In this document: piece after piece, positions 1-62,887 of the stretch
How the letters are laid out: every line of letters begins with the position of its first letter
Position numbering within the stretch: position 1 is the stretch's first letter
The notes under the pieces: model-generated
Told to the model about the DNA's origin: nothing
What the model saw: the letters and a program-made list of their open reading frames with translations, nothing else
Database searches by the model: none
Translations under genes and position numbers: made by a program
Virus record (IMG/VR): IMGVR_UViG_3300032006_002789
Coordinates: 1-62,887 of that record
DNA from: a virus
Direction: 5' to 3' (one strand)
Length of the DNA: 62,887 bases

Positions 1-2901
1 TTAGATGAATTCAAAAAAGCTTATTTTATATCTCATGGATTCACCAGGGGTGCGACTTATAAATTCGCAACGGTTTGGGATAATACAGGCCCTAGGAGGA
101 GTACTTCAAAATCCTTTAGTGGTGGTGATTGGGAGTTGCCGTATGATGTTGACCCAGAGGGATTCCAATTAGACGTCCAGATTTTATCACTAGACGAAGG
201 TTATAACTCAGATCCGTACGCTGATGATATTGGCTTTTTTAACGGAGAATTAAAAGTTAGGGTAAAATACAACTCACTTTTGGCAGACGAAGACGGATAT
301 CTAAGATTTGGAATCAGTAGAGATGGAGGAATAAAATGGACAATGTTAGCTCCCCTTGCAGAGGCGGTAGATATGGACGGATATCATGAAATCGGATGGA
401 GGTCACTAGAATCTGGAATCTACCAAGTTTATGTTATAGATTTAAATAGACGGGAAATGATAAACATTAGGCCAGAATTAAGGCTATGCAACGGAAATGG
501 TTCACTGCTTAGTAGTTACCCTTCAAATTATAGCCCAAGATCAGGTCACGATACAGCACTGCAAAGCCAATACGGAGGTACTCGAAAGTGTGCGTCCAAA
601 AGTTCGTCGGCAGAATATCAAACCTGGTTAGACCACACACTTCTGCCCGCCTATTCAAATCCGCCAGTAACAGCATCCTCGTCATCACCTAACGGCCATC
701 ACCCTTGGCATAATTATTTAATCACAAGAATTAATGTTTCAACTTCAGGAGCGACAACCACCCCGAGCGGCTTAGCCGCAAATCAAACTTTTCCAGATTT
801 TGCTAGTCAAAATTGTGGCATGGCGTTAGCGCTCTCTAGCGATTCAAATCCTGCAGTATCAGTGGGAGATACGGTGGCGATGTCTCTCTATAGAGACCCA
901 TCGGAGACGGCAACGACCCCGACCGATCTGTTTTTGAAATTTTGGGGAGGTCTTGTAGAAAAACCGTCAAACTCAGCAGTGCCACTTACTCCAAATCCCG
1001 TTGAGCTTGAAAATTTAAATGCTCGAAGGTATCACCCGTATCATTTAAATTTAATAAGGGGTTGGTGTGAAGAGCTATGGAATGAGCTTCATGAGTTTGA
1101 AAAACACGAGATTAGATGGCATGCCTATTACTGGCGCGAGTATTTTGCTGGCCGATTAGAGCCCAATACTTCAGAGGGAACCACCACTTTTACCTACAGG
1201 ACATGGAATACATCAGAGGGGATCTGTACAAATCCCCCGATCGTCTATGATTACACATGCTTTACCGATTTAAATTTTAATTCAAACGGCGACTACATAC
1301 CGCCCCTCAACACTAACGGTGCAGAACTTCAAAAAGCCTCGGAAACTTCCGCTTGGGGCGGTCCAGTATTATTGTACCCAAATGCGCATAAGGTCCAAGG
1401 TTATAATTCGAATACAAATCTCTCTGCGGAGCAGGCGAGTCAGAACCCATTGCAGGGCGATCGATCGATGGCAGGAGGTCATCCAGGGCATATGAGTTTT
1501 ATGCTTTGCGACAGAGCCTTCGATACTACTACAGCCGCAACTGCTGGCTCATCTGCGGTTCTTTCTGACGGAGATGTTCCAAATCGCTGGGGCCCTCGGA
1601 TAGACACTACGTTGCCTGGGCTCCCAGGAAATGGTGAAAACTCTACCTTCGAAGGTCTTTACCCAGAGGCGGATAAACTTCATGGGTATACCCCTCAGAC
1701 AACCTACGAAGAAGCCCCAACGCTTTATGATGGAGTCGGGGCGAAGTATTTCAGTTTTCAAAATCCATTTTCAGAAAAATCCGAACACGGAATAGATAGC
1801 TGGGGAGTGGGCTCAACTTTGACGTCTTACGGAGGCTTTCAATTAGGGAATCCTGCACACGGCAGTAACTCTAGCCCAAGTGGCAGAGGGTGCCTTGGAG
1901 CAGAAAAAGATGTAAACTCATGGATTACTACAAGCGAAGGTAAATCACAGACCCACCTTAACCCCGAAGGTCGTGGAGGGAAAAAAAGAGGAGACTATAC
2001 AGGTGACTTTGGCAAACTAGATACTAGATCCTCATCTTTTACCGTAACTCCTCCAACAAATGCCGAATGGGGAGACCATTGCGACAGTCATGCAGGAAAA
2101 CCCATAAACCATGGACTTGCCTGGGACAGTTATGGACAGAAACCTAAATACTGGAAGGGTTTATTGCCTGGTCCACCTCTTACTACTAATAGATTTGGAC
2201 CAGAAACGCTTGAAGGTAAAGAACCAATTGGAAACCCAGGCGTAAGTTTTAATCTTGATACCCAAATAGCGGTAAACATCCAGGCACACCCAAACTCGAA
2301 TCCCTTAATTGACGAATATATTATAAGTTGGATGCCTGGATGGTTTGGCCAAACTGCGCCAAATGCAAGTAATAATATAGCCGCAAGATTACTTCCTCCA
2401 AACCGCAATGCAGCCTGGGCAAATATAGGCGTTCAAGCCACCCAAGCGTCATATACAAGTCTATTAAATTCGTATGGGTTATGGAACGAATGGCCCAAAT
2501 ACAACGACAGAAATACCGATTGGTCAGGCATCCATAGCCCAGATTACCTTGCAAAATACGGAACGCAAGGAGTTATCGCTGGAAAAACAAAGAATTCCTC
2601 TGGAAACTGGATAGACTCTGTGGTTGCAGCGGATGCTTTTAATGAGGAGGCCTACAAACTCTACCCTGGTTTCTGGAACGGGTCACAGGCGGGGCATGTT
2701 GCATATCCCTCTTGGCCTGCTGGAGGGAAGGACCCAGCACTAGCAAACTTCCACTTCGGAAAACCCTTCTTTTACTTCAAGCCAGACGTGCCAGGTCTTT
2801 ACAAGTTTCGATTTGAGCAAGATACAGCTCCAGCGGCTGGATGGAACACTCCAAAATTAGGAGAAGGATGTGCGTCAGATTACTTTTTGGTAGTGGTTTA
2901 A
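1..2901 (+). CDS. 5'-truncated virion (tail) structural protein
   Basis: The frame is open from the first base, so the start lies outside the window; 966 residues are visible. TTG at 136 is the first start-like codon but need not be used, because codons 1-45 read as ordinary protein. I do not recognise the whole protein. Visible residues about 55-155 hold a domain with ELKVRVKYNSLL, FGISRDGG and ESGIYQVYVIDL. The C-terminal domain of the M-like tail protein at 23387-26212 carries the same series (QLKLTVDYNSLV, WGISRNGG, EAGIQRLAIADL), so this is probably a virion protein. The rest is rich in Gly, Asn, Pro and aromatics, without membrane segments, and ends in a beta-rich segment. It converges on the giant tail gene; the two stop codons share the bases TTAA at 2898-2901. 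Structural role likely, exact role unknown. Confidence 0.7.
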   Translation, partial: LDEFKKAYFISHGFTRGATYKFATVWDNTGPRRSTSKSFSGGDWELPYDVDPEGFQLDVQILSLDEGYNSDPYADDIGFFNGELKVRVKYNSLLADEDGYLRFGISRDGGIKWTMLAPLAEAVDMDGYHEIGWRSLESGIYQVYVIDLNRREMINIRPELRLCNGNGSLLSSYPSNYSPRSGHDTALQSQYGGTRKCASKSSSAEYQTWLDHTLLPAYSNPPVTASSSSPNGHHPWHNYLITRINVSTSGATTTPSGLAANQTFPDFASQNCGMALALSSDSNPAVSVGDTVAMSLYRDPSETATTPTDLFLKFWGGLVEKPSNSAVPLTPNPVELENLNARRYHPYHLNLIRGWCEELWNELHEFEKHEIRWHAYYWREYFAGRLEPNTSEGTTTFTYRTWNTSEGICTNPPIVYDYTCFTDLNFNSNGDYIPPLNTNGAELQKASETSAWGGPVLLYPNAHKVQGYNSNTNLSAEQASQNPLQGDRSMAGGHPGHMSFMLCDRAFDTTTAATAGSSAVLSDGDVPNRWGPRIDTTLPGLPGNGENSTFEGLYPEADKLHGYTPQTTYEEAPTLYDGVGAKYFSFQNPFSEKSEHGIDSWGVGSTLTSYGGFQLGNPAHGSNSSPSGRGCLGAEKDVNSWITTSEGKSQTHLNPEGRGGKKRGDYTGDFGKLDTRSSSFTVTPPTNAEWGDHCDSHAGKPINHGLAWDSYGQKPKYWKGLLPGPPLTTNRFGPETLEGKEPIGNPGVSFNLDTQIAVNIQAHPNSNPLIDEYIISWMPGWFGQTAPNASNNIAARLLPPNRNAAWANIGVQATQASYTSLLNSYGLWNEWPKYNDRNTDWSGIHSPDYLAKYGTQGVIAGKTKNSSGNWIDSVVAADAFNEEAYKLYPGFWNGSQAGHVAYPSWPAGGKDPALANFHFGKPFFYFKPDVPGLYKFRFEQDTAPAAGWNTPKLGEGCASDYFLVVV

Positions 2902-5900
2902 AATTCAGGTATAGCTCTAACCCAGTTTATTTGATTATCCTTTACGAGTGCGACGTATAGTGCTGCATAATCAGTGTCCCACCACAAGTGCCCTTCTTCT
3001 GCATCTGCAGGAGGAATACTTTGAACTTTCACTTTTCCGCCAGCGTCACCAACCTCCCACCTCGGAGTGGCCGCCTCGGCATTATAAACAATTCCTTTCC
3101 CATGAGCAAGCGGCATGCCCTGATCCGTGTCGACGTCACTTAAATCATTAATATTTAAAGTTCCAATATGTGACCTTTGAAGTTTTCCTGCAGTATCAAG
3201 GTTACTACCAAGGAAGGTTCCGCCTGATTGGATGGTTAAGGTATTTGGATTAACCGTTAGGACTCCGTTAGGATTGTCAGTTCCATGACCCGATGAAACA
3301 TAAGTTATCATAGAGCTACCATTTCTACCGATAGTAACATTTCCATTTCCATCCAAGTACCAGCCAACCTCCCCAGCGCCACTCATATTATTAGTGCCGT
3401 GTTGATTATGCAGTGTTGCGCTAGTGCTATCTGCATCGTCACCGTCAGCATTCACAATTAATTCGGCATCATCTTCCATAGTCAGCGTATTCTTAACGAA
3501 AGACTCGTCAACCATCTCTAGGCCAGTACTTACGCTATTAAAGCTGGCGCCCATTCCCTCCCACCGAGTAGTGTCAGCAGTAGGATCGGCGTTGCCGCCG
3601 TCATTCGCAGGGATCGCAGCCTTATTCATATAATAAGCGCCATTGTACTTTACAACATCCCTTCTGGTAATCTGATCATTGTTAGCAAAGTAGAAATACT
3701 CCAATTTACTACCCCAATCACCTCTAAATACAATAGCAGGTCCAGCGATATTACTTTGTTTTGATTTACTAAATTGTTGTCTAACGACTTGATTTATACT
3801 TGTATTCTGTAGGGTTTTTCCTGTAATTGTAAAATCGATATAAGGGGAGTCTTCACCAGATACAGCATTAGACGCATCCAGAACCGTTCCGACGTTATTT
3901 GCATAGTTTATAGCTCCTACATTGATATTTACGCCATTCGATGCACTCACCTCCCATTGTCCAGCGGCCGTGGGAGTAGCATCGTAGATTAATTTATCTG
4001 CGCCTTGATAAACTGTAATCGTCGTCCCACTTCCATCGTAAAATGTAACCGCCCCATCCTTATCGGCTGTTAGCTGGTGGGCGGAATTACTCAATACTAC
4101 AGTTATTGGAGATACAGCTCCTCGGCTCTTACTAAAAGTTTGAGTAGTTGAAGTGGCAAACTCATCTCCGTTTGCCTTCCTGCCTGTAATTTGATACGTG
4201 ATAGTCGCTGCTTCTTGATCATTATTTAGACCACTAGCTACCCCATATGTTGCAGTATTTCCGTTTTGCCCCGAAGGGTTTGCATTAGGAGTAATATGAT
4301 CACCAGGGCTTGAGGCAGTTACAGTCCACTTTGATTTATCTGAAGCTGCTACGCTGCTCACATAAGTAAGTGCGGTAGCGCCCTCATATACTTGTATAGC
4401 TGTCCCAGAACCAGTGTAGTCGCTAACTTGACCAAACTCATTGGCAGTCAGTGTGTGATTCTCGTTGCTATTAACAACAGAGATTGCGTCTAGTCCCTCG
4501 TCTAAGACCTGGACAGTCGTAGAATCAGAAGGCCATTGCTCGAGATTCTTTCCTGCTTCAAAGTGAGGGTCTTTGACTACAGCCCTAATTTTAAAACCAT
4601 TAGCGAGTACAGCACGATTATCTTCGCTGTTTATATTGGTAATAGTTAATGTCCCAACGCCATTATTATTATCTACAGCGATAGTGCAACTGCTAAGGAC
4701 TTTAGTGCGGTCAGCAGCGCTAAAATCAGTCCCATCCTTTTTTATCAAGTGCCAGCTTATGTTCGATTTATGAAGATGAGCGGAGTTAGTGTCGGTAACA
4801 GTCTCAGGATTATGGCCGTCTATACGAGAGGGTAAAATATCATGGGGAGCCAGGGGTATATTAGGAGTGTGTGCGGTAAACGTAATAGAGGTAGGAGTCA
4901 AGTCGGCGTCCTTCAACCTCTTAATAACATAACTAGAGGACTCAAGCCTTAGAGTTTTAGCGCTTGTACCTTCCTTTAGTTTTTGAATAACAACTTCATC
5001 AGAAAGAGTCCTTCCGTCTGGCGCGACAGTCCAAGCCTTAATTTTAATTCCAGCCTTATCTTGACCTTTCCACGATTGATCGAGCGGTCGACTAGAATCA
5101 AGAAATAACCTTTCTAAACCTCTCTTGCCACTGCTCCTGAATATAATTTGATTATTCTCTAATCTACTGTCATGATTTTTAGCTTCTATTATAGGATTAT
5201 TATTAATATCCTGATCAGATCCCTCCAGTAGCGGCTGGTCATCCCAGGAATAAAGATCCCAAATTACCTTATTTCGCTGAGGTAAATCATTGAGATATCC
5301 TGGGCCGCCACTTAAATCTGGAAGCTGATCTATATCACCCTCAAAACCTACACAATTAGCGGTTATTATTATTTCCCCTGGTGTTATTGTAAGATCCTCT
5401 TGTTGCCCAACAACTAGAGAGGTGGCCTCAAGACTTAAACTATAAGGAACTACCCCGCTATTTGCACGACTAAATGTTTGAGTCTTTACAAGAGAACCTG
5501 TGTCCCCTTTTATATTTCTATAGTTTATTGTATAACTAATTAAAGAGGTTCTGTGATGCCTACTTTTACTCATTGAGGTCGGAATACCAGAAGCCCATTT
5601 CTTATTTGCCTCGACAGGAGTGTAAGTATTAGCAGGAACAACATTTGTGCCCTCAACTTTATCTATGTAAAAAGTACCAACTGGAATATCACTGTGAGTA
5701 ATATCTTTCGAGCGATAAACAACATCAACTCCACCCCAATATGTTCCATTTGTAAGAATAGGGTCGTTACCTGTCCCTGATTTATTTTCTGCATCCGCTA
5801 TAAAAGTAGCCAACATGGATCTAACGGTTACGCCTTGATTTCCCCACCAATCGCTGTCCTTTTCGCGATTAAAAATAGCCCAGTAAATAATACTAGAAGT

Positions 5901-8900
5901 TTCTTGAGTAACTATTTCATCAAGATTAGTGCCCTTAGGGCTGTGCTCAAAGGCTATAGATGTAGAGCTATCATTTAAGGTTAATGGCGTTAATTGTACG
6001 CTACCCTCCCACATAAATACATCGGTTTGAGCGCCACTTAAAGAGGAGTCTTCGACAACATAAGTTTGCACTTGTTCATTAACCGTAAACACAAGATTAT
6101 TAGTTCCGCTTGAAGAGGCGGTTTTATTCATCTTAAATCCGCCGTTTACTATTTGAGTAACCTTACTTCCGCTTTGGATACCTGGCCCACTAACATCTTG
6201 ACCAACAGCAAAGCCCGTTCCGCTAGTATCAACCTGTCGGTTACCGTTAGTTGTCGTACAAGATGCGGTAGCTTCTGTTTGAGCCTCCATCTCCCAAACT
6301 AGTTGAGCCTCAAAACTTGCAGCCTCGTTATCTAGTAAACATGTTAAATTATCAGTGCCCTCCTCCAGCAGGATTATGGAAAGTTCGTCTTGAAAATCTC
6401 CATAAGGGTTTTTAGAGCTAGAATTAGCTACGGCATCATATTGAGCAACTGAAACATCATCTGGCCTCTCAGATATAATTTTTATTGTGGCCTGCTCAAG
6501 GGTTTTTATTTGGCTTGGTTTTACATAAGCATCAACTATTTGATTTTCTTTGGTAATTTCTACCGTTAGACCGTCGCCGCTCATTAAAGTATTAAGAGCC
6601 TGATCAGAATAGAGTTCAAGTCCAGCAGGAGGCTCCCATGTAACGGAGGCTAGATGCTTACCACTTTCGGCCCCCAAGGAATATCCAGATTGCTCAGACG
6701 GCAAAAGATTAGTTACCCTAGCAAAAACCCTAATAGGATCGGTATCTTCATATGTTGCGGTTGTTCCGTCGGCACTCCAGGTCGGAACGCCCCCGTTAGG
6801 AATAATTGAATTATCTCTTTTTAATATTACCGTTTGAGTAGATGCACCCAAGACGATTCCACGCTCGGAGTCGCCGCCCTCGGCAATATAAATCGTTTCC
6901 TGAGCAAAAATAGTTCTTTTTGTGTTGGGGTCAGTGAATTGAAATTCTACACTTACGCTATTTGGCGAGCCATCACTAGAATTAGCTACTTGAACACTTT
7001 CAACTGGAACTCCATTCAAATTTGCTACTGAGCTAGCGCCGTGAGTTCTAAGGTGGAATATTCTTTGCCATTGGTCGGCATCGCCATCAGTCCAAGAAGT
7101 CTCGGCACCTTCATCATAATAAGTATAACCCACTTGCCAGGGCGCGTCGATTTTAGGATCGCTAGCTAAAGTTTGAGGAGCTTGGGGAGTCCCTCGATTA
7201 ATTTTATATTTAAGACTTCTAGTTGTAGAATATTCATTACCCTTACTATCTGCAGCTGTAATTTTGGCGGTATGAATATGAAGAGATGGCCTGTTACTTA
7301 TCGAGCCTTGCCCAGACTGATTATCGTCGCTGCTAGTTTTTCCGTTGGCCCCTGTTTCTAATTGAACAAATAAATTAACATTATCATCTCCCTCTAAAGC
7401 CTCAGCCCAGACATAGGCGGTGGCGTAGTCCGTTATTGAGGTTTCTCCATCTCTACTAAATTGAGCGGTTAACGTGCGCTTATTTGTTTCGTCTAGGGCT
7501 CCCTTACCCTTACCTCTTATGATACTTAAAGGTTTGTCAACCTCGAGAAAACCAGCTGCACCACCATCAAGTACGTCCGACAGGGTTATGGAGTCCAAAG
7601 CCTCAAGATCGCCGCTTGAGTTTATTGGAGTTCTAGCATAATTATCTGCGGACAATAGTATGGGTAATTTTGTGATAGGATCAACATAATCTTGTCCTTG
7701 ATTTGTTACATCAATAGGTTCACTGGCAGCGACAACGAGCAATTGATCTTCAATCGCGTCTCTACCAATTCTAACGTTATATTTATTATTATTTTGCCAT
7801 ACCTTATCAGTATCCGAAGTTTGTTCGTGAACTTCTTCAACTCCAGCCGCGCGGCCATCATCAGCGTTAGCAGATGGCCCGTACCTACCAGGAAATACAT
7901 CAGTCCTAATAGCCTTAAGTCGAGATATTACGTTATCCCTCGCGTCGTTATCACTAGGAAAATCATCACTTAATTTTTTATAGTTCTTTAATATACTGGG
8001 CTCATCATTCCTGTCTGTATAGGTTGGAAGGTCACCAAGGAACGTTAAAGTTTTCGCGCCACTAGCATTCGCGTTCTTTGTGAGGGTGAATTCTGTAGAG
8101 CTTCCAATGGATTTAACCCTAGTTCCAGATTGAATACCTGAGCCGCTAACCCGCTGCCCGACAGTTATACTATTAGTGGATTCTCCAGCAGATAGACTAA
8201 CGGTTGAATTTCCACTGGTCAAGCTGCAACTTATTTCATCATCGCCATCTGTAAACATTAAATCTCTAAGAGAGATGTAATAAAATTGAAGATCCCCAGA
8301 AAGGGTTCCATTAGTATCAGCGGCAAATCTATAAAACAAAGAGACTTGGTCGGCAAAAACTAGATCCTCTTCATAGTTCCTCAACGACCACCCGCCACCA
8401 TGATATTGTTGATTGGTTATATCTGCGTCATAGTACAAATCCATAGGCAGGTTATTTTCATACTGCCAAACAGTTTGAAGTTCCAGTTTTTGGTCTTTAT
8501 TTTTATTCTTGATCGCAGTCCCATCTAGGGGATTTATAAAGAATACGCTTTGACCGAACGATTCTGCATCCTTATATATCGCTGCAGTAGAGTCCCCAAT
8601 ATCAAGAGCCTGGATAGTGAGTGTTGCGTTAGATCTGTATTGAAGTGCTGTAGTATAAAGTTGGGCAGAGCATTGAGTTCCATCATTTATCCCAAAATTC
8701 CTATGAAATAATTGTCTCCAATAAACCGAATTAGTGACAGGTTTTCCCAGAGATGCAGTGGGATTTATATAAATAAATACCCCATTTGCGCCGTAAGTAG
8801 TTGGAGCAATGACAGTATCCCCTTGTTGATATTCTTGGGTTACTACATAATCTCCTTTTGGGGTACGAGGAGCTTTTCCTGCACCGCTATAAGGCTCAAC

Positions 8901-11900
8901 AATTTCTTTATTTTCTATCGCATAAAAATCCGCAAGAATACCTTCTTGATACTCAGATCCCGTACCTTCAAAGTCTAAATCTTTATTTGAAGTTCCGCCG
9001 TCTAATTTAAGAAAGTGTTTTGATGATATTCCGTTAAAGTTTGTGTTGCCGCTACCAATATACCCAGCAGCAGTAGGATCATAATCCTCTTCTTTATCAA
9101 ATACCATTAACCCAAATGTACCACTATTAGAATCACTGTCTTCAAGATAAAGGGCAACCTTTATTCTGGCACGATTAACCCCAGAGCTATCTTCTTCAAA
9201 TGCCAAACGATAAACCTCTCGCTTTCTGTCTCCGCCTTGAGATCCCTCTGGATCAGAAATATCAAACTGCCACTTTATTCCATGGTGAACAACTTCTCCA
9301 GCGGGGTTTTGAAAACTTGCATTAGCGTCGATGACTTTAGGGGTCCTTGTGGATAATTGATTCCATTCATCATAAGTAACTATGTTAGATGAAACAACAA
9401 GAGCAACCAAGCCAAACGTTGCCCCGCTTGTTTGTCGAATATTACCCTCAATTACTAGCTCGCCATCCTCGAACTTAAGCACCCCATTTTTAGCCTGAAA
9501 AGAAAAGCTTCCGTCCCCTCTTATATAAAACCCTGGTTGAGATTCGCCAGCCTCAGGATTATCAATTCTCGTCCAGTGGGCCTCGCCCGCTCCGCCTGGA
9601 GCATGACTGGGCTGCATTGCAATCTGCTGCACCGTTATATCTAGCGTAGCATTTTCGGGAGCAGTGCCCGTAAATGTAATAGTAACACTCCCTTGAAGTT
9701 CTGGAGGCGCGCTAGTTCCATTAATTTGCGCAGTCCAACCAAAAGAAGCAGAAGGATTCAACGTGGCGTTACCAGCGTTAAGAACTTTTTCAACAATGAT
9801 ATTCTCAGAAGGGACAACAAGACTTCCCTCATCAAGGGCAAATTTATTTCTACCTTCAAATTGAATAAGATCGTCGCTTTCTGGCCTTAGGAAAATGATA
9901 TCATCTGGCTTTTCTCCGTCAACGACTTGAATTCTCTTCTTAACGGTTGCACCAATATCTTTTACCGCCTTAAAATAACCTCGAGTAGGGTTAGAGAAGG
10001 TGACGACTTGATCCTTTTTGTACTCTATAGCCCTGTCACCCGCCTTATTTACTTGAGAAAATGGAAAATCATCCCACCCTACAGTTCCGTCTATACTGCT
10101 ACCAATCGTTCCCCACGCTCCAGCCCCAGCGACATAATCGTTTAAAGACTCTATCGGTTGTTCAAAATTTATACGCTCAGAAGTAGAAGCTCTAGTCCCC
10201 CCATAAACCCTAATATCCTCAGCGCCTATAGTGCCAGCGCGCACCTTATCTGCAATTAAATCTTTAATTTTTGCGGAGGTTATGGCTGCGTCAGCAATTG
10301 AAGCCGAACCAATTACAGCATTAGCAAACGCGTGAAAGGCCTGTTTAATGCCTACGCCCCTGACAAATTGAGCGACAACAAAATCGCCCTCCTGCATTAA
10401 GGAGTTATCACTTGGCTGGTCTAATTTTATTCTTTGATAGTCATAAACAATTCGATCATGAGCCTCATCATTAGCGTCTGCGTCATGTTTAGTGCTTGAT
10501 ACAATAGCAAGATTAGAAGGGTTTGCATGAGAGAATCTATAAATTGCCTTTTTCTCTACAGTTTTTAATGGGTTAGTTATATCGTTAGTGTCTGTTGCAA
10601 TACCATCGGGAGCGTGAAAGGTTTTTGGGGATACGGTAACTACAAGATCATCTAAATTGGCATCAGTAGAAGAATTATTTACAGGAGGAATACTAACCCC
10701 TTCCCCGCCAGAAATAGTTACAACGTTATTATCAGCAGAAGCAGAGATACTGGCATCAAGATTTGCGGTAGCATTTATTATTGTTGCAAGTTTCGCAGCT
10801 GCGTCATTATCGTCCGAGGGCTCGGAGACTGCAGTGGTATCTGTTCCTGCTATTGATAGTTTAACAACATCATCACTTGCAACGTCTTGAATTGTAACTG
10901 TAAGTGATTCGCGAGTATTTTCCCCTTCATCTTTCTTAGTGCCATGTGAAGTAGCTTCGTCAGAATTAAGCTCTTTAGTGTCTCTGGGAGTCCAATAAAT
11001 AAAAAATTTATCCGTAGCTTGAAATTCATCCTTAAGTTTTTCCTTAAGGTCCGTTCTAGTATAGTCAGCGGGGTCAAAGTTGTTATCGTCAAGAACTATG
11101 GGGTGAGTGTCGTTTATATAATTTTGAAGATTGTGTTCAATTGAGAGATTTGAAGAGTGGGGAGCAGTATTAGGAACCCCTCCATCATCAGTAGGATCTA
11201 TATTTATTCCACTTGCCTCAATCAGATACCCAACTCCCTTATTATATAAGTAATGAGTTCCCCAACTAATCCTCCCATCTACAGAGTCAACAACAAATGG
11301 GTTATTAGGAATTAAAGCTATAGTATTTTCGAATTGTTCCGTGATGCCCTGTTCAAAATCCTCTAAATCTGTAACCTTAGCTTGACCCAAGGCCATCCTA
11401 AATCCGTTCGAAGGGTCAGGAAAAAATAAACTTTTATTTCTAGCTTTATCTACGGTCCTGACCCAAAAATATTTTACTTCATTAGTTTTTCCTTTTAACC
11501 TAAGGCTATTCTGGTTGGCGGGGACAGTGATTGCAATTCTGCCATTTGCGGCAGGATTCTTATTTTTTAAAAGATTTTCTGCGGGATCTGTTGGGAGTTG
11601 AGTGAGATAAGAATAACCTTCTCCGTCCTTTTGGCTTTCAGTTTCCACAACACTAAAACCATCATGCTTAGAGTAGAGACTTTTATAAGCTTGTCCGTAA
11701 ACCCTAAGGGTTTCATCTTTCCATGTGGGAGTATCCCCATGATTGTCCCAGAAATTATTTTGAGCAGTAATTATTATATCTTCAGAATCTGGTTGATGTT
11801 CGCTGTAGTGGGGCTCCAGGCACTGATAAATCTTAGGTTCGGATTGACCATTCTTCTTTCCAGAAATCCAATCCCCAGGATTATATAACGTCTCAGGCTC

Positions 11901-14711
11901 CCAAGAATTAATTTCATTGATCCTTCTAAAACTGTCCGCTCCTTGTTGGGTATCAACAAGAGAGGGATCGTCAGACATCCATATTTCATAATGACTAACA
12001 TCAGGAGACGAGCTAGCATTCCAGCTCAAAAAATAAGTTTCAAATGAAGTGGTAGAATCATCACGAAATCCCGTTATAGGTAATGGAGGGCCAGTATCAA
12101 CTGATCCTGGGTACTTTTGACTGCCATCATAATAAGCATAAGGGTATACATATGCTTTCTCTTGAATATGATGGAGGTATCCACTGCCGTAACTATCATA
12201 AGGAAGAACCTTATAATAATAAGGGGTAATTTCTTCTTCGCCGTCTACGGCATTTAAAGTGAAAGGAGGGTCGTCTTCTATTGAGGTTATATTATTTCCA
12301 AAAGACTGCTTACCTTCACCAAAGAACGTTTGAACGAAGTATTTCTTAGAGGAATCTACATACAAAGAGCCAGAAGTAAAAGACTCTACGCCTTCATTAA
12401 CAGTAAATGAATACGGGCCTCCTTGCCCTCCAATTCCTGCAACAAAATAATCTTTAGAGGATCCCAAATTTTGATCCTCTATGGTAACGGTGCCCCCAAC
12501 TTCTATTTGGTTAAGTATCGAAGACGCCTCATTTTGGCTGTCTTTAGCAAACCTAACAATAAACTTATCAATTAACCTTTCGGTCCCCTCGCCATTATAA
12601 ACGGGATCGATATAAATACCTTCGTGCTTCCCGTCGGACTCAAGGAGCAAGGTCTTATTTGAAATTTTTATTTCAACTAAAGAGTCATTAACGTCATACC
12701 AACTAGAAGACCTTAGATATTTTGTATAATAAAGAATGCTATTAGTGGCGTCATTCTTATAAATCACCCAGTTTTCGTTATATTTCGGATCGGCACCCTG
12801 ATAGAGAACAATTTCGTGACTAGGGCCTGAGTCGACCTTTTGAATATAACCCTTACTGGAAAATTTACCTTCTATCTTAGCAACGTCTTCGTATTTATAA
12901 GCTCCTTCTATACTTGAATCAGAATCACAAGATACGACGATTTCATTATAAGCATCGATATCAAAATTCCGATCATCCAGGCTACTGGCCTTATTTCTAA
13001 ATAGGTCAACTTTAGTAGTTTTTTCTCGACTACCCCCAGCATAAACAAAATCAAAATCAATATGGCCGACAGACCTCAAACTGTCAACATTTAAAAAGTT
13101 TATCTTTGGCGCAGGATTTCTTCCGTAAATAGTAGTTTCATGAATAACTTCCTTTTCAGAATCGACTAGAGAAAGATGAAGGTCAATATCCCTTTTCCCG
13201 CTTTCGCGAATAGACGAGTCTCCGTATATTGCATTATTAAACTCTCTTGAATACCTATAGCTTGTTTGTAAAGTATAATTAGTTTTATCATTTTTGTTGT
13301 CTTCGCTGGCGCCAATATAACCCATGATGGTTTCTCCATCGCTAGAATCTATAAGTGCGCCAGAAAAACCAAGGATGCCATTATAGGAGGCGAGTGCCAT
13401 CTGATCTTGGCCCAGCTCAAGGTCGTCACTATTCCTTGAGTATTCTTCTATATCAACAACGTCCCCAAAATTATCAATTAGTTTCCATTCGAAAATCAAA
13501 TCATCACTCGACTCTCTAAATAAATCGTAACCAATTTTCAAGCTGTACTTAATTGGTATAAGATTACCGTCCATACTGAGGCCATCCGCAGTAATATTTT
13601 GAAGCGGCCCCTCTCCCAGACCATCAACCGCAGCAACAGCATAAAAATAATTCTTATTAAATGTTTGACTTAACTTAGGTTTTTCGTCCTCTGACTCCAA
13701 TTGCTCTCTTGAATAAAAATATTTTTCCTTAGTTATAGCTAGTCCATCTTCCGCTTGGGCCGCCTTATAGTCTTTTCTATTTTCAAGAGTTGGAACTTCA
13801 TCTCCATCAGAAGAAAATCTATACAAATTCATCCCAATCCAGTCAGCGTCATTAGAAAGGCCATTGCACTCGAATACTCCCTTTTCTAAATTCCAAATAA
13901 AGAAATCCATTATAGGAGCTCTATTCTGCCCAGCCAAAACGCCAGTAAAAGGAACATTAAATGAATCAAAGCCCACTACCTTTGCGGAAAACCTTCGGCT
14001 ATCTACATCTTCATCAAGGAAAAGTTTTTTATATATCTCAGAACTAATTTCAAATTCAAAATCTTTATAATTTCTTAACGCGGCGCCCACATCGTCAGCC
14101 AGCAACCTATTCTGAAGCTCAGGAATGTTATTAAGTTGAGCGGTTGTTATAGGAGATGCGGTGCCTTGCATGACCTGATCCAAAGTCTGACTCCCGTCAT
14201 AAAAAGTAATTTCAAAATTCTTAAAGAATGGATCAGTAAGAATTTCTTCTTTAACTAATTTACCTTCAAGAGGATGCCCCACAGGAGGAACGAGCCCCCA
14301 AACAATTTTAGCATTATTATTTACAAACTCACCATCGACAGCATATAAATTTTCCTCCTGAGAAGGACTCTGAACAACTAAACTATTTTGAGCGGCTCCT
14401 TCAGGCACCCCGTCAAACCTTAATTCACCAAACGTAAATGTTCCATGGAATTTTGGCGCAGGAATGCTAATCTTTTTTTCTAAAAACTCAGACCTAATAC
14501 CAAGATTACTTTTCGCATAAACCCTAACGGTAAACTCTCCGTAATTGCCCTCAAGGTCTATATTAACCGAGGCGGTATCCCCGTCTTGCTCAACTAACTT
14601 TACCCCAGGAATAGTTCTTTTAAAAGAGTAATTATCAGAAGTGCCAACGATATCGTAGTCCGAGAATGCGTCTTGGACTGTAAAGCTAACTGCTAGTGCT
14701 GTATCTGCCAT
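2898..14711 (-). CDS. Giant tail-tip/central fibre protein (3937 aa)
   Basis: This is the last gene of the minus-strand tail operon, 2 nt after the I-J fusion, and probably the distal host-contact protein. It looks mosaic and mostly beta. There is an FN3-like segment near 875-915 and a carbohydrate-binding-like segment near 935-1000 (YNPGDW). A DD-N-AA...IN...VVT-GG module near 1270-1360 is shared with the tail-tube gene. A segment near 1460-1500 (SAKIKDLIADKVRAGTIGA) is typical of the C-terminal part of J-type proteins. Two copies of a GSGIQSG/GPGIQSG module lie near 2157-2227 and 2810-2877, and two tandem repeats (GSGTAIQVY / GSGTTITVY) near 3410-3650. A Y-x-GD-V-x-YNG-like module sits near 3680-3724, an LSDVDT motif near 3845, and the C-terminus holds GHLWWDTDYAALYV. 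J in lambda is about 1130 aa; here J-like function appears split over two genes. Family identity is inferred from motifs and position. Confidence 0.8.
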   Translation of the reverse strand: MADTALAVSFTVQDAFSDYDIVGTSDNYSFKRTIPGVKLVEQDGDTASVNIDLEGNYGEFTVRVYAKSNLGIRSEFLEKKISIPAPKFHGTFTFGELRFDGVPEGAAQNSLVVQSPSQEENLYAVDGEFVNNNAKIVWGLVPPVGHPLEGKLVKEEILTDPFFKNFEITFYDGSQTLDQVMQGTASPITTAQLNNIPELQNRLLADDVGAALRNYKDFEFEISSEIYKKLFLDEDVDSRRFSAKVVGFDSFNVPFTGVLAGQNRAPIMDFFIWNLEKGVFECNGLSNDADWIGMNLYRFSSDGDEVPTLENRKDYKAAQAEDGLAITKEKYFYSREQLESEDEKPKLSQTFNKNYFYAVAAVDGLGEGPLQNITADGLSMDGNLIPIKYSLKIGYDLFRESSDDLIFEWKLIDNFGDVVDIEEYSRNSDDLELGQDQMALASYNGILGFSGALIDSSDGETIMGYIGASEDNKNDKTNYTLQTSYRYSREFNNAIYGDSSIRESGKRDIDLHLSLVDSEKEVIHETTIYGRNPAPKINFLNVDSLRSVGHIDFDFVYAGGSREKTTKVDLFRNKASSLDDRNFDIDAYNEIVVSCDSDSSIEGAYKYEDVAKIEGKFSSKGYIQKVDSGPSHEIVLYQGADPKYNENWVIYKNDATNSILYYTKYLRSSSWYDVNDSLVEIKISNKTLLLESDGKHEGIYIDPVYNGEGTERLIDKFIVRFAKDSQNEASSILNQIEVGGTVTIEDQNLGSSKDYFVAGIGGQGGPYSFTVNEGVESFTSGSLYVDSSKKYFVQTFFGEGKQSFGNNITSIEDDPPFTLNAVDGEEEITPYYYKVLPYDSYGSGYLHHIQEKAYVYPYAYYDGSQKYPGSVDTGPPLPITGFRDDSTTSFETYFLSWNASSSPDVSHYEIWMSDDPSLVDTQQGADSFRRINEINSWEPETLYNPGDWISGKKNGQSEPKIYQCLEPHYSEHQPDSEDIIITAQNNFWDNHGDTPTWKDETLRVYGQAYKSLYSKHDGFSVVETESQKDGEGYSYLTQLPTDPAENLLKNKNPAANGRIAITVPANQNSLRLKGKTNEVKYFWVRTVDKARNKSLFFPDPSNGFRMALGQAKVTDLEDFEQGITEQFENTIALIPNNPFVVDSVDGRISWGTHYLYNKGVGYLIEASGINIDPTDDGGVPNTAPHSSNLSIEHNLQNYINDTHPIVLDDNNFDPADYTRTDLKEKLKDEFQATDKFFIYWTPRDTKELNSDEATSHGTKKDEGENTRESLTVTIQDVASDDVVKLSIAGTDTTAVSEPSDDNDAAAKLATIINATANLDASISASADNNVVTISGGEGVSIPPVNNSSTDANLDDLVVTVSPKTFHAPDGIATDTNDITNPLKTVEKKAIYRFSHANPSNLAIVSSTKHDADANDEAHDRIVYDYQRIKLDQPSDNSLMQEGDFVVAQFVRGVGIKQAFHAFANAVIGSASIADAAITSAKIKDLIADKVRAGTIGAEDIRVYGGTRASTSERINFEQPIESLNDYVAGAGAWGTIGSSIDGTVGWDDFPFSQVNKAGDRAIEYKKDQVVTFSNPTRGYFKAVKDIGATVKKRIQVVDGEKPDDIIFLRPESDDLIQFEGRNKFALDEGSLVVPSENIIVEKVLNAGNATLNPSASFGWTAQINGTSAPPELQGSVTITFTGTAPENATLDITVQQIAMQPSHAPGGAGEAHWTRIDNPEAGESQPGFYIRGDGSFSFQAKNGVLKFEDGELVIEGNIRQTSGATFGLVALVVSSNIVTYDEWNQLSTRTPKVIDANASFQNPAGEVVHHGIKWQFDISDPEGSQGGDRKREVYRLAFEEDSSGVNRARIKVALYLEDSDSNSGTFGLMVFDKEEDYDPTAAGYIGSGNTNFNGISSKHFLKLDGGTSNKDLDFEGTGSEYQEGILADFYAIENKEIVEPYSGAGKAPRTPKGDYVVTQEYQQGDTVIAPTTYGANGVFIYINPTASLGKPVTNSVYWRQLFHRNFGINDGTQCSAQLYTTALQYRSNATLTIQALDIGDSTAAIYKDAESFGQSVFFINPLDGTAIKNKNKDQKLELQTVWQYENNLPMDLYYDADITNQQYHGGGWSLRNYEEDLVFADQVSLFYRFAADTNGTLSGDLQFYYISLRDLMFTDGDDEISCSLTSGNSTVSLSAGESTNSITVGQRVSGSGIQSGTRVKSIGSSTEFTLTKNANASGAKTLTFLGDLPTYTDRNDEPSILKNYKKLSDDFPSDNDARDNVISRLKAIRTDVFPGRYGPSANADDGRAAGVEEVHEQTSDTDKVWQNNNKYNVRIGRDAIEDQLLVVAASEPIDVTNQGQDYVDPITKLPILLSADNYARTPINSSGDLEALDSITLSDVLDGGAAGFLEVDKPLSIIRGKGKGALDETNKRTLTAQFSRDGETSITDYATAYVWAEALEGDDNVNLFVQLETGANGKTSSDDNQSGQGSISNRPSLHIHTAKITAADSKGNEYSTTRSLKYKINRGTPQAPQTLASDPKIDAPWQVGYTYYDEGAETSWTDGDADQWQRIFHLRTHGASSVANLNGVPVESVQVANSSDGSPNSVSVEFQFTDPNTKRTIFAQETIYIAEGGDSERGIVLGASTQTVILKRDNSIIPNGGVPTWSADGTTATYEDTDPIRVFARVTNLLPSEQSGYSLGAESGKHLASVTWEPPAGLELYSDQALNTLMSGDGLTVEITKENQIVDAYVKPSQIKTLEQATIKIISERPDDVSVAQYDAVANSSSKNPYGDFQDELSIILLEEGTDNLTCLLDNEAASFEAQLVWEMEAQTEATASCTTTNGNRQVDTSGTGFAVGQDVSGPGIQSGSKVTQIVNGGFKMNKTASSSGTNNLVFTVNEQVQTYVVEDSSLSGAQTDVFMWEGSVQLTPLTLNDSSTSIAFEHSPKGTNLDEIVTQETSSIIYWAIFNREKDSDWWGNQGVTVRSMLATFIADAENKSGTGNDPILTNGTYWGGVDVVYRSKDITHSDIPVGTFYIDKVEGTNVVPANTYTPVEANKKWASGIPTSMSKSRHHRTSLISYTINYRNIKGDTGSLVKTQTFSRANSGVVPYSLSLEATSLVVGQQEDLTITPGEIIITANCVGFEGDIDQLPDLSGGPGYLNDLPQRNKVIWDLYSWDDQPLLEGSDQDINNNPIIEAKNHDSRLENNQIIFRSSGKRGLERLFLDSSRPLDQSWKGQDKAGIKIKAWTVAPDGRTLSDEVVIQKLKEGTSAKTLRLESSSYVIKRLKDADLTPTSITFTAHTPNIPLAPHDILPSRIDGHNPETVTDTNSAHLHKSNISWHLIKKDGTDFSAADRTKVLSSCTIAVDNNNGVGTLTITNINSEDNRAVLANGFKIRAVVKDPHFEAGKNLEQWPSDSTTVQVLDEGLDAISVVNSNENHTLTANEFGQVSDYTGSGTAIQVYEGATALTYVSSVAASDKSKWTVTASSPGDHITPNANPSGQNGNTATYGVASGLNNDQEAATITYQITGRKANGDEFATSTTQTFSKSRGAVSPITVVLSNSAHQLTADKDGAVTFYDGSGTTITVYQGADKLIYDATPTAAGQWEVSASNGVNINVGAINYANNVGTVLDASNAVSGEDSPYIDFTITGKTLQNTSINQVVRQQFSKSKQSNIAGPAIVFRGDWGSKLEYFYFANNDQITRRDVVKYNGAYYMNKAAIPANDGGNADPTADTTRWEGMGASFNSVSTGLEMVDESFVKNTLTMEDDAELIVNADGDDADSTSATLHNQHGTNNMSGAGEVGWYLDGNGNVTIGRNGSSMITYVSSGHGTDNPNGVLTVNPNTLTIQSGGTFLGSNLDTAGKLQRSHIGTLNINDLSDVDTDQGMPLAHGKGIVYNAEAATPRWEVGDAGGKVKVQSIPPADAEEGHLWWDTDYAALYVALVKDNQINWVRAIPEF

Positions 14712-14713
14712 TG

Positions 14714-17700
14714 TTATTCGGGTCTAAAAGTTATATCAAATAATTCTAAATCTTCTGGAGCGTCAGGAACCGACATGTCTGCTTGAGGAGGAATGTAAGC
14801 TCTTGGTTTCTGTATATTAATGTTTTTTTCAATTGCTGCAAATTTATAGGGATTATATTCGCTACCAATAACCTCAAAAGATCCATCTCCATTATCCTTA
14901 GTTCCTTTAATCCTAAACTTCTGGGAGTACATTTGAGTTGGGGAAATTTTTGCCCCAGAAATCTTATATACTCCTCCAGAAGCTTCGTTTCCTGTAAATG
15001 CACTTACTGCCTCGGTAATAGTTTTTCCAATTAATAAGTAAAAATCATAACCACCATCTTCGTTGACTCCTATTTTCTTGACCCTGCAAAATCCTCTGTA
15101 ATCATCTGCATATGCGCCGCTCCCCATCATATTTGAATGGTCGCTATAAATTTGAACCTCATCTTCTTCGCTTAGGTTATGTCCGTGGAGTATTCCCATC
15201 ATAGGCATAGGCTTATCGTCGTAATTAATATATTCAGAAACCCCTATATAATTAATAGTCCCGTCTGATGATGCATTAGGGAATGTTGATATTACAGGCT
15301 CGCCAGAATTGTCAGAAATAGGAGAGGTAAGATCGTCTGGAGCGGTTCCAGTGTTAGCTATATCCAACCAATAACCCTGACCAGGGACAACTTTTAGAAT
15401 TTTAAATCCGCCAATCGATTGCCCTGCTCTATATAAAGCCCCATCATCATAAACCTTTATGAAGCCAGGAAATTCATTATCATTAAGGTTTGCAGAGTCA
15501 AAGCTAATATTACCCTCGTGATCTTCAAGTTTAAAAGATACAGGAACAGAACTATCAACTCCACACCATTGCTTGCTAAACAATGGTCCAAAGCGTAAAC
15601 GAGCGCCAACTTTACTCAAAGTTGAAGACCTAAAGGGGTTAAAAAGCCCCTCCGACTCCCTCTGTTTCCCATATTCATTAAACGCTTCCTGTAAATTTTT
15701 GAGAGTTTCAAAACTACTTTCGGTGCAAGACAGGTTAATCTCATCATCCGTAACGGTTTGTGGCATTCCGTCAGAGTCGGTATAGTTGTAGCTAAGCTTT
15801 ATTTTAATCTCGTCACCCTCATTACAGCCCCTTATTGAAAACCTCTGAGATTGAGCTTCTAGTAAGTCAGAGTCATAAACAAAAATAATTCCATCCTTTA
15901 ATCTTTCTTGGTTATTTATATACCTCATGGCAAACCATTTTTTAGTTAATTCTGGCAATTTATCTCCATCTACATAGTGCATGTAATTCTGAAGATCTTG
16001 AGTATCAGACGGGTACCTCGTCCAAATCCATCCCAGGGTATCGTGGCTATAATAAAATCCGTCTGTGCCAGAGGGAACTGGCTCTGCATGAGAAGATACG
16101 TAAACCCATCCCATTCCCTTGGTAAACACCCAACCATTAGAGTCGGTGCTTGCATAAAAGTGTCCGAACTTATCAGAGTAATGCCAATCTGGAGCATCTT
16201 CATTTTCACTCGAGATATAAGTCTGAAAAGTTATAGATATATTTGAGGCGCTCTTTGTTGCTGCTTTGCTAAGACGAACTTTATTTTCTGCGGTAATCTC
16301 CTCAACAACAGAATGATTAGGAATTCCTTCTCCGATAGCAATTAATCCTGTTGAAATTTCATTGTAATCATCGACTGTAATTAAATTTGATCCGCCAGTT
16401 ACGCTTCCAGTTTGAGTAATTTCCTGTTTATCGCCCTTAGCAGCCATAATAATATTTAGATCAGCTGCAGTTATAGCATAACCTTCATTTCCCTGCAGGG
16501 GCTCAATCAGATTATTATTTGATACCGACCAAGCTGCTCCAAGATTTATATTTCTAAGAGCGGCAGTTGTTGTAGAATGATTTGTATTAATGAAATAATG
16601 CAGACCGCCTTCGTTGCCAATTTGATCCTCCCCAGGAGAAGAAGGAACAACTTTTGTATTATGAGAAATAGCCACCTCAAAAGAGTGCCCAGACTCAGAA
16701 ACAGAATGCACAATATAAGCAAACCCCTTTAAAAGCGGCTTAGGAAGGACACCCTCGCTATCAAAATAGATATAATCCCCCTTTATAAGCCCATGATTAT
16801 AAGAGCTAAATCTCTTTCCTTCTAAATCCACAGTAAAGTTTTTCTTCAGCATCAAATCAGCAATAGTTGAAGGGGTAGTAATTTTACCTATAAATCTATC
16901 AAATTGCGTTGTAGATTGATGATCAATAATAACGTCTTGATCAATAGAGTCTTCTCCAGCAGACAAAGATTTACTTTCAATAGATTCGTAAGTTTCATTA
17001 CCCTGATGATTATTGATTATTATTTCATAGCCATAGTAACTAACAGTTGGCTTATTGATATTTTTATCTATAACGATAGACCGATTATCTGGAGAGACTT
17101 CTCGAAGGCGGCCTGATGTAAATTTTTCTTGCCTATTAACATCAGAGATTTCAATAACATCTCCAGCTTTTAAGTACATCCCCTCCAGAAAAGTAGTAAA
17201 GATGACGGATTCCGTTTCAAACTGAGAGACGTAAAGATAAAATCTAGCCATGCGCTTTGCTTGAGATGGGGAAGTTATACCCACCCCCACAAGACTGGCC
17301 TCATTATACCCAAATCTATCTATTGCCGTAGAGTCTTCTTCGTAAGCAAGATCCGTCGCAAAGTCATTATACTTATTATTAAATCTAACAGTAACTGCAG
17401 TTTTTCTTTTAGACCTATCAACTCCCGTATACTTAAAACCCTCAGCACTGACGTTGGAATTATTAAAAAGAAGCAAAGGCTCTCTAGGATGCTCTTGAAT
17501 AACTCCAACCCTCCCATCTATATAAGCAATCATGCCTTGAAATATTGCACTTAAGTTTTTAAATAAATCTAACGCTTGATATAATTGATTAATATAAATA
17601 TTACAAGTGAATCGGGGCTCTACTATTGGAAAGTTAAACTCACAAACACAGCGTCCTTTTACATTAAAATCTGTTTCCCTTTTCTGTCGTTGCCTAAGCT

Positions 17701-19765
17701 TAGGAGCAAATACTTTTACCCATTTTTGATTAGCATTTGAAGAATGAATAGTTCGCCTATGAAACGTTTCCCTTCCATCTTCATCTTCCACAGCAAATAC
17801 CAAAGCTTTTCCCTTAAAAGAGAATCCGTTTCCGTATTCGTCCTTAAAGTCCTTCTGGGATATTGAATATATACTATCATCGCCAATAGTTATTTTAAGA
17901 AGCCTACCCGATTCAGATTTATCTAGGGCGCGAAATGCCCTCCAAGGCTTTTCCGAAGAGTGGCCAGTCTCAACCAGTTCGTCGCAATATTTTGCAGCTT
18001 TATATAGAGACCATTTATCTATTAAATCTTCAGAGATGCCAACTCCATATTTAGCTAAACCGTACCTTGCATTTGTGGCGAGATCATAAAAAATCCACGC
18101 TGGATTATTGGTCCAGTATTTTTGATTATCTGGAATTCCAGCTATAGAATCCAGCTCATCCCTCTGTCCTTTAAACAATCCATTCCAGTTGCCAGTATAT
18201 TCCCTGGAGGTGGGGTCATAGTTGCTCGGAATGGGAATTTTCAACAATTTACAATGAAACTCTCGCTTCGGGGTTGAACTCAAGTTTTTTGCGTCAAAGC
18301 GAATATTTGCCAATGCCACATTAGGGTAAGTTAGAGTGTATTTTTTCTCTTCAAATACATGACTCAACTTAGAGGAAAACAGATTTCTTGCATCGTTCCC
18401 CTTTACTTCATTAGTCAATCTCACAAGCTCGATCCACCTTGGGCCACCCCCCTCTTCTGGAGGTAAGCTCACCTTAACTTCAACCTTATAGACTGACGTG
18501 GCAATACCTTCAATTGAGACAAGCATAGTAGCAGGGTCGTTGACTTTCTTTTGTCTTTCAGGGGCTGCCGCGCCGACCTTACTACTGATTTCATAATTTC
18601 TATATTTTATCGACCATCCTGGATCATCTAAGGTCATATATTTTAATCCGTTATAGATTCTAACGCCGAAGACAAGCTTATTGGTCTGAATAGGGTGATC
18701 TGGATTTTTTGACATATACGAACATTGTACGTTTAAATTCATGGTCGCAGTGACGGAAAAAGAGTCCTCGATATAATGAGTTATAACATTAGCTTCATGG
18801 CGTTTGGCGTTATCGAGAGACCCGAGAATACTATTGCTATAAGGGTTAGGTCCGATTAATTGCTCAGAATAAGGAAACATTTTTCTACTGACTGTATTTG
18901 CGAGAGGGAGGCGCTCAAAGGTATTACCTTTACTAACCCTAATTGGGGTGCCCCCTTCATTGGTAACGTAATTATAAGTTCCAGAAGCTTCTGCAGAGCC
19001 ATCCTCTGCATTGGGCATGTTTTTTACAGGCATCCTATTTAAGTAAACGCCTTGTTCAATATCATAGGTTGTTTCGCCATTTCTATTAACGATACCCTCT
19101 ATGGGTCCCTCTGAGAGCATATCAAAAATTTCTATCTGATCAAAAGATTCTAGCATACCTGAGTTTGCAGCTTGAGCAGTATCAAAACTTCTTAGGCCAG
19201 ATTGAATTACGGTAGAACCTATTAATAACCTACCGTAACCTATGGGCACTGGAACGCCTTGTCGGGTAACATTTTCAGTTCCGTTGAACACATATGATTT
19301 TGTTGCAACAGGGTCACCCATTTGAGGCATGTCAATAAGGGATTCAACAATTGACTGAATAAGCATTGTAGCTCCAACCATTACAGTCATACCAATGGCA
19401 GCAGCAGCAATCTTAGCTCCTAGAGTCATTGCTCCTTTAAACCCGAAGAATTTCATAATTGCCGTTCCAATGGGAATAAATACCGCCCCACCAGCAACAG
19501 CGGGACAAATATGAATTTCATCCTGAGAGACAGGTTGGTGAAAATTCTCTTCGGAAATAAAATCATCAGGCCCTTCGATTTTAGTAACTTTTTTTGTGGT
19601 GATAATGTACGAGGCGCCTTTTCGTTCCTGCTGAATAAGGTACCTCAAGAATCCATCCGCGTTTGCGTCGATAGCTTTTGCAGCTTCGCCCACGGTTCTA
19701 GCGTTCAGGGTCCATTCACGCCCGAACTTCTTACCTAAGTTGCCATATAAAAATACTTTTTTCAC
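14714..19765 (-). CDS. Tail assembly I / host-specificity J fusion protein
   Basis: Residues about 1-145 match the lambda tail-assembly protein I pattern: an N-terminal LYGNLGKKFGREW, then EIHICPAVAGG, then a hydrophobic Gly/Ala-rich stretch (about 95-145). It runs straight into a J-like tail-tip protein (YVFNGTENVTRQGVPVPIGYG), followed by NWNGLFKG and a long beta-rich region. In lambda, I and J are separate genes; here they are one 1683-aa frame. The start is GTG at 19763-19765. A module near 1113-1183 (VTGGSNLITV...GEGIPNHSVV) resembles the GSGIQSG modules of the giant protein downstream. Gene order M-L-K-I-J is conserved (23387, 20111, 19780, then this). J-family proteins form the central tip that contacts the receptor; the I part is an assembly factor that may be cleaved, which would have to be tested. 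Confidence 0.88.
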   Translation of the reverse strand: MKKVFLYGNLGKKFGREWTLNARTVGEAAKAIDANADGFLRYLIQQERKGASYIITTKKVTKIEGPDDFISEENFHQPVSQDEIHICPAVAGGAVFIPIGTAIMKFFGFKGAMTLGAKIAAAAIGMTVMVGATMLIQSIVESLIDMPQMGDPVATKSYVFNGTENVTRQGVPVPIGYGRLLIGSTVIQSGLRSFDTAQAANSGMLESFDQIEIFDMLSEGPIEGIVNRNGETTYDIEQGVYLNRMPVKNMPNAEDGSAEASGTYNYVTNEGGTPIRVSKGNTFERLPLANTVSRKMFPYSEQLIGPNPYSNSILGSLDNAKRHEANVITHYIEDSFSVTATMNLNVQCSYMSKNPDHPIQTNKLVFGVRIYNGLKYMTLDDPGWSIKYRNYEISSKVGAAAPERQKKVNDPATMLVSIEGIATSVYKVEVKVSLPPEEGGGPRWIELVRLTNEVKGNDARNLFSSKLSHVFEEKKYTLTYPNVALANIRFDAKNLSSTPKREFHCKLLKIPIPSNYDPTSREYTGNWNGLFKGQRDELDSIAGIPDNQKYWTNNPAWIFYDLATNARYGLAKYGVGISEDLIDKWSLYKAAKYCDELVETGHSSEKPWRAFRALDKSESGRLLKITIGDDSIYSISQKDFKDEYGNGFSFKGKALVFAVEDEDGRETFHRRTIHSSNANQKWVKVFAPKLRQRQKRETDFNVKGRCVCEFNFPIVEPRFTCNIYINQLYQALDLFKNLSAIFQGMIAYIDGRVGVIQEHPREPLLLFNNSNVSAEGFKYTGVDRSKRKTAVTVRFNNKYNDFATDLAYEEDSTAIDRFGYNEASLVGVGITSPSQAKRMARFYLYVSQFETESVIFTTFLEGMYLKAGDVIEISDVNRQEKFTSGRLREVSPDNRSIVIDKNINKPTVSYYGYEIIINNHQGNETYESIESKSLSAGEDSIDQDVIIDHQSTTQFDRFIGKITTPSTIADLMLKKNFTVDLEGKRFSSYNHGLIKGDYIYFDSEGVLPKPLLKGFAYIVHSVSESGHSFEVAISHNTKVVPSSPGEDQIGNEGGLHYFINTNHSTTTAALRNINLGAAWSVSNNNLIEPLQGNEGYAITAADLNIIMAAKGDKQEITQTGSVTGGSNLITVDDYNEISTGLIAIGEGIPNHSVVEEITAENKVRLSKAATKSASNISITFQTYISSENEDAPDWHYSDKFGHFYASTDSNGWVFTKGMGWVYVSSHAEPVPSGTDGFYYSHDTLGWIWTRYPSDTQDLQNYMHYVDGDKLPELTKKWFAMRYINNQERLKDGIIFVYDSDLLEAQSQRFSIRGCNEGDEIKIKLSYNYTDSDGMPQTVTDDEINLSCTESSFETLKNLQEAFNEYGKQRESEGLFNPFRSSTLSKVGARLRFGPLFSKQWCGVDSSVPVSFKLEDHEGNISFDSANLNDNEFPGFIKVYDDGALYRAGQSIGGFKILKVVPGQGYWLDIANTGTAPDDLTSPISDNSGEPVISTFPNASSDGTINYIGVSEYINYDDKPMPMMGILHGHNLSEEDEVQIYSDHSNMMGSGAYADDYRGFCRVKKIGVNEDGGYDFYLLIGKTITEAVSAFTGNEASGGVYKISGAKISPTQMYSQKFRIKGTKDNGDGSFEVIGSEYNPYKFAAIEKNINIQKPRAYIPPQADMSVPDAPEDLELFDITFRPE

Positions 19766-19779
19766 CTTGTCCCCATTTT

Positions 19780-20124
19780 TTATACACTCTCTTCGAGAGG
19801 GGTTAACACAGAAAACTTATCTTCAATTATACTATATATTAAGAAATTCAATTGAAGCTCATTACAATAAAGTCTATCTGCGTGAGATGGAGCAGATGAA
19901 GAATCAGGATGACTATGATAAATCGCTGCTATATTTTTATGCTCAATAAAGTCCAAGGGAGAAATCAAAAAAGATTCTTTAGGGGATTGAGAATGGTTTT
20001 TTAAAGAAACTACTCGCCAAGAGCCTTCCTTTTCGCAAACAATCAACCCGCAGGTTTCGTGAGGAAAATCCTTGGTTGCGAGGTCTTTTATTTGATCAAG
20101 CAAATCTGAGTTATTGATGTCCAT
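19780..20124 (-). CDS. Tail-tip JAMM (Mov34/MPN/JAB) metalloprotease, K-like
   Basis: A 114-aa protein with a complete JAMM zinc site: E23 in HETCG, H70-S-H72-P, S80 and D83, spaced as HxHP-x6-S-x2-D. In lambda the K protein combines this domain with an NlpC/P60 cell-wall hydrolase domain; here only the JAMM half is present. It lies between the L-like and I-J genes, which is the K position. I chose ATG at 20122-20124, giving a 14-nt overlap with the upstream L-like gene. A TTG nine codons further upstream is possible but would overlap more and lies in poorly conserved sequence. Likely job: proteolytic maturation or assembly of the tail tip. The family is clear; the substrate is unknown. Confidence 0.88.
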   Translation of the reverse strand: MDINNSDLLDQIKDLATKDFPHETCGLIVCEKEGSWRVVSLKNHSQSPKESFLISPLDFIEHKNIAAIYHSHPDSSSAPSHADRLYCNELQLNFLIYSIIEDKFSVLTPLEESV

Positions 20125-21265
20125 ATACGCTAGTTCCAGGGAATCCGCCAAAAGGAAGTCTCATAGGTTTTTTCTCTTTGCTTGTTATAATTCCACCCGT
20201 AACACCATCTTCCTCGTACCCAAAGCGAGCGATGCATCCATTTATACTCCTAGAGCAACTATCCTTAACCCAAACACCAGCATTAACCAAGGGGTGGTGG
20301 TCAGCGGCATTACCATGAGTCATTACGCAAACAAATACCATAGGGACATCGTCGGTTATATTTGTCGAAAATGAAGGACTAAGCTTTACAACATCTCCCC
20401 TTTTGTAACCATAAGAGTTTTGGAGTGTGCCCTTTTCCCAGGTTCCGTCGTCTTTTAAATTAATTCCGTGTTTGCTCCACTCGTATATTTCGTCTGTTGT
20501 CTTAACATTAAGCCTGTCAAGTCCCCACCCTTCATCATGGGTTACTGCCCTATTTTCGCCCGCGCCCCCACGTTTAATCCCCTGTTTTTTAACAAAAGGC
20601 TTGTCGTTTGTATCGGCCTTAGGCAAGCCTGAGTATCTACAGCCTATAGAACAACGGTATTTCCATGTGCAGTAATTAGCGATAACAGTCCTCCCAGGGA
20701 GCCTAGTCTGCCCAAGCTCTAGCGCAGTAGCAAGTTCAAATTGAATTACCTGAGAAGTTTCGGCTATTTTTCTGTTTATAAAAAATATATCCTCTGCCAT
20801 CTGGGCCCTGGGATCGCTTCTTCCAAATGGATTTTCTCCAGATTCGTTAGTGCCTCTATTTTGATAGTTTTGCCCATCCAAAAATTTAGCGAAAGTTCTA
20901 ATTCTAGTAACCCTACATCCAACAAAATCATCATTAGAAGAAACGATCTTAGACAGTAATCCGCCAGTATTCAGTATGGAGATTTTTGGCCTAGGAAGAG
21001 TCCCGTCTGATTTGGTTTCGAGATCCTCGATCTCAATAGGCAGCGGCTGATACCCATTATCCCTCCAATATATAGGATTACTGGAGTTTTTTCCAGCATG
21101 AAATCTATAAATAGGTTCGCTACCAAGGTTTAGATTATCCCTGAGTTTTATCATGTCGATATGATTCTGAAGAGAGGAGAAATCAATTTCGAATAATTCA
21201 ATAAGGGTATCGGGCTCAATACTAGAAAGCTCCTTGTTTATTTTTTCTTTAGCGTTAATACTCAT
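20111..21265 (-). CDS. Minor tail protein L-like (Fe-S tail-tip protein)
   Basis: 384 aa. The order of motifs follows lambda gpL: LIELFEIDFS near 21-30, IYWRDNGYQPLPIEIE near 65-80, PRPKISILNTGG, RTFAKFLDGQNY, RLPGRTVIANYCTWKYRC, then GCRYSG. Cysteines C199, C209, C337 and C344 correspond to the four that bind an iron-sulfur cluster in the C-terminal domain of gpL (C205 is extra). Between the two cysteine pairs there are about 125 residues, against a few tens in lambda. The extra part contains YGYKRGDVVKLS and looks like a small carbohydrate-binding-type module. Function: hub/tip component below the M-like protein. It is 4 nt from the glycine-rich gene upstream and overlaps the protease gene downstream. 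Confidence 0.88.
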   Translation of the reverse strand: MSINAKEKINKELSSIEPDTLIELFEIDFSSLQNHIDMIKLRDNLNLGSEPIYRFHAGKNSSNPIYWRDNGYQPLPIEIEDLETKSDGTLPRPKISILNTGGLLSKIVSSNDDFVGCRVTRIRTFAKFLDGQNYQNRGTNESGENPFGRSDPRAQMAEDIFFINRKIAETSQVIQFELATALELGQTRLPGRTVIANYCTWKYRCSIGCRYSGLPKADTNDKPFVKKQGIKRGGAGENRAVTHDEGWGLDRLNVKTTDEIYEWSKHGINLKDDGTWEKGTLQNSYGYKRGDVVKLSPSFSTNITDDVPMVFVCVMTHGNAADHHPLVNAGVWVKDSCSRSINGCIARFGYEEDGVTGGIITSKEKKPMRLPFGGFPGTSVYGHQ

Positions 21266-21269
21266 AATT

Positions 21270-23390
21270 TTAAGAATTTAAAAATACCCCCGCACCACTG
21301 ATGCCAGTTACTTCTGGGCCATTGATGCCATAAGGATCAATCATTGGCTCTGCCTTTCCGATATTTATGGACTCTTCTCCTCGAGCTTCACTCCTTACTT
21401 GATTTGTCATTTCCATTTCCTGAGTGCTTTCGTAACCAAAGTCTTCAGTAGCAAAGAATAAATTAGATTCTTCACTAGAGGCTATCTTAGCTACAGCCTC
21501 TCCAGTGCCAAGAATCCATGGAAGCCTACAAAGTTCCGTTAAATTTTTCGCACCAGAACCGCTAACGACAGTAGTTTGAGCTTGTATTGCGTATCCAGGT
21601 GCTCCACCAAATTGAATGACGGAAGAAGATTCAGAGGAGGATTGGTTATATATTTTATCAACAATTGTGAATTGGCCGCTCTCACCAAACCATCCGCCAT
21701 TTGCGGATACGGTAATATCCTTATAGCCTGGAATAGAGTGAGTGGTAGGCGCAAGGGAACCTTCTCTGCCTATAAAGTTCCACCTTCCTCCAGTGAGATA
21801 TTCAACAAAGTAAGCCTTACCGTCAGAAGCAGATTCTCCCCCAGTAATGGAGGGAATTATCCATCCAGAATAAGGTGTATTATCCCCCTCTAATTCATAA
21901 CGAGTAAACTGAATGCTAACATCTTGATTGTAAGCCTCTACAGAACAGCCTTCTATAGTTGTTTCGTAAGAGTCCTCGGGATCTCCCTCTAGGGTTGAGT
22001 CAAATTCGACAAGCATTGCACCGCTTAGGCCATAAGGAACGAGAACGGGGCTAATAGATTGAATATTCCTAGAGTCAACATCGTAATCATTAGAAACCAA
22101 GAAAGGAGAGTCGAGTTCTTGATCCTCGTAGAGGTCGAAGCTTTTAGGTCCACTTGATTTTATGTAATAACTTCTTGCGGAAGCATTACCAGTACTGCTA
22201 ATGTAAACCCTGTCTTGATTATGAAGCTCATGGTACTCTTCTAGGATTTCTACTTTTGCGACTCCGCCACTGTTTTTTATAGATTTTATCATTCCCCCTT
22301 GAAATTCAAACCTAGGAGGTTCTGCAATTCTTATACTTCGGCCAGAAAAATAAGAACTCTTTCTAACTTTTCGGCCAGGGTCCAAGGGTTCGTAAGTAGA
22401 AGCGCCCATCATTGCCCCTCCTCCACCTATAACCGTAAGTGTTGTCTTATTTTCCTTGGAGGAACATTCAAAAGCTGGCCCACCTCCGCCTCCCCCTGCT
22501 AAAATTGATGCGGAGTTTCCTTGAAGTATTTCGAACCTTGCGTTTGAATCGTCTATTTGCAAACCTACGCCGCCAGAGCCGTTAGGGGATCCTCCACAGC
22601 CAAGGATGTAACAAGGCCTCCTATCTGTACCTAAGACTATACTGACTCTACCTCCTTGCCTAAATCCAGACCCTGTTCTTAGTGCTGGAATGTTTGGACT
22701 ATTAGATAAGAAGGTGCCAGTCAAAATAAATGTAACATGATCATAAGAAAAGAGAGGTCTCTTATAATCAAAAATTTCAGCTAATGCGGATTTTGCAAGA
22801 GAAAAATTCTGAAAGGTTCCCATTACATTTGTCTGATGAAGAATATAAGAGTCAATTTCTTTTATGTTTTCTGCGACTAATTTGAAATATTCATCGCCTC
22901 CACCGAAAGCGGCATGAGAATCCGATGGATCTAAAATTGCAATTTCGTTAATATCCCGAGGGCTAGAGTTTCCCCAGGCAGCCCTCCACAACTCGCTGCT
23001 AGTGTCTCCGTTTGCAAATTCAGTAGGAGTTTCAGAGTCTACGGTAGACGCATAAACCCATTTACCATCAACCCGACACAAACCTAGGGCAGGATTTTCT
23101 ATAAACGAGTCATTACCTCCTCCATAAATAGAAAAAGAAAAACCAAACATTTCTTCTTCTTCTGGAATTACAAACTGAGATCGAGCGCGAGGCTCAAATA
23201 AACGGGAGTTTGGAGAGATCGCCCTTGCGTCAGATTGAATTGTTCTTATTTTATCTAACAAAGGAGATGTAGAGGAGAATGTTTTTTTAAGCTCTTTTCC
23301 CCATAACTCTCTTGGAACTATAAGCAAACTTTCCTCAATGATTTGACCAGCATCTTCAGAGTCTACAGAAATTGTAATTGAATCACTCAT
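21270..23390 (-). CDS. Glycine-rich tail protein, unrecognised
   Basis: 706 aa, unknown family. The start ATG overlaps the stop of the M-like gene by four bases (ATGA), so translation is probably coupled. The middle (about 235-345) is glycine-rich, with AGGGGGGPAFE and VIGGGGAMMGAS, a composition seen in phage adhesin and tail-fibre domains. A second part has short beta motifs (EYHELHNQDRVYISS) and ends with ISGAGVFLN. There is no signal peptide or membrane segment. It sits between the M-like and L-like genes, a place with no lambda counterpart, so it is probably an added tip or side-fibre protein. An adhesin role is inferred from composition and position only. Confidence 0.75.
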   Translation of the reverse strand: MSDSITISVDSEDAGQIIEESLLIVPRELWGKELKKTFSSTSPLLDKIRTIQSDARAISPNSRLFEPRARSQFVIPEEEEMFGFSFSIYGGGNDSFIENPALGLCRVDGKWVYASTVDSETPTEFANGDTSSELWRAAWGNSSPRDINEIAILDPSDSHAAFGGGDEYFKLVAENIKEIDSYILHQTNVMGTFQNFSLAKSALAEIFDYKRPLFSYDHVTFILTGTFLSNSPNIPALRTGSGFRQGGRVSIVLGTDRRPCYILGCGGSPNGSGGVGLQIDDSNARFEILQGNSASILAGGGGGGPAFECSSKENKTTLTVIGGGGAMMGASTYEPLDPGRKVRKSSYFSGRSIRIAEPPRFEFQGGMIKSIKNSGGVAKVEILEEYHELHNQDRVYISSTGNASARSYYIKSSGPKSFDLYEDQELDSPFLVSNDYDVDSRNIQSISPVLVPYGLSGAMLVEFDSTLEGDPEDSYETTIEGCSVEAYNQDVSIQFTRYELEGDNTPYSGWIIPSITGGESASDGKAYFVEYLTGGRWNFIGREGSLAPTTHSIPGYKDITVSANGGWFGESGQFTIVDKIYNQSSSESSSVIQFGGAPGYAIQAQTTVVSGSGAKNLTELCRLPWILGTGEAVAKIASSEESNLFFATEDFGYESTQEMEMTNQVRSEARGEESINIGKAEPMIDPYGINGPEVTGISGAGVFLNS

Positions 23391-26212
23391 TGATCATATA
23401 TCCTTTTCGACTTCCAGTCTAAAGTTAGTGTCCTTCGTTGGCCTTTTCCTGGATGTTCCCACCAAGACGTAAACCTTCCATTCCTAATTCCAATTCGCCT
23501 TACTTTTGGAAGGAGTCCGACAGCAGCCTCGGCAACGATCATTTCTTCACTAACTAAGTCTGCAATAGCAAGTCTTTGAATACCCGCTTCGATACCTTTC
23601 CACTCAAATGTTAGAGGGTCTCCCACGGTATCGTTAAACATTTTCCAGGAGGTCCCCCCATTTCTGCTAATGCCCCACATTTTAGCGGTAAGGCCATCGC
23701 CGAGATCTTGTTCGACCAAGCTATTGTAATCAACAGTCAACTTTAATTGTCCATCAAAACATCCATCGTAATATACATAAGGGTCTGTGTTTTGAGTTTC
23801 ATCAATCACGCTAACATGAGAAGCCTTAAGCTTTCCTTTTGGGTACATTTTAGAGGATTGATTAAGTTGATCGGCTCTCCATTTTGTTCCAGAAAATGCA
23901 ATCACCAGGATTTTTGCAAATTGTTTAACGGGAGGGAGTTCGCTCCCTGGAGGAGGATCTCCAGATGCCGAAACCTTAAATTGCGCAGCGTAGACTTTAT
24001 CCTCATCAAGAACCTGGAGATTAGGATTAAAAACTAGCTCAAAAAAACAAGACTCAGCAGGAAGCAGAGACGTTGCGTTAAATCTAGTAAGGGTTGTATC
24101 TAAATTATCTTTATTATTTAATGCAATCATCGTGGAGCCTTTTTCATTATCATGAAGAATTCTCCAGTTTTTATATTCGGTCGGGTAAGTAAACTTTGTA
24201 TTTTCGTTTTTAGAATTTTTAATTACTTGCCCGCCATCAATTAATGATTGCGGATGAAAGTCGGCACCATCGAGAGAGTGAATAGAGCCTTGATTATTTT
24301 GAAAGAATCCGTTTTGAACGGCCCCCTGATCATCTATAGTAAAAAAATATAATCCCCCCTTTGGTCCATGAGAAATTGAAGGAGGGATTTTGGTTCTGCC
24401 ATAATCATCCTCTATATTAACAACCCCCTTACTTTTGTCGGTCAGTGGGGTAAATTCCCATAGGTTATTATCAAAGTCTCCAAGAGCATTGCGGCTCGCT
24501 TCATCGCCCACCAAGTTTACTCTAGTTCCTTCGAAATTGTCATCTGGATTATATGGATAAGGGCCTTCAATTTTCAGTCCAGTTACGCCCACGTCACCAA
24601 GATTATGCACCTCAATTCTCCTCCTTCTCTTCTCTCCCCGCTCTATATTATCATTCCAAGCTATATCCCCAATAGGATTAACCTTTCCCATGGTAATAAA
24701 ACCTGGAGCATTAATTTCTCCACCTCTAAGTTCGGTATCGGATACTACTTGATCAAATTCTTCGTCTGAAAAATTAAAAGGAAATTCCTCGATCTCGCAG
24801 CGTACATTGTGAGTATTTTTAAAAACATACGTATGATTCCATGATGGACATATAAACCTGCGCTTGGCGTTATAAGGAGCTGGGAGAGTCAAAGAAAATG
24901 ATTTAGATCCATAGTGTGTTTCTAGAAAATGGAGAATCGCCTTCGCTTCATTATCGTCCCGACCTTCAAAGTTAAGCTCTAGTTTTAGAAGAGACTGATT
25001 AATTCCATCAGCATGAATTTGTTTATAATTATTATAGCCCATACTAAGCTCTCGAAGTCTAGGCTCTTCCTTTATTTGCAAACCTAACGCTGGAGGCCAA
25101 TAAAACTCTCTGGTCCATGGAGTGTTTTTTGAATCTGCAGGCACGCCATCCCATCCAGTTGGGTGAAATTGAGTACCAGGACTAGTATATTCTCCACTAT
25201 GGTAATAATACTGATGATTCCCAGAGACGAATACTATATCATTTTTATAATATGTAACGTCCTTATTCCAGGAGTCTACTCGTTCCGTCCAAATTTGCTC
25301 AGACTTCCTAAGTATAGATGTATCAAAATTTTCGAAGGTGCAGGTGACCTTATTTGAATCTTCTGAAGTTAAGCTGTGATCCCAACTTCTGCAATAGAAG
25401 CTTTTTGTTAAATTTTCAGTTGAATTATATGGGAAAAACATAGAAGCGCCGTCCCAATGAAATCCAGAAATTCCTTGCTTATAAGGGAGATAGTCAACAT
25501 CTTGATCAATTTCGTGTTGCCCCAATTTATTCTCAAGAAAATGCACAATAGAGTTCGCTTCCCTTGTTGTTCGGTTATCGAATTTTAAATGAAATTTTGC
25601 ATTAATACAATTTACCCCTTTAGGCTGAACCGAATAATACCCATCGCCGAATTCAAACCTGCGAGTGCTGGTTGTAAAATCGACGCTAGATCCATAATCT
25701 GGATCAAAAAAGAAATCGTTTTGAGACCATAGTTGATTAGTTGATTCTCCTGGAGTTTGATCTAGCGCCCTAATGGTTATATCATTAGTAGCTTTACCTT
25801 CACTATTTACGTTTGTTTCGTCGCGAAGATTTCTCGTCCAAATCCTGAGAGTATCGATCACACTAGCCGTGACAGTTTTTATGATAAAGGTTTTGTTATT
25901 TCTAGGATTCGAAGCTCCCGCAATTTCTATAAGCTGGCCAACCTTAAATCCTTCATCTATAAAGCGCCCTTCATCAGTTAATGGATTTAGATTGGTGTCA
26001 GTTATGGTATTCTGTGCGCCATCAAATATAAATCTATTCGGCCCACTTATGCTCGCCCCACCACCCTTGACTATATCTTCTTTTGCGTAATAAAAAACTC
26101 CATCTATTCCACTCGCTGCGGAAACAATATCAAATTTCTTATAGTCGGCAAGAGGAACAAAAGCTCCAGAGTATACCTGAACATGACTTTGATCTGAATT
26201 TATACTAGCCAT
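23387..26212 (-). CDS. Tail protein with two tandem M-like domains and added modules (941 aa)
   Basis: Residues about 170-300 carry the Phage_min_tail (lambda M-like) pattern: RRFEFGDGYYSVQPKG, then NSIVHFLENKLG, then SFYCRSWDHS. About 365-500 repeats it in a second copy: LRELSMGYNNYKQIHADG, AILHFLETHYGSKSFSL, RRFICPSWNHTY. Lambda M is about 110 aa with one such domain. Segments before and between the copies resemble Y-x-x-x-D-I-V carbohydrate-binding-like modules (VTYYKNDIVFVSGNHQYYY). An Ig-like middle region (RIEVHNLGDVGVTGLKIEGP) follows. The C-terminal domain (about 785-941) is shared with the truncated gene at 1-2901. The ATG overlaps the previous stop by one base (TAATG). Role: connects tail tube to tip. 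Confidence 0.85.
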   Translation of the reverse strand: MASINSDQSHVQVYSGAFVPLADYKKFDIVSAASGIDGVFYYAKEDIVKGGGASISGPNRFIFDGAQNTITDTNLNPLTDEGRFIDEGFKVGQLIEIAGASNPRNNKTFIIKTVTASVIDTLRIWTRNLRDETNVNSEGKATNDITIRALDQTPGESTNQLWSQNDFFFDPDYGSSVDFTTSTRRFEFGDGYYSVQPKGVNCINAKFHLKFDNRTTREANSIVHFLENKLGQHEIDQDVDYLPYKQGISGFHWDGASMFFPYNSTENLTKSFYCRSWDHSLTSEDSNKVTCTFENFDTSILRKSEQIWTERVDSWNKDVTYYKNDIVFVSGNHQYYYHSGEYTSPGTQFHPTGWDGVPADSKNTPWTREFYWPPALGLQIKEEPRLRELSMGYNNYKQIHADGINQSLLKLELNFEGRDDNEAKAILHFLETHYGSKSFSLTLPAPYNAKRRFICPSWNHTYVFKNTHNVRCEIEEFPFNFSDEEFDQVVSDTELRGGEINAPGFITMGKVNPIGDIAWNDNIERGEKRRRRIEVHNLGDVGVTGLKIEGPYPYNPDDNFEGTRVNLVGDEASRNALGDFDNNLWEFTPLTDKSKGVVNIEDDYGRTKIPPSISHGPKGGLYFFTIDDQGAVQNGFFQNNQGSIHSLDGADFHPQSLIDGGQVIKNSKNENTKFTYPTEYKNWRILHDNEKGSTMIALNNKDNLDTTLTRFNATSLLPAESCFFELVFNPNLQVLDEDKVYAAQFKVSASGDPPPGSELPPVKQFAKILVIAFSGTKWRADQLNQSSKMYPKGKLKASHVSVIDETQNTDPYVYYDGCFDGQLKLTVDYNSLVEQDLGDGLTAKMWGISRNGGTSWKMFNDTVGDPLTFEWKGIEAGIQRLAIADLVSEEMIVAEAAVGLLPKVRRIGIRNGRFTSWWEHPGKGQRRTLTLDWKSKRIYDQ

Positions 26213-27162
26213 TATCTGATTATTTGTTTGACGGAAATATTAGCTGTAGTCATTCCGTCTTTATTTACCTGGAGGGATTGCATTTCTATTTTTCCAGTGG
26301 ATTTAAATTTTGACAATCTCTCCCCATTAATGGAATATAGATAGGCAGTTATAGAAGCGTCCTCTATACCAAACGGAGTAGTTCCAACCTGATGATCCCC
26401 GTAAGGATTTAATCGGTCAACAAGATCATTAGATGTTATTTTCATGTCGGAATACATATTATTAACAGAAACTCTAGATACCGTAGCTCCTTCAGCTTTT
26501 GTGTTAATAATGCTGTTTTCGTTAGACCTAATGAGCCCACTGGTACGTCTCTCCACGTTAATATTATACTCAAGGGATGTGATTTCAAATACGTAATCCT
26601 GCGCATTTCCACCCGAACGAAGAAAGTCATCATCTTGCAGGTTTCTTCCCCCTGCCTTAACCAAAGCAAAAGAGCGTAAGGCATGAGCAGGATCAAACTC
26701 TTTTATATCTCCAGTGGTCATTTGATAAGAGGGCCTCACCCTATACATTGTACCAGTCATAATATAACCTGCAGACGCTTTTATGACGCCAAACGGAGTC
26801 ATGCTAAACCTAAAACTTTGAAGGTACAAATCACCTAAAACGTACCTTCCGATTCTATTATTTTTAATGGGGAGCTCACTTACATTTTCAACGTCAAATA
26901 ATTCATTGAGTCCAAGAACTGCGTCAAAGAATTCTTTAGTGATGTAAAAATTAACGTTAAGCGTACCCTCCATAGGAGACAAGGGGGCCTGTCTATGCAT
27001 TTTAGTCTTAGTTCCACAGATTTCTGGATTAAACTCCCCATAGACCCGACCTTCCCCAAGATTAGGTTTAATATCTATAGTTCCATCTGTAGCAAATAGT
27101 TTATGACCACCAAGTTCTATAGTAGTGGACTCAAAATTAAGAAATGCGAATTCATTAGCCAT
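26212..27162 (-). CDS. Tail protein, possible tube-fold relative (316 aa)
   Basis: The start is placed at ATG 27160-27162, which overlaps the upstream gene by 8 nt; an in-frame ATG 32 codons earlier would force a 104-nt overlap and adds a basic segment unlike the rest. The protein has LGDLYLQSFRFSM and ASAGYIMTG, and a C-terminal strand pair (GKIEMQSLQVNKDGMTTANI). These echo the two tube paralogues at 40663 and 42759 in order and spacing, but identity is low. It lies between the tape measure and the M-like gene, where lambda has no extra gene. It could form a ring at the tube-tip junction. Structural role likely; homology to tube proteins tentative. Confidence 0.7.
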   Translation of the reverse strand: MANEFAFLNFESTTIELGGHKLFATDGTIDIKPNLGEGRVYGEFNPEICGTKTKMHRQAPLSPMEGTLNVNFYITKEFFDAVLGLNELFDVENVSELPIKNNRIGRYVLGDLYLQSFRFSMTPFGVIKASAGYIMTGTMYRVRPSYQMTTGDIKEFDPAHALRSFALVKAGGRNLQDDDFLRSGGNAQDYVFEITSLEYNINVERRTSGLIRSNENSIINTKAEGATVSRVSVNNMYSDMKITSNDLVDRLNPYGDHQVGTTPFGIEDASITAYLYSINGERLSKFKSTGKIEMQSLQVNKDGMTTANISVKQIIR

Positions 27163-28102
27163 TTTTCGGAAGGAACAACGGGGGTCTTTCTGCCTCGGGT
27201 GTGCCGTAGAGGTTTTTATTAATATAACTTTTAAAGGATAGTTCCGCCGTAACCTCATTATCTACCGAAGCGCTTACGCTTTCGGATAAAAGGCGTGCGT
27301 ACGGAGCCGCAAAGCTACAGATGACACTATTATCTTCTGGGTTCTGAACTTCAATCAGAATGTTGTTAGCTTCGGTTGCGATAAGGCGGTCCCGAAGCTT
27401 TTTAGTATCATGGTCATTTATTACAATTGAAAATTTAAAATCTATTTCTATAGGATCAACGATATCAACTTGAATAGCTTCCGTATTAGATAAGTCAATA
27501 GCCTGCCCGCCAACCCACATTGCCTCTGATCCAGTAGGAAGAGCATAGACCTGTTCAAGGTTAATTGTTTTATCATAACTGAAATTAGAAACATGGTTGG
27601 TTTCAAATATTTCGTTTGAACCGCTTGGAGTACAAGAAACTTTTAAACTGCCCTGAGAAGGAATCTCTAGAACTGCCGCCTCTTCTGTTACGGTTGGCAT
27701 AAGATGGGGTCCGATTTCTCCTAACACGCGGAACTCAGTATTAATATTTGGGATTTCATCAATTCCGCAGGATATACTATATCTACTTAAGCGTCCTTTT
27801 CGAAACCCAAATCCTTTGTCTCCATATTTAATTGCCCCGCTAAAATAGTTTCGATCATCAAATGTTCCATTTGAAAATGGATCAGTAGTAATAAGCTTTC
27901 TGTTTATAGTAAAGCTGCCCTCAGGTGCGGCGGATAAAAATGAATCAACGAATCCAAATCCAGCAATAGTATATGGTTCTTCCGTTATGCCATAGCTTCC
28001 GTTTGCGCTTGTTACCCCAACCATCTCATGTACGCCCCCGTGAACTCCTGGAGGGTTATGCATTCCTATAACTATAGAGGTCTCGTAGTTTGAGAAGCTC
28101 AT
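27155..28102 (-). CDS. Tail protein, probable tube-fold relative (315 aa)
   Basis: ATG at 28100-28102 overlaps the tape-measure stop (ATGA). Three segments line up in order with the tube proteins: GRLSRYSISCGIDEIPNI against NGYVSSYGCEASVGGMPTA; VSNFSYDKTINLEQVYALPTG against IQNFSIDLPVGRTPLQRLGT; and LLSESVSASVDNEVTAEL against LESESFSSSIGDNKTVDL. I read this as a third, more distant member of the tube-fold family. Encoded just after the tape measure, it could be a distal-tail or tube-terminating ring. Family assignment is by eye and needs a profile search. Confidence 0.72.
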   Translation of the reverse strand: MSFSNYETSIVIGMHNPPGVHGGVHEMVGVTSANGSYGITEEPYTIAGFGFVDSFLSAAPEGSFTINRKLITTDPFSNGTFDDRNYFSGAIKYGDKGFGFRKGRLSRYSISCGIDEIPNINTEFRVLGEIGPHLMPTVTEEAAVLEIPSQGSLKVSCTPSGSNEIFETNHVSNFSYDKTINLEQVYALPTGSEAMWVGGQAIDLSNTEAIQVDIVDPIEIDFKFSIVINDHDTKKLRDRLIATEANNILIEVQNPEDNSVICSFAAPYARLLSESVSASVDNEVTAELSFKSYINKNLYGTPEAERPPLFLPKNG

Positions 28103-31100
28103 CTTCTTTCCAAAAGCCCGCCAGGTCTAGATTCTTCTTGTATTACAGTTACTACTTTTTGTTCAATCAATTGGCCAAGTTCTTTCATTCGGCCCTGCTG
28201 ATCTCCGTCAGACTGATTTTTTTCTTGTTTTGCTTCCCCGCTATTTTCAACATTAACGGTAATGTTTACATTGTTTGTGTTATCCCCTCCGCTTGCCTTT
28301 TTCGATTCGCCCATAGTGCCATCTATATTTGAAGTGGGTCCACCTCTGGCAAATTTTCCAGCGTTAATAGCATTTAATTTAGGTAGGCCCAGTTGCCTTA
28401 CTGCGTCCGCTTGAATTACATACTCTCCCTCCGATAACATGGCTGGGATATTATCTACGCCAGGAGTTCCAGAAATATATCCTCCAGTAGATTTAGTTTT
28501 GCGAAAGCCGCCTCCTATCTTTCTGCCCAAATTCCCCACTGTTCTCTTGAGGGTAGGGTAAGGTTTGTTCATGTATTCATACGGGTCAAATGCAGGATTT
28601 TCAACATTAGGATGCCCACCCTCGTAGTACTTGCCCTTTTGTTGAGCAAGCGCAGCCTCCCTCATGGCTCCTATGCCTCCATACTTTCCAGCGGCTCCAT
28701 AATAATTCGGATTACCAAAAGCGGTTCTTCCCCACCAATTTTTAAATCTTTGCCCTATAGGCGGCTTGGTAAGCTCGATTTGGCCAGCATCGCTTTTATA
28801 CAAAGAGACAGTTTTACCCATGCTTGCCCCGTCTATTTTTGTTCCAGTCTCGGCATGAGTATAGCCGCCATGAGGACCTACGGTATAGTCGCCTGGGGGA
28901 ATTCCAGCATTTGCAGCGGCCTCCGCCCCAACAGTCACGTTCTTAGCTCCGTCGGCACCTTTTCCCATACTGCTAATTCCATAACTTACTGCAGCGCTTA
29001 AAGCCATGCCAAGAATTTGCCTTTTAAGAGCTGCTTTTTCCTGAGCCTTTTTTAGTCTTTCCTGTCTTTCTTTATCTAGAGCTTGCTTGGCTGCAGCACG
29101 ATCCTCTTGAAGTTGAATATTTTCATTAGAGGCAAGGAAGTATGATGAGATTGGCATGCGGGTATATCTTGCGCTATACTCAGATTCGTGTTTTCCTGCA
29201 GAACTGCCATGGGTTGTTTGAGCCGCGATAGAGGCTCTTGCCCATTCATCTCCAGTTGCGTATCCCCCAGTTGCATACCCAGGAACCTTCCCCTTGTTTA
29301 AAGTGTTCATAAAGCCGACGCCATATCTTTGCACAGCATTAGCATTCATCAAATACTCTCCGTTTGAGACTTTAGCGGGAACGCCACCGCCCTTACTTCT
29401 TGAAATGGACGCTCCACCAGGCAAAATGGAATGAACAAAAGAGTTTGCTATGTGAGTCATAAGGGCTCTATTAATAGCCTGAAGAAATCCAGCGGCAATA
29501 CCCTTAAGAGTTGAGTCTAGGTCGTCAGCCCCTTTGATTGCGGCCTCCATAGCGTCAACCATTCCGTCCCTGAAGCTTTTTACAGTTTGATTGGTTAGGT
29601 TATATGAAAAATAATCAATTTCTTGTTCTATATCACTCCTGGCATCTTTCATTCCTTCGTATATTGCCCCTCCGTATCTTCCCTTAGAAGGGTCATCTGC
29701 AACTTTGAAAGGCCTCGCACCCCTTTTCCTTTGGTCATCAATCTCCTTCTCTTGAAGCTTCAGCATAAGCAATCTTTCTTGTAGGGTTCCTTCTTTACCA
29801 TCCGCCTCACTAAGAAATTTCAGTCTCTTAATCATGGATCCCAGCGCGGTGTTATGATTTTCTTGTGAGCGGGTAACTGCCTCTTGCTCTTGTTTAATTC
29901 TCGCTAAACTGGTTCTATATTCCTTTAAGTTACCGATTTCCTTGTCAATGTTATTGCTTAATTCTTTTTGTAGGAATGCTAAATGACTTTGAATTTCTGT
30001 GGCTTTCATGCTGGCAGGATCGAGTTCCACGCCGTCTTTATTTCTCCCTCCTCCCTTCCAGAATTCTGAAAACCTAGCCTCTGAGGCTAGAGACCTTATT
30101 CTTTTTCCCATAGCTTCTTCGCTTTGGTCCAGTGCATCTTTTTCTTTTTCCCATAGGTCTATTCTTTTTTGCAGCGCTTTTTCTTCCGCAGTTTGTGGGT
30201 CTTCTCCCTTTTTGTCTTGGCTTTTATCCGCATCCGCTCCTGCGAAGTTAAGATCAAGGAACCTAAGATCCCCATTCTCGTCTCTGATCACGGTTTTATT
30301 CTGAAATTGCGGAAATCCCTGCTGCATATTTTGCCCCTCGAGGAGCGTCATTCCCATCTTCAACGCGTCACTGAGCTTTTCTTTAGTGACGATCATGATC
30401 TGGCCCGTATTGGGATCTCTCACTGCGACATTTCCCTCCAGAAAATTAGAAATGTTAGGATCGGAGGCTCTCTTTTTAATGATTTGGTCGAAGACGCCTC
30501 CGTCTATCCTATCTTGTTTAGTATTGGTTTTATTTTGCCACCATTGCAGCTGTTTTCCGCCTTTGTCGTTGAGTAGAAGATTATTTCTGTTCGCTCTAAA
30601 GTCAAATTGAGGCTGGGCGCCTTGCGGTTGCCACTGCTGCCAAAGAACGTGGGCTTCAGGCTTTGGGCGCAAGTCGGCCCTCTTCTTTTGCGCAGAACTT
30701 AGCCGATTCAATTCATCTTTGATCCCCCGCTCTTGAGCTACAAGAGCATTTCTTCTTTCCTCAGACTCTGAAATATTGGTTTGAGCACGAAGCCTTCTAT
30801 TAACCTCGGGCGCAGTCATGTACTCGCGCTCCAGTGCGGTAGGAGCTTCCTTTTTCATGTAATTCATTACGTCGTGAGGGGTCAAATTTTCTTTTGAACG
30901 TAAGTCTTCTAGACCTTTTCTTTTAGATTGATTAGAGGTCCAATAATTTTGAAGAACTTCCTCAGAGGTCAGCTCGTTAATCATTTTTATTGCGGATCCA
31001 TGAGAGGCAGATCTTCGTTTTTCGGCAAATTCCGTTCGCAGCGCCTTTTGTTCGAGGACAATACGCTCCTTATTAGTCATCGAGCCTACACCTCCCCCAA

Positions 31101-34100
31101 GTTTAATCGCCAGAAGATCCCTCTCTAGGGTCAATGCAATTTTCCTTTGCATATTTTCTTTTTTCAGGTTAGACAATTGGGAGTATTTCGAGAGTTGCTT
31201 CAGAATCCTTGCTCTAGTTCCCTCAACATCTGCAATTTCTTTAGTTGCATTAGCTTCCGCATTTTTATTATCAAGAATTGTTTTTGAATTCGCTTGGGCA
31301 TCTTTCAATTCCTTATTCATCGCTACGAGTTTTTTCTTCGTGTCATCCTGCAGGTCAGCAGCTTCAGTAAGAATCTCTAAGAATTTCATCATCCCAGCTT
31401 CGTCGAGAGTGCCGAGCATTTTTGTAAAATGTTTTTCATCTGTTAGGGCCTCTCGGGTTACCATTTTACCTAGCCCCCACCGCTTGAGTGCGTCAGCGGT
31501 GGAGCCTTGACCCCCAGCCATGAGAGACTTGATGTCGGTCATCATCGTAGGACTCCTGGAGATTTGTGTTACAGCTTCTTTTCTATATTTTCCACTGGCT
31601 TGCGTTAATCTAGTTTGATGGTCAACCTTAGCTTGCCACAGAGCTTTTTGATAATCGACGGAAGCTTTCACTAGACCATCGGCAGCAGCACCCATTTTAG
31701 CAACCATTAAATCTTGACTTTTGGCGGCCATACTCATAGAGTGAGCATATCTGGTTAAAGCGGCGTTTACCTGAGATTGAATTTGAACCTGCACCTCTGC
31801 AAGGTTCAATTGTTTAAGTGAGGCAACCCTTCTATTCTTAAGGTCTTGGGCATGCTTGGCTTCAATGGCTCCTATTTTTGAGTATAGTTCATTTCGAGTT
31901 CCTCGAGCAATAGCTTCTTTTTGCATTTCTTGCAGCATTTGTTTGTTAACTTTCTGCATTTTTCCATCCACCTCCATGACTTGTTCGGTGGAGGCGTCCA
32001 TTGCATTAATATATTCTGCTACTTGTTTATCAGCCATGCCCAATTGTTCCTCGCTCCACTCTGCGGGCTTTATTGTTCCAAATCTAGCAATTGCATCGCT
32101 GACGGTTTTAACATCCTCGGAGTCTGGAAAAAGGTCCGCAAAGCTGGCAGTTCCCTTTTGGGTTTCTTTTTTAAACTCTTCGGCCCCATTAGCGGCTTCA
32201 AGTAGAGCTTGCTGTAATGCACTACGAGCTTCCTCGAGTTCTTCAGGGCTCAAAAATTGATCTCCCCCAAACCCCTGATCTTCCTCAGAAACTTTTGTTG
32301 TAATTTTCTTATTTAATATAAGGTTTGCGGTTTCTACGGCCCCTATGACACTATCTCGAAAGTCCCACTCATCTTCATTTTCTCTTGTGAATTGAACGGC
32401 ATTTTGACCAAAAGTATCTTCATTCACCAAGCCTAATTTACGAAATGCGCCAGAGGCATCGCGACCCGCAGCATCATGCTTCCCTTCTGCGATGTCTTTT
32501 AGTGCATCCGAAAAGAAATCTCTAGAGTTTATTTTTTTATCATTACCAGCGGAATCTTTGATGGTATATTCTTGGTCTTCAAGGGACCATAGCTCTCCCC
32601 TAACTTTATATCCACTGCCTTTTTCAAAGTCCCTCTCTTTATGAATATCAAATTTTTGACCTCCCGAAGCTTCTCTCATTGCGGCCATCATTCCAGTAAA
32701 TGCGGTCTGGCGCCCCGCCATCGCACTCTGGCGAAGCTCTTTTTCTTTTGTTGAATTAATATCTCTTTGAACTTTATTTGCCTTTTCAAGACCATCAACA
32801 AAACCCATGACGGTGCCAACCCCAGCGCCAAGCGCTGCTCCAAATGGCCCCGCAAAACTACCCATGGCAGCGCCAGTTTGCATTTGAGTTAAAGCTCCAC
32901 CAGTGGCTTGGGCAGCCGAGCTGCCTTCCCTTCCTTGGGTTATCATACCCGCAAGCATTGGTGCGGCCATCATCATAGGCATCGAGCCAACCGCGCCCCC
33001 AAATTTATGCATTGCGCCGCCAAATTTAGTTCCCTTAAACCTTTGACCCATAGCTTGCATTGCGCCACTAAAGCCCGTGCGGTTAGAGCTACGGACCGAC
33101 GCGGCGGCGACCTCAGCTTCTTCTTTTTCGTAATTTAAACTTTCCAATGCCTTGGCGGATTCCTCTTGAGAGAATCCTAATCTTTTATGAGCCTCAGCGG
33201 TTTCCAGTATAGTAAGCTTGTGTTTTTTATGTGCAACCTCGACTTGTTCTAGACCCATTTTTTTGATATTATTCTCACTGCGCACTCCACGCTTTCTAGC
33301 GTCATCCATCCACTTCGCCAGCTTTCCGATCGACTCTTCCACCGCCCCGCCGCCAATCGCCATCTCTGACGCCCACCCAGAGGCCGCGTTACGAGCTCCT
33401 TGGCCCCATTTTTGAATTTCTTGGGTAACAAATTTAGTTGCCTTTTCCCATGCAGACGGATCGCCAGTGGCGAAGTTTGGAATAATTCCACCTCCCCCAA
33501 ATATATCGCGAAGACCCCCAGGTTCATCTCTGGTATTGGTAACGCCCAGGCCGAAAGGATTACCCCTGTTCATTAATGCGGAATGCTGACCCACTCTTAT
33601 TTTTGATACTGGAAGCCCTGCGGCTCTTTCTCTGGCTATCGAATCACTTAATGGGTTTGCGAAATTAGGAATAAAGCCCATTGCCCGATTGGCGGTTTGA
33701 AGGATTTTCTGAGCGTCGAGACCCATTAAGTTTATTTTTTTGCTTATGTTATCTAACTCCTTAAAAGTGAGGCCCCCGCTTATACTATTAACCGAAGGGG
33801 AAATCAATTTACCTAAATAAGATCCCATACTATCGTCAGTGATTCCATGCTTAATTTCAGCTTCTTTCATTTGTACTCCGTAGATTTCCTCCAGAGCTTT
33901 TTTGGCGCTAGGTTTATCTTTAAGGGCATTTCGGGGAATATCCATTCTTTCGCTTTCGGATCCAGCTTTAGCCCCAATTGCTTGGGTCAGTATATTTTCA
34001 AAAATTCTTCCTACGGTTTGATTTAATTGTCCTTTTTGGTCATGATCCGCAAGCTTGAACTTTTTACCCCTTAAGGATTGTGGTAGATAATTTCTATAAA

Positions 34101-36471
34101 TTTTAGTTAAGGAATTATTTAGGCCGCCAGCTATAGCGTCGTGAAGAGTGGTTGAGCCGCCCCTACTTGATCCAGATGAACTAAATGAAAGTGAAGGTCC
34201 TGCGTATTCACCTGGAGCGAGTTTATTTATGAAATTTAAAGAGCGCCGAATTGGACTAACTCCCCCTTTACTATTTATTTTGTTTAAATTCATATTAGCA
34301 AAAGGCATTAGCGTTTTAGGGTTCGCGCCACCTTCTTTAGCATGCAGCAACCATGTACCAGGATTCACACTAAATGTTTTGTTCAATAAATTCATACTTT
34401 TTTCGTCCCAGTTGCTCTCAAACTTCGTCCATGGAGAGGACGATGAGGCCTTCGGGGGAGCTTTCCCGAAATGTTGCGAAACTTGAGCAGGTTTATAACC
34501 TAAGGCTTGGGCCTGGCTCCTAGTAAGGGTAACGCCTTCTTCTTTTTGATATAGCCCTATTGACCTGCTCTTTTTTGGATTCAATGCTGTGAAATTAGGT
34601 ATATATCCTTTCGCGGCGTAGGGGTCAAATCCATGTGCAGCAAAAAAATCTCCCCTGTAGTTTGCGCCAGCCCTGCTTCTTTCGGGGGGTATAATTGCGC
34701 TTTGCTGCATGCCAGGAAATTTTTTAACAGTTTCCCTTGAATTGTAAACAAAACCTGGCCCCTGCATTATTGTTCCCGCAACATAACCGCCCTTTGTAGC
34801 CTCTCTTCTTTCCCTAGTGGCAGCGTCGGCATAATTAGGAATAAAGCCTCCAGCTTTATTTCCCGAACTTAAGTTTGCTCCAACGCCTTTCCTAGATAAA
34901 GCGGGCGCTAAGGCAGCGGCGATTTGTTGAAGCTTTGCAGCCTCGAGAGTTTGCTGTTTAATTAGTCCTAAGATAATTTTCTCTTGTTGACTTCGAGTAG
35001 TTCCTTTCTTAAGCAGTTCGTCTTGAATGCTCTTATTTTGAGCAAGAACCATCAACAAGGATTGCTGGATTTGTTTTTGCTTTTGAGTTTCCGTGGTTAC
35101 TCCGAGAACGCTTCTCAAACTATCTTTTGCAAATTTAAAAGCGTTCATGAACAATTTGCCAATAACAGCAGCAAACATAACTAAACCTGGACCAGTCAAT
35201 ATGTTACCCACTCCCGTAAGAAATCCTTTTGCAAAGGTATTACCTTCGTTTTCGCTATCGCCAAGCAATCCGCTCATCCAATCTGCGGCTCCCTTAATGG
35301 TTTCTAAGATTTTTCCTATACCTGGGGCAAGAGCTAGGTCGCCAATTTTTTTAGCTAATTCTTCGACAGCAAGACCAGCCTCAGTATAGGCTGCGGCAAA
35401 TGTTTTGCTTAATATTTTATTTTTTTCTATAGCTTGGTCTGTTGCTTGAGAACTAATGCTGGTAGCCTTAGCCATGATCCCATTTTTATTTGCAGCGTCC
35501 CCGAGCACAGCCTTAAGGATATTAATTTGAAAAATGCCAGCGGTAGTTTGAGCTACTTGAGCTTTCTGTGCGTCACTTAGCGTATCAAATGTATTCGCGA
35601 GGTCGGTAAGGATTTTTTTAGCGCCCAGGGTCTTTCCTTCTACATCTCTGACCGCAATACCAACAGCCTCTAATTGCTTGAGCGTTTCTGGTTTTTGTAT
35701 CCGAGTGAAAATAGTCTTAAGGGAATTTCCGATAACCGCTCCACCTCGAGCGGTTTTTTGTTGAGCGGCGGTAACCATGCCAATAAATTCATCGAGGTTT
35801 ACTCCAGCGCTTTTTGCAGATGCTCCAGCGCGAGACAAAGCTTGCGCAAAATCTTCAGCGCTAACAGCAAATTTAACGTCAACCGCAGCAAACTTACTAA
35901 CCAATTCTGTTGAATCTTTTACCTGATGACCAAAGGTATTCATGGCGGCGGTAAGATTAGTAACGGAGCTCGTGGCATCCATTCCAGTCAAGCGAGTAAG
36001 TATAAGGGCGTCTCTTGTTCGCTTTAGGGTTTCTTCTACGCTTAAACCCTGTCTTGCAAATTCTGTTGCAGCCTCAGATGCGACTTTAAAACTTTGAGCA
36101 GTTTCCCTTGCGACTTTAAATAATCCAGCACTAAATTTGTCTAAGCCTTGATTACTCAAGCCCATAACAACATTAATATTTGCTAAATGTTTTTCTACTT
36201 CTATTGTAGATTTAACCAAGCCCTTAAATGCGTCACTTATGGAATTAATAACCATAACAGAAGCACCAAAAGCAATAACACGAGAATTTGAAGCTTCTAA
36301 AGATTTGGTAAACTCGTCGGCACTACGCCTCATATTACCCAAGGGCTGGGTAACCCCCTTGTCATTAATATTAATCTTCAGTTTTCCAGATCGATTAATT
36401 CGATCTATAGCACTAAATACGTCTCGCTCCATTGGCGAGGTGTTAGCCCTGACTGTTACATTAACGCTCAT
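28099..36471 (-). CDS. Tape measure protein (2790 aa)
   Basis: The N-terminal about 60-340 residues match the phage tail tape-measure core: a predicted helical region with MVINSISDAFKGLVKSTIEV, then RETAQSFKVASEAATEFARQ, then GGAVIGNSLKTIFTRIQKPE. A hydrophobic segment with GPGLVMFAAVIGKLFMNAF follows. Short IPN[FY] motifs recur near 543 (GFIPNYADAA), 622 (GYIPNFTALN), 935 (GFIPNFANPL) and 1000 (GIIPNFATGD). The middle is long coiled coil. The C-terminus has two copies of a GEY-hydrophobic-x-A-x-AV motif near 2365 (NGEYLMNANAVQRYG) and 2680 (EGEYVIQADAVRQLG). No lysozyme or peptidase motif was seen. It sits downstream of two chaperone-like ORFs, as expected. By the usual rule of about 0.15 nm per residue the tail would be near 0.4 micrometre, or less if the ends are removed. 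Confidence 0.93.
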   Translation of the reverse strand: MSVNVTVRANTSPMERDVFSAIDRINRSGKLKININDKGVTQPLGNMRRSADEFTKSLEASNSRVIAFGASVMVINSISDAFKGLVKSTIEVEKHLANINVVMGLSNQGLDKFSAGLFKVARETAQSFKVASEAATEFARQGLSVEETLKRTRDALILTRLTGMDATSSVTNLTAAMNTFGHQVKDSTELVSKFAAVDVKFAVSAEDFAQALSRAGASAKSAGVNLDEFIGMVTAAQQKTARGGAVIGNSLKTIFTRIQKPETLKQLEAVGIAVRDVEGKTLGAKKILTDLANTFDTLSDAQKAQVAQTTAGIFQINILKAVLGDAANKNGIMAKATSISSQATDQAIEKNKILSKTFAAAYTEAGLAVEELAKKIGDLALAPGIGKILETIKGAADWMSGLLGDSENEGNTFAKGFLTGVGNILTGPGLVMFAAVIGKLFMNAFKFAKDSLRSVLGVTTETQKQKQIQQSLLMVLAQNKSIQDELLKKGTTRSQQEKIILGLIKQQTLEAAKLQQIAAALAPALSRKGVGANLSSGNKAGGFIPNYADAATRERREATKGGYVAGTIMQGPGFVYNSRETVKKFPGMQQSAIIPPERSRAGANYRGDFFAAHGFDPYAAKGYIPNFTALNPKKSRSIGLYQKEEGVTLTRSQAQALGYKPAQVSQHFGKAPPKASSSSPWTKFESNWDEKSMNLLNKTFSVNPGTWLLHAKEGGANPKTLMPFANMNLNKINSKGGVSPIRRSLNFINKLAPGEYAGPSLSFSSSGSSRGGSTTLHDAIAGGLNNSLTKIYRNYLPQSLRGKKFKLADHDQKGQLNQTVGRIFENILTQAIGAKAGSESERMDIPRNALKDKPSAKKALEEIYGVQMKEAEIKHGITDDSMGSYLGKLISPSVNSISGGLTFKELDNISKKINLMGLDAQKILQTANRAMGFIPNFANPLSDSIARERAAGLPVSKIRVGQHSALMNRGNPFGLGVTNTRDEPGGLRDIFGGGGIIPNFATGDPSAWEKATKFVTQEIQKWGQGARNAASGWASEMAIGGGAVEESIGKLAKWMDDARKRGVRSENNIKKMGLEQVEVAHKKHKLTILETAEAHKRLGFSQEESAKALESLNYEKEEAEVAAASVRSSNRTGFSGAMQAMGQRFKGTKFGGAMHKFGGAVGSMPMMMAAPMLAGMITQGREGSSAAQATGGALTQMQTGAAMGSFAGPFGAALGAGVGTVMGFVDGLEKANKVQRDINSTKEKELRQSAMAGRQTAFTGMMAAMREASGGQKFDIHKERDFEKGSGYKVRGELWSLEDQEYTIKDSAGNDKKINSRDFFSDALKDIAEGKHDAAGRDASGAFRKLGLVNEDTFGQNAVQFTRENEDEWDFRDSVIGAVETANLILNKKITTKVSEEDQGFGGDQFLSPEELEEARSALQQALLEAANGAEEFKKETQKGTASFADLFPDSEDVKTVSDAIARFGTIKPAEWSEEQLGMADKQVAEYINAMDASTEQVMEVDGKMQKVNKQMLQEMQKEAIARGTRNELYSKIGAIEAKHAQDLKNRRVASLKQLNLAEVQVQIQSQVNAALTRYAHSMSMAAKSQDLMVAKMGAAADGLVKASVDYQKALWQAKVDHQTRLTQASGKYRKEAVTQISRSPTMMTDIKSLMAGGQGSTADALKRWGLGKMVTREALTDEKHFTKMLGTLDEAGMMKFLEILTEAADLQDDTKKKLVAMNKELKDAQANSKTILDNKNAEANATKEIADVEGTRARILKQLSKYSQLSNLKKENMQRKIALTLERDLLAIKLGGGVGSMTNKERIVLEQKALRTEFAEKRRSASHGSAIKMINELTSEEVLQNYWTSNQSKRKGLEDLRSKENLTPHDVMNYMKKEAPTALEREYMTAPEVNRRLRAQTNISESEERRNALVAQERGIKDELNRLSSAQKKRADLRPKPEAHVLWQQWQPQGAQPQFDFRANRNNLLLNDKGGKQLQWWQNKTNTKQDRIDGGVFDQIIKKRASDPNISNFLEGNVAVRDPNTGQIMIVTKEKLSDALKMGMTLLEGQNMQQGFPQFQNKTVIRDENGDLRFLDLNFAGADADKSQDKKGEDPQTAEEKALQKRIDLWEKEKDALDQSEEAMGKRIRSLASEARFSEFWKGGGRNKDGVELDPASMKATEIQSHLAFLQKELSNNIDKEIGNLKEYRTSLARIKQEQEAVTRSQENHNTALGSMIKRLKFLSEADGKEGTLQERLLMLKLQEKEIDDQRKRGARPFKVADDPSKGRYGGAIYEGMKDARSDIEQEIDYFSYNLTNQTVKSFRDGMVDAMEAAIKGADDLDSTLKGIAAGFLQAINRALMTHIANSFVHSILPGGASISRSKGGGVPAKVSNGEYLMNANAVQRYGVGFMNTLNKGKVPGYATGGYATGDEWARASIAAQTTHGSSAGKHESEYSARYTRMPISSYFLASNENIQLQEDRAAAKQALDKERQERLKKAQEKAALKRQILGMALSAAVSYGISSMGKGADGAKNVTVGAEAAANAGIPPGDYTVGPHGGYTHAETGTKIDGASMGKTVSLYKSDAGQIELTKPPIGQRFKNWWGRTAFGNPNYYGAAGKYGGIGAMREAALAQQKGKYYEGGHPNVENPAFDPYEYMNKPYPTLKRTVGNLGRKIGGGFRKTKSTGGYISGTPGVDNIPAMLSEGEYVIQADAVRQLGLPKLNAINAGKFARGGPTSNIDGTMGESKKASGGDNTNNVNITVNVENSGEAKQEKNQSDGDQQGRMKELGQLIEQKVVTVIQEESRPGGLLERR

Positions 36472-36505
36472 ACCTTATTCCGAGATAAAGTATTACACGT
36501 AAAGA

Positions 36506-37492
36506 CTATTGTTCCACGCCTGAAAGTTTCATAAGGTCTTGCATAGAAAGGGTCCCTCCTTTTTTCTTTGCTTCTTCATGTAGATCAACGGAGCCAGGAG
36601 AGCCTAACCCTAGTTCTTGATAATCTTGCCTTGTAGCACCCACTAGAGTTGAGCCGTCACTTTGGCTAAACTTATCCTGAAGCTTCTCTTTTTCTTCTTT
36701 AGCGGTACTTGCATAATCCATTAGTGCTTGAGGGTCCTTTCTTATTTTTTCTGGAATATTCTCTTCGGACTCGAATATATTTTTAAATATTTTAGAATAT
36801 ACTATTAATTTAATTTGGCAATAAGTTAACTCACAAAAGGGCTTTCCAAAAAACTGCATACTATCTTCAGTGAAACCTAAATATGCAGTAAAAAAATCCT
36901 GAAGTATTAGATGTTGAATATTTTCCTCATTAATAGTAGAGAAGACTTGATTATATATTAAAACGACCTTATGAACTTCGGATGAAGTAAGGTAATCAAA
37001 TTCCTTTTCAAGAAATAAAGGTCTAACTAAATCAGAATCCTTAAAGAAGCTTTTAATTATATAATAGTCATTAGTTCTTTCTAGTGCGTATTTCTCGCAA
37101 GTATTTCCCAGGAGAGCCTCCTTTTCTTGTTCTTTTTTTTGAATTTTTTCTCGAGATTCGGTGATCAATTTATCTTGAGATGCGAGATGAGAGGGGAGAA
37201 CGATTTTGCTTTTGGCTTCAATTAAATTTTTTAAAAATACTCTCTCTTTTTCTAGACCAGCCTCCTCTGCATCTGTCCAGTCACCCTCCTCCCGAAGAAG
37301 GGAGAGCATCTCCTCCCTTGTGGGAACCCCTCTTTTGACAGCTTTATTGTAATAATTTTCTTCTATTTCTTCGATTTCAATTTGGTCGTGGGGAGTAAGA
37401 TGTTTAATGTAAACACTTTGACCCTTATAATTCGAAGAGGAATATCCCCTTACAATATCCCTGAAGTTTTTTCTATAAGAAACTTTTTCCAC
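36506..37492 (-). CDS. Probable tail assembly chaperone, second ORF (328 aa)
   Basis: It begins with GTG at 37490-37492, one codon after the TGA of the previous ORF and in the same frame. Residues about 28-70 (HLTPHDQIEIEEIEENYYNK, AVKRGVPTREEMLSLL) parallel the first ORF (SPSRREMEEAELEYSIEMSK, CIKRGILTKAMLAKKY), so the two look like paralogues. The protein is charged and helical and ends in a Gly/Ser/Glu-rich tail with LSMQDLMKLSGVEQ. Position directly before the tape measure is where siphophages encode the G/GT chaperones. The second product may arise by re-initiation or by UGA readthrough. Function inferred from position and architecture. Confidence 0.68.
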   Translation of the reverse strand: MEKVSYRKNFRDIVRGYSSSNYKGQSVYIKHLTPHDQIEIEEIEENYYNKAVKRGVPTREEMLSLLREEGDWTDAEEAGLEKERVFLKNLIEAKSKIVLPSHLASQDKLITESREKIQKKEQEKEALLGNTCEKYALERTNDYYIIKSFFKDSDLVRPLFLEKEFDYLTSSEVHKVVLIYNQVFSTINEENIQHLILQDFFTAYLGFTEDSMQFFGKPFCELTYCQIKLIVYSKIFKNIFESEENIPEKIRKDPQALMDYASTAKEEKEKLQDKFSQSDGSTLVGATRQDYQELGLGSPGSVDLHEEAKKKGGTLSMQDLMKLSGVEQ

Positions 37493-37495
37493 GCA

Positions 37496-38311
37496 TCAAA
37501 CATTCCCCTCTTCAATATCCTGATCAAGGGACTTGAAGTCTTCTGGCGATACTGATCCTGCACTATAGTACCAATAACTAACAAACGCCGTAAGCTTGCC
37601 AGAAACCATGTCATAAAGCTCGTCCCCATTTTCCTCGAGATGGTAATACTGGTCAGTTTTTTCTTCGAAAGTTTCACCCAAAAATAAATCGCTAGCCTCG
37701 CTTTCGTCGTCTTTCCTTATCTGCGAGAGATGAAGCATGTACCAACTTATGGCTTTATTTTGAGCGCGAGCGTCTGCCGTGTGATTAAATAGCGAGGCGT
37801 AGGAGGTCTCCATGTCAATAATATCTTTTCTTGCATTCATTATTTGAGCAGAAAGCTCCTCAAGGCGCACCTTATCTTTGTCGGTCTGATTTTTTTTCAG
37901 CTGAAGTTTTTGAAATTCATTTGTAAGAGAGCTGTAATCGACATATTTATTAGCAAGAAACTTTGCATCATCTTCTGCTAACAGCCCTCCAGTGTCGGAG
38001 TATTTCTTTGCGAGCATCGCCTTAGTAAGGATGCCGCGCTTAATACATTTACTCATTTCTATACTGTATTCCAGTTCAGCTTCCTCCATTTCTCTGCGAC
38101 TGGGAGATCGAATAATACATTGGTAAGGAATTAATTTCTCAACTTCTTTAGTGATACTAACGGTTTCTTTTTTTCCGTCCTTTCCTTCTTGAGTTTGCTC
38201 TTCAGTTTCCTTGACCGTTTCTTTTTTCTCCACAGTAAAACTATAGATTATTTTGTCCAGACTGGACTGGTCTTCTTCTTTTTTTGTTTTTGTTTTTGTT
38301 TTTGTTGCCAT
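37496..38311 (-). CDS. Probable tail assembly chaperone, first ORF (271 aa)
   Basis: The N-terminus is a Lys/Thr repeat (MATKTKTKTKK) encoded by a simple DNA repeat. Then comes IPYQCIIRSPSRREMEEAEL and a long helical, charged body, ending LDQDIEEGNV. It shares the KRG-[IV]-x-T-x-x-x-ML architecture with the next ORF. It lies upstream of the tape measure in the same operon, the place of the lambda G chaperone, but at 271 aa it is about twice as long. The ATG follows an AATAAGGTACAAGGC leader. In-frame TGA at 37496-37498 ends it, and the next ORF continues in the same frame. Function inferred from position. Confidence 0.65.
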   Translation of the reverse strand: MATKTKTKTKKEEDQSSLDKIIYSFTVEKKETVKETEEQTQEGKDGKKETVSITKEVEKLIPYQCIIRSPSRREMEEAELEYSIEMSKCIKRGILTKAMLAKKYSDTGGLLAEDDAKFLANKYVDYSSLTNEFQKLQLKKNQTDKDKVRLEELSAQIMNARKDIIDMETSYASLFNHTADARAQNKAISWYMLHLSQIRKDDESEASDLFLGETFEEKTDQYYHLEENGDELYDMVSGKLTAFVSYWYYSAGSVSPEDFKSLDQDIEEGNV

Positions 38312-38326
38312 GCCTTGTACCTTATT

Positions 38327-38617
38327 TTAATGAGTAAATGTAAAATTTATAGTGAAGTTTTCAAATTCACCTTCTATATTCCTAATTGCTTCATTACCAA
38401 TGTCAAGCGTACGCTTTCGTAAGTGCTGAAGCTTATCGTCGCAGAAGTAATCCGCTTGCTCAAGAAGGGCATCATATTCATCAGGCAAACTATCCCTTAG
38501 TTTGTCGAAGTTAATTTGATGCTCCTTTTGGAGGTCTTCCAACATCATAAGGAACCCTTTAAATAGAGCTACCGTATTCCGATGGCAATGCTTTTTAAAA
38601 ATGCCTTCTGCGTCCAT
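38327..38617 (-). CDS. Small helical protein at head of tail operon
   Basis: 96 aa, unrecognised. It starts MDAEGIFKKHCHRNT and is mainly helical and acidic (EDLQKEHQINFDKLRDSLPD). It is the first gene of the minus-strand tail operon, transcribed from the divergent region next to it. The start is supported by GGGATAAGG a few bases upstream (AAGG as Shine-Dalgarno). Without a known family its role is open; a small assembly factor would fit the position. Confidence 0.7.
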   Translation of the reverse strand: MDAEGIFKKHCHRNTVALFKGFLMMLEDLQKEHQINFDKLRDSLPDEYDALLEQADYFCDDKLQHLRKRTLDIGNEAIRNIEGEFENFTINFTFTH

Positions 38618-38675
38618 AAAACCTTATCCCGAGAAATTATACACTAAAAGAAAATAATTAAGTGTAAAAAAATCT
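38618..38675. promoter_or_regulatory. Divergent promoter/leader region for both virion operons
   Basis: 58 bp between the minus-strand tail operon and the plus-strand neck/tube operon. On the minus strand GTGTATAAT (GTGTA at 38640-38644) holds a TATAAT -10-like hexamer, followed by TCTCGGGATAAGG before the ATG. On the plus strand GTGTA at 38662-38666 is 9 nt from the ATG. The same GTGTA element recurs before many genes here. No clear -35 box on either strand, so a phage-specific or activated late promoter is possible. Confidence 0.5.
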
Positions 38676-39128
38676 ATGACAAGCTTTCTTTCAGACGATG
38701 AAAAACTACATTTAGCTGCTCAATTCAAGCATCTTCACGACACCTTTGCAAGAGATATTGTAGTTTACAAGGAGGCGCAGAAAGTTATTATCAACACAGA
38801 TCCCAATTACAATTATATATATAACAACTCTGGCCCAACAACGAGCGTGCAAAACGTTCCTCAGAAAAAAATATTCAAAGCAAGAGTGTTTTACGATTAC
38901 AATAGAGAGATGGAGTATTTCGGAGAGGCAAATGCGCAAACAAAAGTAGAGAGAATTAGTGCGAATGACAGAGTTAGAATAAAATTAGAAAAAGCAGACT
39001 ACAATTACATAAAAGAAGCGAAGCGAATAGAATTTGACGGAAGAATGTTTTTCATAGACTCCGATGCCCGAGCGCATGGCCTGTTTGATGTAGATTTTTA
39101 TACATTATTTCTTAAACCCGTAGAATAA
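38676..39128 (+). CDS. Putative neck/head-tail connector protein (150 aa)
   Basis: First gene of the plus-strand operon leading to the tail tube. It begins with a helix (MTSFLSDDEKLHLAAQFKHL) and then turns to beta-rich sequence (KIFKARVFYDYNREMEYFGE, RVRIKLEKADYNYI, FDGRMFFIDSDARAHG), the layout of small head-closure or stopper proteins. It overlaps the next gene by one base (TAATG at 39126-39130). No family recognised with certainty; the neck role is inferred from size and order. Confidence 0.65.
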   Translation: MTSFLSDDEKLHLAAQFKHLHDTFARDIVVYKEAQKVIINTDPNYNYIYNNSGPTTSVQNVPQKKIFKARVFYDYNREMEYFGEANAQTKVERISANDRVRIKLEKADYNYIKEAKRIEFDGRMFFIDSDARAHGLFDVDFYTLFLKPVE

Positions 39129-39745
39129 TGCGTCGATCAAACAAATTAAAAAAAGAATTACAATCCCAAGTACTCAAGGATAGAAAAGTTAATAGAGAGC
39201 TCACCAAGTCTGCAACAGTCCATTTCTTGAGAGAAAAAAAAGCTATGCTTGCTAAATTTGATTTACATCCAGTGACAAGAGAGATACGCGGTGGGTCAAA
39301 CGCCCCAAATATCTCAGGGACAATGCATAGCGGAAACCTTTTTGGGTTTATAGGTTTTTCGGCGGGATCAGATCCAATTTCTCCACTAAGATCGATTTTA
39401 GAAAAAATAAACATACGACCAAAATTTGAGCGGGAAAAAACTGGGGATAAAATATACATAGTAGATATACCTACCATGAAAGAGCTAAGTGCAGTTACCC
39501 CAATGCCTTGGGCAAGCGGAAGAAGCTGGCTGGAAGGAGTGGAGAGAGGGATGTCTGGTTTGGGTAGGTATTTAGATACAAAATCTCCACTTAGTCGCTC
39601 GGGAGGTGGAATCCAATCAAAACACACAGTAAAAGGCGGAGCATTTACAGGTGTAACATATTTAACTAACGGCGGAATATTGGATGAGTTTGCAGAATCT
39701 TTGATAAAACTATCCGACGGAAACCGAACAATAATTACCAACTAA
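39128..39745 (+). CDS. Putative neck/tail-completion protein (205 aa)
   Basis: Basic N-terminus (MRRSNKLKKELQSQVLKDRK), then LREKKAMLAKFDLHPVTREI and GNLFGFIGFSAGSDPISPLR. Its ATG overlaps the previous stop, and the next gene starts after one base, so it belongs to a tight neck operon. An equally long open frame runs antisense (39112-39741), but the sense frame has the coupled start and reads as a normal protein with no upstream gap. Likely a head-tail joining or tail-completion factor; the family is not recognised. Confidence 0.65.
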   Translation: MRRSNKLKKELQSQVLKDRKVNRELTKSATVHFLREKKAMLAKFDLHPVTREIRGGSNAPNISGTMHSGNLFGFIGFSAGSDPISPLRSILEKINIRPKFEREKTGDKIYIVDIPTMKELSAVTPMPWASGRSWLEGVERGMSGLGRYLDTKSPLSRSGGGIQSKHTVKGGAFTGVTYLTNGGILDEFAESLIKLSDGNRTIITN

Positions 39746-39746
39746 A

Positions 39747-40601
39747 ATGAAACCTCAGTTCCAACACGAAGTAACAACAAGCTTTGTTTTATGGCTGGAT
39801 CACTATTTATTAGAAAAGGGAACGGCATTTAAGAATGTAACGAGTGATCTTTATTATCTAGAAGATGACAGGATGCCAGGGTTTCATACTTATTCTAGTC
39901 CATATAAGCAGTGGATATTTGACAAAAGCGTAACAGACTCCAAGGTGCCAGATAAAGTAACCTCTTCGACAGGAGACATTACTAGAAATGATGGCCTTAT
40001 AATAGATTATGAAAACGGAAGGGTGTTATTGCCCTCGGATTCCTTTACTGCTTCGGAGAATTTAACTGCAACCTACTCAGTGAAAGACTTTAATGTATAT
40101 GTAACAAATCAAACAGAAGAAGAGTTAATTACTGAAAGCAAATTTGAAACCAATAGTAGATTCAAACAGGAAGAATTTCCTATCAATCCCTACTCTCAAG
40201 TGCTGCCAGCGGTTTTCGTAAGCAATCAATTCGCAAGAAACCAACCTTTTTGTTTAGGTGGTGAAGATGAGACGATAATGGATGTGCGTTGTGTGGTCAT
40301 GGCAGAGAACATGTATCAACTGGATGGAGTTTTATCTATTTTTGTAGATGCGAGCCAAGAAGTTTTTGGAAAAATAAAGTTTGAAGATCACCCTTTAACG
40401 GAGTATGGAGACTCTGTAGATTTTTTCTACAATTCACTTATCAGGGATAGAGTAATCGAAAGCAATCACAGAGACTTATGCTACATTGGATCTTCTACAG
40501 TTTCTAAACTTAGCGACAGAGTAAGCAAGAGAATAGATCCCACTTTGTTTGTAGGCTTTATAGACTTCTCAATTTCAAGCTACAGATTCCCCAGATTATA
40601 G
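39747..40601 (+). CDS. Putative tail terminator/neck protein (284 aa)
   Basis: Starts one base after the previous stop. Motifs include TTSFVLWLDHYLLEKGTAF, GLIIDYENGRVLLPSDSF and KDFNVYVTNQTEEELITESK. The end is beta-rich (FVGFIDFSISSYRF). It sits immediately before the tail-tube gene, where tail-terminator or tail-completion genes normally lie. A 61-nt gap with an AAGGA Shine-Dalgarno separates it from the tube gene. Position supports the call; there is no motif match I can name. Confidence 0.65.
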   Translation: MKPQFQHEVTTSFVLWLDHYLLEKGTAFKNVTSDLYYLEDDRMPGFHTYSSPYKQWIFDKSVTDSKVPDKVTSSTGDITRNDGLIIDYENGRVLLPSDSFTASENLTATYSVKDFNVYVTNQTEEELITESKFETNSRFKQEEFPINPYSQVLPAVFVSNQFARNQPFCLGGEDETIMDVRCVVMAENMYQLDGVLSIFVDASQEVFGKIKFEDHPLTEYGDSVDFFYNSLIRDRVIESNHRDLCYIGSSTVSKLSDRVSKRIDPTLFVGFIDFSISSYRFPRL

Positions 40602-40662
40602 TTCTCTTTTTGTTTAAACTGTTGTAATTATTTAAAAATCCCAATCTTTTAAGGAAAATATT

Positions 40663-42702
40663 ATGGCAACTGCAAGAGCAAGAGTAATTTATCAAAGCGA
40701 AGCTTTGTACGTCGGGCAAAACGACGCGACGGGGTATCATTTTAGTGTGGGGGCCCCAGGCTGTCCACAAAGTAAGCGTACAGGAATCTTTCAAGAACCT
40801 AAAACAAAAAACGATTTAGGAGTTTTTGGCTACAAGGAAGACTCAAACAGTAGCGTTGCGGGCACGCTAGGTGGAGGCACAGAGCTGACAGACCTGGAGT
40901 TTCATACGGGAATCTCTCAGCTTCGAAGGGTACAGAACGCAAATTACAGCTTTACCGTAAACCGTCAAGACGTTAATCAATTTGGTCAGCTAGCTCGCAT
41001 TGATGCAGTAGCAATTGACCCTCCTACAGTTTCCTTGGATTTTTCTTATTACCTAACAAATGGGGTCAATGAAACACTACTTGGCTTTAATGTTGAATCG
41101 GAAGCCAAAGATAAGGCGGGGACCGCGAAAAGCGCACTCAACACAAGGTTTCTAGAAGAAGGGAACCCTGATGGCAGAAATTATTTTATCTTAACAACCC
41201 CTCAAGGATCAGATGCAGTAGGTAATAATGACAACGAAACAGCGCATTCTGTTATTGCTCTTGGTAATGGATATGTTTCAAGTTATGGTTGCGAAGCCTC
41301 TGTTGGAGGTATGCCCACGGCTAATGTAACTGTTGAGGGTTTAAACCTTCGCTCTTATAATGGCTCAAAGGATTTGCCAGTTCCATCGGTTAATACAAAT
41401 TATGGAACACCGATTACTGGAGTTGAATTTACGATTCCTCCCGCGATTAGTGGAGTATTGAATGATAGCGCTCCCCCACTTACTTCTCAAGATACTATTG
41501 TCTCTTCGGCAGGAACATCTGCAGTTAACGGCACTTATAAGTATTATGCGAGTAGTGATGCATGGGAATTGGGGCCAAAAGAATCGCTTACCATTACAAT
41601 TAGTAACGTTGAAAACGGTGCGGATGTTGTAGAAGTAATGGTTGGCGCTCCAGTAAATAACGCTTCGGCCTCTACAAATCCTGCAGATGACAATACTGCC
41701 GCTTCGGAAATTGCCGCCGCAATTAATGGAGAAGGGGCATTGCCTGCAGGTGTTTCGGCAACTGCGTCGGACAATGTCGTTACTTTAGTTGGAGGCAGAG
41801 GAGACTTGCCAGCTATAACAGTTGGCGCGGGACAGTCTGATGCAAATGGAGGCGACCTTTCAACTGTAATTTCTTCGACAACAGACAGTCGAGACTATGC
41901 AGTTTGGCTGGCAGCCAGTGATCATTCTCTATATGAAGCAGGAAAGCATGCGGATTACGCAGGCAAATACATCTTGACCGACTCAGCTAATTCTTTGGTT
42001 TATTCCGCAAACAAAAACGGAGTAGTAGGTTTGGCGGAGAGCTCTGCAGAACCTTATGGAAATTCTGACTACTGGACTGCGGTTGGCGGTTCTGGTAGCG
42101 ATCCAACACCATCTGTACTCAACGACTCTCAGATTGGTCTTGAGAAAGAAGGTTGGTCATGCCTACGACCAGGAGACATCACTCTGAAGCTTGGAACGAA
42201 TGGGCGAGCCTCCCTAATGGAAAGGCTTCCTTCCGCAGATCCAATTGCGGATTACAACGCAGGCTCCTGTCATATTCAAAATTTCTCCATCGATCTCCCT
42301 GTAGGTCGGACACCTCTACAAAGACTTGGAACTCCTTATGGATATACTCGGGTTATTGACTTTCCTGTAACAATTACAGTTAGTTGTTCCGCGATCCTTG
42401 CGGACCTTAAGGACGGAAATGTTGCCGATCTACTTTTCGAATACGAAAATCACGACCTAGAGTTCACCTTGCGAGAGCCTCACCCCTATGGAATAGGCGA
42501 TATCGCAATGAAGTATATTGTAAAAGGGGCGCAGCTAGAATCAGAATCATTTAGCTCCTCTATTGGAGACAATAAAACGGTTGATCTAACTTGGACCGCT
42601 CAAGTTGGTGGGCCAGAAGATAAGCAACGCGGGATTCAAATCGTAGGATCTCGTAACGCTCTTACCATTGAAGATGGATTTGCTTTGCCAGAAATAACCT
42701 AA
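40663..42702 (+). CDS. Major tail tube protein candidate (679 aa, with inserted modules)
   Basis: Start ATG with AAGGA 7-11 nt upstream. The tube-like core is split. The N part has QLRRVQNANYSFTVNRQDVN, DPPTVSLDFSYYLTNGVNET and NGYVSSYGCEASVGGMPTA. The C part has RPGDITLKLGTN, IQNFSIDLPVGRTPLQRLGT and LESESFSSSIGDNKTVDL. Between them (about 305-490) are an inserted DD-N-TAA...IN...VVT-GG module also found in the giant fibre, and a carbohydrate-binding-like segment. It is the last gene before the bidirectional terminator at 42724-42755, consistent with a highly transcribed major protein. Its paralogue lies convergently at 42759-44612. Mass spectrometry of virions would decide which one is the bulk tube. 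Confidence 0.78.
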   Translation: MATARARVIYQSEALYVGQNDATGYHFSVGAPGCPQSKRTGIFQEPKTKNDLGVFGYKEDSNSSVAGTLGGGTELTDLEFHTGISQLRRVQNANYSFTVNRQDVNQFGQLARIDAVAIDPPTVSLDFSYYLTNGVNETLLGFNVESEAKDKAGTAKSALNTRFLEEGNPDGRNYFILTTPQGSDAVGNNDNETAHSVIALGNGYVSSYGCEASVGGMPTANVTVEGLNLRSYNGSKDLPVPSVNTNYGTPITGVEFTIPPAISGVLNDSAPPLTSQDTIVSSAGTSAVNGTYKYYASSDAWELGPKESLTITISNVENGADVVEVMVGAPVNNASASTNPADDNTAASEIAAAINGEGALPAGVSATASDNVVTLVGGRGDLPAITVGAGQSDANGGDLSTVISSTTDSRDYAVWLAASDHSLYEAGKHADYAGKYILTDSANSLVYSANKNGVVGLAESSAEPYGNSDYWTAVGGSGSDPTPSVLNDSQIGLEKEGWSCLRPGDITLKLGTNGRASLMERLPSADPIADYNAGSCHIQNFSIDLPVGRTPLQRLGTPYGYTRVIDFPVTITVSCSAILADLKDGNVADLLFEYENHDLEFTLREPHPYGIGDIAMKYIVKGAQLESESFSSSIGDNKTVDLTWTAQVGGPEDKQRGIQIVGSRNALTIEDGFALPEIT

Positions 42703-42723
42703 AGTTTAAGAAGACAAGGCAAT

Positions 42724-42755
42724 AAAAACCCGCTCTTTAATTAGGGCGGGTTTTT
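42724..42755. terminator. Bidirectional rho-independent terminator
   Basis: Perfect 10-bp inverted repeat AAAAACCCGC / GCGGGTTTTT, with three more possible pairs inside (one G-U) and a TTAATT loop. The A-tract on one side and T-tract on the other make it work in both directions, which is apt between the two convergent tube genes. Confidence 0.92.
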
Positions 42756-42758
42756 TAT

Positions 42759-44612
42759 TTAATCTATTAGATTTATTTCAATAACCTTAAGGTGGACTTG
42801 TGAACCATTATAAGGGCTAGTCCATGAGCTATCCTGCGAAATGTAAGGGGAATTATTTTGAGCAAAATGAAAGAAATCATTAGTACAATAATCAGGCCAC
42901 CATTGATCGCCAGGCTGACAAGGAGTTAATGCTGAAGAATTTTCAACAAATGCGCTCCAATTGGCATTGGCAATTGAATTAGGCCTACCTTCGAGTCGCC
43001 ATCCGATACCTTCGCCTCTATAATATATTCGCGCGGCAATTTTGTGATCAGGGTGAGGATCTCCATCATACCAAGGTTGCCCCATGTTTCTGCGAGCTTC
43101 AAATCGATGACCATTATACTGAACTATATCGCCTGGAGCATATGGAGCGTTAGCCTCCCATGGCAAGTCTTCGGGTTGCGGGTTAATTGAATTACTTGTA
43201 GTGGTGTCTGTCCACCAGTAGTCTCCGCCAATAGGCGGTTCCGCGTTCCAGATCTCCTTCTTATTGGGCGGTGGATTTTGAAGTTCGTAATAAGAGCTAT
43301 CTATTAATTTATAAGTACCAAACAAGCTAGTATCGTAAACCCAACTATTTGGCCAACGACCCCAGTCAGGAACTTCGGCCTCTAATTTTATTTCGTCATA
43401 AAGAAATACAGGAGGAACTTTATCTTTATAAACAAACGACATTCCAGTCACAGGAGTAACCTCAAAAACAAAGTTCGTACTCACTGTTGCGGAATCTCCT
43501 ATACTGGCAGAAAAATTCTCAGACTTTAATTTAGCATGATCAATTTGCATAGATGCAATGTCAAATGATTCCCATACAGCAGAAGACGCATACATATTTC
43601 CTGTAGTAGAGGGGTCTCTAGCTAAATGAGTGAGCTTAACTGTATAATCAGAATCATGACTAAAAACATTCTCAAGTTTTGTGTCAGTATTAAACTCCCT
43701 TAATATATATTCCAAAGAAAGGCTCCCAACAACAGGATATTTTATTTTTCTATCAAAGACATAGCTATTACCAAGTCCTTGAACGTCGGAGCGGGCGAAA
43801 TCAAGAGTGATATTTGCACTCTGAATTGCAACATCATCACTGTCAAGAACCAGAGTACTAAAGCCTTGAGGATCGTTTTTAATAACGTCCACCTTGATTT
43901 CCCCAGGCTTTATGACACTAACCTCATTAAGCTCTTTAAACCCTGCATCTTTAAACTTTATCCCCGAGACGGGGTTTGGAGAAAAGAAAGAGCTCTTCAT
44001 CTCGTTTGTGTTTTGAGGGTTAACGCTAGGAAATTGGATTGCAGAATGCCCATCGTATATATCAAAGCTTGCATTACTACATTTGTAAGAAAGCTGACAT
44101 TCTGGAAATTGACCAACCGCAGCGTTATAGGAGTATTGCGTCAAGTAAGCATTACCAAAGCCCAGGACATCAAATCCAGATAAGTTTACCCCGCTTTCAA
44201 TAATATCCTCTCGAGAAGATGCCTTCGAACCAAGTATAATAATATTAATATCGTCTTTATATCCAGGAGTTTTTTTTGCATTATAATCAGCTTGAAGCAT
44301 CTGACCAACTGGAGAGAATCCTATAGCCTCTTCGTTTTCTCCGCTTGAAAAAAAATATTTTATATTTAAATCTACAGTAGGTTGAGTGACAGAGGGCAAC
44401 CTTTTTATGCCGTTCGAGTCGGGAGCAGACTTCACAAATTCGTACGAATTCATTTGCTTGATCGTCTTTTTATTTACGTCAAATCCATAGTCTATGGATT
44501 GAATTCTTTTAATGGGAGTCAAGCTTCCAGCGTTAGCATTAGAGGCTGGCGCGTCACTAACAAGCGCAGCCATTCTTTCATACGTTAATCTTGCTCTCTT
44601 GCCTTGTCCCAT
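42759..44612 (-). CDS. Second tail-tube paralogue with C-terminal carbohydrate-binding-like domain (617 aa)
   Basis: Residues about 1-400 align along their length with the tube protein at 40663: IKRIQSIDYGFDVNKKTIKQ, TQPTVDLNIKYFFSSGENEE, NAYLTQYSYNAAVGQFPE, KPGEIKVDVI, IQSANITLDFARSDVQGLGN, LKSENFSASIGDSATVST. It lacks the module inserted in the other copy. Instead it carries about 200 extra C-terminal residues rich in Trp, Tyr and Pro, with WEANAPYAPGDIVQYNGHRF, the pattern of CBM5/12-type chitin-binding modules. It is transcribed alone on the minus strand from the divergent region at 44613-44697 and ends at the shared terminator. It may be a minor, decorated tube ring or an alternative tube. 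Confidence 0.8.
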   Translation of the reverse strand: MGQGKRARLTYERMAALVSDAPASNANAGSLTPIKRIQSIDYGFDVNKKTIKQMNSYEFVKSAPDSNGIKRLPSVTQPTVDLNIKYFFSSGENEEAIGFSPVGQMLQADYNAKKTPGYKDDINIIILGSKASSREDIIESGVNLSGFDVLGFGNAYLTQYSYNAAVGQFPECQLSYKCSNASFDIYDGHSAIQFPSVNPQNTNEMKSSFFSPNPVSGIKFKDAGFKELNEVSVIKPGEIKVDVIKNDPQGFSTLVLDSDDVAIQSANITLDFARSDVQGLGNSYVFDRKIKYPVVGSLSLEYILREFNTDTKLENVFSHDSDYTVKLTHLARDPSTTGNMYASSAVWESFDIASMQIDHAKLKSENFSASIGDSATVSTNFVFEVTPVTGMSFVYKDKVPPVFLYDEIKLEAEVPDWGRWPNSWVYDTSLFGTYKLIDSSYYELQNPPPNKKEIWNAEPPIGGDYWWTDTTTSNSINPQPEDLPWEANAPYAPGDIVQYNGHRFEARRNMGQPWYDGDPHPDHKIAARIYYRGEGIGWRLEGRPNSIANANWSAFVENSSALTPCQPGDQWWPDYCTNDFFHFAQNNSPYISQDSSWTSPYNGSQVHLKVIEINLID

Positions 44613-44697
44613 GTATCTTCTTTACACTTTTAAAGTTTTTTATATAGTCTTTTTTTTATTGGTGTATTATATAAAAGGTGTAGTGCCCTTTTTAGTC
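44613..44697. promoter_or_regulatory. Divergent promoter region, tube paralogue and fibre genes
   Basis: 85 bp, very AT-rich. On the minus strand GTGTA (44623-44627) is 10 nt before the ATG of the tube paralogue. On the plus strand GTGTATTAT (44662-44670, with TATTAT as a -10-like hexamer) and a second GTGTA (44678-44682) precede the fibre ATG at 44698. No convincing -35 boxes. This is the same GTGTA element seen before other late genes. Confidence 0.5.
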
Positions 44698-45906
44698 ATG
44701 GCAAATAGCAGAATTTCAGACCTTAATAAGATTTTATCCTTAGACCCCTCTAATGACGTACAAGGAAGTGGAATGTTTCTTGTTGCGAATAAAAAAGTTG
44801 GATGCGAACATATTGAATATAGAGATCTAAAGAAAACGATTACAGATCATACTGTTTTTACCACAGGAGATCAGCTTAACATCATGGGAAACAAGACCTT
44901 CAAGGGAACTGTAACCTTTGAGGGAGGGCATACAGATGGCTCAACGGGACCGCTTTCGGATTTGGCAAACGATTTGTTTTCAACGGGCCAGCTCTTAACC
45001 AACGCCCTTACAGCCCTAGATTTAGATCATGACGCAGATTCAATTAAAACTAATTTATTCAATACTGGACAACTACTTTATAATAAGGCAGTTTCGAATA
45101 GCGCCTTTGAGGTAAGCCTATTTGCCACAGGCCAAAGCTTAAACCAGAAGATACTATCTGAAACACAAGCTCGGGTTGCGGCAAACAACGCCGCTGCGAT
45201 CAGTTTATTTAATACAGGACAACTACTTGCTTCTCGCCATGAGGTAGATACGCTAACTGCGGAGACTGCAATAAAATCACCCTTAATATCAGGAACAATC
45301 ATAGAAGCTTCGGCGAGCGAGCTTTCTATCACTGGAAAAGAGGTTAATATTTCTGGTGCTGATAAATTTTCGATATCGGAATTTAACAGCGTTACGGTAA
45401 ATAGTTCAGAAGACCTAAATACTTCGAGCAGCATCATTAATAATACCGCAACGACGAATTATAACATATCTTCCCCTGTTGTTACAATAGGAGAAGATGT
45501 TTTTATTAAAGGAGATTTATTTGTTTCAGGAGAAACTGTAACTTTTGATGTAGGAACTTTGTCCATTGAGGATAAAACCATAGAACTTGCAGTTTCAACA
45601 ACTGGCGCTGACGGAACTGCAGCTACAGCGGAAACTAACGATGCGACGGCTGATGGAGCAGGCCTCATAGTAAAGTCATCCGAAGGAGATAAGACTTGGC
45701 TTTGGGAGAAAGATACATTAAGTTGGGAATCGAATCAAATCATTTCGGCAGAGGGAAGCTTGATCATTAAAAACCCTACCCTTCCACCTGTAGAATCGAA
45801 TGCGGCAGAAGGAGAAATTGGAGAGATGAGATGGGACGATAACTTTCTTTATATTAAAACCACGAACGGCTGGCGCAGAGCATTATTAATGGATTGGGGA
45901 GCATAA
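44698..45906 (+). CDS. Tail fibre/collar protein with xLFxTGQ repeats (402 aa)
   Basis: The frame is open further upstream, but those codons read through the divergent promoter and into the neighbouring gene, so I start at ATG 44698 (MANSRISDLNKIL). It contains four units with DLFSTGQLL, NLFNTGQLL, SLFATGQSL and SLFNTGQLL spaced about 30-40 residues. The next gene has the same unit. The C-terminal half is a beta domain (FIKGDLFVSGETVTFDVGTL) ending in EGEIGEMRWDDNFLYIKTTN, a closing motif common in phage fibre proteins. It precedes the S74-type fibre by one base. Likely a trimeric fibre shaft or its attachment segment. Confidence 0.75.
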   Translation: MANSRISDLNKILSLDPSNDVQGSGMFLVANKKVGCEHIEYRDLKKTITDHTVFTTGDQLNIMGNKTFKGTVTFEGGHTDGSTGPLSDLANDLFSTGQLLTNALTALDLDHDADSIKTNLFNTGQLLYNKAVSNSAFEVSLFATGQSLNQKILSETQARVAANNAAAISLFNTGQLLASRHEVDTLTAETAIKSPLISGTIIEASASELSITGKEVNISGADKFSISEFNSVTVNSSEDLNTSSSIINNTATTNYNISSPVVTIGEDVFIKGDLFVSGETVTFDVGTLSIEDKTIELAVSTTGADGTAATAETNDATADGAGLIVKSSEGDKTWLWEKDTLSWESNQIISAEGSLIIKNPTLPPVESNAAEGEIGEMRWDDNFLYIKTTNGWRRALLMDWGA

Positions 45907-45907
45907 T

Positions 45908-48454
45908 ATGGCAAACAAAAAAATATTTTTATCAAAAGACGCGAGTACCTACGATCCAGCAGAAGCAATATTTGGATTTCAGAGCGCTCCCATCAACGAG
46001 TCAACAGTAACCATTATTTCTGCATGCAATAATATATCAGTTACATATATGGCGATTAGCGATGGAGGGTCCCTTGTGTCAACGGACCCCTATGTTGTAA
46101 AGTTTCATAATGGATCAAGCGAAAGCGGCGATGAAGCAGAGGCTGCAAAAGCAGGAGCAAACTTTATGAATGCGATCTTAAGCGGGCCACATGGCCCGCC
46201 GAATGGCGCAGGGCCTCATTACGATTCTTTTATAGTAACTTCAGAGGTTATAAACAAAGGAATTATAGTAGGAAATATTACAGCGGTTAAATTAGTCCAA
46301 AAAAAAGCGGGAGAAGCAGGAAATACGGCTATAGCCTACACGAATGGCTTTCATTTTAATCTCCACGACGACCATAAGCCGTGGGAATTTGTTAGTGGAT
46401 TTGATCACTTAAATCATCGCGGACCAAGAACAAATCCAAATGATTGTCTACCCGAGGCGGCCCAAGCCGAGTGGCCTATGTCCATGAGCTCGGAAGGAGA
46501 TATCCTCTTTTCATTCAAGGCTGGCGGAATAGACCCTACAACAAGTGGGGATTTTGCAACAAAGCATTATGTAGATACTAATGATGACACAATTAAGGTC
46601 AGCCTATTTGCAACGGGGCAACTATTAAATAACCTTATAGAGCAAGAGGGTGCTGATTGGCGAGGGAGCGACAATCACCTCAACGACGTTAAGGCAGACA
46701 AGGTCAGCCTATTCGCAACGGGACAACTTCTCAATCAGTCAATCGTAAGTGAAGCGGCAACTCGCGCCGCCAACGACACGACCCTCATGAATACCAAAGC
46801 GGATAAGGTTAGTTTATTTGCGACAGGGGTAACACTAGCGAACAGCATCAGAAATGAGATGGTGACGAGGGCGTCCGAGGATATAATTTGGAACAATACC
46901 ATACAAGCAAGCCTTTTCGCAACAGGCCAACTCCTGACGAGCACTAAGGCAGACAAGGTCAGCCTGTTCGCAACGGGGCAAACGCTCAATACTAGAGTAA
47001 ATCAAACCAGCATGCAACTTGCCACGATTACGTCTTGGTTAATAGATACGGGGCAAAAATGCTCCATGCAAGCGGAAGAATGTATGGTATCCATTGGGAA
47101 TACAAATACCAATTTAGCTACAACAGGAGAGACAATCTATAACATTTTCCTTAGTGAAGCTGCGACTCGCGCCAGTCAAGATGCGACAATCATGGATCTC
47201 TTTGGAGACGTCTCTTCGGACCTTGAGGATACCAAGGTTAGTTTATTTACTACGGGTCAATTAATGGCCAATAACCTAGCTACGACAGGAGAGACAATCT
47301 ATAACATTTTCCTTAGTGAAGCTGCGACCCGAGCTAGTCAAGATGCGACAATCATGGATCTCTTTGGAGATGTCTCTTCAGACCTTGAGGATACCAAGGT
47401 TAGTTTGTTTGCTACGGGTCAGTTAATGTCTACTGTTACTGCAGTTAGCCTATTTGCAACGGGTCAAGAACTGTACGGATCTATCGTAAATGAAGCGGCA
47501 ACTCGCGCTGCCAACGATGCAACCCTAATGAATACTAAGGCAGACAAGGTCAGCCTATTCGCAACGGGACAAGGCCTCAATCAGTCAATCGTAAGTGAAG
47601 CGGCAACTCGCGCTGCCAACGATGCAACCCTAATGAATACTAAGGCAGACAAGGTCAGCCTATTCGCAACGGGACAAGGCCTCAATCAGTCAATCGTAAG
47701 TGAAGCGGCAACTCGTGCCGCTTACGATGCGACCTTAAGTAATGACGTTATTGAACTGCAGGCTGCCTCTGGATACTATACAAGTCAACACGTAATGACT
47801 TTCGGAGACCAGTCTATAACTGGCCAGAAAAGCTTTGTGGAAGGGGTGGACATGGGGTATCCCCTAAACGTTAAGTTGGGCTCCGCCCTTCATGTTGACG
47901 CAATCAATATAATTGAAACAGCAGACAATCGATTTACTATTGGAGCAGACTATATTGGGGATCAGGACAAAAATAGATTATACATATCCTCTAGGGGCAC
48001 AAATTGGGGAGCAAGAACCCCGCCAGAAGTTGCAGAAAACATTTTATCGATTCAGGCAAACGGCAACGTAGGTATAGGGGTTGCTCGCCCCGTTTATAAA
48101 CTTCAAGTGAATGGACCAGTACACGGAATCGGTTTTGTCAATATGTCGGACGAGAGATATAAGAAAAATATTAATATAATAGATAGCGCATTAGATAAGG
48201 TTACTTCAATAGAAGGGGTAACCTTTAAGTGGGATGCAGACTCCTATCCCTATAATGCACCAGAAGGGGTTCAGTTGGGACTAATAGCTCAACAAGTAGA
48301 AAATTCAGTTCCAGATGTAGTAATTACAGATGAAAATGGAGACAAATCAATTTGTTACGACAGACTAATACCTCTATTAGTCGAAGCAGTGAAAGAACAA
48401 CAGCAAACAATAGAGGACCTCAAGATCGAGGTTGAAGATCTAAAAAATAAGTAA
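45908..48454 (+). CDS. Tail fibre with repeat shaft and Peptidase_S74 intramolecular chaperone (848 aa)
   Basis: N-terminal domain about 1-215 with FATKHYVDTNDDTIKVSLFA, a typical fibre-shaft entry. The shaft (about 230-625) is made of 35-residue units around KADKVSLFATGQ-LNQSIVSEAATRAA and two 54-residue units around NLATTGETIYNIFLSEAATR. The C-terminus (about 738-848) is a Peptidase_S74 chaperone: MSDERYKKNI with the conserved Ser and Lys, then LGLIAQQVENSVPDVV, Y-x-R-L-IPLLVEAVKEQQQ and a terminal coiled coil. In this family the chaperone drives trimer folding and cuts itself off. Some shaft units are nearly identical in DNA, so shaft length may vary. Likely the receptor-binding fibre. Confidence 0.9.
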   Translation: MANKKIFLSKDASTYDPAEAIFGFQSAPINESTVTIISACNNISVTYMAISDGGSLVSTDPYVVKFHNGSSESGDEAEAAKAGANFMNAILSGPHGPPNGAGPHYDSFIVTSEVINKGIIVGNITAVKLVQKKAGEAGNTAIAYTNGFHFNLHDDHKPWEFVSGFDHLNHRGPRTNPNDCLPEAAQAEWPMSMSSEGDILFSFKAGGIDPTTSGDFATKHYVDTNDDTIKVSLFATGQLLNNLIEQEGADWRGSDNHLNDVKADKVSLFATGQLLNQSIVSEAATRAANDTTLMNTKADKVSLFATGVTLANSIRNEMVTRASEDIIWNNTIQASLFATGQLLTSTKADKVSLFATGQTLNTRVNQTSMQLATITSWLIDTGQKCSMQAEECMVSIGNTNTNLATTGETIYNIFLSEAATRASQDATIMDLFGDVSSDLEDTKVSLFTTGQLMANNLATTGETIYNIFLSEAATRASQDATIMDLFGDVSSDLEDTKVSLFATGQLMSTVTAVSLFATGQELYGSIVNEAATRAANDATLMNTKADKVSLFATGQGLNQSIVSEAATRAANDATLMNTKADKVSLFATGQGLNQSIVSEAATRAAYDATLSNDVIELQAASGYYTSQHVMTFGDQSITGQKSFVEGVDMGYPLNVKLGSALHVDAINIIETADNRFTIGADYIGDQDKNRLYISSRGTNWGARTPPEVAENILSIQANGNVGIGVARPVYKLQVNGPVHGIGFVNMSDERYKKNINIIDSALDKVTSIEGVTFKWDADSYPYNAPEGVQLGLIAQQVENSVPDVVITDENGDKSICYDRLIPLLVEAVKEQQQTIEDLKIEVEDLKNK
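46693..47746 (+). repeat. Tandem and dispersed repeats in the fibre shaft
   Basis: A 105-bp unit occurs in direct tandem at 47537-47641 and 47642-47746. A partial copy precedes it, and a diverged copy lies near 46693-46797. A 162-bp unit is repeated at about 47115-47276 and 47277-47438. Both lengths are multiples of three, so gain or loss keeps the frame. There are no spacers between units, so this is not a CRISPR array. Confidence 0.88.
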
Positions 48455-48461
48455 TTTAGAC

Positions 48462-48490
48462 TTGACTTTCTTCTCCCCGTAATGTATTAT
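48462..48490 (+). promoter_or_regulatory. Sigma70-type promoter for the accessory operon
   Basis: TTGACT at 48462-48467, a 17-nt spacer, TATTAT at 48485-48490. The expected transcription start (about 48497) coincides with the ATG of the first gene, so the mRNA may be leaderless. Confidence 0.82.
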
Positions 48491-48496
48491 AGGGGA

Positions 48497-49036
48497 ATGA
48501 AAAATTTGTTGGAGAATACAAAAACCTACTTAGTTGGCCACATGCAATATGTTAGTGGTCGAGACTGGAGAGCAGAAGTTACGGAAAAGCTTAATCCTCT
48601 AGGGGTGACATGCTTTGATCCGTATAATAAACCTTTCATGAAAGATGTTGAAGAAGACGAGGGCACTCGTGAGGAGATGGAGGTCTGGATGAGAACAAAA
48701 CAATATGACAGGGTGACAGAAAGAATGAAGACGGTTCGATCTTATGATTTGAATCTTGTTGACCGCTCAGATTTTATTGTAGCTCATCTAGTTCCAGATG
48801 TTGCTTCTTGGGGTTCCGCAGAAGAGATCGTGACAGCAGTAAGAATGAAGAAGCCAATTTTTGTTAGCATGGAAGGAGGGAAATCAAAAACCCCCCTTTG
48901 GATGTTGGGCATGTTTCCACATAAATATATATACAATAACCTGGACGAGATAGTGGAAATGCTTTATGCCATAGACAATGGAGACAAGCAGATTGACTCG
49001 GACAGATGGAGACTACTAAGAAAGGAGTTCAGATGA
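48497..49036 (+). CDS. Nucleoside 2-deoxyribosyltransferase-like protein (179 aa)
   Basis: Pattern of the N-deoxyribosyltransferase/DUF4406-like family: N-terminal TYLVGHMQY, DWRAEVTEKL, CFDPYN near 39-44, then DLNLVDRSDFIVAHLV near 84-99, and GSAEEIVTAV near 106-115, where the second acidic residue (E109/E110) is the usual catalytic glutamate. The ATG at 48497 is preferred over one at 48482, which lies inside the promoter spacer. It opens an operon of six overlapping genes and overlaps the next by ATGA. Possible roles are base exchange or hydrolysis of deoxynucleosides or nucleotides. The substrate cannot be read from sequence. Confidence 0.8.
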   Translation: MKNLLENTKTYLVGHMQYVSGRDWRAEVTEKLNPLGVTCFDPYNKPFMKDVEEDEGTREEMEVWMRTKQYDRVTERMKTVRSYDLNLVDRSDFIVAHLVPDVASWGSAEEIVTAVRMKKPIFVSMEGGKSKTPLWMLGMFPHKYIYNNLDEIVEMLYAIDNGDKQIDSDRWRLLRKEFR

Positions 49037-49167
49037 TAGAAATATTAGCAGCGCCAGACAAAAGTTACATGGAATTTTTTCCAGGAGATTGGATTGTATT
49101 TGGATTATTAATATCGATTGTATGGGCAATTAAACATGGTTGCGGTTATACTGATGACAATCAATGA
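49033..49167 (+). CDS. Membrane microprotein (44 aa)
   Basis: Begins in the ATGA overlap with the deoxyribosyltransferase-like gene and ends in an ATGA overlap with the GMP reductase gene; this double coupling is the main evidence that it is real. The sequence has one hydrophobic segment (DWIVFGLLISIVWAIKHG, about 19-36) and a short polar tail ending DDNQ. No family recognised. It may anchor or regulate an operon product, but that is a guess. Confidence 0.6.
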   Translation: MIEILAAPDKSYMEFFPGDWIVFGLLISIVWAIKHGCGYTDDNQ

Positions 49168-50150
49168 AAACATTAAAGTATTCTGACATTTGCCTTACCC
49201 CAGCTTATGGGATTTGCGAGTCAAGGTCAGATGTGTCAACATTTGTCACATTCGGGCCTCAACAATTTCGCCTACCCGTAGTTCCAGCAAACATGAAGGC
49301 AGTGATTAGCGAGGACATTGCTCAATGGATGAGCGAGGCTCGTTATTTTTATATCATGCATAGATTTGATATAGATATACTTAAGTTTGTGCAACGAGCA
49401 AATGATGAAGATTGGCAGACAATCTCCATTAGTGTGGGAGTGAAAGATGAAGATCTTAATTTTTTAATCAAAGCAAGCTCACTAAAACTAAGAATAGATT
49501 ATATTACCATCGATATTGCGCATGGACACTCTTCCAACATGAAGAAGGCGATTGAAAAGGTAAGGAGATGCTATCCAAATACATACCTGATCGCAGGGAA
49601 TGTTGCAACGAGAGCAGCGGTAAGCAATCTAAATTCATGGGGAGCGGACTGCGTTAAGGTTGGAATAGGTCAGGGCTCTCCATGCACGACAAAAGATAAA
49701 ACTGGATTTACTATGCCAATGTTTTCTTGCACTATGAACTGCGCCTCTACAGTACAAAGCGGTCCAGATTGGTTTGATAGCTCGGGAGATTATAAAAAAA
49801 TACCAATCATTGCTGACGGAGGAGTTGCTTGTAATGGGGATATAGCAAAGGCATTGGTTGCTGGAGCAAAAATGGTAATGGCAGGAGGATTGTTCGCGAA
49901 ATGCTCAGACAGTCCAGCAGAAACAATTAAAATGGAGGGGCAAGTATATAAAGCCTATTTTGGATCAGCGAGTGAGCAAAATAAAGGCCACAACAACCAC
50001 ATAGAAGGAACCCTTAAGAATCTTTCTTCAAGTGGAATGAGCTATAAAACAAAACTTCTTGAAATAGGACAAGACCTTCAGTCTGCAATTAGCTATGCAG
50101 GAGGAATGAAAATAGAGGATCTAAAAGGGACAAAATATGAGCTCTGTTGA
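49164..50150 (+). CDS. guaC: GMP reductase (IMPDH/GMPR family)
   Basis: 328 aa, full length for the Bacillus-type GMP reductase. Conserved stretches include RSDVSTFVTFG, LPVVPANMKAVI, YFYIMHRF, ISVGVKDED, YITIDIAHGHS, LIAGNVATRAAV, then KVGIGQGSPCTTK with the catalytic cysteine at C174, IIADGGVACNGDIAKAL, MVMAGGLFA and YFGSASEQNKG. There are no CBS domains, which argues against a typical IMP dehydrogenase. The enzyme reduces GMP to IMP with NADPH, linking guanine to adenine nucleotides. It overlaps its neighbours on both sides (4 and 14 nt). Confidence 0.93.
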   Translation: MKTLKYSDICLTPAYGICESRSDVSTFVTFGPQQFRLPVVPANMKAVISEDIAQWMSEARYFYIMHRFDIDILKFVQRANDEDWQTISISVGVKDEDLNFLIKASSLKLRIDYITIDIAHGHSSNMKKAIEKVRRCYPNTYLIAGNVATRAAVSNLNSWGADCVKVGIGQGSPCTTKDKTGFTMPMFSCTMNCASTVQSGPDWFDSSGDYKKIPIIADGGVACNGDIAKALVAGAKMVMAGGLFAKCSDSPAETIKMEGQVYKAYFGSASEQNKGHNNHIEGTLKNLSSSGMSYKTKLLEIGQDLQSAISYAGGMKIEDLKGTKYELC

Positions 50151-50625
50151 TATTGTCTACGCAAATGCCAATCATGAGGATGACATCAAAGAAATGCTCG
50201 GCCTATTTTTTGAGACAGATTTTGCATCAGTATCTTATTTAAATACCCAACACAATGTAGATCAATACTATACACACGTAATCCTCCCACTAATAATGAG
50301 AGGGGACCCTGTTCTTCTTGCCATAAAAGACGGGGAAGCAGTAGGGCTTAACTGTTTAAGCACAGAGTTGAACGAGCATTACGACTTAAAATACAAGACC
50401 ATACATGGAATCATGACATTTATAAAAGAGGGATACAGGCGAAAAGGAATAGCCATGAGCATGAAGCAGTATTTATTTAAATGGGTCAAAAGAATGGGGT
50501 ACGAACGAGCGATAGGAGAGTGGGTTGGAGATAATGTTGCGAGCCATGCCCATTCAGATGCAGCAGTAAAAGAGTTTAATGCAACCATAGATAGAAAGTC
50601 AACACAATATGTCGTTAAGTTGTAA
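50137..50625 (+). CDS. GNAT-family N-acetyltransferase (162 aa)
   Basis: The central motif A reads GIMTFIKEGYRRKGIAMSMK, with the R-x-K-G-I-A acetyl-CoA pyrophosphate loop, preceded by beta strands (VLLAIKDGEAVGLNCLS) and followed by IGEWVGDNVASHAHSD. It starts inside the end of guaC (14-nt overlap) and overlaps the next gene by 17 nt. The substrate is unknown: protein, antibiotic or small metabolite are all possible. Next to a citrate-synthase-like gene, it is the second likely acyl-CoA user in the operon. Confidence 0.82.
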   Translation: MSSVDIVYANANHEDDIKEMLGLFFETDFASVSYLNTQHNVDQYYTHVILPLIMRGDPVLLAIKDGEAVGLNCLSTELNEHYDLKYKTIHGIMTFIKEGYRRKGIAMSMKQYLFKWVKRMGYERAIGEWVGDNVASHAHSDAAVKEFNATIDRKSTQYVVKL

Positions 50626-51265
50626 TAGTTTTTTTTCTGAAGTTTATAAAGATCTTACAGGAAATGATTCAAACAAAAATATAGATCATTTTTTAAATGA
50701 GCTATGCAAACTTTTTGTTCGATTTGAAGCGAACGATGTAGAGCCTCCAAGCTCTTGTGTTTTAGCGATGACAGCGAATTGCGGCGCCACATTTGCGCAG
50801 TCCGCATCCTCTGCATTAAACTGCGTGACAGATAAGCACTTGTTGTTTTCCCGTATTTCAGACTTTATCGAGGACAATTGGAAGAAAGACCCCAAGCTTG
50901 TTGCAGAGACTTCTCGAATAAAAGGCAAGAAAATTCCAGGCTTTGGACACCCTTCAATAAAGGGAGAGGACGAAAGAGTTTTAAAAATTATTTCACTTGC
51001 CAAGGAACTAAAATTTGATTGCCCAAGACTTTTGTTTGTCGAGCAATTAAGTTTAGAATTAAAACCTTATCTTAACGTAGGGGGCGCAACATCAGCGGCA
51101 CTCTTGGATTTAGGATTCAACAGGGACAATGTTGTTTATTTTCCCATCATCTCTCGCATGTTTGGGTGGCTCAAAATATATCTTGCCCTAGATAAACAAA
51201 AAGACTCACTACTTCCATCAGATATTTTCATTGAAAAATACAAAGAAATATTCAGTAAAAAGTAA
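50609..51265 (+). CDS. Citrate synthase / citryl-CoA lyase-like protein (218 aa)
   Basis: Family signatures: NDVEPPSS near 42-49, a possible equivalent of the first active-site His at H77 (TDKHLLF), KIPGFGHPSIKGEDERV at 108-124 with H114 and R123, then LNVGGATSAALLDLGF and FPIISRMFGWLKIYL at 178-192 with R183. This follows the C-terminal order of citrate synthases and citryl-CoA lyases. It is half the length of citrate synthase (about 370-440 aa) and nearer to lyase-type domains. The usual catalytic Asp in the N-x-D segment is Gly here (N156-V-G158-G), so ordinary synthase chemistry is doubtful. It overlaps the genes before and after. Confidence 0.75.
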   Translation: MSLSCNSFFSEVYKDLTGNDSNKNIDHFLNELCKLFVRFEANDVEPPSSCVLAMTANCGATFAQSASSALNCVTDKHLLFSRISDFIEDNWKKDPKLVAETSRIKGKKIPGFGHPSIKGEDERVLKIISLAKELKFDCPRLLFVEQLSLELKPYLNVGGATSAALLDLGFNRDNVVYFPIISRMFGWLKIYLALDKQKDSLLPSDIFIEKYKEIFSKK

Positions 51266-52001
51266 TTTACTCACGCTCTTTCAAAATGAAGAGCTTCAAT
51301 ATTTTTTAGGCTCAAGAGATAGACTTAAAGAATCCTCAACATGTCTGACGGGCTGGGGAGTTGACTATAATAAAAGTGAAGTAACTTCCCTTAAGGTTTA
51401 TCATAAGATTTTTGATAAAGACCTCAGAAATATTTCCTTTTTTACTCGGTGGTTTTTTAAGGATTTTATACATGGGAGAGACGTGCTCAACTCCAGCATT
51501 CATAATGCAAGCAAATCGCTTTTAACCTCAAAAGGCGGGCTTGGAGGAATTAATTTTGCAATAAAGGTCCCCTTTTACTCAAAGCCAACTAAGGCATTCT
51601 ATATTAAACAAAAAAAAGGAGAGGTTAAAGTAATAAATTTTAAGAAAGGCCCTCTTGAACAAAGAAAATATAATTATTTATTTAATAAAATACTCATAAA
51701 GCTTTTAGCTTGGAGGTATGACTTAAATCTTCCTGACACTCAACACGGAATAGAATATTCCATAAGAGAGGGGAAGCTCTTTGCGTCGGTTTACCCAAAC
51801 TATAAGCTGCAAAAAGATTCTCTTTTTAGTTTTCTACAGGACATTTATTGGCAACTATCTCAGCATGACCCGTGGCCGATAGAAAATGAAATTGTAAAAG
51901 CAATAGCCAGCATGTTTCCCCCAAACATCCCAATAACAAAAGGGTATATCTCTGGAGACAATGAAAGAAAAATATTTTTTGGCGCAATAGAGGATGTTTA
52001 A
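51231..52001 (+). CDS. Unrecognised protein with four beta-hairpin repeats (256 aa)
   Basis: Last gene of the operon. The only start available near the upstream gene is TTG at 51231 (35-nt overlap). I do not recognise the family. Four segments share a G-x-hydrophobic-x-[YF] strand, a turn, then a strand: TGWGVDYNKSEVTSLKVYHK (about 40-59), GGINFAIKV with KAFYIKQ (about 104-128), HGIEYSIREGKLFASVY (about 172-188) and KGYISGDNERKIFFGAI (about 237-253). They alternate with helical segments. This beta-beta-alpha-alpha rhythm resembles ABBA-type aromatic prenyltransferases, but no motif proves it. Linkage to GNAT, citrate-synthase-like and GMP-reductase genes suggests a metabolic role. Confidence 0.65.
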   Translation: MKNTKKYSVKSNLLTLFQNEELQYFLGSRDRLKESSTCLTGWGVDYNKSEVTSLKVYHKIFDKDLRNISFFTRWFFKDFIHGRDVLNSSIHNASKSLLTSKGGLGGINFAIKVPFYSKPTKAFYIKQKKGEVKVINFKKGPLEQRKYNYLFNKILIKLLAWRYDLNLPDTQHGIEYSIREGKLFASVYPNYKLQKDSLFSFLQDIYWQLSQHDPWPIENEIVKAIASMFPPNIPITKGYISGDNERKIFFGAIEDV

Positions 52002-52067
52002 AATTACCATTCCCTAGAAATGAAAAAAAATTTTCGAGAAAAAGTGCAGGACAGTGGACGATATACG

Positions 52068-52379
52068 CTAGGCTCTGAGATCGTTCAAGCGAGAGAGTAC
52101 CATATTTAAATTTTCAGGAACAAGCTTATCTATAATTAGATTCGCGCGCGCGAGGCCGATCCTAAAGCCAACAACCTCTTCGTCCAGCGAAACTATTTCT
52201 TCTACAAAATCAAGCGCGCCATATCTCTTAAGCCATTGATAATAAATATCTTTAGATGAGCGTTCGCATTCAACGAGTACTTCTTTTTTAATAAAAATGC
52301 TTACATACATAGAAGTGTCCCTAAAAGAGTGAACCCAACTTGGAGGCTCAGTTAATCTCGCATCAACAATTATAGGCAT
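52068..52379 (-). CDS. Lone minus-strand hypothetical protein (103 aa)
   Basis: Starts ATG at 52377-52379 with GTGTAAAAT (GTGTA at 52389-52393) 9 nt upstream, the same element found at other start sites. Sequence MPIIVDARLTEPPSWVHSFR is followed by a strand-rich part and YYQWLKRYGALDFVEEI, faintly like HAD-type phage proteins, then a charged C-terminus. It is the only minus-strand gene to the right of 44612 and is divergent from the gene at 52466. Function unknown. Confidence 0.65.
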   Translation of the reverse strand: MPIIVDARLTEPPSWVHSFRDTSMYVSIFIKKEVLVECERSSKDIYYQWLKRYGALDFVEEIVSLDEEVVGFRIGLARANLIIDKLVPENLNMVLSRLNDLRA

Positions 52380-52400
52380 AAAATATTTTACACATTTCTC

Positions 52401-52429
52401 TTGACTTTATCCTCAAGTTATGCTACTAT
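52401..52429 (+). promoter_or_regulatory. Sigma70-type promoter
   Basis: TTGACT at 52401-52406, 17-nt spacer, TACTAT at 52424-52429, 36 nt before the ATG at 52466. May also drive the tmRNA, which starts 20 nt after this gene and has no promoter of its own that I can see. Confidence 0.78.
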
Positions 52430-52465
52430 ATATCATCATTAAAAATTAAACCCAAGATTATTAAA

Positions 52466-52783
52466 ATGTCAGAAACAAATACAGAAAAACAAAACGAATG
52501 GAAGAGCAGAGAGCTTGGAGCCCTTTGGATTAAAGAGGGTCGCAATCAAAAGTTCCTCTCTGGCCATGTAACACTAGAAGACATGCCTGGAGTAACCAGT
52601 AAGGTTAAGGTTGTTGTGTTCTCGAACAAAGGGAAGACTGAAAATGAGCGCGCGCCAGATTATGTAATCTATCGTTCCGTTGATTTGGATTCGGCAGAAT
52701 CTACTGAAACCTCAGCATCAACCGAAGCTTCTACAGAGACGACGGAGGCTTCTGATGAGGAAATTCCAGCATCTCTAGTGTAA
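52466..52783 (+). CDS. Small conserved phage protein, DUF736-like (105 aa)
   Basis: N-terminal half reads ELGALWIKEGRNQKFLSGHV, then KVKVVVFSNKGKTENERAPD and YVIYRSVD. This GALW...SG...PDYxIY pattern is typical of small phage and plasmid proteins of the DUF736 kind. The C-terminal third is a low-complexity Ser/Thr/Glu/Ala tail. The function of the family is not established; single-stranded nucleic-acid binding has been suggested by fold, but nothing here shows it. Directly upstream of the tmRNA. Confidence 0.75.
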   Translation: MSETNTEKQNEWKSRELGALWIKEGRNQKFLSGHVTLEDMPGVTSKVKVVVFSNKGKTENERAPDYVIYRSVDLDSAESTETSASTEASTETTEASDEEIPASLV

Positions 52784-52803
52784 ACAATTATGTTCTTTGA
52801 AAT

Positions 52804-53167
52804 GGGGGCGTCACGGAATCGATTGGCGTTCTATAATATAGTCGCAAGTCGGAGATGTGTCTGGCTCCGTAATCAAGACGCAAAAGCTAAAAATGGCGAA
52901 AGTTATGATAGCACTGAGATTCTTTCTTTCGAGGAAGATCTCGCAATGGCAGCTTAAAGTTGTCTCCTCTTCTCTTCTGACGCAGATAGGATAAGATAGA
53001 GGCCACCATCTGCAAAACAGAAAAGGTTTACTTGTTCATAAACTGTAAATAATTGTAACAAGAAGTTAGATGTTAATATCAACAACTTAAAAGGAAATTA
53101 ACTAAACTCGTAGAAGCTATATTAGAAAACGAACAAGACGCGGGTTCAACTCCCGCCGCCTCCACCA
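52804..53167 (+). ncRNA. ssrA: Phage-encoded tmRNA (transfer-messenger RNA)
   Basis: The acceptor stem GGGGGCG (52804-52810) pairs with CGCCTCC (53157-53163), including a G-U at the third pair, the alanyl-tRNA synthetase identity element. Discriminator A and CCA follow (53164-53167, CCA encoded). The T-arm is GCGGG-TTCAACT-CCCGC (53140-53156), and the conserved 5' segment reads TCACGGAATCGATTGG. The long P2-type helix forms between TTCTATAATATAG (52829-52841) and CTATATTAGAA (53117-53127). A hairpin CGGAG/CTCCG precedes the tag. The tag frame runs from GCA at 52880 to TAA at 52955-52957 and encodes 25 residues, beginning AKAKNGESYD and ending LAMAA, a degradation-type end. tmRNA rescues stalled ribosomes and tags their products for proteolysis. 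Confidence 0.95.
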
Positions 53168-53170
53168 TTT

Positions 53171-53482
53171 ATGTTTAAAAAAATAAAATCATTCTTTTCT
53201 AAGAAAGATAAAATCAAGAATGATCTTGATGATGTAAACAATATCCAAAGAACAATAGGGGATTTTGTAACCCCTCTTTTAGAGAAATATGCAAGACATA
53301 AAAGGGAAAAACCATCTGAAATTTCAGAAGAAGACTGGAGACACATAATGGAGTGCATTCAGTTCTCTTTTTCTTCGCTTCAAAACGATAAAAGTTATTT
53401 TAACAAAAAGAAAGAAGTTAAACATAAAAAAAAGATTAAAAAAGGTTTAATTCTTTTCGCTCACCACATAGACAAATTCTAA
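53171..53482 (+). CDS. Basic hypothetical protein (103 aa)
   Basis: Starts three bases after the tmRNA CCA end. It is very rich in Lys (MFKKIKSFFSKKDKIKNDLD) and helical, with EISEEDWRHIMECIQFSFSS in the middle and a basic C-terminus (KKKEVKHKKKIKKG). No signal or clear membrane segment. No family recognised. It is probably released when the tmRNA is processed from a joint transcript. Confidence 0.65.
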   Translation: MFKKIKSFFSKKDKIKNDLDDVNNIQRTIGDFVTPLLEKYARHKREKPSEISEEDWRHIMECIQFSFSSLQNDKSYFNKKKEVKHKKKIKKGLILFAHHIDKF

Positions 53483-53502
53483 ATATAAGTGTACGAAACA
53501 TT

Positions 53503-53715
53503 ATGTGCATGTACAAAATTCAATACGAAATACATGACGGCGACAAAAAAGTTGAACACTCTAGGTATTACCATGCAGTTAATCAAGACACAGCAAAAGA
53601 AATGCTGGAAGAGACCTGGAGAGAGGGGTCGCTAGTAGGATACCCTCATCCAGAGATTACTGAAATATCTGAAGTAAAGTCTTTTCGCAAAAAAGAAAAA
53701 CAAGAACAACTTTAA
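53503..53715 (+). CDS. Small hypothetical phage protein (70 aa)
   Basis: Starts MCMYKIQYEI; the second Met two codons on is an alternative start. It contains strand-turn-strand sequence (GDKKVEHSRYYHAVNQDTAK) and then a helix (EMLEETWREG), a layout common in small phage proteins of unknown function. GTGTA at 53489-53493 lies 9 nt before the ATG. Ends in a basic tail. Confidence 0.65.
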   Translation: MCMYKIQYEIHDGDKKVEHSRYYHAVNQDTAKEMLEETWREGSLVGYPHPEITEISEVKSFRKKEKQEQL

Positions 53716-53743
53716 ATCTCCGTACAATTTTTCAACTAACGTC

Positions 53744-53771
53744 TTGATTTTAAAGAGTTAAGACATACTAT
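53744..53771 (+). promoter_or_regulatory. Probable sigma70-type promoter
   Basis: TTGATT at 53744-53749, 16-nt spacer, TACTAT at 53766-53771. The ATG at 53788 is 16 nt after the -10 box, leaving a leader of about 10 nt. Weaker than the other promoters of this type. Confidence 0.6.
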
Positions 53772-53787
53772 TATACATCACTAAATT

Positions 53788-54039
53788 ATGAAAGAAGAAA
53801 ATAAAGAAAAAGCAACAGTAGCAATCGCAAACTCGATTCTTGGGCAAATTACCCTCTCGGACGTTTTACAACTTGTTCAAGGAAACGTACTTCAGCAGGC
53901 AAAAACCCATGTTGAGGAAATGGGAGACGAAGAGCTAGAGAATCTGATCAGTAAGCTCGAGACTGAAGGAGGGGAGCCTCAAGAAGAGTCTCAAGCAGAA
54001 GCTGAAGAAAGCCTTCAGGCTGTAAGTGATGAAGAGTAA
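53788..54039 (+). CDS. Acidic small protein (83 aa)
   Basis: Helical, with TLSDVLQLVQGNVLQQAKTH and a strongly acidic tail (QEESQAEAEESLQAVSDEE). No family recognised. First gene of the cluster running to 56325, behind its own promoter; it overlaps the next gene by 14 nt. Confidence 0.68.
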   Translation: MKEENKEKATVAIANSILGQITLSDVLQLVQGNVLQQAKTHVEEMGDEELENLISKLETEGGEPQEESQAEAEESLQAVSDEE

Positions 54040-54226
54040 GAAAAAAACAAAGGAAGTCTACGTCGTTACGAGAAACGGTAGGCGCGTAGAGCAAGAGAAT
54101 TATTTCAGCGAGGGGGCAGCGAAAGAAAGAGCTACCACCCTTAGAAAAGTATTGAAAAAGTGGAACGATTCAGACGCGACAAAGGTAGAGATCGTCCGCA
54201 CGACGCAACCTTATAAAGTATGGTAG
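54026..54226 (+). CDS. Basic small protein (66 aa)
   Basis: MMKSKKKTKEVYVVTRNGRR, then a helix (SEGAAKERATTLRKVLKKW) and TKVEIVRTTQPYKVW. Strand-helix-strand layout with strong positive charge suggests nucleic-acid or protein binding, but there is no named family. It overlaps both neighbours (14 nt and 7 nt). Confidence 0.65.
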   Translation: MMKSKKKTKEVYVVTRNGRRVEQENYFSEGAAKERATTLRKVLKKWNDSDATKVEIVRTTQPYKVW

Positions 54227-54714
54227 ACGGTGACAATGTATTTAATGAATTAGCAAAATTAAGAAAATATAAAATCCTTAAAGTCACCAAGGAAGATAGA
54301 AAAAAATTTATCAGTCATAGACTTAAAGGAATCTCCGCAACGGGGAAAGAAGTAACCTTCACGATTTTCTTACGAAAGCAATTCAAGCCCTCGAAGTATT
54401 CTGATAATTGGACGTGGGTTGAATTTTGGAACAGAAGGCCGAGAGGCTCTGATCCAGGGAGAGTTGGTTGGATTTACGGAAAGGCTCATTTTATCGCATT
54501 TGAAACAACTAAATCATTCATAATAGTTTCGTCAAAAACCTTAATGAAATTTTTAAATACTTCTGGAAAAGTAAGATACGATCTCCCCTATGTTCATGAG
54601 CCAAAGTATGCACGATATAAAGTATTAAGAGATAAAAAAGGAAGGGAATCTACTCAAATAAACTTTAGGGACGTTAAAAAGCTAGAAGGAGTAAAAATAT
54701 GGGACAAAGAGTGA
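54220..54714 (+). CDS. Hypothetical protein with nuclease-like sequence features (164 aa)
   Basis: Alpha/beta protein: RKKFISHRLKGISATGKEVT, FTIFLRKQFKPSKYSDNWTW, VEFWNRRPRGSDPGRVGWIY, HFIAFETTKSFIIVSSKTLM. The E-T-T-K strand is a little like restriction-endonuclease folds, but I cannot place a full catalytic set. Overlaps the previous gene by 7 nt and precedes a membrane microprotein by one base. Confidence 0.65.
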   Translation: MVDGDNVFNELAKLRKYKILKVTKEDRKKFISHRLKGISATGKEVTFTIFLRKQFKPSKYSDNWTWVEFWNRRPRGSDPGRVGWIYGKAHFIAFETTKSFIIVSSKTLMKFLNTSGKVRYDLPYVHEPKYARYKVLRDKKGRESTQINFRDVKKLEGVKIWDKE

Positions 54715-54715
54715 A

Positions 54716-54886
54716 ATGGCAGAATCTTTAAATATAATTTTTTCCAGCTTTTGGACATGGGGAGGAACAATTGTTTTAATACTTGCGTTTGGAAATGCTT
54801 TAGCGCTACCGTTTTATTGGTATTATAGATTAAAACAGCAACAATTAACCAAAAGTTATTGGGAATTAACTGGAAAATATAATTAA
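54716..54886 (+). CDS. Membrane microprotein (56 aa)
   Basis: ATG one base after the previous stop. One hydrophobic segment (GGTIVLILAFGNALALPFYW, about 16-35), then a basic-aromatic stretch YYRLKQQQ. The stop TAA shares its last A with the ATG of the dCMP deaminase gene (TAATG at 54884-54888). Tight spacing on both sides supports it. Function unknown. Confidence 0.6.
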   Translation: MAESLNIIFSSFWTWGGTIVLILAFGNALALPFYWYYRLKQQQLTKSYWELTGKYN

Positions 54887-55356
54887 TGGCATCTCAAGAA
54901 GATTTAGATCGGGCGTACATGGACATGGCGCTAAGGTGGTCAGAATTGTCTTACGCAAAGAGAAAAAAGGTTGGATGTTTAATTGTAAAAAATGGAGCGA
55001 TTATTTCGGATGGATACAATGGAATGCCTAGTGGATTTACAAATAACTGCGAAACAATCAAATCAAGCGACAGGCCAATAGTAGTTGACGATGAAGGCAA
55101 CCTAGTAGAAGGAACATATGAATTAATAACTAAACCCGAGGTCTTGCATGCGGAAAGTAATGCAATAACAAAATTAGCAAAATCAACACAATCCAGTATA
55201 AATTCAACAATGTATATAACAATATCACCCTGCGTGGACTGTGCAAAACTCATAATTCAATCGGGAATTTCAAGAGTCGCATACAGGGAATTATATAGAG
55301 ATAAAAAGGGGATAAATTTATTAGAAATGGCAAACATACAGGTAAATCAAATATGA
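54886..55356 (+). CDS. Deoxycytidylate (dCMP) deaminase
   Basis: 156 aa, the usual length. Zinc-site motifs: H88-A-E90 (VLHAESNA) and P115-C116-V-D-C119 (ISPCVDCAKL). The N-terminal KRKKVGCLIVKNGAIISDGY and NGMPSGFTNNCE are the dCMP-deaminase substrate-side signature. It converts dCMP to dUMP for dTTP synthesis, in keeping with an AT-rich phage. No thymidylate synthase gene is present in this window. Overlaps the next small gene by 4 nt (ATGA). Confidence 0.93.
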   Translation: MASQEDLDRAYMDMALRWSELSYAKRKKVGCLIVKNGAIISDGYNGMPSGFTNNCETIKSSDRPIVVDDEGNLVEGTYELITKPEVLHAESNAITKLAKSTQSSINSTMYITISPCVDCAKLIIQSGISRVAYRELYRDKKGINLLEMANIQVNQI

Positions 55357-55523
55357 AAGAATTAATTAGATCAATTATTGAAAGGTACGGGAAACTAAAT
55401 CCCTCTTTGGATGACGAAGATTTTGTAGAAATGCTGTCTTCAGAAATCGCAGATGAATTAATATCAACAATAAAAGAAACGGAAAAGTTAATTAAAGATG
55501 AAAAACTGCAAGAAAAAGAATGA
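55353..55523 (+). CDS. Acidic helical microprotein (56 aa)
   Basis: Starts in an ATGA overlap with the dCMP deaminase gene. It is entirely helical and charged: MKELIRSIIERYGKLNPSLD, EMLSSEIADELISTIKETEK. No family known. Coupling to the deaminase and the 26-nt overlap with the next gene support it as real. Confidence 0.6.
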   Translation: MKELIRSIIERYGKLNPSLDDEDFVEMLSSEIADELISTIKETEKLIKDEKLQEKE

Positions 55524-55740
55524 AGGAAAAGCGGGAACGCAAGCAGTAATTGATTATTGCTTAAACAGATTTTGCCCACCTATAATTATTGCCTTCCTAC
55601 TTTGGAGCAACTTTGAAGCAACAGACTGGGCGCCCTATTTTATTATGGGTCTTGTATTATTTGCGGAAAGGTTTCACTTTAATGTAGGATATTCAGTAGC
55701 GTTTTGCGAGAAACGAGGTTTGATTAAAGATGAAGGTTAG
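55498..55740 (+). CDS. Small membrane protein (80 aa)
   Basis: Basic N-terminus, then two adjacent hydrophobic segments (FCPPIIIAFLLWSN and WAPYFIMGLVLFAERF) and a short polar end. Probable two-pass inner-membrane protein. A holin-like role is possible on size alone but not supported by a lysis cassette nearby. Overlaps both neighbours. Confidence 0.62.
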   Translation: MKNCKKKNEGKAGTQAVIDYCLNRFCPPIIIAFLLWSNFEATDWAPYFIMGLVLFAERFHFNVGYSVAFCEKRGLIKDEG

Positions 55741-55969
55741 AGATTTAATCTCTCACCTTGAAGAAATAAACCCTAATTTAGAGGTCTGCTGTTGCGATAC
55801 CAATGGCGACGTTGAACCCATTAGTGGCGCCCTAGACAGAGAGAAGATAGCTTATCTAGTCAGGGAGCCAAAACCGTGGAACGGAGGAGAAGATTACTAT
55901 GAGTATTGGACTCTTCATCCAGCAGACCTTGAGATTTTAGAAAAAAGGGAAGTGTTTATTGTATGGTAG
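55730..55969 (+). CDS. Small conserved phage protein (79 aa)
   Basis: Begins MKVRDLISHLEEINPNLEVC, a start common to many small phage proteins in which a helix is followed by a strand and acidic turn (CCDTNGDVEPISGA). Ends with a Trp- and Glu-rich strand. Function not known for this group. It overlaps the previous gene by 11 nt and the next by 7 nt. Confidence 0.68.
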   Translation: MKVRDLISHLEEINPNLEVCCCDTNGDVEPISGALDREKIAYLVREPKPWNGGEDYYEYWTLHPADLEILEKREVFIVW

Positions 55970-56325
55970 AAATTTCATTACTTAGTTTTATTATAACAGT
56001 AATACTAATTCTCTTTCTGCGAGAATCTCATTTAAGAAAAGCTTCTCAACAGAAATACAAAAAACTCCTCTCACAAAAGAAAAGCAGTGAAACTAGAATT
56101 GGACATATATCAGAAACGATAGCTCCATTTTTAAATCAATTCGAATTCAACCCAGAGGATTGCAGTTTCCTAGGTAAACCTATAGATTATATAGCATTTG
56201 AAGAAAAAGGGATAACGATCATAGAAGTAAAGAGCGGCAAGGCACGACTGACAAAAAAACAGAGAGAGATTAGGGACTTAATAAAAGATGGAAAAGTATA
56301 CTGGAAAGAAATCAGAATTGAATAA
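55963..56325 (+). CDS. Membrane-anchored Holliday-junction-resolvase-like nuclease (120 aa)
   Basis: The N-terminus (about 4-20) is a membrane segment (LLSFIITVILILFLR), followed by a short basic coil. The C-terminal 75 residues match endonuclease proteins related to archaeal Hjc: RIGHISETIAPFL, LGKPIDYIAFEEKGITIIEV, KSGKARLTKKQREIRDLI, KVYWKEIRI. PD-(D/E)XK residues are probably E51, D75, E88 and K90. Members of this family often carry such an N-terminal anchor. Possible roles are branch resolution or DNA cutting at the membrane. Last gene before the promoter at 56331. Confidence 0.82.
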   Translation: MVEISLLSFIITVILILFLRESHLRKASQQKYKKLLSQKKSSETRIGHISETIAPFLNQFEFNPEDCSFLGKPIDYIAFEEKGITIIEVKSGKARLTKKQREIRDLIKDGKVYWKEIRIE

Positions 56326-56330
56326 TTCAC

Positions 56331-56359
56331 TTGACATTCTTCTTGAGATATAGTATAAT
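56331..56359 (+). promoter_or_regulatory. Consensus sigma70 promoter for the porin-like gene
   Basis: TTGACA at 56331-56336, 17-nt spacer, TATAAT at 56354-56359: a perfect match to consensus, and the strongest promoter in the window. The ATG is 18 nt after the -10 box. Confidence 0.9.
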
Positions 56360-56377
56360 TACGACTTTAATTTCATT

Positions 56378-57064
56378 ATGAAAACTAAAACAAAACTAAC
56401 AGCACTTCTTGTTGCCCTGATTTTGGGTGCAGGAGTTTTTAATATTAACGCCGAAGAACCTTCAGCTTTTGGAGGTAAAGTGGGAACTAAATATTCCTCA
56501 GATTACTTTCGAAGGGGAGCAAGTTTCTCAGATGAAGCGATCCAAGCACAGGTAGGGTTTTCTACAAATCTTTCTGGAGTTCAAGTCTTTGGAGATTTTT
56601 TCACAAACCAAAGCACAGCATCGGAAGGTTCTAATACCGATGAGGCAACGGTTGGTCTTGGGTATTCTTTTCTTGAAGACAGGCTTAGTACTTACGTTGG
56701 TGTTTACAACACTGACAATAGTGCGCTTTCTGACTCTACCCTCGAAGGATTCCTTGCGGTATCAGTAAATACGCTTCTAGATCCTACAGTGTTTATTTAT
56801 CAGGATACGGAAGAAAGCCTTCAAACATTTGAAGGGCAATTGAGTCATGAGTTTGATATTAACGTGGCAACGCTTGAACTCGCAGGAGTTCTGGGATCCA
56901 CAGATACTCTAGCGGTAGATAATCAAACATACACAGCGCTAACGACTACAATTTCTCGAAGCTTCAATGAGAGTCTTAATGTTTATGCAGACGTATCATT
57001 ATCTGATACAGATTATCGCTCAAACGAGACGGCTTGGGGAGTTGGCCTAAGCCTAAGATTTTAA
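56378..57064 (+). CDS. Outer-membrane beta-barrel protein, TorF/Gcw_chp porin-like (228 aa)
   Basis: A signal peptide is clear: basic start, hydrophobic core LTALLVALILGAGVF, likely cut after A25 (NINA). The mature part begins with SSDYFRRGASFSDEAIQAQV, the SDY-x-x-RG-x-S-x-SD signature of Gcw_chp/TorF-type putative porins. Alternating beta strands follow, and the protein ends in LSLRF with a terminal Phe, as the BAM machinery requires. Its consensus promoter, a small membrane-protein gene behind it and a terminator make a separate two-gene unit. Possible roles: blocking superinfection by masking a receptor, or changing uptake during infection. Role inferred; barrel and export signals are seen. 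Confidence 0.85.
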   Translation: MKTKTKLTALLVALILGAGVFNINAEEPSAFGGKVGTKYSSDYFRRGASFSDEAIQAQVGFSTNLSGVQVFGDFFTNQSTASEGSNTDEATVGLGYSFLEDRLSTYVGVYNTDNSALSDSTLEGFLAVSVNTLLDPTVFIYQDTEESLQTFEGQLSHEFDINVATLELAGVLGSTDTLAVDNQTYTALTTTISRSFNESLNVYADVSLSDTDYRSNETAWGVGLSLRF

Positions 57065-57085
57065 CCCTAAAACTCAACATAATAT

Positions 57086-57328
57086 ATGAACCAAGTAGTA
57101 GAAACAGTTAGGTCTGCCATCGGTGGGCTATTCACAGTACTAATCTCAATCGTTGGACTTCTTGTGCTCGCACAGGTAGTGTTCGGCGAAGCAGCAGGCA
57201 TGAATGTCATCTCGAACCTGCAAAGCATCGTTAATGGCTTTGTCGGTGAAGGGGCCAGCCTAGCAGGGCTAATTACCCTATTGTTGGTCATTGGACTCCT
57301 GCAAAAACAGGAACAAGCCAAGAAGTAA
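57086..57328 (+). CDS. Two-pass membrane protein with unusual base composition (80 aa)
   Basis: Two hydrophobic segments, about 13-35 (GGLFTVLISIVGLLVLAQVV) and 58-73 (ASLAGLITLLLVIGLL), with a Gly-rich loop and a short Lys-rich tail. Codons are more GC-rich than in neighbours, as if selected for high expression or recently acquired. No promoter in the 21-nt gap, so it is probably co-transcribed with the porin-like gene and ends at the hairpin at 57349. Could be a holin-like, coat-like or envelope partner protein; not recognised. Confidence 0.68.
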   Translation: MNQVVETVRSAIGGLFTVLISIVGLLVLAQVVFGEAAGMNVISNLQSIVNGFVGEGASLAGLITLLLVIGLLQKQEQAKK

Positions 57329-57348
57329 AATAGACGAGATAGGGATAC

Positions 57349-57378
57349 ATAGGGCGTGCTCGAAAGGGCGCGCCCTAT
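57349..57378 (+). terminator. Rho-independent terminator
   Basis: ATAGGGCGTGC pairs with GCGCGCCCTAT (11 pairs, one G-U), loop of 8 nt, followed by TGTTATTT. Ends the porin/membrane-protein unit. Confidence 0.78.
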
Positions 57379-57418
57379 TGTTATTTAAATATTCATTAAA
57401 TCGTGTACTATAATATGA

Positions 57419-57643
57419 ATGGATGACGACTTTCATATTAGTGGTCCAAGAGACTATGATGAACAAACTGATGCCTTTAGGTTTGAGCTTGACGATATAG
57501 TAAATCGATATCTTCAAGAGTTTGATATCAATACTTTTGTAATGATCGGTGCGTTGCAGGAAAAAATAAAAGAATTAATTGATTCAGGAAATTGCGACAT
57601 GGGAGATGAAATGCTAGGAGGAGAAGGAGAGGAGTGGAGTTAA
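57419..57643 (+). CDS. Acidic small protein (74 aa)
   Basis: MDDDFHISGPRDYDEQTDAF, then a helix (ELDDIVNRYLQEFDINTFVM) and an acidic Gly/Glu end. A TATAAT at 57409-57414, behind GTGTAC, lies only 4 nt before the ATG, so a leaderless message is likely. Pattern seen in other small phage proteins, but without known function. Followed after 6 nt by tRNA-Thr. Confidence 0.65.
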   Translation: MDDDFHISGPRDYDEQTDAFRFELDDIVNRYLQEFDINTFVMIGALQEKIKELIDSGNCDMGDEMLGGEGEEWS

Positions 57644-57649
57644 TATTTT

Positions 57650-57725
57650 GCCACCTTAGCTCAGCTGGTAGAGCACTTCACTTGTAATGAAGATGTCGTC
57701 GGTTCGATCCCGACAGGTGGCTCCA
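57650..57725 (+). tRNA. tRNA-Thr (anticodon UGU)
   Basis: Cloverleaf complete: acceptor GCCACCT/AGGTGGC (7 perfect pairs), D-arm GCTCAGCTGGTAGAGC, anticodon stem CTTCA/TGAAG with loop CTTGTAA (TGT at 57683-57685), T-arm GTCGG-TTCGATC-CCGAC, and encoded CCA. Reads ACA and other A-ending threonine codons, which fits the A/T-rich phage genes. Confidence 0.96.
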
Positions 57726-57763
57726 ATTTATAGATTTTTTAGAATTAAATAATATCATATAAT

Positions 57764-57952
57764 ATGAGCGATGACAACGGCAGCACTAAAGAGTTTGGAG
57801 ATTGGTGCAAGAAAAAAAAGATTGGAATGAAGGGTGAAAACGGAAAGGGAGATTCCCGCCGACCAGTAGACGAAGACATCTACAGGTCTAATTATGATAG
57901 AATTTTTCGAAAACCCAAAAATCAAGAAAAAAAAATTCAGAAAAATCATTGA
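57764..57952 (+). CDS. Small phage protein with GKGDSRRP motif (62 aa)
   Basis: Basic, with GENGKGDSRRPVDEDIYRSN and YDRIFRKPK. A G-K-G-D-x-x-R-P...Y/F-x-x-N-[WYF]-D-x-IF pattern is common among small proteins of large marine phages; function unknown. Its TGA (57950-57952) is followed in the same frame, one codon later, by a GTG that opens another short frame. Confidence 0.68.
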   Translation: MSDDNGSTKEFGDWCKKKKIGMKGENGKGDSRRPVDEDIYRSNYDRIFRKPKNQEKKIQKNH

Positions 57953-57955
57953 GCA

Positions 57956-58123
57956 GTGGACGATAGACAAAAAAGGTACGCAGGCACACCTAAGGGGGAG
58001 AAAGCGATACAGCGCGCAAGAGAAGCATATGACAAAAGAGATTTAGAGAGAAGGCGAAAGCAAAAGCGGGAATATATGCGAAGAAAGAGAGAACAGGATC
58101 CAGGATACTGTAAGTGGAAATAA
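57956..58123 (+). CDS. Small very basic protein (55 aa)
   Basis: Frame from GTG at 57956-57958 to TAA at 58121-58123. RYAGTPKGEKAIQRAREAY is followed by an Arg/Lys-rich helix ending DPGYCKWK. The TPKGKxA...RAxxAY pattern recurs in small phage and algal-virus proteins, which is why I accept a GTG start with a weak Shine-Dalgarno. Same frame as the previous gene after its TGA, so readthrough could also produce it. Possibly a nucleic-acid binder by charge. Confidence 0.52.
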   Translation: MDDRQKRYAGTPKGEKAIQRAREAYDKRDLERRRKQKREYMRRKREQDPGYCKWK

Positions 58124-58154
58124 TACATTTTAGCAAACCGCTCGCAGAAATGGC

Positions 58155-58183
58155 TTGACTTTTGTCAAATAATTTGCTATACT
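58155..58183 (+). promoter_or_regulatory. Sigma70-type promoter
   Basis: TTGACT at 58155-58160, 17-nt spacer, TATACT at 58178-58183. The ATG at 58194 is only 10 nt after the -10 box, so the leader would be about 4 nt, with no room for a Shine-Dalgarno. Confidence 0.8.
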
Positions 58184-58193
58184 GTTATCTATT

Positions 58194-58778
58194 ATGAAAA
58201 TGCACCCAGAAGATAAAACTGGAGACTGCTATCGACGCGGTTTGCAGGCAGAAGAAATTTTTACAGATATTATGGAGAGTAACGGATATGCCGCCAGGCA
58301 AGCTACTCCACATGAGGACGGAAGAAAGCATATAGATACTTTTCTCGAAAAAGACGGTGAAACCCACAGCTATCAAGTAAAAGGGTTAAGGAAGTTTTTT
58401 CGGAGAAGCAAATATTACAACAACTCTCATGCTCTTTTGGAAATATCAAAAAATCAAGGAAAGCGAGACGGCACAGCTTTTACCACAGAATCAGACTATA
58501 TGGTCTTTTTCAGAAAAGGCGAGTTTTTAGTTTTTTCAACAAAAGGACTGCGCGAGGTTTGCGAGAAATACGTAAAATTCAATGAAAGCGTGGGATATAA
58601 TGATTATGAAGATTTTAAGCTAAAATTAAGAAAAAGTGGAGGATGGAATGGCCGAGCAAAGAGAATTGAAGAGCTTACCATAATTCCCTATTCCTTTCTT
58701 AAGGAAAAGTTGAAATATAAAAGGTACGAACATTCGTATTATAAAAACTATAAAACACAAGATATTTGCGAGAGTTAG
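58194..58778 (+). CDS. PD-(D/E)XK-like nuclease candidate (194 aa)
   Basis: N-terminal third resembles restriction-endonuclease-like proteins: RGLQAEEIFTDIMESNGYAA (E20/E21), then HIDTFLEKDG (D48) and SYQVKGLRK (Q61-V-K63, with Gln in place of the more usual Glu). The middle reads SDYMVFFRKGEFLVFSTKGL, strands typical of phage DNA-processing enzymes. The C-terminal part is basic. Own promoter directly in front. Could be a nuclease acting on host or competitor DNA; substrate unknown. A lone small helper gene is not apparent. Confidence 0.65.
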   Translation: MKMHPEDKTGDCYRRGLQAEEIFTDIMESNGYAARQATPHEDGRKHIDTFLEKDGETHSYQVKGLRKFFRRSKYYNNSHALLEISKNQGKRDGTAFTTESDYMVFFRKGEFLVFSTKGLREVCEKYVKFNESVGYNDYEDFKLKLRKSGGWNGRAKRIEELTIIPYSFLKEKLKYKRYEHSYYKNYKTQDICES

Positions 58779-58805
58779 AGAAAATGATTTAGTGTACATA
58801 TAAAT

Positions 58806-59036
58806 GTGATAAGATTTTTGCCAATGCTGCTTTTATGTGGTTGTGTTACTACCCACGACCCTCAGCCAGCAGATACGGAATTTGATGAGAGTAAAAGGGA
58901 TTGGCTAGAAGTTTATAGACACGAAATTAAGGCTGCGGTAGAGAACGAAGACGAAGGAGCTTATCATTTTTTCTTTCAACAGTATATGAGAGAGCGAATT
59001 CGTCAGTATAAAGAGCAACGGAGCAATGCTGAGTAA
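58806..59036 (+). CDS. Small lipoprotein (76 aa)
   Basis: GTG start at 58806. A short signal MIRFLPMLLLCGC has a lipobox (L-C-G-C13), so cleavage and lipidation at C13 are expected. The mature part is acidic then helical (KRDWLEVYRHEIKAAVENED, FFFQQYMRERIRQYKEQ). A GTGTA element is at 58792-58796. A phage-encoded envelope lipoprotein; an outer-membrane spanin subunit is one possibility but it lacks the Pro-rich segment of classical Rz1. Overlaps the next small gene by 11 nt. Confidence 0.65.
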   Translation: MIRFLPMLLLCGCVTTHDPQPADTEFDESKRDWLEVYRHEIKAAVENEDEGAYHFFFQQYMRERIRQYKEQRSNAE

Positions 59037-59202
59037 GTATACAGGCAGAGGCAAATTATGTATTATCCTTATGTGTACGAACGTTTTACTAGCTTTTTTT
59101 AATGCTTATTTTAATAATTTAAGTTGTTTTTTTAATTTTGGTATTGCTTTTTTTTGCTGGATCGGCAGTCGGCATAATCTATCAATAAAGACAAAGAGGT
59201 GA
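59026..59202 (+). CDS. Two-pass membrane microprotein (58 aa)
   Basis: Starts ATG inside the end of the lipoprotein gene. Two hydrophobic stretches (LCIILMCTNVLLAFFNAYF and LSCFFNFGIAFFCWIG) with a conserved-looking N-A-Y-F-N-N turn between them. Small proteins with two membrane passes around an N-x-Y-x-x-N turn are frequent in marine phages. Function unknown. Confidence 0.5.
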   Translation: MLSKYTGRGKLCIILMCTNVLLAFFNAYFNNLSCFFNFGIAFFCWIGSRHNLSIKTKR

Positions 59203-59323
59203 GTCGAAAAACCTCCCAGAAGAGCATTTTCGTGTAAATAATAGCGTAGAGGAACAAGTTTGCGTAACAAAAATTATTGCGAAGATATACTATAATAATA
59301 ACCCTAATTGGAGGAAATATGCT

Positions 59324-59431
59324 ATGATGGAATACATCGATTGTGCCATGTTCATGTTCTGTGGAATGCTTATTGAGGCATACACAGGATTCATGTACAA
59401 GCTTCTTGTAAAGCTAGGCTTAAAAAAATAA
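59324..59431 (+). CDS. Microprotein (35 aa) with strong Shine-Dalgarno
   Basis: MMEYIDCAMFMFCGMLIEAY followed by TGFMYKLLVKLGLKK: one hydrophobic, Met-rich helix with a basic end. GGAGG at 59310-59314 sits about 9 nt before the ATG, the best ribosome site in the region. A terminator follows 22 nt after the stop and TATAAT (59291-59296) precedes it, so it looks like a single-gene unit. Upstream 59203-59323 holds only a GTGTA element (59232-59236) and this possible -10 box. Probably a membrane-associated small protein; unknown function. Confidence 0.58.
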   Translation: MMEYIDCAMFMFCGMLIEAYTGFMYKLLVKLGLKK

Positions 59432-59453
59432 TCCTGAAACAGGAAACTTATAA

Positions 59454-59482
59454 GGAACCCCCTTCCGAGGGGGTTTCTTTTT
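59454..59482 (+). terminator. Rho-independent terminator
   Basis: GGAACCCCCT / AGGGGGTTTC stem (10 pairs, one G-U), TCCG loop, then TTTTT at 59478-59482. Confidence 0.92.
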
Positions 59483-59497
59483 GTGTACAATAAAAGC

Positions 59498-59734
59498 ATG
59501 AAGGATCGGCTTGCAATTTATGGGGTAATACTTGTAGCCTTTTATATAGGAACTTACATATGGAATCAGAAAGAAGGCATAAACCTTTTAAAAGAGCAAA
59601 TAATTGAATACGACTCAACATTAAAAAAGCAAAGAGAATTAATTAACGCTCAAGAAGAATATATTAAGTTTTTAGAGAGAGGGTCTTCCCCGTTTTATCG
59701 AGACCGCATTCCTAAATATAATCAACCTATTTAA
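59498..59734 (+). CDS. Small bitopic membrane protein with coiled coil (78 aa)
   Basis: I start at ATG 59498 rather than GTG 59483, which lies in the GTGTACAAT element. An N-terminal membrane segment (LAIYGVILVAFYIGTYIW, about 5-22) is followed by a periplasm-sized coiled coil (KEQIIEYDSTLKKQRELINA) and a short Pro-rich end. This is the layout of an inner-membrane spanin, though shorter than usual. The lipoprotein gene at 58806 is 460 bp upstream, so a spanin pair is possible. No holin or endolysin is seen beside it. Confidence 0.62.
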   Translation: MKDRLAIYGVILVAFYIGTYIWNQKEGINLLKEQIIEYDSTLKKQRELINAQEEYIKFLERGSSPFYRDRIPKYNQPI

Positions 59735-59740
59735 AATAAA

Positions 59741-60535
59741 ATGAAAATCAAGAGGAAGATTTTAATTATGGGGTTACCTGGTTCAGGGAAAACCACTCTA
59801 GCAGAACTGCTAGTACCTCGCTTGAATGCGGTATGGTTTAATGCCGACATGGTGAGAAATGAGATAAATAAAGACCTTGGCTTTACAAAGGAAGACAGGG
59901 AAGAGCAAGCAAGAAGAATGGGGCTTTTATGTGACTGGGTTACTGAAAGCGGTCAATACGCAGTTGCGGACTTTATTTGCCCAACGCCAGATACAAGAAA
60001 AATTTTTAATGCAGACATAGTTATATGGGTGGACAGGATAAAGGAGGGCAGGTTCGAGAATACGAATAAAATATTCGAAGCTCCCAAAAACCCTGACATG
60101 ATCCTCAAAGAGGGGAGTCCCAAAGAGTGGTGCGAAAAAGTTTTAGAATATATCAAGAAATCAGAAGACTGGGACGATCAAGCCCCTACGGCTCTTTTAA
60201 TAGGTAGATATCAACCTTTTCATGATGGACATAAGGCTCTTGTAGCAGAAGCCATTAAACGCACGGGGCAATGCTGTATAGCGCTTAGAAATGTCGGAGG
60301 AAAAGATGATGACAATCCTTATGATTTCAATGAGGTTAAAGCAAACATTAAAGCGGCATGCATAGAATTTGGAAACAAGTTAAATGTCATAGAGATACCA
60401 AATATAATGGATGTATTTTATGGTCGAGGAGTAGGCTATAATATAGAAATGATAGAATTGAGCGATGAACTCAAAAGCATTTCTGCAACAAAAATTCGAA
60501 AAGGAGAGATCGACGAACACGGAAATAAAGCTTGA
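59741..60535 (+). CDS. Fusion of adenylylsulfate-kinase-like and nucleotidyltransferase domains (264 aa)
   Basis: Residues 1-140 are P-loop kinase of the APS kinase type: Walker A GLPGSGKTT (11-19), VWFNADMVRNEINKDLGFT, EQARRMGLLCDWVTESGQYA, VADFICPTPDTRKIF. Residues 150-264 are a nucleotidyltransferase of the NMNAT/cytidylyltransferase fold: LIGRYQPFHDGHKAL with the HxGH site (161-164) and ISATKIRKG near 247-255. Substrates are uncertain: the C domain could make NAD-type or CDP/ADP-linked compounds; the N domain may phosphorylate APS or a different small molecule. Both halves keep their key motifs. A second HxGH enzyme is encoded at 62465. Confidence 0.85.
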   Translation: MKIKRKILIMGLPGSGKTTLAELLVPRLNAVWFNADMVRNEINKDLGFTKEDREEQARRMGLLCDWVTESGQYAVADFICPTPDTRKIFNADIVIWVDRIKEGRFENTNKIFEAPKNPDMILKEGSPKEWCEKVLEYIKKSEDWDDQAPTALLIGRYQPFHDGHKALVAEAIKRTGQCCIALRNVGGKDDDNPYDFNEVKANIKAACIEFGNKLNVIEIPNIMDVFYGRGVGYNIEMIELSDELKSISATKIRKGEIDEHGNKA

Positions 60536-60560
60536 CATTGAGGCGGAGATATGTTACTAT
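60532..60560 (+). promoter_or_regulatory. Sigma70-type promoter
   Basis: TTGACA at 60532-60537 (starting in the stop codon of the previous gene), 17-nt spacer, TACTAT at 60555-60560. The ATG at 60571 is 10 nt after the -10 box, so the leader would be very short. Confidence 0.8.
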
Positions 60561-60570
60561 TTACGCATAA

Positions 60571-60885
60571 ATGAAAATAACAAAAGAGCTAAAATATGCC
60601 TCATTTGAATGGGACGATGAACTCAAAGAGTTTACGATTGATACCAGAAACCAAATAGGAGGCAATGTTATTACCTTAAATAAGGTCTATTCTTTTGCCT
60701 TTATGAGGTTCGTAATAAGAATGGCCCAGCGAAATTGGTATAGAAAAACGAAAGATAATTCTTTAAAGAAGCCCGAAAAGGATCCAGTTGATTTGGCGGA
60801 TCATCCATGGGAGAATCCAGACCAAATGACGCTAGAGGAGCTTGATGCGTTTGATGCAATTAACCTAGATAAAACTCCATTTTAA
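60571..60885 (+). CDS. Hypothetical protein (104 aa)
   Basis: MKITKELKYASFEWDDELKE, then NVITLNKVYSFAFMRFVIRM, a basic helix (AQRNWYRKTKDNSLKK) and an acidic C-terminus (DQMTLEELDAFDAI). First of a series of small genes driven by the promoter just upstream. No family recognised. Confidence 0.68.
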   Translation: MKITKELKYASFEWDDELKEFTIDTRNQIGGNVITLNKVYSFAFMRFVIRMAQRNWYRKTKDNSLKKPEKDPVDLADHPWENPDQMTLEELDAFDAINLDKTPF

Positions 60886-60886
60886 T

Positions 60887-61105
60887 ATGACAAATCGAGA
60901 AATACAAGAAGAAATTCAAGCAAATGTTAAAAATCTATTAAAAGGACCGCCAGAGCTTCTGAGGGCGTTAGCAAAACGCGCGAATGAAGCGGAGCAAAGC
61001 GTTGCCTATTTTGCTAAGATTAAAGATAAAAATCGAGTAAGATATGAAATGCACAGTTTCCTTAAATGGCTTAAGAAGACGATGCAAGAACGAGGGCAAT
61101 ATTAA
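60887..61105 (+). CDS. Helical hypothetical protein (72 aa)
   Basis: Starts one base after the previous stop. Helical and basic: EIQEEIQANVKNLLKGPPEL, AKRANEAEQSVAYFAKI, EMHSFLKWLKKTMQERG. No known family. Part of the tight cluster 60571-62887. Confidence 0.65.
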   Translation: MTNREIQEEIQANVKNLLKGPPELLRALAKRANEAEQSVAYFAKIKDKNRVRYEMHSFLKWLKKTMQERGQY

Positions 61106-61107
61106 AA

Positions 61108-61356
61108 ATGGATAATTATAATTATGAAATCTTCTTAAGTGACTCCTCGGATGATTATCCAAAATATGGAGACGTAAAGGAAAATAATTCATCAAACAAG
61201 CCAGAAGATTTAACCAAAGAATCTTTTAAGGAAGTTATTAGATTAGCTAGGTCTGGAGTTCAATCTTGGTGGACGGAAAAATATAAAAATTCAGCGGAAA
61301 CGGCAATTTCGAACGTGGAGAGGTATATTGAGAAAAATATCTTCAAAACAAGTTGA
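61108..61356 (+). CDS. Hypothetical protein (82 aa)
   Basis: Acidic, disordered N half (SDSSDDYPKYGDVKENN), then a helix (TKESFKEVIRLARSGVQSWW). Two bases from the previous gene. The end overlaps the next gene by 29 nt. Function unknown. Confidence 0.62.
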   Translation: MDNYNYEIFLSDSSDDYPKYGDVKENNSSNKPEDLTKESFKEVIRLARSGVQSWWTEKYKNSAETAISNVERYIEKNIFKTS

Positions 61357-61543
61357 AGCTCTAACTGATCTTGCAGAGCAAAAGGAAGTAATTTTTAAAT
61401 TATTTGAAGATCAAATAAAATGGGATTGCTTTTATGCGCATAAATATGCGTCCCATGCAGAAGCTTCAAAAGAGTATTATGACCACTGTATCGAATTGAA
61501 AAAAGCCCTTAACATACTAAAATATATACTAGAGAAGATATGA
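61328..61543 (+). CDS. Hypothetical helical protein with TTG start (71 aa)
   Basis: No ATG in the frame near the start; TTG at 61328-61330 has GGAGAGG six bases upstream, a good Shine-Dalgarno that supports this start despite a 29-nt overlap. Helical, with QVEALTDLAEQKEVIFKLFE and HKYASHAEASKEYYDHCIEL. Overlaps the next gene by 4 nt (ATGA). Unknown function. Confidence 0.6.
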   Translation: MRKISSKQVEALTDLAEQKEVIFKLFEDQIKWDCFYAHKYASHAEASKEYYDHCIELKKALNILKYILEKI

Positions 61544-61767
61544 AAGAAAAAATAAAAGAATTTAGAATAAAAAGATCCGAAGAAGGAGCGGACATTGTTC
61601 AGTTCCGATATTTTAACGCATTTACGGCAGAAGAGGCATTGAATTATGAGCTTGCGGTAAGAGCAAAAGAAGGAGATGACAAACCAGTGGCTTTACTGGA
61701 AGAATACAATCCTTATTCGGATAAATGGACCAAGATCAACTTAAATGAATGCGGAAGAACATCATGA
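61540..61767 (+). CDS. Hypothetical protein (75 aa)
   Basis: MKEKIKEFRIKRSEEGADIV, then VQFRYFNAFTAEEALNYELA and LLEEYNPYSDKWTKIN. Strand-helix-strand layout as in the 70-aa protein at 53503, which also couples a short sheet with an Ala/Glu helix. ATGA overlap with the previous gene, 23-nt overlap with the next. Confidence 0.63.
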   Translation: MKEKIKEFRIKRSEEGADIVQFRYFNAFTAEEALNYELAVRAKEGDDKPVALLEEYNPYSDKWTKINLNECGRTS

Positions 61768-62014
61768 GGCGATGCAAGAAGGGATCTTCAGGGCCTCTTT
61801 AATCAAAAAAGATTTGCAAAAACATCCCACAGAATATTATCCCGAAAAAGTGAGAGCTTTAAATAAAGCTTATATAGAAACTGCGAGAGAAATAATCAGA
61901 CAAGGGGAGCTTTTTTTAGATAAAACAGAAAATTTTGACCTTGGATTAAAGGTAGTGCAGATTGTGGAAAATTATAGAGCTTTACTCTCAACACTGGGAC
62001 TCAATGATGACTGA
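61745..62014 (+). CDS. Helical hypothetical protein (89 aa)
   Basis: Fully helical: EEHHEAMQEGIFRASLIKKD, YYPEKVRALNKAYIETAREI, LGLKVVQIVENYRALLSTLG. ATG lies in the end of the previous gene. Might bind protein or nucleic acid; no family recognised. Confidence 0.63.
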   Translation: MNAEEHHEAMQEGIFRASLIKKDLQKHPTEYYPEKVRALNKAYIETAREIIRQGELFLDKTENFDLGLKVVQIVENYRALLSTLGLNDD

Positions 62015-62276
62015 AACAAAATTTATTAAATGCGAGTGTCACGGAGAAGGTATGGGCATAGACTACGATGCGGAAGATGACTATTATTATTTTTCATATT
62101 GGAGCTATGGACTGTCAAATAAAAAATTATCATGGAAGGATAGGTTGAGGCATTGCTGGCACGTATTAAGAAAAGGAAAGGCTTTTGAGGATGAGATTAT
62201 CTTAAATTCAAAAAAAGCAAATGAGCTTTGCAATTGGATTATGGCAACAGAATCAAACAAGCATTTGGGTGAATAA
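62004..62276 (+). CDS. Hypothetical protein with Cys-His segment (90 aa)
   Basis: Two ATGs in a row at 62004 and 62007, in the last codons of the previous gene; an earlier TTG at 61962 would overlap more. Contains TKFIKCECHGEGMGIDYDAE and DDYYYFSYWSYGLSNKKLSW. The C-x-C-H may bind metal but no full finger is present. Small proteins of this look are common in phages. Confidence 0.62.
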   Translation: MMTETKFIKCECHGEGMGIDYDAEDDYYYFSYWSYGLSNKKLSWKDRLRHCWHVLRKGKAFEDEIILNSKKANELCNWIMATESNKHLGE

Positions 62277-62478
62277 ATTATTCAAAAAGCCTCACGCCGA
62301 ATCAATAGGAAGATATACGGTCAACATAGACAAGGAAGATCTACTGGAAATTTATACAAAAAAATGGGTATTAAAGTGGTGTAAAGAAAACCATCCAGAA
62401 AAATTCGAAGAAGGGAAAAAATTTATCGAGGGCCTAATCAACAAAGAAGAAGGTATAATCTTAAATGAGAAGCGATAA
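62221..62478 (+). CDS. Hypothetical protein (85 aa, start uncertain)
   Basis: ATG at 62221 overlaps the previous gene by 56 nt; GTG at 62269 would overlap by 8 nt and is as likely (69 aa). The sure part reads KPHAESIGRYTVNIDKEDLL, then KKWVLKWCKENHPEKFEEGK, a helix with alternating charges. Overlaps the cytidylyltransferase gene by 14 nt. Function unknown. Confidence 0.55.
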   Translation: MSFAIGLWQQNQTSIWVNKLFKKPHAESIGRYTVNIDKEDLLEIYTKKWVLKWCKENHPEKFEEGKKFIEGLINKEEGIILNEKR

Positions 62479-62887
62479 TCCAAAAATAGGAATAACTTTT
62501 TCTACCTTTGACTTGCTTCATGCAGGTCACATTTCTATGTTAAAGGAAGCGAAGTCTGTGTGCGATTATTTAATTTGCGGACTTCATGTTAACCCCCAGA
62601 TAGAACGGCCCCAAAAAAATAAGCCAATACAGAATCTAATTGAAAGATATATTCAGTTAAGTGCGGTAAAATATGTCGATGAGATTATCCCTTATTGTCT
62701 AGAGAGCGAATTAAGAGAAATTCTTTTAGCTTTTCCAATTGATGTCCGAATTATTGGATCGGACTATAAAGATGATGGCTTTACTGGTAAAAACATTTGC
62801 AGAACAAAAGGTATAGAAATTTATTATAATAAAAGAGACCATAGCTTCTCAAGTACAGAATTAAGAGAGAGAATTAAGGGGGCATAG
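62465..62887 (+). CDS. Glycerol-3-phosphate / sugar-phosphate cytidylyltransferase-like protein (140 aa)
   Basis: Compact nucleotidyltransferase of the TagD/RfaE-C type: ITFSTFDLLHAGHISMLKEA with H19-A-G-H22, LICGLHVNPQIERPQKNKPI, ERYIQLSAVKYVDEIIPY, RIIGSDYKDD and a C-terminal RDHSFSSTELRERI, the equivalent of the RTxGISTT motif. It uses CTP or ATP to activate a phosphorylated alcohol or sugar. Length (140 aa) is normal for TagD. The stop TAG ends exactly at the last base of the window, so it is complete. With the fusion at 59741 it makes two HxGH enzymes in 3 kb. Confidence 0.88.
   Translation: MRSDNPKIGITFSTFDLLHAGHISMLKEAKSVCDYLICGLHVNPQIERPQKNKPIQNLIERYIQLSAVKYVDEIIPYCLESELREILLAFPIDVRIIGSDYKDDGFTGKNICRTKGIEIYYNKRDHSFSSTELRERIKGA

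Follow-up and report, generated by a model that had tools for sequence, protein, structure and literature searches.

Two separable modules, one of them an exchangeable cassette with a predicted PT-barrel protein, make up a conserved six-gene phage array

Introduction

The window analysed here, a stretch of 62,887 bases that forms an IMG/VR virus record, carries six ORFs that overlap by exactly 4, 4, 14, 17 and 35 nt and that follow immediately on a tail-fibre gene whose product has an S74 chaperone domain. The initial annotation described these six overlapping genes and took their packing to imply one pathway or complex, with an acylated nucleotide or base as a possible product. Does the array encode a single pathway, or do genes of separate purpose share one transcript? 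All ORFs and overlaps were confirmed, and the comparison with related loci reported below shows that the six-gene finding is real, partly more interesting than had been supposed, and less unified: the array consists of two modules, not one pathway.

Results

The array and its promoter

The features of the locus are as follows (all on the plus strand).

45908..48454 (+): tail fibre with S74 endosialidase chaperone, upstream context outside the cassette (PF13884 1.2e-13; PHROG tail-fibre families)
48462..48490 (+): sigma70-type promoter, TTGACT-17-TATTAT; 6 nt separate the end of the -10 from the conserved NDT ATG
48497..49036 (+): nucleoside 2'-deoxyribosyltransferase-like gene (NDT; PF15891 2.2e-7; ORF also open from 48482)
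49033..49167 (+): membrane microprotein of family F13, 44 aa, with one hydrophobic segment and a conserved motif (listed ORF start 49006, conserved start 49033)
49164..50150 (+): GMP reductase (GuaC, Bacillus type; PF00478 1.9e-54; PDB 1ypf 3.8e-76)
50137..50625 (+): GNAT acyltransferase, trio gene 1 (PF00583 9.6e-7)
50609..51265 (+): degenerate citryl-CoA-lyase-like (CS-like) protein, trio gene 2 (PDB 6hxp profile match 4.7e-10)
51231..52001 (+): last gene, trio gene 3, for a protein predicted to be PT-barrel (ABBA) prenyltransferase-like (AF2 model and Foldseek)
52466..52783 (+): family F2 neighbour, downstream context, right border of the variable slot (66 F2 copies in the neighbourhood table)

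The single sigma70-type promoter that had been proposed for the array recurs at homologous positions in its relatives: TTGA(C/A)N-(16-18)-TAnnnT lies just 5' of NDT in 73 of 82 loci, with a spacer of 17 in 58 of 59 distinct sequences and, in the most frequent arrangement, 6 nt between the end of the -10 and the NDT ATG. Since homologues begin with MxNLL and the ATG at 48482 falls within the promoter, a start at 48482 was ruled out and NDT was assigned to the ATG at 48497. The -10 thus ends about 6 nt before the start codon, and the NDT mRNA is therefore predicted to be leaderless. Of the 59 distinct sequences, about 39% have an inverted repeat that covers the promoter region and that is equalled in no more than 5% of shuffles; its arms vary among phages (CCTTACC..GGTAAGG in L009, for example), and around the -10 it is a candidate operator. 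At the other end of the array, TTG (51231) is the sole start open to the last gene. The tail fibre upstream contains many VSLFATGQ-type repeats, its S74 chaperone domain being C-terminal.

Domain searches assigned neither the microprotein nor the last protein to a family, and no PADLOC defence-system model matched any of the six proteins, so that a known anti-phage defence system was dropped as a reading.

NDT and GMP reductase

NDT-like enzymes move or hydrolyse (deoxy)ribosyl-base bonds. The NDT-like gene is the most conserved of the array (79-88% identity to the retained homologues) and is highly conserved within this phage group. Its product scores 31.6 bits against a cut-off of 30 for PF15891 and 22.8, below the cut-off of 28.8, for PF05014; it contains a GSAEE motif, which corresponds to the family's catalytic Glu motif, and its AF2 model is poor (pLDDT 49.6). 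In INPHARED, a distant relative of NDT (29% identity) occurs in one record only, L098 (LR756511.1), a 595 kb uncultured phage. Another family, F31, combines APS-kinase-like and cytidylyltransferase-like parts (L047 4786-5595, minus strand), is a possible NMN adenylyltransferase, and has 15 copies near NDT.

GMP reductase converts GMP to IMP. The array's version has an IMPDH/GMPR domain with the catalytic Cys and Glu present, C174 and E281 being conserved in the alignment with the GMP reductase 1ypf, and its NCBIfam score of 335 bits is slightly below the cut-off of 344. An IMG/VR scan with it as a single protein found nothing.

Distribution of the array genes

From the 154 relatives that an NDT alignment retrieved in IMG/VR, the best 80 were retained; 75 loci, window included, had enough downstream sequence to be counted. 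Some may be copies of one phage, and the counts, cut at the best 80 of 154 and drawn from related phages, describe a sample and not independent events. The carriers are uncultured, mostly large phages, apparently marine. The loci fall into the following types.

NDT without other tested families: 24/75
NDT-GMP reductase: 11/75
NDT and microprotein only: 6/75
Microprotein-GMP reductase: 4/75
NDT and F57 only: 2/75
Alternative gene F46: 8/75 (5 with GMP reductase, 3 without)
GNAT without CS: 4/75
Microprotein-GMP reductase-trio: 8/75
Microprotein-trio: 4/75
Extended, trio with F72, F73 and F57: 4/75

The order of all six genes, microprotein included, is repeated in 11 other sampled loci, with F72, F73 and F57 added in 4 of them; because it recurs in this way, the order is not due to chance. 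In 16 of the 75 loci the CS-like and last genes occur together, and in the other 59 both are missing; neither is ever found without the other (Fisher 1.2e-16, with the kinship of the loci ignored). With GNAT they make up a strict trio. The microprotein and GMP reductase, by contrast with this trio, are common optional neighbours of NDT: GMP reductase accompanies NDT without the trio in 23 loci, and the trio lacks GMP reductase in 4 countable loci, plus 3 ended early by the contig end. On the NDT tree, which has weak support, the trio label requires at least 8 changes.

Mere physical packing, with the CS-like and last genes always apart from guaC and the deoxyribosyltransferase, is not what the scans show. 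The window's CS-like protein retrieved four diverged contigs in which the whole gene order is kept, and two scans with CS alignments gave 11 and 18 loci; NDT adjoins every CS-like locus of the three scans (18/18 in the largest), and GMP reductase is present in 12 of the 16 countable CS loci. Two last-gene alleles used as seeds led back to the same trio contigs alone, apart from one contig that ends inside the gene, and over whole records the last gene occurs once per trio phage and nowhere else. The IMG/VR scan with the window's last protein alone found nothing, as did tblastn of INPHARED with the CS-like and last proteins and a search of bacterial genomes with the CS alignment. The search turned up no phage system already described with this set, in agreement with the initial annotation.

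One contig of this phage group, L097 (JAQBUS010000001.1), is placed in a Proteobacteria MAG, with a stated coverage of 0.13. It is nearly identical to L006, carries DnaE-like and ClpA/C-like genes by inspection, and probably belongs to a virus and was mis-binned. The phylum of the genome that holds L097 was covered by 398 genomes; in these the last-protein profile found nothing, a weak result without a positive control, and the CS profile found only ordinary citryl-CoA-lyase or citrate-synthase relatives.

The trio is exchanged as a unit

The swap of the trio is seen in pairs of related phages. L030 and L062 share 85-88% DNA identity to the left and to the right of a slot that runs from the stop of the microprotein through the following gene, and that holds one gene (F46) in L030 and the trio in L062. 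L031 has about 43 bases where L024 carries about 1,923, an empty slot versus the trio. Both swaps are gene-exact between flanks that are 77-88% identical, and these pairs make the cassette a defined, testable unit.

Exchange also takes place within the cassette. L062 and L064 are 100% identical in NDT and 90% in CS, while GNAT drops to 49% and the last protein to 30%; for L003 and L049 the values are 98% (NDT), 83% (GMP reductase), 81% (GNAT), 87% (CS) and 29% (last). L024 and L064 agree in the last gene (86%) and differ in GNAT (35%). Alleles of GNAT and of the last gene are thus swapped within the cassette while CS is retained, as expected if GNAT and the PT-barrel protein set specificity.

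The alternative gene F46 (~174 aa) lies downstream of NDT in L030, L036, L082, L026, L040, L042, L046, L056 and L058 and replaces the trio in the same slot; it appears GNAT-like by eye, and the one member scanned had no Pfam match. In L038, L039, L043 and L052, GNAT is followed by a DUF2784-type membrane protein (F80), which replaces the CS-like and last genes. Elsewhere, phage contigs carry a full-length DUF1501 protein of family F40 (L027 2713-3993; PF07394 2e-111).

GNAT and the CS-like protein

The GNAT assignment is straightforward (PF00583 29.5 bits, gathering score 20.7), and 19 of 20 homologues match the family. The CS-like protein matches PF00285 (8.5e-7) and the NCBIfam citryl-CoA lyase model (2.7e-11), the latter at 43 bits against a cut-off of 212, and in the PDB its profile finds ATP-citrate lyase besides the citryl-CoA lyase 6hxp. 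Alignment with bacterial relatives confirms the homology to citrate synthase and citryl-CoA lyase that had been proposed for this gene, both catalytic His (H77 and H114) being kept, but not the activity, as the catalytic Asp of the NxDG motif is replaced by Gly (G158 in the window) in 16 of 16 phage sequences. Some bacterial CS relatives have Asn or Ser at this position. Because the Asp is lost in all 16 homologues, citrate chemistry is unlikely: synthesis or cleavage of citrate was dropped as the role of the protein, which was not filed as a citryl-CoA lyase. The conservative reading is that it would bind acyl-CoA without Claisen chemistry; Cys72, which is invariant, might, speculatively, be a candidate for other chemistry.

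The last protein is predicted to fold as a PT-barrel

The last protein had been described as a novel beta-hairpin-repeat protein. It is indeed new in sequence, with no match to any prenyltransferase family in Pfam, NCBIfam or PDB profile searches, but its predicted fold is a known one. The AF2 model built from 14 homologues (pLDDT 89.8, pTM 0.87) has ten antiparallel strands in five hairpins with helices between them and outer helices, a predicted barrel, and the best 34 Foldseek matches in the PDB are all ABBA prenyltransferases. The top match is the arginine prenyltransferase DciF (E 7.8e-6, probability 1.00); PagF, PirF, LimF, CymD, NotF, KgpF and others follow. The last protein is therefore predicted with high confidence to fold as a PT-barrel. 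TM-scores are about 0.5, which is typical of a shared fold rather than of close kinship, and the rmsd over the long alignments is large.

ABBA enzymes hold the diphosphate with Lys and Tyr residues on the barrel strands. In the last protein, K55, Y57, K59, Y147, Y149 and K247, on strands 2, 6 and 10, are invariant in 14 of 14 homologues; Y249 is kept in 13 of 14, the window having Phe instead, and D40 is conserved in the other 13 (Thr in the window). The resemblance of these Lys and Tyr residues to the ABBA pattern suggests a candidate diphosphate-binding site. The viral structure library BFVD gave no credible match to the fold, so that by this search the protein is of a type found in no other virus, and a literature text search with limited terms turned up no publication that deals with an ABBA prenyltransferase in a phage.

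The extended cassette

In L009, L010, L012 and L015 the cassette adds a JmjC/cupin-type dioxygenase (F72; PF13621 2.5e-13 in L009), an unassigned protein (F73), and a UPF0489-like protein (F57) that has a DxHxD motif and matches PF12640 (UPF0489) below the cut-off, at 0.0021. In biphenomycin biosynthesis, a UPF0489-family arginase (BipC) and a JmjC ornithine hydroxylase (BipG) act on peptides (PMC12707348). These enzyme types, together with the structural matches of the last protein to peptide prenyltransferases, would favour a peptide or protein as acceptor. F57 occurs also in two phages without the trio, which weakens its link to the latter. In L029 and L044, where the trio is absent, F57 adjoins a UvdE-family gene.

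Discussion

What the cassette does, with which donor and acceptor and to what end, I infer as follows. Two modules are stacked behind one shared promoter. The NDT-like enzyme and the optional GMP reductase would serve phage nucleotide salvage, whereas GNAT, the CS-like protein and the PT-barrel protein, which occupy the variable slot behind the microprotein as an exchangeable cassette, would carry out acyl/prenyl tailoring. The PT-barrel protein would transfer an isoprenyl group from its diphosphate to an acceptor; as 14 trio records searched contain no isoprenyl-diphosphate synthase, this donor would have to be made by the host. GNAT would transfer an acyl group from CoA to the same acceptor or to a neighbouring one, and the CS-like protein might be an acyl-CoA-binding partner or a non-Claisen acyl-transfer enzyme. 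The acceptor would most likely be a phage or host peptide or protein. Against this reading stand the missing sequence match of the last protein to prenyltransferase families, its TM-scores of about 0.5 with a large rmsd, the Thr that the window has at D40, and an array in which no precursor peptide, protease or transporter was recognised. Taken as a whole, this reading seems to me somewhat more probable than its negation. A bolder version, in which phages own a novel kind of cassette for lipid-tailed peptides or proteins, both prenylated and acylated, with a viral PT-barrel branch, exchangeable specificity alleles and possibly the microprotein as substrate, can be put forward only tentatively, and I consider it doubtful.

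A single pathway from NDT to the last gene, leading to an acylated or prenylated nucleotide or base, would account for the one promoter, the translational overlaps and the NDT gene beside every CS-like locus found. What the initial annotation saw as one system is indeed a conserved transcriptional array, but the trio is separable from NDT and GMP reductase: it swaps independently of them, 4 countable trio loci have no GMP reductase, and 59 NDT loci have no trio. Since the modules are separable and the trio is replaced as a unit by an unrelated gene in near-identical phages, the acylated nucleotide or base has no specific support and was dropped; one pathway of this kind is very unlikely. Rather unlikely, too, is a cassette that modifies a surface structure or virion protein, changing the host receptor or the tail fibre. 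Most trio loci lie directly 3' of tail-fibre-type genes and the cassette alleles turn over fast, both of which would fit, but many fibre-adjacent loci have no trio, and in L030 and L061 the upstream fibres are 93% identical while the cassettes differ. The cassette therefore does not simply follow the fibre, and dedicated tail-fibre modification was set aside as first choice.

The microprotein could itself be the peptide that is modified, by GNAT, the PT-barrel protein and, where present, the JmjC and UPF0489 enzymes, to give a lipidated membrane peptide in the manner of a RiPP. It is the only small conserved ORF within the array, with the motif SYFEFFxGDF...KKKDDDFY conserved in 23 distinct homologues, and it is present in 16 of 16 trio loci and in all 28 counted loci with GNAT, F46 or a trio gene, none of which occurs in the 37 loci devoid of it; moreover, the nearest structural relatives of the last protein are peptide prenyltransferases. 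However, the microprotein is found in 10 loci without any of these enzymes, its presence follows phage relatedness so that the count is not one of independent cases, and neither a leader/core division nor a protease is seen; no precursor peptide, protease or transporter was recognised in the array. I regard this route as unlikely. Doubt may also be cast on prenyl transfer as such, the PT-barrel protein being perhaps a fold relative that serves the GNAT/CS-like pair as a CoA- or nucleotide-diphosphate-binding partner. Its want of sequence homology to prenyltransferases is consistent with this, as are two neighbours that are both expected to use CoA thioesters; yet the matching PT-barrel proteins listed are prenyltransferases, and few residues are as well conserved as the Lys and Tyr on the barrel strands, and I would give such a role a low, though not negligible, probability. 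If the last protein is active as the tailoring reading has it, enzymes of isoprenoid transfer are carried by phages and exchanged among them; this would open up a kind of chemistry new to phages, and the cassette would offer small new prenyltransferases.

Comparison with known systems

Phage GMP reductases have been described, and gp120 of Bacillus phage G is about 45% identical to the window's enzyme; unlike these, the window's CS-like and last genes have no relatives in any INPHARED record. The CS-like protein resembles citryl-CoA lyase and the CS module of ATP-citrate lyase in its GFGHP motif, both His and an Arg, and differs from them in its length of 218 aa, the Gly in place of Asp, the invariant C72 and an EPPSS motif. 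The biphenomycin RiPP cluster (PMC12707348) has enzyme types related to those that stand side by side in four phages, the relation being one at the Pfam or fold level, and on the phage side without a proven precursor. The best structural matches of all are the cyanobactin F-family prenyltransferases (PagF, PirF, LimF, KgpF, AutF/AgcF, DciF). Unlike them, the last protein has no sequence match, is 256 aa long and is phage-borne beside GNAT and CS-like genes, and no protease, cyclase or precursor of the kind found in cyanobactin clusters was recognised in the phage array; the predicted five-hairpin PT-barrel and the outer helices are what it has in common with this family, and the Lys/Tyr-rich strands would be a further resemblance.
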